DNA of 28,577 nt from a virus, in IMG/VR virus record IMGVR_UViG_3300044645_001666, positions 1-28,577 of that record; one strand, given 5' to 3'. The position numbers and the translations under genes are program-made. This document shows, piece after piece, positions 1 through 28,577 of this stretch. How positions within the stretch are numbered: the first letter of the stretch is position 1; each line of letters starts with the position of its first letter. The notes under the pieces were generated by a model that made no database searches, was not told where the DNA came from, and saw only the letters and a list, made by a program, of their open reading frames with translations.

Positions 1-1638
1 GTCTTGAGTCATGGTCATCATGTCGGTCAGCGCCCTAACAGTGGCGAGCCGCTTGGTGGCGCTACTTGGGCCAACAGAGACGACAACATCATACTCAGCA
101 CTAGACATGTCGTTTTCGTACTCGATCTCGCCCTCTTCATTGACGACAGGCTTGAGTAGCTCAATAGGCTCCATCTTGCCAGACTCGTGAACGGTCTTCA
201 TCTTGCGACCTTCTTCGATGAAGATGTCACGAGCGATAGACAGCCAGACTTCGCCACAACGCTTCACGGCCTTTGCCATGTTAGACATGTAGATGAAAGT
301 CTGCATGTCGAGCCGCTGTTGGATCAGTTCCACAGTCTTACCACTCAAGTGACTGACCATTTTGTCTCCCTGCCCCGGGGAGCCGAGGATCTCTTGCATG
401 TCTACTTCAGTGAGTTGAAGGAGAGCTGCCATAGAGGGCGGCAGGGCGGGAGGCTTAGTGTAGGCCACAGGACCAGCCACCATAGGGCTGCCATTGGCGT
501 CGGTAAGCGTGTTAATCAGCAGGTATGGGTAGTTCTTGAGGTTATCCTCTGCCCACATCAACTGATGTCCCGCCACCTGTTCAGGGACGAGAATGGGCTT
601 CTCCATGGCCGAAAGCGCACTGATCTCACCCAGCTTGGACAACTGCATGTTCTTGAGGCGCTGGGCGTCCTTAGCAAGCCGTACATGGCCCATACAACGC
701 TCGACGTTGTCTACAAACCAACGCTTCCCGTACACAGGGATGATCGGGATGTTCTTGCCGGCAATGTACCCACAATCTTCAAGGATCTTGGCCCCTGACA
801 TGATGTATTTGCGGACCTTCCGCGTCTTAACCTTCTTGCGCCTGACTTCTTTCCAGCCAGTGGCAAGCATCTCCTCTTCTTTGTCGAGTTCTTCAGGCCG
901 GAGCGACTCTTCTTCGCCGTTGAAGTCTTTATAGATCCTGATCTGCTCAGAGACTTCCTCCACCTTGTAGTACTCAGCAACGTAGACCACAGAGGGCGTG
1001 TACCAGTCGAACTGGGAGCGAGTAATGGTCTTGGGCCAGGTCGCGGGGTCATCATCGTACTCAGCCTTGTAGGCTTCACGAGTCATGCTGGTCAGTACAA
1101 AGCACCGCTTGGCATCTGCCTTATCTTGCCGCTTGGCGCCTAGGTCGAAGTAGACACTTGTGTCAGCGTCGAAGATCGGCTCGATACACACACGTTGCTT
1201 ATCGTCTTCCGGGTCTTCTTCGTTCTGATACTCAGTCCTAAGCCTCCAAGCTCCAAAACCACCCATTACAGCCTCTTCAAAGGCGTTATCGTAGGCTTCC
1301 TCTGCCCCTGAGTCCTGCTCATCTGCCCTGTAAAGACCGGCACAAGTGTCAGCGAGCTTGTCGTACTCTTCTCCTTCTTTGGAAGAGAAGTTCACTGTGA
1401 TGCGATTGTTACGATACTCGTTGATGATACGAAGCACCGCCATGTGGATCTTGTTTACCTCGAACCTAGGCTTGTTCTCGAACTGATCACCTAGTGGTCC
1501 TTCCCATTGTGCGCCGGCGAGAGAACAAAACCGCCGGTCCCCAAGGCAGTTCATGCGCTCTTGGTACATCGCGCCCTGAATCTGATCGAACTCTGCGCGG
1601 GCTGCTTGATGGATTATAGAAAGTTTGTCTTCTGTCAT
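1..1638 (-). CDS. P22-type portal protein, C-terminus beyond window
   Basis: The dodecameric portal forms the DNA channel at one capsid vertex and docks the terminase and later the tail. The minus frame is open from ATG at 1638 to base 1 (546 codons, no stop), so the C-terminal part is missing. P22 gp1 is 725 residues. The best recognised block lies near residues 300-325 (YGKRWFVDNVERCMGHVRLA), which matches the P22-like portal family as I remember it. The N-terminus (FEVNKIHMAVLRIINEYRNN) is also typical. The start overlaps the terminase stop (ATGA), giving translational coupling, with only a weak AAGAG upstream. The order large terminase then portal is the P22 order. Family identity is confident; residue-level structure is not checked. 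Confidence 0.93.
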   Translation of the reverse strand, partial: MTEDKLSIIHQAARAEFDQIQGAMYQERMNCLGDRRFCSLAGAQWEGPLGDQFENKPRFEVNKIHMAVLRIINEYRNNRITVNFSSKEGEEYDKLADTCAGLYRADEQDSGAEEAYDNAFEEAVMGGFGAWRLRTEYQNEEDPEDDKQRVCIEPIFDADTSVYFDLGAKRQDKADAKRCFVLTSMTREAYKAEYDDDPATWPKTITRSQFDWYTPSVVYVAEYYKVEEVSEQIRIYKDFNGEEESLRPEELDKEEEMLATGWKEVRRKKVKTRKVRKYIMSGAKILEDCGYIAGKNIPIIPVYGKRWFVDNVERCMGHVRLAKDAQRLKNMQLSKLGEISALSAMEKPILVPEQVAGHQLMWAEDNLKNYPYLLINTLTDANGSPMVAGPVAYTKPPALPPSMAALLQLTEVDMQEILGSPGQGDKMVSHLSGKTVELIQQRLDMQTFIYMSNMAKAVKRCGEVWLSIARDIFIEEGRKMKTVHESGKMEPIELLKPVVNEEGEIEYENDMSSAEYDVVVSVGPSSATKRLATVRALTDMMTMTQD

Positions 1639-3083
1639 CTCTTGAAAAAGTTAATCACTGGCATCACAAATGAGCTATTCCTCTTTGTACCATACTTAGA
1701 TGGAATAGCAGCCCTACTCAAGCCACTAACTACTAAATACCGTGTCGCGTCCATTAAATGGTCGTTATCTTTCACAACCTTCCCCTTTTCATCCCTGCGA
1801 TAAAGGCGAAATTCCGACAACCAGTTCCGAAGATTCGGGAAAACGCGGAGCTTGCCGGCTGACATCGTCTGCCACACCGTGTATAGCCCACTCTCCACTG
1901 CGTTATTCGCCAGAGTTATGTCGAGGCCGTGTCTGCGATACATGCCGAGTAGTTGTTGCCCGTCAGTCTGCGCTCTCCCACGACTGGCTGGGTCAATGAC
2001 CCCTGGCATCTCGCCACGAGCTTTGATCGCCTCAGCGTGCAGAATCGGCTCTGCTTGGCCGCGATAATACTCTGAGTAGAGGTAGGTCACCTCTGTATCC
2101 GGGTTCGTCGCCCCCCAGATAACAGCAGTCCTGTTCCAGCCTACGTCCATGCCGTAGCACCTTCTCCAGTGCTCAGGGATGGCAAACTCTTCACAGATCA
2201 GTTCACTCTCTGGCACTGGGTAAATGGCACCAGCTCCAAGTTGTGGCACGCCTTTAGAACGAGCGTCCCTTTGGAAGGGCGGGATCGACGCCCAAAGCTC
2301 GTCCTTCTGTTGCTTAGTCAGGTGCGGGACATCGTCCCAAGTCGCCATGCCAACGTACTTGCTACCGTTAGACTGCTCTTGCACTTCACCGTTTGGCAGG
2401 AACGACAAGACAGTCTCACTCATCCCCATCAGAGGCGTGAAGGTGAGCATCGTCATCCCGTTGTTGGTCATCGTTCTAAGCAAACACTCTGTGTAGACAT
2501 CCAACGGCGGTTCTTCGTCCAGCCAGATCACATCTTGCTCAGAGCCTTGAAACGCTTCCCGGCGCTGGTCGTAGGACTTGAAGGTAAGCCTAGACTCTCC
2601 ACCACTTGCGTGCCTGACAGTGATGACTTCGATAGCCTCAGCCACCCCTGCCTTGGCAGTAGTCTTGATGAGATCAGCCTTAGGGATGAGTCCCGTGCCA
2701 AACTCCCCAGGTGGCCCTAGGAGCTTCATCTGAAGAATGTCACGAGTCGTCTTGCCAGTATCTCCAGCCGCCCATGCGCTCACTGGCCTATCAAACTTCC
2801 TGCCTTCCCACCATGAGGGATAACGGCCAGTCATATGCAGCACCATCTCGTACCCGCCAATACTCTCAGTTTTGCCGATACGGTTGGCAGCCATCATCAG
2901 CCGCTCCCTATACCGTGCCCCTGCCGCAAAGTAAGCAATGTGCTTGGGATACAGTTCACGCCGGTACTCTCCAGCGTCAGGAAAGTAAGTGCCGATCTTA
3001 CGCTCCTTCCGGCGCCTCAAAGACTCTTCCAGCAAGAGAGTTAGTTCGAGGTTCTTGTCGAGACTATCGAGAAGATCACTCAT
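1635..3083 (-). CDS. Terminase large subunit (P22 gp2-like)
   Basis: ATP-driven packaging motor and headful nuclease. The 482 residues are a normal length. The ATPase domain shows a Walker A at residues 66-73 (ANRIGKTE, G70-K71-T72) and a Walker B at 184-190 (DVIWLDE) whose last acidic residue is the presumed catalytic Glu. The C-terminal RNase H-like nuclease shows three spaced acidic positions: D313 (GMDVGW), D364 (VIDPAS) and D445 (LMDATRY). The start has an AGAGGG Shine-Dalgarno sequence a few bases upstream and overlaps the preceding DUF3310 gene by ATGA. The stop overlaps the portal start by ATGA. The sequence belongs to the P22/Sf6 terminase group, which usually goes with headful packaging. 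Confidence 0.95.
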   Translation of the reverse strand: MSDLLDSLDKNLELTLLLEESLRRRKERKIGTYFPDAGEYRRELYPKHIAYFAAGARYRERLMMAANRIGKTESIGGYEMVLHMTGRYPSWWEGRKFDRPVSAWAAGDTGKTTRDILQMKLLGPPGEFGTGLIPKADLIKTTAKAGVAEAIEVITVRHASGGESRLTFKSYDQRREAFQGSEQDVIWLDEEPPLDVYTECLLRTMTNNGMTMLTFTPLMGMSETVLSFLPNGEVQEQSNGSKYVGMATWDDVPHLTKQQKDELWASIPPFQRDARSKGVPQLGAGAIYPVPESELICEEFAIPEHWRRCYGMDVGWNRTAVIWGATNPDTEVTYLYSEYYRGQAEPILHAEAIKARGEMPGVIDPASRGRAQTDGQQLLGMYRRHGLDITLANNAVESGLYTVWQTMSAGKLRVFPNLRNWLSEFRLYRRDEKGKVVKDNDHLMDATRYLVVSGLSRAAIPSKYGTKRNSSFVMPVINFFKR

Positions 3084-3295
3084 TGCCCTCTGCTCCTGTG
3101 AATCCTAGCAATCTCAAACTCAATGTACTGAGCAGCCTTCTTGAGGTCTTCTACTGGGTCTTCAGTCTTAAGCCCAGCTCTCCAGATGTACTTAATACAG
3201 TTGCCGAGGTTGAAGTTAAACGCCTCTGCAATGGTCACACATTCCACGCCACTTGGGTGCTCAGTGTAGTGCTTGGGGTGGTAAACATCGTTCAT
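3080..3295 (-). CDS. DUF3310 small phage protein
   Basis: A 71-residue protein made up almost entirely of a DUF3310 domain: VYHPKHYTEHPSGVEC, then AFNFNLGNCIKYIWRAG, then DPVEDLKKAAQYIEFEI. DUF3310 proteins are common in tailed phages and are sometimes labelled nucleotide kinase, although I see no P-loop; function is unknown. The frame stays open upstream to a TTG at 3403. I prefer ATG 3295 because the domain begins right after it and because a strong terminator-like hairpin (3302-3334) lies inside the upstream extension. Neither start has a Shine-Dalgarno sequence. The stop overlaps the terminase start by ATGA. In many phages this family sits in the nucleotide-metabolism region, so its place ahead of terminase is somewhat unusual. 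Confidence 0.85.
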   Translation of the reverse strand: MNDVYHPKHYTEHPSGVECVTIAEAFNFNLGNCIKYIWRAGLKTEDPVEDLKKAAQYIEFEIARIHRSRGQ

Positions 3296-3301
3296 ACAAA
3301 G

Positions 3302-3334
3302 AAAAACCCGGACACCATCACACGATGGGCCGGG
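3302..3334 (-). terminator. Intrinsic terminator or attenuator ahead of DUF3310/terminase/portal
   Basis: On the minus strand CCCGG (plus 3330-3334) pairs with CCGGG (3307-3311). An inner stem CCATC/GATGG (3324-3328 with 3315-3319) sits around a GTGT loop, and five T residues (3302-3306) follow. This is a good rho-independent terminator shape. It ends only about 7 bases before the preferred ATG at 3295, so it may act as an attenuator of the terminase-portal transcript. Confidence 0.6.
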
Positions 3335-3421
3335 CCTGTTTGCTTTCCCATCCAGCCATACCCCCGGGTTGACTGGTTGGCATGTAGGCTGAAAGATCTC
3401 CAAGAATCGTGCAAGTATTTT

Positions 3422-3589
3422 TCATACTTTCATCACGATTACCTTGTACTCGACCCCATCGTCTGGCCCGCCTTCCAAGTCGAAGGTAAACTCTTCGTAG
3501 TCCATGTCTCTAGACATCGAGTTAAGCAAGAGCGCATAGGCAATATCAGCAGCCTGTTGCGCTTCTTCAGGGATAGAGTTTAAGTCCAT
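3422..3589 (-). CDS. Small acidic hypothetical protein, 55 aa
   Basis: ATG at 3589 (cat at 3587-3589) and TGA at 3422-3424 give 55 residues beginning MDLNSIPEEAQQAADIAYAL and ending KVIVMKV. The N-terminal half looks helical; the second half is a short acidic strand-rich piece (FTFDLEGG, VEYKVIVMKV). I do not recognise a family. It lies between the 58-aa gene and the DUF3310 gene in the same direction. Its leader carries a GGGAGAGAC block 13 bases ahead of ATG, which recurs ahead of the neighbouring gene at 3841. That shared leader is the main support for both being real genes. Confidence 0.55.
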   Translation of the reverse strand: MDLNSIPEEAQQAADIAYALLLNSMSRDMDYEEFTFDLEGGPDDGVEYKVIVMKV

Positions 3590-3664
3590 AAAAGAGTTGC
3601 CAGTCTCTCCCGGCTGTCACGCCTATCGCACAGCGGCGTTCCCGCTTCGGCGTTTCCGAAGGTT

Positions 3665-3841
3665 TTAACTGTCTGACTTTGATTCTTGAGCAAGCAAGTG
3701 CAATCTATCTTGAATTGCAACCATAGCTCCATCAATTGCATCCATGTAACTATCTGAGGCTTTTTGAGAAAACGCTACAGAAAGAGCACATCTTAATCCC
3801 TCTAAAACAGTTGCTAGGATTTCTTCTTCTTTTTCAACCAT
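3665..3841 (-). CDS. Small hypothetical protein, 58 aa
   Basis: The reading frame opens at a GTG (3874), but I choose ATG 3841. Its leader matches that of the next gene: TGACGGC..GGAGAGACAG, a spacer, then TTTATGG. The protein (MVEKEEEILATVLEGLRCA ... HLLAQESKSDS) has an acidic N-terminus and is predicted helical, with no motif I recognise. It is co-directional with the flanking small genes and with terminase. The longer GTG start would give 69 residues and has AAGG about four bases upstream, so it cannot be excluded. Confidence 0.5.
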   Translation of the reverse strand: MVEKEEEILATVLEGLRCALSVAFSQKASDSYMDAIDGAMVAIQDRLHLLAQESKSDS

Positions 3842-3896
3842 AAACAAACTGGCGCTGTCTCTCCAAGCCGTCACCTAGCCTTGGCGGGCTCTAAAA

Positions 3897-4268
3897 CTAA
3901 GCAGCGGCACTAGGGTCCAAAACTACGGTGGCCGGGTCGTCCAGAATGGCCTGAAGTTCTTCTAGAATAGACTGATCTTCCGAGGTGAGCACGGGGGTAG
4001 TCTCTGGGGTGATGCCGGCCTCTGGGGTGAGTGCCACTAAAAAGGCATCTACAGTAGCCTTGATCGCCTTGAGCGCCTCACGCTGCTCTTCCACCTTAGC
4101 CTCCAGCGTAACCCTGCTTCTCCGTACTGCCTTCTCTTGCCTAGCCTTTACAGACTCAACCATCCAGGCTGCCTTGAGAGCTGCGCTAACGGATTTCTTT
4201 AATGCACTAATCTGGGGATTAGTTTCTTTGCGAGTACGAGGCTTACGAGTCTTAATGAGTGTTTCCAT
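3897..4268 (-). CDS. Coiled-coil hypothetical protein, 123 aa
   Basis: ATG at 4268 and TAG/TAA-bounded frame give 123 residues in three parts. There is a basic, Lys/Arg/Thr-rich N-terminus (TRKPRTRKE), a long helical segment around residues 22-75 with heptad-like hydrophobic spacing (ALKAAWMVESVKARQEKAV, EAKVEEQREALKAIKA), and an acidic C-terminus rich in Pro, Thr, Glu and Asp. The family is not recognised. A basic head plus acidic tail is compatible with nucleic-acid or scaffold binding, but that is inference. It is the first gene after the long gap that contains the alternating purine-pyrimidine tract. There is no clear Shine-Dalgarno sequence (GTTTGAGTT before ATG). Confidence 0.6.
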   Translation of the reverse strand: METLIKTRKPRTRKETNPQISALKKSVSAALKAAWMVESVKARQEKAVRRSRVTLEAKVEEQREALKAIKATVDAFLVALTPEAGITPETTPVLTSEDQSILEELQAILDDPATVVLDPSAAA

Positions 4269-4723
4269 AACTCAAACAGCGATAGCAGAAGAAGAGGTTT
4301 GTGCAACTGGAAAAAAGAGGGAGGGGGAGACTGGGCTGCTAAACTGAAGAGCTAAGGGTGATGGGGGTGCTGGTTGAGGTTGTGCAGAAGGGCGGCTGTG
4401 TAGGGACCTCGACTTTCTTTTTTATACGCGCGCGCCTGGGGGTGACGCGGGCGTGTGCGTGCGTATACGCGTGCGCGTGTGTATGTGTGCGTACGCGTAC
4501 ACGTTACGCGTACATGTGCGTACGCACGCGAGTATGTGCGCGAGTATGTGCGCACGCGTTTAAACAGCGTTACAATGCCACTTGTGCAGAGTCTGCTGTA
4601 TCGTCCTTGCTTGCCATCAATCGCCAGCGCAAGGGCCCTTTATGTGCGTGCAATCGGTAGCTCTGTGCGTTGTTGTTGCGCACGATTGCGATTTCAATTC
4701 TATATTACTGCTGTTGTATGGCG
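4269..4723. other. 455-bp non-coding gap downstream of the terminase small-subunit-like gene
   Basis: No convincing gene on either strand. The nominal frames are dominated by low-complexity Arg/Thr/Tyr repeats encoded by the alternating tract at 4423-4559. To the left (4269-4422) the minus strand is ordinary mixed sequence. To the right (4560-4723) it is ordinary sequence with a 15-codon frame, MASKDDTADSAQVAL, which I regard as chance. Confidence 0.7.
4423..4559. repeat. Alternating purine-pyrimidine (Z-DNA-prone) tract with palindromes
   Basis: Base by base, 4451-4504 is a perfect 54-bp alternation of purine and pyrimidine, made of GC, GT and a few TA steps. After one phase break it continues for 26 bp (4505-4530), then two further runs (4532-4542 and 4544-4559). 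A 13-bp run (4423-4435) containing CGCGCGCGC precedes it. Embedded palindromes include GCGTATACGC (4461-4470), GTACGCGTAC (4491-4500) and TGCGTACGCA (4517-4526). A 12-bp unit CGAGTATGTGCG is repeated in tandem at 4529-4540 and 4541-4552. GC/GT alternations of this length readily form left-handed DNA under negative supercoiling. Confidence 0.9.
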
Positions 4724-5125
4724 TTATTGATTATCTGCCTCTGTGTCTCTCTGTACAGGCTCCACCACCTCAGCCTGCACCTCGAGCACTGGCTGGCTAG
4801 ACAGGCTATCTGGCGGGCCCATTAAGCCTGCCCGTTGAGCATCTGCGAGTGCACGAGCTGTGCGAGCTTCGAGCTGTGCATCTGTTAGTTCTGTGAGAGC
4901 TGCGAGCAATGGAGAGCCGTCTGCATTGGCGAGTTTAGTCGGGAGTAGCCGAGAGAGCAGAGCGCAAAACGTGCGCGGGTCGTTTCGTCCAACGTGAACC
5001 AAGTAAGACATGCCTCCGAGTTCGGTGAAGGCATTCTCAATCGCTTCTTTGATGGCTACGGTCTGCCGGTTCGGCAGCCCTTTAGGACGACCTGGTCCAG
5101 CTTCGGTGAATCTGTTCTGCGGCAT
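4724..5125 (-). CDS. Terminase small-subunit-like protein (GRPKG / DUF5681-like)
   Basis: 133 residues from ATG 5125, chosen over an upstream in-frame start because AAGGA lies four bases before it and because family proteins begin with a GRPKG-type motif close to the N-terminus (PGRPKGLPNRQT, residues 11-22). A helical segment follows (AIKEAIENAFTELGG), then ARTFCALLS-like sequence RNDPRTFCALLSRLLPTKL. The tail is acidic and Gln/Glu-rich. Such proteins often sit just upstream of large terminases and are taken as DNA-recognising small subunits. Here three small genes and a 455-bp gap separate it from the large subunit, so the role is inferred from family type and order. This is one of the few genes with a clear Shine-Dalgarno sequence. 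Confidence 0.65.
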   Translation of the reverse strand: MPQNRFTEAGPGRPKGLPNRQTVAIKEAIENAFTELGGMSYLVHVGRNDPRTFCALLSRLLPTKLANADGSPLLAALTELTDAQLEARTARALADAQRAGLMGPPDSLSSQPVLEVQAEVVEPVQRDTEADNQ

Positions 5126-5213
5126 TGTTTCCTTTTGGTTTCTTAAACAATTCTCCCCCCGCTTCACTTTTCTTTGCAATCTTTTTTCCCCTACTTAATC
5201 CCCACGCATTTAA

Positions 5214-5239
5214 CCCCCTAGCCTCCCTCCCTCTCCCCC
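5214..5239 (-). other. G-quadruplex motif upstream of the terminase small-subunit-like gene
   Basis: The minus strand has four G-runs: GGGGG, GGG, GGG and GGGGG, with loops of 3, 1 and 6 bases. This fits the canonical G3+N1-7 pattern. It lies about 90 bp before the ATG at 5125, in the likely 5' untranslated region or promoter zone, inside a strongly strand-biased (C/T-rich plus, G/A-rich minus) stretch at 5140-5240. Confidence 0.6.
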
Positions 5240-5299
5240 TACACAAAAAAAACGCACAAACTTCTTGCGCTCCCTCTGTTCTGTGCGCATCTTCAACGC

Positions 5300-5419
5300 A
5301 TGCTTACACGCATCCTCTCCACTGTCGAATCCACTCTACTCATCACCGGCACCTTGCTTGGCTTGGCTGCCCCAATCGTCATTCTGCGCGCATTCTGGAT
5401 TGTCTGCTCTTCCCACTAG
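5300..5419 (+). CDS. Candidate small membrane protein, 39 aa
   Basis: ATG 5300 to TAG 5417-5419 encodes 39 residues: a charged/polar start (MLTRILSTVEST), one hydrophobic segment of about 20 residues (LLITGTLLGLAAPIVILRAF) and a short tail. It lies in the divergent interval before the plus-strand cassette, ends 35 bp before the next gene's ATG, and has no Shine-Dalgarno sequence. A clean single-pass helix in so short a frame argues for a real gene, and another tiny membrane peptide occurs in the same cassette (6983-7072). Function is unknown, and chance coding cannot be excluded. Confidence 0.5.
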   Translation: MLTRILSTVESTLLITGTLLGLAAPIVILRAFWIVCSSH

Positions 5420-5424
5420 TCTCA

Positions 5425-5444
5425 CCCAACCCAACCCAACCCAA
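5425..5444 (+). repeat. (CCCAA)x4 pentanucleotide repeat in a leader
   Basis: Four exact CCCAA units followed by CCCACACAAA and the ATG at 5455. It sits where a Shine-Dalgarno sequence would be and is one of several A/C-rich leaders in this genome. Confidence 0.9.
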
Positions 5445-5454
5445 CCCACACAAA

Positions 5455-5664
5455 ATGACCACGCTAACTAACTCTTACCACAACACATCAATCAACCTGC
5501 GCACGTCTCTTACTTGGGACCAGATTGAGGCTGCAGCCTATCGTGCACACTCTGTTGCACCTTACCGCCGCACCAGTAAGGAGCGCAGCGCAATCCGCAG
5601 GATGCAACGCATCAAAGAGACTCTTTGCGGCTCTTACTCCTGCACCTGCGGCACCGTGCGCTAA
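5455..5664 (+). CDS. LTN-YHNT / CTCG-motif small phage protein, 69 aa
   Basis: 69 residues starting MTTLTNSYHNTSINLRTS and ending LCGSYSCTCGTVR. The N-terminal LTN(D/S)YHNT motif and the C-terminal LCG..xCTCG motif, joined by a basic helix (TSKERSAIRRMQRIKETLCG), match a widespread small family I recall from phages and mobile elements of many bacteria, with no known function. The three clustered Cys residues (58, 63, 65) could bind a metal, but this is inference. The start is the ATG that follows the (CCCAA)4 leader; the frame is open farther upstream, but the family motif begins here. It opens the plus-strand cassette together with 5691 and 6049. Confidence 0.75.
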   Translation: MTTLTNSYHNTSINLRTSLTWDQIEAAAYRAHSVAPYRRTSKERSAIRRMQRIKETLCGSYSCTCGTVR

Positions 5665-5690
5665 CCCTCCCCACAACCCCACAACCCCAT

Positions 5691-6011
5691 ATGAAAACTA
5701 CACTCTCAACCTCCCAAGCCGCCGATCTCCTCAAAGCCGATACCAACGCTAAATGGTCCCGTGCTGGAGCAGCCGCCCTTGTCGAATACCTGGAAAACCT
5801 GGAACAGGAATGCGGTACGGAGATTGAATTCGATCACGTTGCGCTCCGTTGCGACTACTCTGAATTCAAATCAGTTTTAGAAGCCGCCACACAATGCGGC
5901 TTTGAGCCTTCGGCTTTTCAGGCGGAGGATGACGACGCTGCCTTTGAATGGCTGCAGGATCGCACACAAGTCATTGAGTTTGAAAGCGGCGTGATCATTC
6001 GCAACTTCTAA
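5691..6011 (+). CDS. Conserved acidic phage protein with EIEFD-VA-RCDYSE motif, 106 aa
   Basis: 106 residues. The N-terminal part (STSQAADLLKADTNAKWSRAG) and the block LVEYLENLEQECGTEIEFD..ALRCDYSEF match a very widespread phage family that I recall only as hypothetical. The protein is strongly acidic, especially near residues 75-95 (AEDDDAAFEWLQD), so DNA mimicry or protein inhibition is conceivable but unproven. ATG 5691 follows the leader AACCCCATATG, which recurs exactly before the next gene; there is no Shine-Dalgarno sequence. Two adjacent hairpins (5881-5902 and 5905-5915) ending in TTTT lie inside the coding sequence and might reduce read-through. Confidence 0.8.
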   Translation: MKTTLSTSQAADLLKADTNAKWSRAGAAALVEYLENLEQECGTEIEFDHVALRCDYSEFKSVLEAATQCGFEPSAFQAEDDDAAFEWLQDRTQVIEFESGVIIRNF

Positions 6012-6048
6012 TCCTTTCCCTAAACCTAGCAGCCCCACCAAACCCCAT

Positions 6049-6753
6049 ATGTACATTCTCCACGAATCCGCAGACCTTTTCTGCATCGCAACCGTAGACT
6101 CCAATAACATCAAAACGGGCAATATGATCCAACTGTGGATCATGTCCCGCAACGTACACCCCGTAGAGTCCCGGCACACTGGACACGATGCTACCTTGCA
6201 ATGCCAAGGATGCCCGCATGCCAGTAATCAGGGATGCTATGTTTCGCCTTTGGCTCTTATGGCAATCTGGCGAGCCTATAAAGCGGGTTCGTACACTCAC
6301 TTAAAATTCGGTTCTCCCGAATACCTGACCTTTTTCACTGGAGCATCCGTTCGCTTTGGAGCCTATGGGAATCCTAGCATGCTCCCTTTGCCCTTAGTGT
6401 CTGACATTGTAGAGCGTGCCTACAGTCATACCGGGTACATGCACGACTGGCACCTTATGCCTGTGGAGCTGGCCAAGGCATACGGGCGCTTTTTTATGGC
6501 CAGCACAGAGCCTAGCAACGTCCAGTTTGCACAAAACCTTGGCCTTCGTACCTTTACTGTCGTGCCGGAAGCACCCTCGGACCGCTCCCTTGGCATCGAA
6601 TGCCTAGCAGACAAATCAGGTTTGCAGTGTATCGACTGTGGCCTGTGCGATGGCAATTCCCGTTCCGTTTCCCGTTCCGTTCCCCTTCCCTCTGTTTGGA
6701 TCAAGGCGCACGGATATCAGACATCAAAAGCAGTCGCAAATCTTCTCAACTAA
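6049..6753 (+). CDS. Conserved Cys-rich phage protein (DUF7227-like), 234 aa
   Basis: 234 residues matching a common phage family of unknown function that I recall as DUF7227 (number not certain). Conserved blocks are KTGNMIQLWIMSRNVHPVES, the first Cys group LQCQGCPHASNQGCYVSP (residues about 48-65), IWRAYKAGSY, VRFGAYGNPSMLPLPLV, a TGYMHDWH segment and the second Cys group QCIDCGLCDG. The two Cys groups suggest metal binding. Near the C-terminus an exact 12-bp tandem duplication (6657-6668 and 6669-6680) gives SRSVSRSV just after CIDCGLCDG. The start ATG 6049 is preceded by AACCCCATATG, the same leader as the upstream gene. It is the largest gene of the plus-strand cassette. Confidence 0.75.
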   Translation: MYILHESADLFCIATVDSNNIKTGNMIQLWIMSRNVHPVESRHTGHDATLQCQGCPHASNQGCYVSPLALMAIWRAYKAGSYTHLKFGSPEYLTFFTGASVRFGAYGNPSMLPLPLVSDIVERAYSHTGYMHDWHLMPVELAKAYGRFFMASTEPSNVQFAQNLGLRTFTVVPEAPSDRSLGIECLADKSGLQCIDCGLCDGNSRSVSRSVPLPSVWIKAHGYQTSKAVANLLN

Positions 6754-6759
6754 TTGAAA

Positions 6760-6981
6760 ATGAACAAATCAGACTTCAAAACCGCCCTTTATTCTATTGT
6801 CGCACGTTGCCATGTAGGAGAGACAAACCGCTCTGTGCTGGAATATGCAATTTCCCGTTTGAAACCTGCCTTTTGGAAAGCAAAGCCGCTTTCTTGGAAG
6901 GTTTCCTTTGCCCGTGCCTGTGTTGAGTTGCACAGAGAAAACCGCGGCTTCTACACAAGCGTCATGAAGGGAACCTTATAA
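6760..6981 (+). CDS. Small basic hypothetical protein, 73 aa
   Basis: ATG 6760 gives 73 residues (MNKSDFKTALYSIVARCHVG ... FYTSVMKGTL). It begins seven bases after the stop of the preceding gene and is followed one base later by the 29-aa gene, so it belongs to the same plus-strand transcript. It is basic and probably helical, with a central PAFWKAKPLSWKVSFARAC segment rich in Trp and Lys. No family recognised. The upstream TTG at 6754 is in frame but ATG is preferred. Confidence 0.65.
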   Translation: MNKSDFKTALYSIVARCHVGETNRSVLEYAISRLKPAFWKAKPLSWKVSFARACVELHRENRGFYTSVMKGTL

Positions 6982-6982
6982 C

Positions 6983-7072
6983 ATGGAACCCCTCCTCCTC
7001 CTCAAAACCGTATTTGCCCTCTCAGTGGCATTTACCCTAGTTTCCACCGCCTACGCTCTGTTATCTAAATGA
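6983..7072 (+). CDS. Tiny membrane peptide, 29 aa
   Basis: ATG 6983 to TGA 7070-7072 encodes 29 residues: MEPLLLLKTVFALSVAFTLV followed by STAYALLSK. It is essentially one transmembrane helix with a single Lys near each end. The stop overlaps the next ATG as ATGA (7069-7072), the same coupling seen throughout this genome, which is the best evidence that it is translated. Function unknown; small single-helix proteins in phages can be membrane regulators or lysis modulators, but nothing here decides. Confidence 0.55.
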   Translation: MEPLLLLKTVFALSVAFTLVSTAYALLSK

Positions 7073-7236
7073 GCGCCAAACTAATCCGCCGAGGCAATGC
7101 TTGGATCGTCCGCCACGTTATTGATCAATATTTTTGGGAAGCGTCATCCGCCCGAGCGTGGGCAAAGCTAAACGGCCTGAGATTGACCAGGGCAAAACAC
7201 GAGGATCTGAGATGGGTTCGTGGCAAACTGATCTGA
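7069..7236 (+). CDS. Small basic protein, 55 aa
   Basis: ATG 7069 overlaps the preceding stop (ATGA); TGA is at 7234-7236. The 55 residues (MSAKLIRRGNAWIVRHVIDQ ... WVRGKLI) are rich in Arg, Lys and Trp, with an ARAWAKLNGLRLTRAKHEDL segment, consistent with a small nucleic-acid-binding or host-interaction protein. No family recognised. It is the last gene before the terminator at 7271-7300. Confidence 0.55.
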   Translation: MSAKLIRRGNAWIVRHVIDQYFWEASSARAWAKLNGLRLTRAKHEDLRWVRGKLI

Positions 7237-7270
7237 CCTAGCAAACACAACTAAGCGCAAGTCCGAACAA

Positions 7271-7300
7271 GGGACTCTCCGAAAGGAGGGTCCCTTTTTT
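7271..7300 (+). terminator. Rho-independent terminator of the first plus-strand operon
   Basis: GGGACTCTCC, a GAAA tetraloop, GGAGGGTCCC, then six T residues. All positions pair except one T/G position. The GNRA loop and T6 tail make this a textbook terminator, 35 bp after the stop of the 55-aa gene. Confidence 0.92.
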
Positions 7301-7334
7301 GCATTTACACTGTCCCCATTCACCCCCGGTCGCG

Positions 7335-7365
7335 CCCCTTTCCGCCCCTTCCCACCCCTTTTCCC
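7335..7365 (-). other. G-quadruplex motif in the non-coding interval
   Basis: On the minus strand the G-runs are GGG, GGGG, GGG, GGGG and GGGG, the first four separated by loops of 4, 1 and 2 bases. This gives a canonical quadruplex motif just downstream of the plus-strand terminator. Confidence 0.6.
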
Positions 7366-7478
7366 TATACGTCCCCAGAACGTACAAAACACCCTCTTAA
7401 AAGCCCTTTGCCCTCTTTCAGCTATCACGACCCTACCAGCAAACAAAACCCCATTAGAACATGCCATTCTGGCCTTGG

Positions 7479-7542
7479 AAAGCACCCCTCCAAGCGTGCC
7501 AAAGCACCCCAAAGTGACCCCTAGACCCCCCTAGTGACCCCT
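7479..7542 (+). repeat. Iteron-like direct repeats
   Basis: AAAGCACCCC occurs at 7479-7488 and 7501-7510 (22-bp period). AGTGACCCCT occurs at 7513-7522 and 7533-7542 (20-bp period). The two repeat types are related (AG plus CACCCC or TGACCCC), so four similar units follow one another at about one or two helical turns, ahead of an A+T-rich stretch at 7556-7627. Confidence 0.55.
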
Positions 7543-7666
7543 CAAACCAGCCTGTTTCCTTAGCAAAAATGCTGATTTTGAAAATCGCTGAACCCAAAAT
7601 CCAATTCTGATTTTACTCGGAAATAGGGGACCCAGCCTGGAGCTGGCTAGTCTGGCCCGTCTGGAT

Positions 7667-7690
7667 CATATCGGTGCGGTCACCGATATG
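7667..7690. repeat. Perfect 10-bp inverted repeat with 4-nt loop
   Basis: CATATCGGTG at 7667-7676, loop CGGT, CACCGATATG at 7681-7690. There is no T tract, so it is not a terminator. It could be an operator, a protein-binding site or an RNA hairpin. Confidence 0.9.
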
Positions 7691-7870
7691 GTTCACCGAA
7701 ACGCTGGGGAGCTGGACCCATAAACAAAGCAGCCCCGCCCCGCGGAAACGGGAACGGAGCGTGCAAAGTAGCTGGTTTGGTCACCGCTACCTTGAACAGC
7801 CAGGTGCAGTTCGTCAACCAGCAATCTTGCGCCTGCACGAAGATTCTCCTAAACCTCCCATTTCCTGTTG

Positions 7871-7887
7871 CCGATTTCTAAAATCGG
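7871..7887. repeat. Perfect 7-bp hairpin before the 77-aa gene
   Basis: CCGATTT, loop CTA, AAATCGG at 7871-7887, about 58 bp before ATG 7945. There is no T tract. It may be an operator or 5' untranslated-region element for the two-gene operon that follows. Confidence 0.7.
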
Positions 7888-7944
7888 AAATCACAAAAAC
7901 CAAAATATGAAAAGTGATTTACCAGGTTAAAACGGACCCATCCC

Positions 7945-8178
7945 ATGAGCACATCACGCTACTCCAAACCAGACACAGGCTATCCGCGCACACTACGTTT
8001 CCCGCCTCACGTCGCTCCCAACACTCGCAAGACAGGGCTGTTCTTTAAGGCCGGCTTCTGGGGCCTCTTGCTGGTCGATGTCTTAGCCTTAGGCGGCTCA
8101 AACGACTTCGCAGAAGCAGTCACCTTCTCTGTCCTCACCCTAATCAATGTAGCAGTCATGCTACACATCACCAAATAA
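7945..8178 (+). CDS. Small membrane protein, 77 aa
   Basis: 77 residues. A polar, basic N-terminus of about 30 residues (SRYSKPDTGYPRTLRFPPH) is followed by two hydrophobic segments: GLFFKAGFWGLLLVDVLALG (residues about 31-50) and AVTFSVLTLINVAVML (about 58-73). Two membrane passes with a short polar loop (GSNDFAE) give a hairpin topology. Such small two-pass proteins can be holin-like, but this gene is far from the endolysin, so I do not assign that role. It starts after the structured non-coding interval and is followed two bases later by the zinc-ribbon gene, so the two form one operon. Confidence 0.65.
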   Translation: MSTSRYSKPDTGYPRTLRFPPHVAPNTRKTGLFFKAGFWGLLLVDVLALGGSNDFAEAVTFSVLTLINVAVMLHITK

Positions 8179-8180
8179 CT

Positions 8181-8771
8181 ATGAGCACAATGAACGGCCA
8201 CCCCTACTACTCTGCTCCTACCCGGCACACTCGTTGCCTTGGAGATAAGTTCATTGACCAGACAGTACCCGCTGCACCAAAGGGCATGGAAGAAATGCCA
8301 TTCCTTGTCGCACGAGCCATTGCTGCCGGGCTGATCAAGCCGCCTGCAAAGGAAGAACTCGAACCAGAGCCCAAGAACCCAGACGGTTCGACCAGGAAGC
8401 AACGAGTAGCTGACTGGCAAAAGATCACCTGTATCAGGTGTAAAGAGCCGTTTGTTCGCATAGCCATGAAGTACGATACATGCACAGAGTGTAGGCTTCA
8501 GAAGTCCTGTACTGTCTGTGGCACCATGTTTCGGGCCAAAGAGCGTTGGATCAAAACGTGTTCTGAGGCGTGTGTTAAAAGGGCTTGCAGGAAGCCTGGT
8601 AAACTTAGACCGATCCACAACTGCATAGTGTGTGGCTCTCAGTTTGAGGCTAGGATGTCTGGTTCGGGTTGGGCCAAGACATGCAATGCTGAATGTGCCA
8701 AGGTTGTCAGAGATAACCATCATGCCGAAAGGCGAGCATTGCGATTGGCAGCCAAGGACGCTAAACAGTAA
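8181..8771 (+). CDS. Triple zinc-ribbon protein, 196 aa
   Basis: The C-terminal half holds three successive Cys4 modules with nearly equal spacing: C84-x2-C87-x13-C101-x2-C104, C110-x2-C113-x13-C127-x3-C131 and C148-x2-C151-x16-C168-x3-C172. Modules two and three share the pattern C-V-CG..F......K-TC..C and resemble FCS/MYM-like ribbons that bind nucleic acid or protein. The N-terminal 75 residues contain a helical stretch (EEMPFLVARAIAAGLIKPP) and a Pro/Glu-rich linker. The tail is basic (NHHAERRALRLAAKDAKQ). A phage-encoded transcription or host-interaction factor is plausible; no enzyme domain is visible. It is the last plus-strand gene, ending 15 bp before the shared terminator. Confidence 0.75.
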   Translation: MSTMNGHPYYSAPTRHTRCLGDKFIDQTVPAAPKGMEEMPFLVARAIAAGLIKPPAKEELEPEPKNPDGSTRKQRVADWQKITCIRCKEPFVRIAMKYDTCTECRLQKSCTVCGTMFRAKERWIKTCSEACVKRACRKPGKLRPIHNCIVCGSQFEARMSGSGWAKTCNAECAKVVRDNHHAERRALRLAAKDAKQ

Positions 8772-8785
8772 TCGTCCCCCTAAGC

Positions 8786-8823
8786 AAAGAGGGCGCTCCA
8801 GTCTCCCGGGGCGCCCTCTTTTT
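8786..8823. terminator. Bidirectional terminator between convergent operons
   Basis: AAAGAGGGCGC (8786-8796) pairs exactly with GCGCCCTCTTT (8811-8821) around a 14-nt loop. The plus strand continues with more T (five in all), the minus strand with CTCTTTGCTTAG. It ends the plus-strand zinc-ribbon operon and also the minus-strand early operon, whose last gene stops at 8844. Confidence 0.9.
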
Positions 8824-8843
8824 GTGTATGGATTTCTGAACGG

Positions 8844-9032
8844 TTACTGTTCGATTTTCGGCTCCACCTCGTTAAGGTCTTCTTCTGTCCAGCCCTCTCT
8901 ACGCATCTGTATTTCCAGTGTGGCAATTCTTCTTTGCGCCTCTCTAAGCTGTTTTCTGGCATCAGTCAGGGCTTCAGAATAAACCTGAATGGCCTGAATG
9001 TGCTCAATGCGTTCCTGTGGGCTCATGCTCAT
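8844..9032 (-). CDS. Coiled-coil small protein, 62 aa
   Basis: 62 residues, almost wholly helical: SPQERIEHIQAIQVYSEALT, then DARKQLREAQRRIATLEIQM with clear heptad spacing, then an acidic tail (WTEEDLNEVEPKIEQ). ATG 9032 overlaps the stop of the preceding gene (ATGA) with AGGA just upstream; the second ATG (residue 3) is an alternative. It is the last gene of the early minus-strand operon. A small oligomeric coiled-coil protein of unknown role. Confidence 0.65.
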   Translation of the reverse strand: MSMSPQERIEHIQAIQVYSEALTDARKQLREAQRRIATLEIQMRREGWTEEDLNEVEPKIEQ

Positions 9033-9190
9033 TCCTGTGGTCCCTCCAGTTTGTGAATGCCTTCAAGCAGGTCGTCTATCTCCTGCCTTAGTCTTAAGTT
9101 GGGCTCGCGGTGGTCGGTAAGGTCGTTGATGACCATCATAGCGCGGTGGAGCATATCCCAGACTTGTTCTAGTTCTTCTTTGGTTTTCAT
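9029..9190 (-). CDS. Small helical protein, 53 aa
   Basis: ATG 9190 to TGA 9029-9031 encodes 53 residues (MKTKEELEQVWDMLHRAMMV ... LLEGIHKLEGPQE). It is joined to both neighbours by ATGA overlaps: its start overlaps the stop of the zinc-ribbon gene at 9187, and its stop overlaps the start at 9032. That perfect double coupling makes it very likely real despite its length. It looks like a short amphipathic helical hairpin. No family recognised. Confidence 0.7.
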   Translation of the reverse strand: MKTKEELEQVWDMLHRAMMVINDLTDHREPNLRLRQEIDDLLEGIHKLEGPQE

Positions 9191-9681
9191 TTATGCACCT
9201 CACGCTTAAGAATGTCTACGGCTACGGCAAGCTGACTCCATGTCAGCAGGCTCTGCCGGTTTCGCACTTGAGGCTGCCCAATCTTGAGCAACTCAGACGC
9301 AGTCTCGACTGCAATCGTGAAAGCCTCTTTGAGGTCAGTAGTCTCAGCATCGAGTTGCGCCTTCGTTTTTGAAAACTCAGCATCGAGTTGCGCCTTCGTT
9401 TTTACAAAACGAAGCTTCTTTTTTATATCGTCCGATGTGGGCATGTTTGCAGGCTGCACAAACTCATAAGTAGTAAATCTGTGCTTACATATTAAACACT
9501 CTCTCCTTCTTCGTGTCTTTGAGTCGCAAAAAACGGGCCTGTTATCGACAGTTTTATTTTTTTGCGAGCCACATTTTTCACAACGAAGAGCCGAAAGCCT
9601 GTTGCGCTTTCTGTCTGAACACTCTTGCTTTTTTGTTCTAGTTTTCATGTCGTTGGCTGTGGTCATATTGCTAGATGTCAT
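9187..9681 (-). CDS. NrdR-type zinc-ribbon protein without ATP-cone, 164 aa
   Basis: Residues about 34-75 closely match the N-terminal zinc ribbon of NrdR: CEKCG, NKTVDNRPVFCDSKTRRRREC, LICKHRFTTYEF. The ribbon Cys pairs C-x2-C and C-x2-C and the RRRREC..C..RFTTYE signature are intact. NrdR represses ribonucleotide reductase genes and also has an ATP-cone; here the rest is an unrelated helical region. That region holds an 11-residue tandem repeat (KTKAQLDAEFS / KTKAQLDAETT) encoded by a 33-bp duplication. So it probably binds DNA but lacks nucleotide sensing. ATG 9681 overlaps the previous stop; Met6 and Met12 are alternative starts. Confidence 0.75.
   Translation of the reverse strand: MTSSNMTTANDMKTRTKKQECSDRKRNRLSALRCEKCGSQKNKTVDNRPVFCDSKTRRRRECLICKHRFTTYEFVQPANMPTSDDIKKKLRFVKTKAQLDAEFSKTKAQLDAETTDLKEAFTIAVETASELLKIGQPQVRNRQSLLTWSQLAVAVDILKREVHK
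9343..9403 (-). repeat. 33-bp tandem duplication with adjoining 9-bp hairpin
   Basis: A 28-bp block is identical at 9343-9370 and 9376-9403 (33-bp period, in frame, 11 residues). At the edge of the second copy CTTCGTTTT (9394-9402) and AAAACGAAG (9406-9414) form a perfect 9-bp stem with a 3-nt loop, followed on the plus strand by CTTCTTTTTT. Confidence 0.9.
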
Positions 9682-9967
9682 AAGGGGCCTTCACGGGGCC
9701 GCCAAGGGCCTCTATTGGCAGTTTAGTTAGCTGCTCAAAGTTGTGATTGAGCTGTCTGCGGTCTGCCATGAACTCGCTGACCTTGCCCCAGTGCAGTGTC
9801 ACATTACTTGCGTCAACGTGGTCGAGGAGGCAGAGAGCGCCCCTAAGTTCGCCTTCGAGCTGGTTAGCCCGGTCAACGAGCCTGCGGATGGTCCGTTTGA
9901 GCACTGCGATCTCCTCAGGGATGATTACGTCCCTGATGAGCGATTGAGTGTAGTAGTTTTCTTTCAT
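9671..9967 (-). CDS. Helical hypothetical protein, 98 aa
   Basis: 98 residues with a long helical segment (PEEIAVLKRTIRRLVDRANQ, LEGELRGALCLLDHVD) and an ending of GGPVKAPYDI. Its stop overlaps the start of the zinc-ribbon gene. It starts 34 bp after the initiator gene and therefore has its own leader, which has no Shine-Dalgarno sequence but is A/C-rich (AAACCAACCGACAAG). No family recognised; a small coiled-coil accessory protein of the early operon. Confidence 0.65.
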   Translation of the reverse strand: MKENYYTQSLIRDVIIPEEIAVLKRTIRRLVDRANQLEGELRGALCLLDHVDASNVTLHWGKVSEFMADRRQLNHNFEQLTKLPIEALGGPVKAPYDI

Positions 9968-10000
9968 CGGATTTCTTGTCGGTTGGTTTGAGTTTGGAGT

Positions 10001-10672
10001 TTAGGAAAAGTTTTCAGCCTCCCGCTTTTTACGAATCTGCTCTGCGATCTCAGCATCAGCCTCGGCAGCAATTGCACGCATCGCCACCATGTACGCCCTG
10101 TCACGTTCCGGCAGGTGCGAAAAGTCGTGGATAATCTCCGGGTTCTTTCGTGGACCACTGCCGCCCGTCAGGGGCGAGCAAGTGGGCTCACTTTTCTCCT
10201 TCTCTGATTTAACGGCGGGGGCTTGAGGCCCCGCCTTAAATCTGTTCTCTTTATCTCTAAAGCGTCCATGTGGTGTACTCACGTGCCGTTCACCACGTGT
10301 ACTCACGTGCAGTTCATGTGGTGGACTGCCGCGTCCATGTGGTGGACTGCTAATCGTGGTCAAAAAAAAGGCATTCCGGGTTGCCCGATAGCCTCCATTT
10401 GAGCCTGAAAACTTGCGGATGAGCCCCTCCTTTTCAAGCGCATCAAGTGCTGCTTTGACGGTTCCCCTAGAGCATCCCACATGCTCTGCGAGCTGCTCGT
10501 ATGACGCCGAAAAACGTCTCTTGTGCTCACTCGCTGCCGCACTTTGGAAGTGGGTAAGTGCGCAGTAAATTGCGTAGGCGTTGATGCCCAGCTTGCCTGC
10601 TTCAACGGCAGCTTCGCGAGTCTGCCAGGCGTATGGACCTTCGTCTTTTGGGTTCTCAGATCGTGGATTCAT
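10001..10672 (-). CDS. Winged-helix replication initiator candidate (lambda O-like organisation), 223 aa
   Basis: Residues about 55-90 form a winged helix-turn-helix (SASYEQLAEHVGCSRGTVKA then ALDALEKEGLIRKF). Residues 108-137 are a low-complexity linker encoded by four iterons. The C-terminal part (HLPERDRAYMVAMRAIAAEA) is helical and charged, possibly for helicase contact. This mirrors lambda O: N-terminal origin-binding domain, origin inside the linker, C-terminal helicase-binding domain. The helicase-like gene lies one gene upstream in the same operon. ATG 10672 gives an ATGA overlap with the previous gene; the TTG at 10681 is less likely. Initiator function is inferred from fold, iterons and context. 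Confidence 0.75.
   Translation of the reverse strand: MNPRSENPKDEGPYAWQTREAAVEAGKLGINAYAIYCALTHFQSAAASEHKRRFSASYEQLAEHVGCSRGTVKAALDALEKEGLIRKFSGSNGGYRATRNAFFLTTISSPPHGRGSPPHELHVSTRGERHVSTPHGRFRDKENRFKAGPQAPAVKSEKEKSEPTCSPLTGGSGPRKNPEIIHDFSHLPERDRAYMVAMRAIAAEADAEIAEQIRKKREAENFS
10262..10350 (-). other. Candidate replication origin: four iterons inside the initiator gene
   Basis: Four units of 19-25 bp in tandem: A 10262-10286, B 10287-10310, C 10311-10329, D 10330-10350. CATGTGGTGGACTGC is identical in C and D. GTACTCACGTGC is identical in A and B. GCGTCCATGTGGTG is identical in A and D. In gene direction the block is followed by A+T-rich sequence (CTTTAGAGATAAAGAG, 10262 downwards) and preceded by an A8 run on the plus strand near 10361. 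Iterons plus A+T-rich flank inside an initiator gene is the lambdoid origin layout. Confidence 0.75.
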
Positions 10673-11214
10673 TTCTCGCAACTATAGACTGTTTCTTGAA
10701 GTTTCAACTTTGGCAGTTCGTTTTTCGTGAAACTGTGGTCAATGAAGCGCACTCGGTTGGTGGGCTGGATTGTCAGTCTACCATTGTTTAACTTCACAAA
10801 GATAAACTCCTTGTCCTGATCCGGGCTGTCTGACCAGCCGTCGTGTAGGTGCGTTACAGAGAACAGATACTCTCCATGCAGCACCTTATCTTCCCACACT
10901 ACAATGACCTCCAGCCCACGCATGATTGGGCTCTGCAGCACAGTGAAATCGTAGCTGTAGCAATCCCACAACTGTGCGGCTCTGATACACCAAGGCGCAG
11001 CGTCCTCACTAAACGCCACTGCATGAGGAGGGATGTTGCGGTACAGAGCACCTCCGTCTCGAAGGATGACGTTGATCCCCCATGCTCGCCCAGGGATGGC
11101 TGTCAGGCCCACCCACATGGCTTCGACTAGGCCACAGGGCTCTGCATGAGTGTACTGACTGTCCACCCATATGTAGCGGTGTGTTGGTAGTGCTCCGATT
11201 TTAGTGTAGTTCAT
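10669..11214 (-). CDS. Conserved-looking hypothetical protein, 181 aa
   Basis: ATG 11214 overlaps the helicase stop by ATGA; an upstream in-frame start at 11268 would overlap the helicase further and is not preferred. The 181 residues contain a Trp/Tyr-rich beta-like first half (RYIWVDSQYTHAEPCGLVEA, GLTAIPGRAWGINVILRDGG) and a second half with GEYLFSVTHLHDGWSDSPDQ and FIFVKLNNGRL. No Cys/His cluster, P-loop or membrane segment is visible. I do not recognise the family. Its position between helicase and initiator, coupled at both ends, suggests an early replication or takeover role. Confidence 0.7.
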   Translation of the reverse strand: MNYTKIGALPTHRYIWVDSQYTHAEPCGLVEAMWVGLTAIPGRAWGINVILRDGGALYRNIPPHAVAFSEDAAPWCIRAAQLWDCYSYDFTVLQSPIMRGLEVIVVWEDKVLHGEYLFSVTHLHDGWSDSPDQDKEFIFVKLNNGRLTIQPTNRVRFIDHSFTKNELPKLKLQETVYSCEK

Positions 11215-12545
11215 TTTCTTTTCTTGGGTTTCTCTTCGATTGGTTCTGGCTTGTAACACTGCTGCCAAATCATGCCGTGTCTGTCTGGTGTAGGGCTGTG
11301 GCGAATGTAGATCTTCGACGTAGGCGCTCCCTTCTCAAAGCACTTGATGTTCGAGCGTAGCCGGCGCTTCGTCATAGTCAGACTACACGTCAAAGGCTGG
11401 TTATCCTCTGTCTCGACTCGCTGCAGCGTGATAACCTCTCTGGCCCAGTTCGTCAGCGCGGACGATCCAAAGCCAGAGTAAGCCAAGTCAGAATCAGTCC
11501 TTGCAGAGTTCTCTTTAGGCTTAGGCAAGTGATGTATAACTGCAAGTAACACACCTGTCTTGGTGCTGATCCTGTTTAGCTCGTTACAGAACTGGGTCAC
11601 TACCTTCTGGTCACTGATGTCATCACCTAAGTAGCACATCAAAGGGTCAATCCAGACAACGTCCGGGGAGTGCTTGAGCACTAGTGTCTCCAATACTCGG
11701 ATGAACTCTGCACCAGAGTGAATGTTGTCGCGGTAAAAGACTAGACGCTCGTTAAGAAGCTCTCTTTCAGCCTCTCCACACTGGCTTTTCCCGTACTTGC
11801 AAAACACAGATTGCAAGATCTCAGCCTGATCGCCCTGGTCGTTCTCGGCCTGTATAATCAAGCTCTTGAGAGGCTTAACCGGGATCAGTCCAAACGTCAG
11901 CACCTCAGAGAATGCGCCTATGCCATGTAACGCCCAGCCGATTGCCAACTGCATAGTCAGACTGCTCTTTCCAATTCCCGATTGAGCATTTATGAGCACA
12001 CTGCCACCTTTGCATAGCCAACGGTTGCCGATCAGCGTGTTGCTATCGTGCTCCGTATCATAGAACAGTAGGTCATTAAACGTGCTCTGTACTATAGCGC
12101 CTAGGCCACGTTCAGCGTTCGCCGTCAGCGTTGCCACACTAAGGCCCGCTACAACGTCTTCTATGGCCTCTCCAGTCGATATGGCATGAGTAGCCTTGAG
12201 TAAAGAGGCAAGCAGCACCCTGCGCCGGGCTGCGTCTTGGACGAGTTCGCACCAGCTCGGAAGCGGTTCCAGACTCGGCATCCCGGTGGACAACTCAGAC
12301 AGGAGCGAGTACGGGATACCACCTTTGGCAAGGCGTGTAGCCAGCCCGATTGGGTCCATGCTCAGGCCGGCCCTAGCACCTTCTTGGATGCCGGCAAAGA
12401 TTTGCCCGAACTGGGGATTATGAAAGTCGCCCTGGGTCAGCCCCTTGGCGGCAATAGTCGGCAGTGCTAGGTCAGGTGCGAATAGTAGACACCCCAGCAC
12501 TGCCCGCTCGGCTTTCTCAGCCTGCGGGATAGTTGGCTCTCTCAT
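11211..12545 (-). CDS. Replicative helicase: DnaB-type N-domain plus RepA/AAA_25-like ATPase, 444 aa
   Basis: Residues about 8-75 match the DnaB N-terminal domain (KAERAVLGCLLFAPDLALPT, GLTQGDFHNPQFGQIFAGIQ). The ATPase resembles RepA/AAA_25 rather than classic DnaB: Walker A NAQSGIGKSS at 186-195 (K193), a conserved Glu in IQAEND (E234), Walker B DVVWID at 295-300 and the VIHHLPKP strand near 336-343. The C-terminus is basic (EKPKKRK). It probably unwinds the fork, loaded by the winged-helix initiator two genes downstream. The upstream gene stops at 12548, two bases before the ATG, without a clear Shine-Dalgarno sequence. Swapped or hybrid helicases of this type occur in phages; hexamer formation is inferred. 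Confidence 0.85.
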   Translation of the reverse strand: MREPTIPQAEKAERAVLGCLLFAPDLALPTIAAKGLTQGDFHNPQFGQIFAGIQEGARAGLSMDPIGLATRLAKGGIPYSLLSELSTGMPSLEPLPSWCELVQDAARRRVLLASLLKATHAISTGEAIEDVVAGLSVATLTANAERGLGAIVQSTFNDLLFYDTEHDSNTLIGNRWLCKGGSVLINAQSGIGKSSLTMQLAIGWALHGIGAFSEVLTFGLIPVKPLKSLIIQAENDQGDQAEILQSVFCKYGKSQCGEAERELLNERLVFYRDNIHSGAEFIRVLETLVLKHSPDVVWIDPLMCYLGDDISDQKVVTQFCNELNRISTKTGVLLAVIHHLPKPKENSARTDSDLAYSGFGSSALTNWAREVITLQRVETEDNQPLTCSLTMTKRRLRSNIKCFEKGAPTSKIYIRHSPTPDRHGMIWQQCYKPEPIEEKPKKRK

Positions 12546-12547
12546 GC

Positions 12548-12817
12548 TTAGAGAGTCGCCTCTAAATCTCGCTGCAACCTAGCCGCACTCGACAGCGGTT
12601 TCGCTTCGAGTCTTCCCTCAAAAATCTGCACTGCCTTAGCCAGTGTCATTACCTCCAACTTGCCAACATTCAGTCCTCCCTGCCCAGTCCTCTTAAAGTC
12701 TCGATCCACCTTCAACAACTCCTCTGCGATCCGCTCTGCCTCCAACAAGTCTGCTTTCATCATACGCCAGTCCCGTAAAAGTGTGCGTGATCGGATGCGC
12801 ACCCCCCGATAGGTCAA
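12548..12817 (-). CDS. Small helical hypothetical protein, 89 aa (start uncertain)
   Basis: The frame begins with TTG directly after the TAG of the SSB-like gene. Alternatives are the GTG at codon 6, preceded by a GGGG run, and ATG at codon 19 or 20 (12763). The protein is helical and charged: MKADLLEAERIAEELLKVDR, then KLEVMTLAKAVQIFEGRLEA, ending RDLEATL. The first 18 residues are very basic (RGVRIRSRTLLRDWR). It lies between the SSB-like and helicase genes with almost no spacing, so a replication accessory role (for example loader or adaptor) is possible, but no family is recognised. Confidence 0.6.
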   Translation of the reverse strand: MTYRGVRIRSRTLLRDWRMMKADLLEAERIAEELLKVDRDFKRTGQGGLNVGKLEVMTLAKAVQIFEGRLEAKPLSSAARLQRDLEATL

Positions 12818-13216
12818 CTAGAACGGGATTTCATCCCCGCTCACATCTGTCGCGCTGACTGGCAGCCAACGCTTGATCTCCAGATAGGCTTTGCCTGTCT
12901 TCTCGCTGATCTTCTCGCCGGGAGCAAGCTCCACCTTTGCGACCTTGCCTACGCAGTCGTCGATTTCAATAGCGAGCGGCTTGCCGTCTTCGACCTTCAG
13001 GCCGATAGCTTCAGCGAAGTCAGCCAAATTGCGGCTGTTCTTAGTCGTGAAGACTACCCAACTGTTGAACTTGAGAGGTCCAACTGCGACTTCGAGTTTG
13101 AGCATGTCGTTTCCAGCCTTGCTGATGGCTTCGACTGCGTCTGTGATTTTAGCGAGGTGGATACCTGCTTCGATTGACTGTTTTGGTTCACCTAGTTCGA
13201 TTTTTACGGATGGCAT
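12818..13216 (-). CDS. DUF669-like single-stranded DNA-binding protein, 132 aa
   Basis: 132 residues with a DUF669-type core (AGIHLAKITDAVEAISKAGN, FNSWVVFTTKNSRNLADFAE, KVAKVELAPGEKISEKTGKA) and an acidic tail ending GDEIPF. This is the same kind of C-terminal tip by which bacterial SSB proteins recruit partners. DUF669 proteins often sit with recombination genes and are taken as phage ssDNA-binding proteins. It lies directly after the RecT-like gene. The leader has no Shine-Dalgarno sequence and is A/C-rich (CCAACAAAACC directly before ATG), with the stop of the RecT-like gene 18 bases upstream. Confidence 0.8.
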   Translation of the reverse strand: MPSVKIELGEPKQSIEAGIHLAKITDAVEAISKAGNDMLKLEVAVGPLKFNSWVVFTTKNSRNLADFAEAIGLKVEDGKPLAIEIDDCVGKVAKVELAPGEKISEKTGKAYLEIKRWLPVSATDVSGDEIPF

Positions 13217-13234
13217 GGTTTTGTTGGTTTTGGG

Positions 13235-14029
13235 TTAAATTCCGAAAGCGGCAAAGAACCTCTCTGGGAAAGCTACGGCTTGGGTCTGGATAGAAACTGG
13301 CAGATCCTTGTATGTCTGTGATTCTGTGATCCAGCCACGCTTGATGGCGCCGGCAGTGACCTTGTCCTTCTGAGCCTTGGTCTTCTCGGCAAGCAGCCGG
13401 TCCATCAGGTTGACGGCGCTGATCTGTTCAGGCACTTCTTGTTTTGGCTCCTCTTTAGGCGCTTCAGTCGGGACAGAAGCAGCCTCCTTAGGCGCCTCAA
13501 TCTGAAGTTGCTTAGGTGCTTCAATCTGGATTGGCTGCACCGTTTCAACAACGACTGGCAGGTTCAGATCAGTAATTTCCTCGGGCGTGTAACATCCAGA
13601 CAAGACGCCTGGGTAAGTTGAACGGATGCCCTCTGCTGTAACACGATTCCGAAGCATCTGGCGCGGATACTTCTGCCAAGTTGGATTACCAAGGAGCCCA
13701 GCACGCTTTGCGTCTTGTATGGTCCAAGTCACCTTAAGGCTGCCAGCCTGAGGATGAGTGAATGTTCCAGAAACAGACTCAACCGTATATTCATGCCACT
13801 CCACTTTGCCGCCAGCAGCTTGAAAACGTGCAAGCATGGCTTCAGATTTCAATGTCGGCTTACCACTGATGATGTGATAGTCCCTTCCAACTTCTCCGAT
13901 ATGCCTACCTTCTGCTTGGCACAGAATGCCAAGAGCAAGAGCTTGTTTTGCATTTTGAATGCCGAAGCATTTAGAGTCCGCAATGACTTCTGCCATCATT
14001 GCCAGTTGATCGAATGGTATTAGTTGCAT
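13235..14029 (-). CDS. recT: RecT-family ssDNA-annealing protein, 264 aa
   Basis: Residues about 1-155 match the RecT/Redbeta-like annealase group: MAEVIADSKCFGIQNAKQAL, GRHIGEVGRDYHIISGKPTL, EAMLARFQAAGGKVEW, SLKVTWTIQDAKRAGLLGNP, PTWQKYPRQMLRNRVTAEGI, YPGVLSGCYTPEEI. A Pro/Glu/Gln linker with repeated IEAPK units joins a C-terminal helical segment (SAVNLMDRLLAEKTKAQKDK). It anneals complementary strands, usually with a partner exonuclease and SSB; both candidates are adjacent. Its ATG overlaps the RuvC-like stop by 10 bases. Confidence 0.85.
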   Translation of the reverse strand: MQLIPFDQLAMMAEVIADSKCFGIQNAKQALALGILCQAEGRHIGEVGRDYHIISGKPTLKSEAMLARFQAAGGKVEWHEYTVESVSGTFTHPQAGSLKVTWTIQDAKRAGLLGNPTWQKYPRQMLRNRVTAEGIRSTYPGVLSGCYTPEEITDLNLPVVVETVQPIQIEAPKQLQIEAPKEAASVPTEAPKEEPKQEVPEQISAVNLMDRLLAEKTKAQKDKVTAGAIKRGWITESQTYKDLPVSIQTQAVAFPERFFAAFGI

Positions 14030-14499
14030 TTAATTTTCATTTTTAGCCCGGCCTCAAGAATGAGGAGAGCGTCTGCGGTTTTCAGGGTAACTGAAAGGTT
14101 TGGGTAGAGCGCCTGGGCGCGTCCTTTAAGATGAGCTTTCCAGCGAGGTCCATGAGTCTTCTTGTCGCCTAGACCCAGAGCAGTCTGCCACTTCTTGGGA
14201 GGCAGGTATTCGATACGGGCGCCGTAAGCCGCGAGGATGCCCTCAATACGCCCGTAGTTGCGAAACATGGTAGCCATAGAACTTCCAGACATCTTGCCTG
14301 CAAATTTAGGAAGCTCTTCCAGATATACAGTAGGTGTGTCTGCTGATGTCGTGTTGTGCTTTGTGCACAGAATCATCAACTGAGTATCCATGTCGTGGAG
14401 TGTGCTTGGCATTGGCAACGCATGAACACTGCCGTCAGTGTCCACATAGGCGATTCCACCTCCTACGCCGGGGTCAATGGCGATGTAGTTCTGGGTCAT
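14020..14499 (-). CDS. RuvC-like Holliday junction resolvase, 159 aa
   Basis: RNase H-fold resolvase. D9 in YIAIDPGVGGGIAYV, the acidic pair E61-E62 in VYLEELPKF and D143 in TADALLILEAGL are the expected catalytic positions. The middle segment (MFRNYGRIEGILAAYGARIE then YLPPKKWQTALGL) is the typical helix and lysine-rich region of phage RuvC-like enzymes. Length is normal (RuvC about 170). It probably resolves branched DNA before packaging. ATG overlaps the nuclease gene stop (ATGA). Confidence 0.88.
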   Translation of the reverse strand: MTQNYIAIDPGVGGGIAYVDTDGSVHALPMPSTLHDMDTQLMILCTKHNTTSADTPTVYLEELPKFAGKMSGSSMATMFRNYGRIEGILAAYGARIEYLPPKKWQTALGLGDKKTHGPRWKAHLKGRAQALYPNLSVTLKTADALLILEAGLKMKIKCN

Positions 14500-15485
14500 T
14501 TGGAGGCGACTAGAGGTGCTTGACCAACCTTCCGCTGCACCAACTCTTCAGGGAACACTGCGCCGGCAGCACTCCAAAGAGCCTGAGCCTTTTTGATGCT
14601 GATCGAGCCTTGAGCCAGAATCGCATCACTGGCACCGATTGCACCGTTGCGTACTGCCTGTGCCAAGTGCTCGGCTTCGATGTACTCGGATGCACGAGGC
14701 TTCTGTAGCTTCCAGCCCGGCACCTTCACGCCTGCATCAAGCAGCCCACGAGCCTTCTCCTTGGCTGCATCTCTGAAGTCTTCCAGTGTCTGGCAAGCTG
14801 CCAAGAACTGACCCAGCCGGTCAGGATCGTTGAGGAGCGACAGAAAGGCTTCGTCCTGCACAGTAGGCGCCAAACCAGCTACAGTGACCAGTGCAGAGTC
14901 CTTGCTGGCAACACGGGCAGGGCAGGTCAGACTCTTTGCGCACCAGTTGCAGTAATCATTTTGAACGGGAGCCGTGCCTACGTTGTCGAGAATGGCTTGG
15001 ACTGTTTCCTTGGCACTGGTGTAGGTCCAGTGCTGGGTGACCATCTTCTGTTGGTCGCAGAATAAAAGATGAGTGGTCCATTGCTGCTCGAAGTGAGTCT
15101 CCATTAGGCCCAGAGCGTATGCCGCCATCTGGCCGGTGTAGTCGTACACCTGACCTGACTTGAGGTCGATCAGCCACTGGCCCTTCACCGCGATGCCGTC
15201 TGCTGTGCCCATGTGTTCCAATCCACTAGTCTGTATACGGCATTCAGACTCGCTGGTGGTCAGGCCGTCAGCTCCACCGCCAAGCTGGATGCACTGAGCC
15301 AGTGCCCAGCGGATGGCTGCAGTGTCGTCCTCGTTAAGGTCACCGGGCAGCTCGCCGGTAACCCATGCGTCACGGAATACGCCGTCAAGCATGGTGCCCC
15401 GTGAGGCTGCACTGCTGTTGCCAGCGGCGCCTTCAAACTGACCACAGAGAGCCAGTTTAGGGAGTGATGAGTGTCTAATTTTCAT
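14496..15485 (-). CDS. Cas4/DUF2800-like PD-(D/E)XK exonuclease, 329 aa
   Basis: Starts at ATG 15485 (ATGA overlap with the previous gene); ATG 15494 three codons earlier is the alternative. The nuclease core is MGTADGIAVKGQWLIDLKSG, with D96 and the D107-L-K109 motif, followed by QVYDYTGQMAAYALGLM, whose Gln119/Tyr123 form the QxxxY motif of RecB-like nucleases. Cys14 near the N-terminus and C179-C182-C188 (CNWCAKSLTC) reproduce the one-plus-three Cys pattern of Fe-S nucleases such as Cas4 and AddB. Such enzymes resect DNA ends; the RecT-like protein two genes downstream would anneal the strands. The C-terminal third is helical and unassigned. Confidence 0.82.
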   Translation of the reverse strand: MKIRHSSLPKLALCGQFEGAAGNSSAASRGTMLDGVFRDAWVTGELPGDLNEDDTAAIRWALAQCIQLGGGADGLTTSESECRIQTSGLEHMGTADGIAVKGQWLIDLKSGQVYDYTGQMAAYALGLMETHFEQQWTTHLLFCDQQKMVTQHWTYTSAKETVQAILDNVGTAPVQNDYCNWCAKSLTCPARVASKDSALVTVAGLAPTVQDEAFLSLLNDPDRLGQFLAACQTLEDFRDAAKEKARGLLDAGVKVPGWKLQKPRASEYIEAEHLAQAVRNGAIGASDAILAQGSISIKKAQALWSAAGAVFPEELVQRKVGQAPLVASK

Positions 15486-15703
15486 TTGTTCCATTTGATT
15501 TTTCCAACCAAGTTGTTTTTAATAAGCCATTTTTGACAAGCTACATTCATTGCCACTAGGCCATTTAATTGACCGTCTATTTGGTCGATGATTGCACTTG
15601 GCAACTGAGCCGGGGGATTTCTGTACATCCCAAGCTCATTGGGAGGAGTGGTATGCCGTTTATTGGCATCTCTTCTGTACGGAAACTCATTGTGGGTGCT
15701 CAT
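15482..15703 (-). CDS. Small hypothetical protein, 73 aa
   Basis: 73 residues; polar, Pro/Asn-rich N-terminus (MSTHNEFPYRRDANKRHTTP) and a C-terminal helix (GQLNGLVAMNVACQKWLIKN). ATG 15703 lies inside the end of the previous gene (17-base overlap) and the stop overlaps the nuclease start by ATGA. No family recognised. It is the second gene of the early operon. Confidence 0.6.
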   Translation of the reverse strand: MSTHNEFPYRRDANKRHTTPPNELGMYRNPPAQLPSAIIDQIDGQLNGLVAMNVACQKWLIKNNLVGKIKWNK

Positions 15704-15920
15704 ACTTGAGGTGGTCTTCCATTTTGAGTTTCAAGCCGTTTGCCTTAGCAACAGCCATTAGTTCGAGAAACCTGTTCATCGGGATGATCCGATGATACAG
15801 CCAGTTGTCGATTGTGCGGTGACTCAGTTCGATCTGTGCCGCACTGAGCTTCTTGTAAAGCTCACCGCGTCCACCGAAGAACTGAACCACACTGCTCACA
15901 TTGAGCGTAGGTGTTTTCAT
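15687..15920 (-). CDS. Small DNA-binding regulator candidate, 77 aa
   Basis: First gene of the early operon, 77 residues. A helix-turn-helix-like segment is visible: GELYKKLSAAQIELSHRTID then NWLYHRIIPMNRFLELMAVA, in which AAQIELSHRTIDNWLY resembles the recognition region of Cro/YdaS-type proteins. The tail is charged. ATG 15920 lies about 10 bp downstream of a 15-bp palindrome that overlaps a -10 element, so autoregulation is likely, as with small early repressors. It could instead be an activator. No other repressor gene is seen in the window. Confidence 0.65.
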   Translation of the reverse strand: MKTPTLNVSSVVQFFGGRGELYKKLSAAQIELSHRTIDNWLYHRIIPMNRFLELMAVAKANGLKLKMEDHLKYEHPQ

Positions 15921-15930
15921 TGCGGCTCAA

Positions 15931-15963
15931 TGCGTATTGTACGCAGATCAGACGCGCAACAAA
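15931..15963 (-). promoter_or_regulatory. Early operon promoter overlapping a palindromic operator
   Basis: Minus strand: a weak -35 (TTTGTT or TTGTTG, plus 15957-15963), 15-16 bp spacing, then -10 TACAAT (15936-15941). The -10 sits inside the inverted repeat TGCGTA-CAA-TACGCA (15931-15945). The start of transcription would be about 10 bases from ATG 15920, giving an almost leaderless mRNA. This is the only operon head between the endolysin and the early genes. Confidence 0.5.
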
Positions 15964-16021
15964 AAACGTAATCTATTTTTCAAGACTACGCACAAGTGCC
16001 TTTGTTTCATGAGGAAGCACC

Positions 16022-16050
16022 CCTGCACCCCCTTGCAGGATCTCCCTGCA
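16022..16050. other. Mutually exclusive hairpins after the endolysin gene
   Basis: CCTGCA (16022-16027), TGCAGG (16034-16039) and CCTGCA (16045-16050): the middle element can pair with either flank (6-bp stems, loops 6 and 5). There is no T tract on either strand, so it is not a standard terminator. The interval 15964-16067 otherwise holds no gene. Confidence 0.6.
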
Positions 16051-16067
16051 CAGCATACGGCAAATTG

Positions 16068-16670
16068 TTATTCTCCGGCAGGAACAAGCCCAGACTCAAA
16101 CAAGTCGGCTTCCTTTTCCCTGCGGTTCCTAAGCCCCTGAAGGTCAGGCCACAAGCGTTTCATCTTGCGGATTTGCTCAGGAATTTTTTGAAGGTCACCA
16201 TTGCGGAGAAGCCTCTGAATCTCAGCCATTTCTACCCGTCGATCTCCAGACAAGCTTGTTCCACGATTGAAAACTAAGCCAACAAGTGCCGCTGCGCAGT
16301 CTCCATGCAGTTCTACAACCTGTGGGTAGATTCTGAGAGTGCGCATGTACCACACAGGTAGAGTCACATTCTCAAACACAGAAAGTGCTGATTCCCAAGG
16401 AATCACTAGGTGCTTAACGTGCGGCAATACGTCACTAGCAGCTTCCCCCTTGCGCCCAGACACACTAACAAGCAGAGCCAGTGTAGCTGCATTCAAGTGA
16501 GGCGACCAAGCCCGGCTAGTCTCAGTAACAGAGGCGTGACCCAAGTCCCAACCAACACCAATGGTCACACCGGAATTTTCACGAGGCCAGATTGGGTGGA
16601 TCTTGTAATAAGACTCCCCTCCGGTTTCCCAGGTAATGATGGCCTGAATGCCTTTAGTCGATAGATTCAT
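16068..16670 (-). CDS. Endolysin, lysozyme/pesticin-like glycoside hydrolase, 200 aa
   Basis: Cleaves peptidoglycan at the end of infection. From ATG 16670 (or ATG 16673 next to it; the longer frame to 16841 lies inside the upstream gene). The catalytic-type Glu15 is in IITWETGGESYY, followed by ENSGVTIGVGWDLGH, whose Thr36 and Asp42 match the T4-lysozyme/pesticin E-T-D pattern as I recall it. The C-terminal half has VGLVFNRGTSLSGD and a basic end (MKRLWPDLQGLRNRREKEAD) typical of the family. No signal peptide, so it needs a holin; several membrane genes lie upstream. It overlaps the 74-aa gene by 17 bases and is the last gene of the late operon. Confidence 0.82.
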   Translation of the reverse strand: MNLSTKGIQAIITWETGGESYYKIHPIWPRENSGVTIGVGWDLGHASVTETSRAWSPHLNAATLALLVSVSGRKGEAASDVLPHVKHLVIPWESALSVFENVTLPVWYMRTLRIYPQVVELHGDCAAALVGLVFNRGTSLSGDRRVEMAEIQRLLRNGDLQKIPEQIRKMKRLWPDLQGLRNRREKEADLFESGLVPAGE

Positions 16671-16878
16671 CATCGTCGTCCTCCAAAAGTATGCTGTCGG
16701 GTTCCTCAACCCAACGAGATGCCTGGTATAGGCGAGCAAACAGACTACCTGAACCAGCCTCAAAGGTCGAGTAACTGTCAGTGTCAGAGTCGTGAGCCAA
16801 GATCTGGACGCAATCAAAGTGCTCGCCCAAGTCAGCGGCAACCTTCTCCAAGTAAGCCTGCTTTTCTTCGATGGTCAT
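16654..16878 (-). CDS. Acidic small protein, 74 aa
   Basis: 74 residues; helical start (TIEEKQAYLEKVAADLGEHF), then QILAHDSDTDSYSTFEAGSG and FARLYQASRWVEEPDS, ending in a run of Asp/Glu (LLEDDDDESID). ATG 16878 overlaps the previous stop (ATGA), and the stop lies inside the endolysin start region. It resembles small phage proteins that I know only as hypothetical. No enzymatic motif. Being coupled directly to the endolysin, it could modulate lysis, but this is inference from position. Confidence 0.65.
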   Translation of the reverse strand: MTIEEKQAYLEKVAADLGEHFDCVQILAHDSDTDSYSTFEAGSGSLFARLYQASRWVEEPDSILLEDDDDESID

Positions 16879-17096
16879 AGCTTTCCAGTATAGTAGTGGT
16901 TCAAGCGTAGAGTCTTCCCGTCACGCGAAATAGACTTAAACCTTTTAGCCTGCCATCCTTTGCGCCGCACAAGGTTTTCAATGGCAGCACGCTTGGAGCC
17001 AAGCTTCTCCATCAACTGGACCACCGTATACCAACCTTCTGGAGCATCTTCTCCAGCCAACTCAGCTTTCAGTAGTTCGAGAGGTGACTTTTTCAT
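16875..17096 (-). CDS. Small basic helix-turn-helix-like protein, 73 aa
   Basis: 73 residues. PEGWYTVVQLMEKLGSKRAA then IENLVRRKGWQAKRFKS has the layout of a small winged helix or MerR-like HTH (short helix, turn, recognition helix with basic residues), followed by a beta-like LRLNHYYTG end. It may bind DNA. Coupled at both ends by ATGA overlaps in the late lysis region, where a DNA-binding protein is somewhat unexpected. Confidence 0.65.
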   Translation of the reverse strand: MKKSPLELLKAELAGEDAPEGWYTVVQLMEKLGSKRAAIENLVRRKGWQAKRFKSISRDGKTLRLNHYYTGKL

Positions 17097-17839
17097 ACAG
17101 GCAAACGAAAGTCATGGGCCTGCGTCTCTTTGGCAAGCCAAACAACAGTCTCAGAGTCGCAGTACTCTCCCCACGCAAACCCTCGACTCCAAGACGTAGT
17201 CGCACGCCGGTTAGCGGCATACCCCATAGCATCCTTGTCCCCCAACCAACCTACGCAATAACCCGTAGGATGCGCCCTGTTGCGCCCTTCAGCCTGCATC
17301 ACCCTGTGCAGGTGAGCGATGACCACCTTATTGGCACTGCCCCCACACACAGCCTCAGCATGGTCTCGAACTGCGGCTTCGTTGACCATGTACCCATGAC
17401 CAAACAGGCAGTCACCAAGCTGGCGCCAGCCGTTCTGGAAATTATAGTCGATCACCTCGCACCGCATACGTTTGGCCTGATCAGTGATCTGGCCCATTAC
17501 ACGGCCCGCTAATGCAGCCACAATGGCCTTTGGTGATTCCATGAGCGTGTTGAGTCTGGCCTCGTGATTGCCAAGGAAATACAGCTTGGGTTCAAGCTGG
17601 TGCAGGAAGGCTAGACCGTCTTGAAGGTCACCCTCTGGATCTGCGCTCTCGTCCCGTGTTCCAGCGGCGCCAGCCCGGAGACAAGCCAAGTCTATGGCAT
17701 CACCTAGATGCAGGGTCGTATGAGGCTTCCAGCGGTCTTTAAAGGCCAGCACACGCTTGAGGAGCTGCTGGTCAGCGTGGTGTCCGTGACTGCAACCAAC
17801 AGCGAGGAACCGTTTCCAGTTCCGAGTGATGTTAGCCAT
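17093..17839 (-). CDS. Calcineurin-like metallophosphoesterase, 248 aa
   Basis: The metal-binding motifs appear in order: AVGCSHGHHAD (residues about 14-24), LHLGDAID (about 45-52), FLGNHEAR (GNHE, about 90-97), FGHGYM and IAHLHR. These are the GD, GNHE, GH and HxH signatures of the family; motif I has Cys where DxH has Asp. It would hydrolyse a phosphomonoester or phosphodiester; the substrate cannot be told. Start ATG 17839 is just after the stop of the membrane protein gene, and the longer frame to 17917 lies inside that gene. Location in the lysis cluster between a membrane protein and the endolysin is curious. Confidence 0.85.
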   Translation of the reverse strand: MANITRNWKRFLAVGCSHGHHADQQLLKRVLAFKDRWKPHTTLHLGDAIDLACLRAGAAGTRDESADPEGDLQDGLAFLHQLEPKLYFLGNHEARLNTLMESPKAIVAALAGRVMGQITDQAKRMRCEVIDYNFQNGWRQLGDCLFGHGYMVNEAAVRDHAEAVCGGSANKVVIAHLHRVMQAEGRNRAHPTGYCVGWLGDKDAMGYAANRRATTSWSRGFAWGEYCDSETVVWLAKETQAHDFRLPV

Positions 17840-17843
17840 AGGG

Positions 17844-18014
17844 CTATTTTCGTAAACTGCGGATCGTCTCGACGATTTTGAGTAGCGTGAAAACTGCTGC
17901 CAGCAAACAGCCGGCAACTCGAATCCACTGTTCAGCTTCGCTCAATGAGAGCGCCAATGCACCTACGTTCGCCAGATTGACGGTAGCCAAATCAAAGAGG
18001 TGCCGGCTATGCAT
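17844..18014 (-). CDS. Small membrane protein, holin-like candidate, 56 aa
   Basis: ATG 18014 overlaps the previous stop by eight bases (ATGCATAG). A longer start at 18068, with GGA nine bases upstream, would add 18 polar residues. A hydrophobic helix spans about residues 31-48 (RVAGCLLAAVFTLLKIV), with a weaker hydrophobic stretch before it (LANVGALALSLS) and a basic end (ETIRSLRK). Small size, membrane helix, charged tail and closeness to the endolysin fit a holin or holin-like component, but four other small membrane or associated genes compete for that role. Confidence 0.6.
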   Translation of the reverse strand: MHSRHLFDLATVNLANVGALALSLSEAEQWIRVAGCLLAAVFTLLKIVETIRSLRK

Positions 18015-18240
18015 GAGCAATGAAAGTGGTTCCTGGTCCTGGCACTGTGGGGAGTTTTCCGTTTGCATCGTAGATTCCAGAGTAAGGGTTGATCTTGTCT
18101 GGTGGCAAACCCACGCCGTCAGTGCCCGCTGGAGGGAGAACTCTTTTTACGCTTGCGAGCACTTGAAGTCCCGCTGGAGGCACTGCTCCTAGGTACTTTT
18201 CTTGGAACGCCGGAATCACTGGGGTTGGTAGAACTGTCAT
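18007..18240 (-). CDS. Pro/Gly-rich small protein overlapping the previous gene, 77 aa
   Basis: ATG 18240, 77 residues, rich in Pro, Gly and Val: MTVLPTPVIPAFQEKYLGAV, RVLPPAGTDGVGLPPDKINP, YSGIYDANGKLPTVPGPGTT. Its first 122 bases overlap the end of the 84-aa gene in another frame. There is no Cys and no signal peptide, so it is not a classical outer-membrane spanin despite the overlapping layout. It could be a small virion-associated or fibre-associated protein. The frame reads like real protein, while the overlapping frame is low-complexity Ser/Lys here. Confidence 0.6.
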   Translation of the reverse strand: MTVLPTPVIPAFQEKYLGAVPPAGLQVLASVKRVLPPAGTDGVGLPPDKINPYSGIYDANGKLPTVPGPGTTFIAHA

Positions 18241-18373
18241 ATTTTTTGAAGAGTTGTTTTCCGAAAAAGCCTACAAGCACACCAGACACACCAGCGACAA
18301 CAGCCCAAGTTCCAGGCGCAATCGAAGATGCCAATGCAAGCAGCATTGAAAGGTTGCCCGGCGTAATGGTCAT
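18119..18373 (-). CDS. Single-pass membrane protein with basic tail, 84 aa
   Basis: 84 residues: one hydrophobic region at about 8-38 (LSMLLALASSIAPGTWAVVA, GVSGVLVGFFGK), then a polar tail rich in Ser, Lys and Arg (SSASSGTSSARKRKKSSPSS). ATG 18373 overlaps the previous stop as TAATG. The last 40 codons overlap the 77-aa gene in a different frame. The membrane part is convincing; the tail may just be the shadow of the overlapping gene, tolerated because it need only be basic and flexible. Holin-like candidate. Confidence 0.6.
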   Translation of the reverse strand: MTITPGNLSMLLALASSIAPGTWAVVAGVSGVLVGFFGKQLFKKYDSSTNPSDSGVPRKVPRSSASSGTSSARKRKKSSPSSGH

Positions 18374-18540
18374 TACCTACGCTCGTTGCGGATTACGTCA
18401 ATAACGCCAAAGATGCTAACTATTGCCGTAGTCAAAGCACCACCTACACCAGTCGAGTAAAGGCCAAATGCTGCGCCCATTTTGGCAAGTCCAAGCCAAG
18501 TCGAAGGCTGGCGAACGTATGATTGTAGAAGTGTCTTCAT
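18373..18540 (-). CDS. Small membrane protein, 55 aa
   Basis: ATG 18540 lies two bases after the stop of the 96-aa gene; an upstream ATG at 18555 would overlap it. 55 residues: amphipathic start (MKTLLQSYVRQPSTWLGLAK) and a hydrophobic, Gly/Ala-rich segment (MGAAFGLYSTGVGGALTTAI, VSIFGVIDVI) ending NERR. It could span the membrane once or twice and resembles small phage holin-like proteins. Part of a run of four membrane or membrane-associated genes in the lysis cluster. Confidence 0.65.
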   Translation of the reverse strand: MKTLLQSYVRQPSTWLGLAKMGAAFGLYSTGVGGALTTAIVSIFGVIDVIRNERR

Positions 18541-18542
18541 AG

Positions 18543-18833
18543 TCAATAGATCCACGATTTCAACAATGCCATAGCTACGCAGCCAAGGGAAGGGAGAATG
18601 AAATCAAGCAGTCCCTTGATGGTCCACGCCCGAGGCTGCAGGCCACCCCAGTAAGGCATGTTTGCTCGCCGGCCACCATAATAGTGCTCGATGTTGCGAT
18701 ATTCAGCCTGAGCGTATTCACGGCCCACAAAGTAGAATGAGCCGGCAGCAGCACCAACCCACCAGTCACCGCTGGCAAGACCAATGATGGCTTGCAGGAC
18801 GAGAGCAATGACTGGGTGGGCGAGGTGGTTCAT
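18543..18833 (-). CDS. Multi-pass membrane protein, 96 aa
   Basis: 96 residues with two N-terminal hydrophobic segments (AHPVIALVLQAIIGLASG and WWVGAAAGSFYFVG), a central polar part (REYAQAEYRNIEHYYGGRRA) and a C-terminal hydrophobic segment (GLLDFILPSLGCVAMALLKS). This length and topology are common next to phage endolysins, so it is a good holin candidate, though the family is not named from memory. ATG overlaps the previous stop (ATGA). Confidence 0.7.
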   Translation of the reverse strand: MNHLAHPVIALVLQAIIGLASGDWWVGAAAGSFYFVGREYAQAEYRNIEHYYGGRRANMPYWGGLQPRAWTIKGLLDFILPSLGCVAMALLKSWIY

Positions 18834-19012
18834 GTGGTTGGCTCCTTGAAGATGTACTCTTCCTCTGCTCTTGGCAGCTTGTTGATCTGTTGCTTCTGAG
18901 ACTCAATTACAGACTCTAAGAAAGCTACTTTTGAACGAAGCATTGCAGCCTCGCGAATTAGCCCGCCAACAATATCTCCAATGTATTTGTCAAGGTCTTT
19001 TGCCGGGTCCAT
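18830..19012 (-). CDS. Coiled-coil small protein, 60 aa
   Basis: ATG 19012 (the in-frame TTG at 19021 is less likely). 60 residues: MDPAKDLDKYIGDIVGGLIR, then a helical, heptad-like section EAAMLRSKVAFLESVIESQK, QQINKLP, and an acidic tail (RAEEEYIFKEPTT). No transmembrane segment. It sits immediately after the fibre-like gene and before the membrane-protein run. Could be a fibre-assembly, virion or lysis accessory; function not known. Confidence 0.65.
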   Translation of the reverse strand: MDPAKDLDKYIGDIVGGLIREAAMLRSKVAFLESVIESQKQQINKLPRAEEEYIFKEPTT

Positions 19013-19013
19013 A

Positions 19014-20231
19014 TTAAACAAGCCGTTGTTTCACTGTGCCAGATGTATTGTAAAACCCACCAACTGGAACTCCCAGTGCTGCCGCTGCTGCATCGTTAGC
19101 AACATTGAATAGTGGTGCTGTTTGAAACCAATTATTTGTAAATTGAGCTATAACATTTCCAAACGCACCATTTGTAACAACAAACTGACCCGTCCCCTTG
19201 CAATCAATTCCAAAGTTAATGTTTGTGTCAGATCCTCTTGATCTAAAATTTACACCAAATCCAGCAGGGGCAGCTTGAGTTTCAATTCTGTTTTTGCTGT
19301 TTGCCGGAGTTTGATTAAGTACTCGAATGGCATCTGCCTCGTAGTCTCCTCCAATTGTGAGATCTCCATTTTTTTGAACAACAAGCTGTCTAGCAAGAGT
19401 TCCTGCAACAGATTCACCTGAGCCTATAACCAGCTTTCTGTACTTTCCTTGTCCCGAGTAAAGGGAGTGCAACCAGTATCCGTCGTACCTAGCATACAAA
19501 GACAGGTTTTCTTCATTTGTGCCAAGCATTTTCTGAAGTCTAAATGCGGCAAGCTGATCATTGATGTTACCTAAAAAACTAAACGGAACATTATTCAAAG
19601 ATCCAAGCGAGCTTGATATTGAAATGGTATTTACATCAGTAAATCCATTTACAGTTACTGAAGTTCCGTTGATCTTAAATGACTGAAGCGTAGAAAAGAA
19701 TGCAATGAACGGGTCCCCCGTTACCCTTGTAACAGTGGTTCCAGAGACATTACAAGTACCACTGCCCAAAACCCAAGCTGCATGATATGTCTCTGTTTCT
19801 GTGGTGGCAAAATTTGGAGTCACCACAAGGTTGGATGAATCGGCAACAGACACAACTGTGTAAGTGTTTTCTCCAAAATAAAACTTCAACCCAATCCAGT
19901 TTGCAGAAAATTCAGTTCCTGAAAGCCTGACAAGATTTCCTGTGCCAGAAGTTGATGTGGCAATTCCTTGTGCAGCAGTTGGATATAACAAAAGTTCAAC
20001 CTGCGATAGATCTTTAGATGGCTGAATCCGAAGCCAAGAAGCATTTCCATCTGTTCCAAATACCGTTCCATCAGTACCGTTATTGGCATTTCCACCACCA
20101 ACTTGCAGCCCTGTTCCGGGAGCGTTTACGTTGTCGCCAAAAGCAGCAACCGTTGATGTGGCTCGAAAATACGAGTCCATCGCCGTTAGCTCGTTTAGCG
20201 TTGATGCGTTTTGAAAAGATTTGCTGCTCAT
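19014..20231 (-). CDS. Tail fibre-like structural protein, 405 aa
   Basis: 405 residues, Ser/Thr/Asn/Gly-rich with predicted short beta strands throughout (VGGGNANNGTDGTVFGTDGN, SLGSLNNVPFSFLGNINDQL). A central LARQLVVQKNGDLTIGGDYE and the ending NDAAAAALGVPVGGFYNTSG are typical of trimeric phage fibre C-terminal regions. It has no P22-like head-binding domain, so it probably attaches via another protein. It starts three bases after the tailspike stop (A/T-rich leader, no Shine-Dalgarno sequence). The base composition is more A+T-rich than the surrounding early genes, which fits exchangeable host-range genes. Confidence 0.7.
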   Translation of the reverse strand: MSSKSFQNASTLNELTAMDSYFRATSTVAAFGDNVNAPGTGLQVGGGNANNGTDGTVFGTDGNASWLRIQPSKDLSQVELLLYPTAAQGIATSTSGTGNLVRLSGTEFSANWIGLKFYFGENTYTVVSVADSSNLVVTPNFATTETETYHAAWVLGSGTCNVSGTTVTRVTGDPFIAFFSTLQSFKINGTSVTVNGFTDVNTISISSSLGSLNNVPFSFLGNINDQLAAFRLQKMLGTNEENLSLYARYDGYWLHSLYSGQGKYRKLVIGSGESVAGTLARQLVVQKNGDLTIGGDYEADAIRVLNQTPANSKNRIETQAAPAGFGVNFRSRGSDTNINFGIDCKGTGQFVVTNGAFGNVIAQFTNNWFQTAPLFNVANDAAAAALGVPVGGFYNTSGTVKQRLV

Positions 20232-20234
20232 AGG

Positions 20235-22370
20235 TTAAACGATTGCAGATTTGAAAACCAAAAAGGAAATAGCCACATTATCTGACAGGATTCCTCCAGT
20301 TAGATTCTTGAGTCTAACTGTAAAACTGTTTGTTGCTGTATCTGTTATGCGAACCTGATAGTTTCCGTTTCCAACAATAGCGTAAACAATATCCTCAGAC
20401 GCAACCGATGTGTTTGACACAGTGAATGCCACCTCATTCCCGGCAGCAAGCGCGGCGTTGTCAGTTGTAATGCGCCCGCAAATCTTGTTCAAGGTTACTG
20501 CCGTTGCCTTTCCAGACCCTGAGCCTTGAGAAACTACTCCACCAGCACCTGCCCCATATCCAAGTCCAATTGAAGGGCTGATTCCTAAAAAGCCATTTTC
20601 GTTGTACCTAAATGCGGCAATGTTTCCATTGCCAGCATTTGTAAATGGCGTGATGTTGCTTGTGAAATGGTTGCCCGTGCCAATCTTTACTCCAGTAGAA
20701 GATGCGCCAAGCACTATTCCAATTGTTGTACTGGAGAATGTGTTTCCGTCAATTACACCAATAGAACCGGCTGTAGTGGACGCAATTTCAACTCCACATA
20801 CAGATGTGTTAGCAGACGCATATGGCAGGAATTGATTGCCAACAATTGTAAAATTGTTGCTTGGGCTGATAAAGATGCCTCGCTTCGCTGCGTTTACAGT
20901 AAAGAAATTGCCTGTCGCAAAGAAGTTTGGAAGATCAGACTGAATATTGATGCTATCTCCAAAGCAGAAGAATGTCGTGTTAGATACAAGCAATCCCTGT
21001 AGCGTGTTAGGGCTGACAGGAGGCACATAGATTCCAGTTTCGCACTGACCAAAAAAGCTGTTTACAATTTGAACTGTCTGAGTGTGCGCTCCGTAAACAA
21101 AGCCAGTTCCAAGAAAGCTCCAGTTGCAGTTGACGAAGTTGTAAACCGTCCCGCAAGTGCATGTAGGACTCGGTGCAGTAAAGCATCCCGCTCCGGGACT
21201 AGCTATTGATACGCCAGTTCCAGATGTGCCGTTGCTTTCGCCGTAGAAGTTTACGTTGTTAAAATTGATGTCAGAGACGTTGGCAATTTTTACGCATGTG
21301 CCCCACCTCTTTGTGTTTGCGTAGCCATCACTGCCTCTGAACGTAACATCAGAAATGTCACTCTGCGCAACAAAGGTGCCAAAGAAAGCGTATGAGTTAG
21401 TGAACTCTAGACCAACTGTTCCTGCTGTAGATCCAGAAACCACAGAAAGCCCTTTGAGATGCAGTGCGTGTTGTTGGCTTGTATAGTTAAACAGCATGCC
21501 ATCTGTTGACGGCCAATAAAGAGACACTACATCTGCGCCATCTCCAAAGATCGTAATAGCATCAATGTTGTCTGTGTCCTGAGAGCCGCTGGACGGGTTT
21601 GGAAAGGTGTATGTTATCTTCGAGTTGAACCGATACGTTCCAGCAGGGAAGTAGATGTTCTTTGCGCCAGAAGCCAAAGCTGCGTTAAACGCAGCAGCAT
21701 CATTAGTTACACCATCGCCAACAGCCCCAAAGTCTTTCACAGACACGCTTTCACGAACTTTGTCTTGCATTCCTCTAGAAACAGCACCTGTTCCAGCTTG
21801 AATGAACGACACATCTGAACCAGGCACCTGAGCACCAGCAACGACTGCACCACCTTGGAACAAGAACTGATCGCCAGCAGCAGCCGGCGTAGTCAGCGTG
21901 ATAGTCACGCTGTTTGTTTCCAAGTAATCCAGACCAAGGTTTAGCCTGAGTCCGTTTCGATAGACTTCCAGCGTCTCAGTACCAGGCAGGTAAACGAACG
22001 TGGTCAGCGTGAACGTAAGCTGTCCAGCAGTAGCAGTAATGAGCTGCGTGGAGATGTCGAAGACCGATGTAGGTGCATCAGACTGGTCAAACGCAGAAAA
22101 GACTAGAGCACGGTTCTTGTTCCTGACAGTGATCGAGTAAGTGTCAGTCGCAGAGTAGAACCTGCTAGGCGTTCCCTGTCTGCTTGGATACCCACCAACA
22201 GTACGAACAGGCTGTGCAGCAGGAATGGTCAATGCAGCGTCCCAGAACACGTTTACAGGGGCAGTCTCTGGGTTCAGGTTAGACTGGCCAATGTAGATGT
22301 AACCGCCCTCTAGCGGGGCTCCTGTCGTGTCGGTAAAGAAAGGGAATGGAGATACGATGGAAGAGGACAT
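20235..22370 (-). CDS. Tailspike: P22-like head-binding domain plus beta-helix, 711 aa
   Basis: Residues about 1-105 match the P22 tailspike head-binding domain (PFFTDTTGAPLEGGYIYIGQ, NPETAPVNVFWDAALTIPAA, VRTVGGYPSRQGTPSRFYSA). Residues 110-175 form a second beta domain (YLPGTETLEVYRNGLRLNLG) common in phage fibres. From about 209 a pectate-lyase-3/beta-helix begins (SVKDFGAVGDGVTNDAAAFN, IYFPAGTYRFNSK) and runs to near residue 600; a small beta domain ends the protein. It should bind and probably cleave a surface polysaccharide. Catalytic residues cannot be named without structure. Start overlaps the previous stop (TAATG). Confidence 0.9.
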   Translation of the reverse strand: MSSSIVSPFPFFTDTTGAPLEGGYIYIGQSNLNPETAPVNVFWDAALTIPAAQPVRTVGGYPSRQGTPSRFYSATDTYSITVRNKNRALVFSAFDQSDAPTSVFDISTQLITATAGQLTFTLTTFVYLPGTETLEVYRNGLRLNLGLDYLETNSVTITLTTPAAAGDQFLFQGGAVVAGAQVPGSDVSFIQAGTGAVSRGMQDKVRESVSVKDFGAVGDGVTNDAAAFNAALASGAKNIYFPAGTYRFNSKITYTFPNPSSGSQDTDNIDAITIFGDGADVVSLYWPSTDGMLFNYTSQQHALHLKGLSVVSGSTAGTVGLEFTNSYAFFGTFVAQSDISDVTFRGSDGYANTKRWGTCVKIANVSDINFNNVNFYGESNGTSGTGVSIASPGAGCFTAPSPTCTCGTVYNFVNCNWSFLGTGFVYGAHTQTVQIVNSFFGQCETGIYVPPVSPNTLQGLLVSNTTFFCFGDSINIQSDLPNFFATGNFFTVNAAKRGIFISPSNNFTIVGNQFLPYASANTSVCGVEIASTTAGSIGVIDGNTFSSTTIGIVLGASSTGVKIGTGNHFTSNITPFTNAGNGNIAAFRYNENGFLGISPSIGLGYGAGAGGVVSQGSGSGKATAVTLNKICGRITTDNAALAAGNEVAFTVSNTSVASEDIVYAIVGNGNYQVRITDTATNSFTVRLKNLTGGILSDNVAISFLVFKSAIV

Positions 22371-25300
22371 TACTGGGACTCCTGTTTGGTTTCTGCGCCC
22401 TGTGGCACAAGGTAAAGTTTGATGAGTGTCTTAGCTTCTGGAAGCGTGTCCTTATTGAGCGGACGAAGCAGTTTAGCCATTAACTCTGGGTCTGTCATGG
22501 CTTCTACCATAATTGCTCTGGCTCTTCCAGATGGATCACCAGAGACTGAAACGAACTTATCAAGAAGTGCCCCGGCAGCACGAACAGCAGAGCCTGTTCC
22601 GCTTTGCTTTAAGCCTGGTGGAGTAATTCCGTAAGCAACCCTGGCAAAAAGCCCAAGCATGTTTTTGGCTTCGCTTTCTGCAAGCCTTTTAGCCAGCTCC
22701 GTATTTAAGCTCGTTACAGACTGTCCAGCAGCAGCCCTGCGGAATCGTTCCATTACTTCAATCTGCCCCCTAAACACATCAAGCATTCCAAGCTCTTTGC
22801 TGCCTTTTCCGAGAATCGCTGTAATAGCATTTCTTATCTCACCGTCCTCAACAAGGATCTCATTAAGCTGTTTGAACGATCTTTCAAACTGCTCCATGTT
22901 AACTGTTGCGGTAGGATTCTCTGCGGTTGATGCAACCTTTCCTAGCAACGCAGTTTCTTGCTTCAGATACTGATACAGGGCGTTTTTGACGCCCTCTTTT
23001 GCTTTTCCAGTCGGATCTTTTGCGGCAGATTGCATGAGTTCTTTTGCGAACTCTTCTGGATCTCCTGAATCCATCATTTGCCTGATGGCCTTAACAGGGC
23101 TCTTTTTAAGAACCTTAAATGCAGCACTGTCAGCAATTTCCTTTTGCTGTCTATTGAACTTTTCCTTGGCCTGAAACGCAGCAGTCTTCTTTATGTCTTT
23201 AGCTTCGTCTTTTGCAAGCTGCGAGGCTTCTTTGCTGAGTCCCCTCAACTCTTGCGTAAAGGTACGACGCACTCCTTCAGCAGCAGTGACTGCTTCAGTG
23301 GCCTGGGTAACGTCTTTTGCAAACGCATCAACAGATGCGCGAACCTCAGGGAAAACTTCAAGCCAACCTTCCACGTTGCGATCCTTGAGCCACTTGTTGA
23401 ATCTTGCTGGAGTTGGCTTTTCTCCAACGGCAGTTGCAAGGTCGTTGATTATCCAGTCCTGAACTGCTTGCAGTGCTTCAGGATCATCCTTGAGCGCAGC
23501 CCTAAACTGATACTGCGTTTCTAGTGGCTTCGATAGATACGCATCAATGGTTCTGGAGTCTTCAACCTTTCCAAACTGAACTGCGTCTCCAGTTTTGCCT
23601 CCGTACTTTTCTTTGTAAGCTCTGTACTTCTGATTCGCCGCAGCGATTTCAGAACTAATGTCGCCAAGAGCTTCAATATCTTTCTCAAATCCCTCCTTTA
23701 CCATTTTAAGCAAACGAATCTCGTTTGCGTCCGTAGAGGCTCCAATCTTTCCATTCAAGGCCGCAATACCAGACCTTAAATCTTGGACAGAAACACTTGT
23801 CGGAACATCTTTTTTAGGCTCCAACTTTATCAGGATTTCCTTGATCTTATCAGGAAGATCACCGAAAAGCCCGGCGCCTTTTGGACCGGCAGCTTCTCGT
23901 GCTGCCTCTAGTGTGTTCTTTGCATCTGACTGAAGGGTGGAGACATTTTGCGGCTTGTAAGCCTCATCCACTAATTTTTTCTCATTAATTCTTTCACGTT
24001 CCCAAACTTCTTTTGCCAAGCTGCTTGCACGGTCCCTTACGCCAGTTCTTGATGCAATTTTGATGCGGGCAGTTTCTAGTGCCTGCTTCATTGTATCCAA
24101 AACATCTTCAGCCGTTGCTAGATTTTGACTGGCTCGCTGAAATGCTTCTCGTTCCGCACCTAGCGCACCTTCAATAAGGCTTGCGGCTTGTCTGTCTCCG
24201 TTTCTGATAAACGCATCCCTAGCCGCAATGGCATCATCACGCAGTTGCTGTGTTTGTTGCTGAAAGAATGCCTTGGCCTCTTGAAATGTGGCTCCAGACT
24301 GTTGCAGTGTTTCTGAAAGGTTCCGCGAAACTGCTTCCCTAGATCTTTGCCGGACACTAAGAAGAGACTTGTTGATGTTGGCAAGAGCGTTGCCAAGCGA
24401 GATCAACCCTTCATTGCCAGAAATCTCCGTTGTCAGAGGAGTCACACCTCCAGCCATCAACACAGGAGCCTGTTGCTCAATGCGTGTAGCGAGCTGTTCA
24501 GGAACTCCTCCTGCTTCAGTGGCAAACTCTTGTACGATGCGGCGTGCTCCCTGTTGAGCAGCCTGCTCAGTCCGAATGTCACGCTGAAGTGCGCTTGCAA
24601 TCGGAATCTTTGTACCCGGAATGAACTGTCTTGGCTGAAGGGCACCGCCAGCAATGGCTCCCAAAGTAACGTCTGCCGTTGTTCCTCCTGACAATTTTGC
24701 AAGGCCCCCTCCAATTATACTGCCAAGAGCCACATCTGCGATTGCTTTGGTTTCTCCAGCCAAGGCGCGCCCAATCGTATTGAATGCTGCCTTTTGAGAA
24801 AGAAGTTGTGGAGCAACCTCTCCCGCTGCTCTTGACCATTGAGCTTTCGCTCTATCAAAAGCAGCTTGGGATTGAGCTGCCTGTTGTTCTTGTGGCGTTT
24901 GAAACTCAGAAACAATTTCCTGCTGCGCCATTCCTCCCAACACGCTACCGCCAATGGCTCCCGGAAGGGCCATTCCACCCATTAGCGATCCAGCGGCCCC
25001 ACCAGCAAGACCTCCAACTGTTGCCCCAGCTTGGCTAATTGCGCCACGAGTTGCCGCTCCAATCATGGACGGCTCCATCTCCTTCTTGTACTGCTCCCAA
25101 ATCGGAGCCAGCACAGGATACTGTTGCGGATCTAGTGTAGCCGTTGGATTAAGCCCACCAGAGGCCACCTCTTTGTTAAGCACATCCCGAATTGACCCTG
25201 TGCGCTCAAGCTGACCATAAATGGCCTGAACATTGGATTCAGTAGGAGCACCGCCCTGGGGAGACTTAATCTTCAACAGATCAGCAGCCAACTCAGGAGG

Positions 25301-25525
25301 AGGCACCAGGTCATTAAGAGTCGCTCCTACCTGCTCAGGAGGACGACCCTGGTACTCAATAGGCTGCATCTGCGGAGTCTCCGCGTATGGAGATGGCACA
25401 GGAGCCGCTTGTGGCTGCTGAGACTGCATCCTTGAAAGCTCTGCTCCAAGCACGCGGACTGCATCTGCATCATTTGCGGCTCCAGCCCTTCTGATGCCTT
25501 CGTAAAGCTGTTCAATGGTGGCCAT
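22370..25525 (-). CDS. Large DNA-ejection protein (P22 gp16-position), 1051 aa
   Basis: 1051 residues, much longer than P22 gp16 (609). After a Gln/Pro-rich N-terminus comes a hydrophobic, Gly/Ala-rich region at about residues 155-200 (ATVGGLAGGAAGSLMGGMAL then PGAIGGSVLGG). The rest is long helical, coiled-coil-like sequence (FRETASLS-free stretches such as REAFQRASQNLATAEDVLDT, KEASQLAKDEAKDIKKTAAF). It probably leaves the virion with the DNA and forms part of a trans-envelope channel. No lysozyme or protease motif was seen. TAATG overlaps couple it to the genes on both sides. Confidence 0.75.
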   Translation of the reverse strand: MATIEQLYEGIRRAGAANDADAVRVLGAELSRMQSQQPQAAPVPSPYAETPQMQPIEYQGRPPEQVGATLNDLVPPPELAADLLKIKSPQGGAPTESNVQAIYGQLERTGSIRDVLNKEVASGGLNPTATLDPQQYPVLAPIWEQYKKEMEPSMIGAATRGAISQAGATVGGLAGGAAGSLMGGMALPGAIGGSVLGGMAQQEIVSEFQTPQEQQAAQSQAAFDRAKAQWSRAAGEVAPQLLSQKAAFNTIGRALAGETKAIADVALGSIIGGGLAKLSGGTTADVTLGAIAGGALQPRQFIPGTKIPIASALQRDIRTEQAAQQGARRIVQEFATEAGGVPEQLATRIEQQAPVLMAGGVTPLTTEISGNEGLISLGNALANINKSLLSVRQRSREAVSRNLSETLQQSGATFQEAKAFFQQQTQQLRDDAIAARDAFIRNGDRQAASLIEGALGAEREAFQRASQNLATAEDVLDTMKQALETARIKIASRTGVRDRASSLAKEVWERERINEKKLVDEAYKPQNVSTLQSDAKNTLEAAREAAGPKGAGLFGDLPDKIKEILIKLEPKKDVPTSVSVQDLRSGIAALNGKIGASTDANEIRLLKMVKEGFEKDIEALGDISSEIAAANQKYRAYKEKYGGKTGDAVQFGKVEDSRTIDAYLSKPLETQYQFRAALKDDPEALQAVQDWIINDLATAVGEKPTPARFNKWLKDRNVEGWLEVFPEVRASVDAFAKDVTQATEAVTAAEGVRRTFTQELRGLSKEASQLAKDEAKDIKKTAAFQAKEKFNRQQKEIADSAAFKVLKKSPVKAIRQMMDSGDPEEFAKELMQSAAKDPTGKAKEGVKNALYQYLKQETALLGKVASTAENPTATVNMEQFERSFKQLNEILVEDGEIRNAITAILGKGSKELGMLDVFRGQIEVMERFRRAAAGQSVTSLNTELAKRLAESEAKNMLGLFARVAYGITPPGLKQSGTGSAVRAAGALLDKFVSVSGDPSGRARAIMVEAMTDPELMAKLLRPLNKDTLPEAKTLIKLYLVPQGAETKQESQ

Positions 25526-27021
25526 TATTGAGGGACTCCAAATCGTTTCAAAATTGAATCCACATCAGTCGGATTGCCACCTACTGCCGCAGGAGAGGCT
25601 TGAGGCGACATTGCGTTTTGATCAAGAGTGTTGCCAACCTTGTTAAACCAAGCGTGAAATGCTGTTCCCTTTTTGATTGGAGAACCAAAAATCTGCAACT
25701 CCTTCATCGAGTTTCCTGCACTACCATTGTTTTCAGATACCCAAGCAAGTTTTGCTTCGTTGTACTTAGAAGCATACTCAGACAATCTAGCCATTGCCTC
25801 TACGCCTTTTCTAAACTGTTCTGGACTTGCATTTTTTGACATCACTCCCTCTTGAGCAAACCTGCGGTCAGCATCAGATGCGCTGCCAGGAGGAAGAGAC
25901 TTAATAACCTCCGAGTTCGCAAGTTTTTGATACTCCTTTCTCAACATCGTCACATCATTGCCAAGCAAAGGAATCCTATCCCTTACATATTGCCAAGCCG
26001 CACCTTTAACTGTGCTTGGAATCTGAACCTCTCCAGAGTCAATTTTCTCCAGTATCCCCTTTGCAATATCTGCTGACTGCTGGTTTGTAGCAGAAGCGTC
26101 ACTTAACTCTTTGGCAAACTTGTTTGTAGAGGCAAATACTTTTACCTTCTCTTCTCTAGCCTGATCTAGTTTCTGCCTAATCTCCTGAATCTGTAGTCGC
26201 TCCTTTTCAAGATCCAGTGCACGTTTTTCTTCGTCTACTTGTTTTTCTTGTTTTGTTGCAGTAGCTAATACGAGTTCCTTTTTAGTCTTTGCCTCTGTCT
26301 CAGCAAGTTCTGCTGCCCCCTTCATGGCCTTTGATACCGCATCCCACTTCTGAGGGTCAGTATTGAACAAGAAATTAGACGCACTTAGAGCGCCTGCTGC
26401 TGGATCTTGTTCAATTTGTGTTTTGGCAGACTCTAAAAACACAAGTGACGCTTGGGCAGCCTTGTCATTTGGATTACTCTCAAGAGAAGCATTTGCTGCT
26501 GAAATATACTTATCCAAAGAGGCAGATGCTATCTCTGGCTTTCCGGCTTGAACTGAAAGCATCACTTCAGAAGCAGCGTTGCTTAGTGTAGATCCAACTC
26601 TTGGAAGCTCTGCAAACATTCTGTTCATTGCCGAAAAGGACTGTGGGTCCAATACGGATGCCTGCATTGATAAACTTTTCAGCTTTTCAGGAGTCCATGC
26701 TTCAGGATTCTTAGAAAGCTCAAGAACATCGTTTTGATATTTTGTTTTTAGAGAACGCTCTGCTTGCGCTTGCTCAAATGTAAGCCTTCCCTGCCGCAAT
26801 GCTTCTGCGGAGGCTGCTGTTGCCTGTCCAATTTGACCTATCCTAGCACGTTCAGCCTCAATCTGAAGCGGCTGCATTTTCTGCTGAAATGCCGCATTCT
26901 GTTGCTGAATCGCACTCTGTTCCTCCATCTGCTGGAGTTGCCGAATCCCCATCAAGCTCTGCAAGAAGTTCTGAGCAGGAGGCTGCGGAATATTAACTGT
27001 GTAGTCGTAAGGTCCAGCCAT
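25525..27021 (-). CDS. DNA-ejection protein (P22 gp20-position), 498 aa
   Basis: 498 residues from ATG 27021, which lies five bases after the stop of the preceding gene; a start at 27045 would overlap that gene. The N-terminus (MAGPYDYTVNIPQPPAQNFL, QSLMGIRQLQQMEEQ) matches the group of podovirus injection proteins as I recall it. The rest is helical and Gln/Ala/Glu-rich (FQQKMQPLQIEAERARIGQI; KRALDLEKERLQIQEIRQKL), ending in a flexible Pro/Gly/Asn-rich tail. Middle member of a three-gene ejection set. Confidence 0.75.
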   Translation of the reverse strand: MAGPYDYTVNIPQPPAQNFLQSLMGIRQLQQMEEQSAIQQQNAAFQQKMQPLQIEAERARIGQIGQATAASAEALRQGRLTFEQAQAERSLKTKYQNDVLELSKNPEAWTPEKLKSLSMQASVLDPQSFSAMNRMFAELPRVGSTLSNAASEVMLSVQAGKPEIASASLDKYISAANASLESNPNDKAAQASLVFLESAKTQIEQDPAAGALSASNFLFNTDPQKWDAVSKAMKGAAELAETEAKTKKELVLATATKQEKQVDEEKRALDLEKERLQIQEIRQKLDQAREEKVKVFASTNKFAKELSDASATNQQSADIAKGILEKIDSGEVQIPSTVKGAAWQYVRDRIPLLGNDVTMLRKEYQKLANSEVIKSLPPGSASDADRRFAQEGVMSKNASPEQFRKGVEAMARLSEYASKYNEAKLAWVSENNGSAGNSMKELQIFGSPIKKGTAFHAWFNKVGNTLDQNAMSPQASPAAVGGNPTDVDSILKRFGVPQ

Positions 27022-27026
27022 AAAGA

Positions 27027-28220
27027 TTATGCAGGTGAATACCATCCTCCAGCACCACCTGGAGCTGTGGGCGCAAAATACTCAACAGGAGCACCTCCGT
27101 AAGCAGACTGAGCCGCTGCTTGGCTGCCATAAAATCCGCCAGTGCCAATCCCAGAAGTCATGGATGGCTTGTTAAGCTGTTGCATCAGCATGTAGTTTTG
27201 AACTCCACCGCCAATAGCATTGCTAACTCCACCAAGTCCCTGAGCAAACGCATTTGCGGCACCAATCTGACCACCAGCCATTGCAGCACCTTGACCAACC
27301 ATCAAGTTGCCAATGTTTTGAGCAGCGTTCTGCTGTGCTGCTGCTGTGCCGGCAGCCGAAGCCTGACCAACACCGAGCAGGTTCTGAGCAGAACCAGATC
27401 CAAGGCTTGTAAGCCCAGCCAGCTTGCCATACTGCGCTTCGATGAGCTGGTTTAACAGGTTTGGCCTAAACTGAGCCAAGGCGCCCTGTACGTTGCCACC
27501 TCGAAGTCCACCAGTGGCAGAGGCATTTTGCAAGATGCCTTGTTCGCCCTGTTTGGCAAGCTCCTGAAACAATGGTCCCTGCTCGATGCCTTGGATCGCT
27601 TGACGCTGCCGTTCTGCGCCAAGTTGAGCATAGCTCTGATCCTGAAGGATCGGCTGCATCAACGCTTCACGTTCCGCGTAAGCCTTAGACTCAATGTCTC
27701 GAATGCCAGCTTGAGTCTGATTTTGAAACTGAGCCAACAGACCAGCTTGAATGTCTTTTCTCGATACTCCTTTTGGCGTGGGAGCCTTTTTGTAATCTGC
27801 TGACTTTTGGAACGCCTTTAGCTCTACATCTCTCTGACGTTGGTAATTTGCAATGTTGGCCTTTGTAACATCAGCAATATTAGTAAACTGAGGAGACTGT
27901 TGAAGCTGATAGAGAGCACGTTGACGATCTGCTTCACCACCAAGACCAACCAAAGCCTGCATTCCTTGCAGTGCCCCAGGACCAGCCTGAATATACGGTT
28001 GCGTGAGTCCCGGTTGACCAGCTTGAATGTAAGGAGAAAGAAGCTCGCGAATGGCGTCAAACTGACGGCGCTGCTCATCAATGGCCTGTCCTTGTGCCTT
28101 GGCCTGTGTTGCGGCAGCTTGCTTTGAAGCCTTAGCTCCCTTGTTTGACCCATAAATTGAAGCTCCAGCACCTAAAAGTGCAGCTCCACCAGTTAAGATT
28201 CCACCAGTTGGATCAGGCAT
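27027..28220 (-). CDS. DNA-ejection protein (P22 gp7-position), 397 aa
   Basis: 397 residues. The N-terminus MPDPTGGILTGGAALLGAGA then SIYGSNKGAKASKQAAATQA and the RRQFDAIRELLSPYIQAG motif are characteristic of P22 gp7-like/DNA transfer proteins found in many podoviruses. A long Gln/Ala-rich middle and a Gly-rich C-terminus (GQGAAMAGGQIGAANAFAQG, ending GGAGGWYSPA) follow. It is probably ejected into the host envelope. ATG overlaps the previous stop by eight bases; leader TTACAAAACCGAATTTT has no Shine-Dalgarno sequence. Confidence 0.8.
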   Translation of the reverse strand: MPDPTGGILTGGAALLGAGASIYGSNKGAKASKQAAATQAKAQGQAIDEQRRQFDAIRELLSPYIQAGQPGLTQPYIQAGPGALQGMQALVGLGGEADRQRALYQLQQSPQFTNIADVTKANIANYQRQRDVELKAFQKSADYKKAPTPKGVSRKDIQAGLLAQFQNQTQAGIRDIESKAYAEREALMQPILQDQSYAQLGAERQRQAIQGIEQGPLFQELAKQGEQGILQNASATGGLRGGNVQGALAQFRPNLLNQLIEAQYGKLAGLTSLGSGSAQNLLGVGQASAAGTAAAQQNAAQNIGNLMVGQGAAMAGGQIGAANAFAQGLGGVSNAIGGGVQNYMLMQQLNKPSMTSGIGTGGFYGSQAAAQSAYGGAPVEYFAPTAPGGAGGWYSPA

Positions 28221-28577
28221 AAAATTCGGTTTTGTAATCGTTAAAGGTTTCTCCGTATAGCCTTAACACATCACCAGAAAGTTCAGTTGCCCTTTTGACT
28301 CCATGACATGCCTGAACTGCGATCATGCAAAGGTCATAGAAAGCCGCTCTCCAAGCAAATGACATTTCGTTAGCCTGTCCTGCACGCTCAACAGCATCAC
28401 TTCCCTGCCACTTAAGAATACTCAGTGCCACTACTGGAAGCAGTGTTGTGGAGTTTGCAGCAAAGAAGGGATTCAGCGGCATCGCAACAAGCGTGTTCCA
28501 GATGCACTTGTTTAACTCCTCCCGAGAGACTTCGTCACCATCTGCGACATCGTCAAAGACCTGGGTCACCTGAAACA
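28213..28577 (-). CDS. gp14-position small protein, possibly cut by the window edge
   Basis: A GTG at 28569 gives 118 residues (start VTQVFDDVADGDEVSREELN), but the frame is open to the window edge (28577), so the true start may lie outside. It is a mostly helical protein: CIWNTLVAMPLNPFFAANST, RAGQANEMSFAWRAAFYDLC, ACHGVKRATELSGDVLRLYG. It directly precedes the gp7-like gene, where P22 has gene 14, but I see no sequence reason to call it gp14. Conserved neighbours of this type are usually virion assembly or ejection chaperones. Confidence 0.6.
   Translation of the reverse strand, partial: FQVTQVFDDVADGDEVSREELNKCIWNTLVAMPLNPFFAANSTTLLPVVALSILKWQGSDAVERAGQANEMSFAWRAAFYDLCMIAVQACHGVKRATELSGDVLRLYGETFNDYKTEFYA

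Follow-up and report, generated by a model that had tools for sequence, protein, structure and literature searches.

Lambdoid phages exchange operators and immunity regions, and close relatives thereby trade cis sites that differ in specificity. Alternating GC, GT and GTAC tracts can form Z-DNA when the DNA is supercoiled, and it is a long-standing question whether Z-DNA-forming sequences act in bacteria and phages or are mere curiosities. Two further kinds of site bear on the locus described here: the pac sites of P22- and SPP1-type phages, present as a single site near terminase, and the NrdR boxes that occur in pairs in ribonucleotide-reductase promoters. These boxes have the published consensus acaCwAtATaTwGtg (PMC4009431), and functional NrdR sites consist of two boxes approximately 31–32 bp apart (PMC2892513), with a 15–16-bp spacer and three helical turns between the centres, strong binding needing both boxes (PMC12051234).

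The window, i.e. the whole stretch of DNA analysed, is a 28,577-bp IMG/VR virus record of a P22-like phage whose closest named relative by large terminase (terL) is EBPR podovirus 1, at 60% identity. Its other genes include those for a tail-spike/pectate-lyase-like protein, a RecT-like protein, an exonuclease, a DnaB-like helicase and an O-like initiator. The features needed for what follows are these:

1635..3083, minus strand: large terminase gene (Terminase_6N, Terminase_6C)
3080..3403, minus strand: 107-aa ORF, similar to the C-terminal region of several phage nucleotide-kinase PHROGs
3897..4268, minus strand: p123, the gene nearest to the element on its downstream side, of unknown function (gene listing and comparison)
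4423..4559, no strand: type-A cassette, an alternating purine–pyrimidine tract of 137 bp (run analysis, and the same position in eight relatives)
4560..4690, no strand: left flank, common to L079, L087, L057 and L022 only, with no stable reading frame
4724..5179, minus strand: 151-aa ORF (132 aa if translation starts at ATG 5122), phrog_11043, of unknown function
27027–28220: phrog_598 DNA-ejection match

The gap between p123 and the 151-aa ORF (4269–4723, 455 bp) holds the tract and contains no convincing gene, in agreement with the earlier note, which had described it as gene-free. Mechanically listed ORFs do cross the tract; a 2-base indel between relatives breaks their frames, and the tract is therefore taken to be non-coding. 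Strict purine–pyrimidine runs were located at 4451–4504 (54 bp), 4505–4530 (26 bp), 4544–4559 (16 bp), 4423–4435 (13 bp) and 4532–4542 (11 bp). The longest alternating run elsewhere in the window is 12 bp, and when the window was simulated 300 times with a first-order Markov model the longest run per simulation was 11–23 bp. The 54-bp perfect alternation noted earlier was confirmed; given the tract's own dinucleotide make-up, a run of this length has P = 0.027. Three further phased runs had also been claimed. The extra runs are present, but they are not in phase with one another, because every boundary is a phase break. A 12-bp tandem unit, likewise claimed, was found at 4527–4553 (CGCGAGTATGTG × 2.2, 100% match). 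The tract is barely repetitive, containing short partial tandem arrays only (best TRF score 54), and TRF detected no high-scoring tandem array across it of the kind that defines a simple-sequence repeat. Self-complementarity of the tract as single-stranded DNA was not above that of dinucleotide shuffles (z = −0.78), which argues against a cruciform or hairpin DNA and indicates that the short palindromes in the tract are there because of the alternation. The tract strand folded as RNA scored better than shuffles (z = −2.5), and given this fold the tract may have a role at the RNA level.

The propensity of the tract for Z-DNA was estimated with a two-state model using Z-Hunt-type energies of the literature, rather than a dedicated tool, and an assumed 5-kb domain. 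The predicted B–Z midpoint was |σ| ~0.042 for the tract and 0.059 for the median 200-bp stretch, making the tract the most Z-prone place of the window by this estimate, in line with the Z-proneness proposed in the earlier note. In both of the other type-A genomes scanned, the type-A tracts came first or close to first. By the two-state estimate the predicted transition falls within physiological supercoiling. The purine–pyrimidine alternation exceeds chance, as expected of a Z-DNA-forming sequence, and the tract shares with the GC/GT/GTAC tracts that form Z-DNA on supercoiled DNA the alternation, the CG/CA/TG-rich steps and a predicted transition at moderate negative supercoiling. Unlike them, it is no simple dinucleotide repeat, its Z-form is a prediction, and it occupies a conserved slot in which it is exchangeable with operator-like cassettes.

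Approximately 100 related loci were retrieved with terL and the 151-aa protein, and the same gap was read in them. Beside the tract lies a conserved, single-copy core, the parts of which are as follows in the window:

4402..4445, minus strand: core TCACCCC...AAGTCGAGGTCCCT, 44 bp in the window and 44 or 45 bp in relatives (alignment)
4438..4445, minus strand: core motif TCACCCCC
4423..4435, minus strand: internal spacer, which alternates in type A (GCGCGCGCGTATA) and in no other type
4402..4415, minus strand: core motif AAGTCGAGGTCCCT

On the terL strand the core reads TCACCCC(C)AG...AAGAAAGTCGAGGTCCCTAC, and the starts of TCACCCC and AAGTCGAGG are 31 or 32 bp apart in the alignment. A pattern search found the core in 39 viral contigs and one unrelated actinomycete sequence, the latter being the single, chance-like match obtained when prophage copies were sought in bacterial genomes. 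After removal of duplicates, the element set used below has 39 members, the window together with 38 contigs of related phages. The core occurs once per genome, G010 having one additional TCGAGGTGCCT elsewhere. No sigma-70-like promoter (−35 and −10 hexamers 16–18 bp apart) was found at the core, the TATA-like bases of which are absent from several type-A phages. Terminator-like hairpins with T-runs lie between the core and the coding sequence in two relatives (L028 and L008), consistent with transcription control; none was found between the two in the window. A structured RNA element was rejected, since Rfam gave no match and RNAalifold found no conserved fold at the core (0.0, 38 sequences).

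The earlier note had placed the tract beside a gene resembling the small terminase subunit and had inferred a packaging function. The proximity to terminase was borne out, the tract belonging to a conserved site directly upstream of the terminase operon. The assignment of the 151-aa gene was not supported: its product matches phrog_11043 only, profile comparison did not link it to the TerS annotated in EBPR podovirus 1, and its AlphaFold model is poor (pLDDT 53); it stays a small-terminase candidate by position only. Across relatives this protein has a conserved body with exchangeable N-terminal modules (GRPKG-type, WKHQLTGGSRKG-type and PGERxxGRxKG-type). A further exchangeable segment follows the stop codon of the homologous gene in L005, L013 and L061, and in some phages the segment at this place carries an inverted repeat like a tRNA T-arm (GACTCGAACCTATAGTTCGAGTC).

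On the packaging reading, the core would be the pac site of a headful phage and the cassette an accessory bent or twisted DNA that aids terminase docking or pausing. The P22-type gene set with terL downstream fits this, as do the presence of one core per genome, the asymmetric, fixed-length form of the core and its marginal likeness to the P22 pac 22-mer (PMC9611059; local gapped alignment, p 0.008–0.18 for six cores). Against it, an ungapped scan places the best matches to pac at other positions of the window, profile comparison identified no small terminase beside the core, and the paired NrdR-like boxes found in sister phages suit transcription, not packaging. A packaging role appears unlikely. 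Like P22/SPP1-type pac sites, the core is present once, close to terminase, and the gene order around it is P22-like; it differs in that it lies outside any identified small-terminase gene and that the DNA upstream is variable.

Directly upstream, the core adjoins an exchangeable cassette, of which four types were distinguished by eye among the 39 elements. Type A, the alternating tract, is present in nine (the window, L022, L023, L028, L029, L057, L079, L087 and L103; L029 is truncated by its contig end and was typed from the spacer). Nineteen elements are type B, with boxes matching the published NrdR box; nine are type C, with TGTACA-type palindromes such as AATGTACACTAGATCAGTGTACATT; and two, showing no clear site, are type D. 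Types B and C have the appearance of operators. The cassette type changes at least 14 times on the terL tree (35 rows), type A at least five times, and the upstream gene predicts the type no better than does the terL tree. L043 (type B) and L055 (type C) have almost identical terL and different cassettes, and L028 (type A) and L100 (type D) have both flanks in common around different cassettes. The tract was thus found at the same place in eight relatives, all of type A. The earlier note had held that absence from otherwise collinear relatives would count against a role for it. Taken literally, that absence was observed, as 30 of the 39 elements are without the tract; yet nearly all of these hold other operator-like cassettes there, so that the question moves from a pac site to an exchangeable regulatory cassette. 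As in lambdoid operator and immunity-region exchange, close phages here trade cis sites that differ in specificity. Unlike in the lambdoid case, one of the cassette types lacks a conserved motif, and the search for a partner regulator gene exchanged along with the site found none: among the ORF clusters of 18 relatives no phage gene tracked type A as a cognate regulator would (two of the three type-A genomes being incomplete). A type-A-specific pattern search returned no members outside the clade.

Type-B boxes follow the pattern CCACWAN4TWGTGG (19 elements). In 16 of the 19 they form pairs (CWA-N4-TWG) with 31 or 32 bp between centres, which is the published NrdR spacing, and in most the proximal box begins 26–31 bp before TCACCCC. 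From motif and spacing, type-B cassettes look like NrdR sites, to which NrdR would be predicted to bind; in keeping with a link to infection, genes of the NrdR regulon are induced when pneumococcus is lytically infected by phage (PMC6755750). The type-B slot of the sister phages thus has the same consensus and 31–32-bp spacing as the paired boxes of ribonucleotide-reductase promoters. Unlike those promoters, the locus has p123 and terminase as its downstream genes, and the window's own element carries no NrdR box pair. The type-B cassettes suggest that these phages may control their own genes via NrdR, with which the host senses dNTP supply; the literature searched contained no report of phages using NrdR in this way. 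Within the clade, NrdR-like pairs occur at type-B loci including L008, L013 and L043. Such pairs also occur in unrelated phage contigs (L176–L197), where they are mostly intergenic and have a DNA ligase, an SNF2 helicase, a methylase and an HTH/IrrE protein among their neighbours.

Our preferred reading, which we hold tentatively and put at just short of an even call, is that the tract is the type-A allele of an exchangeable cis-regulatory cassette that times the packaging/late operon, type A acting via structure and type B via NrdR. The whole element would be a transcription-control site setting the timing of that operon. In type B, the host dNTP-sensing repressor NrdR would read the boxes and let go as dATP drops during replication. 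In type A, the alternation on both sides of TCACCCC would flip to the Z-form or take up twist under negative supercoiling, and this change of twist or form in the flanks of TCACCCC would alter the use of the core. The structural reading is proposed for type A because neither a conserved motif nor an exclusive gene was found for it, and the window cassette probably acts through DNA structure. Weighing against the reading as a whole are the negative search for a sigma-70-like promoter at the core, the TATA-like bases missing there in several type-A phages, the negative search for a gene tracking type A, and the RNA fold score of the tract strand. It is rather unlikely that the slot is more generally a plug-in site for infection-state sensors, in which a host dNTP sensor (the NrdR pair) and a supercoiling-reading, Z-prone tract are freely exchanged.

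Type A is defined by its alternation, beyond which tracts of separate lineages mostly have no sequence in common; this favours structure over sequence as what is read. We compared five type-A tracts (the window, L022, L023, L028 and L103) with shuffles keeping the YR steps. Eight of the ten pairs were no more alike than shuffled alternating DNA (p 0.11–0.95), and the remaining two were weakly alike (the window with L022, p = 0.02; L028 with L103, p = 0.01). Alternation extends beyond TCACCCC into the core spacer, with a run of 11–15 in eight of nine type-A elements (6 in L103) and of at most 5 in the other 30. Among the four closest tracts all 12 substitutions are transitions and so leave the alternation intact, and the sole indel is one dinucleotide; in the aligned flanks, transitions account for 25 columns and transversions for 22 (Fisher p = 0.002 against the tract). 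When the comparison was restricted to context-matched, alternating flank sites (12:0 compared with 11:4), the excess of transitions was not significant (p = 0.11), so that a mutational bias among YR units could also account for it.

This last result bears on whether the slot is neutral hypervariable DNA, a recombination hotspot in which slippage and YR-unit exchange would keep the alternation without selection. The CA runs in the L028 and L057 tracts and the one-dinucleotide indel would also be expected if this were so. It is nevertheless an improbable account of the window tract, which is hardly repetitive (TRF score ≤54) and is less variable than its flanks among the four closest relatives (p = 0.004); alternation recurs at the same slot in several lineages and also within the fixed-length core spacer, and the slot otherwise holds operator-like palindromes.

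Another possibility is a sequence-specific operator array, in which the tract offers short motifs for binding by a protein of host or phage and the alternation is incidental. A central part of ~48 bp that includes the direct repeat TGTACGCGTA is identical in the window, L079, L087 and L057, and types B and C are themselves operator-like. This part is absent from L022, L023, L028 and L103, however, and most type-A pairs are alike only to the chance level for alternating DNA, leaving an operator array a poor prospect. That multicopy phage operators merely act as decoys, titrating host repressors (NrdR in type B) and so raising dNTP synthesis, with the proximity to terminase incidental, is most improbable, since position and spacing are fixed relative to the core and the window tract offers no NrdR box for titration, despite the rise of NrdR-regulon genes in lytic phage infection of pneumococcus (PMC6755750) and the box pairs adjoining unrelated genes in other phages.

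Returning to the cassette reading, the Z-prone tract has been swapped for operator-like sites several times in nature at one fixed position, and these swaps thus provide matched alleles for a direct test of the function of a Z-prone tract in a phage.

Some further observations were made outside the slot. Two relatives have another alternating stretch, C-rich and degenerate, downstream of the small early genes (L133:14700–14860 and L161:720–830); in the window the corresponding place is occupied by other short repeats (7333–7361 and 7513–7542). A perfect tandem array of ACCCA × 5 is found at 5424–5448 of the window, in a gap that precedes plus-strand ORFs. Finally, a 199-aa ORF at 10669–11268, between the helicase and O-like initiator genes, matches phrog_3704 (annotated ferredoxin, E = 1e-28).
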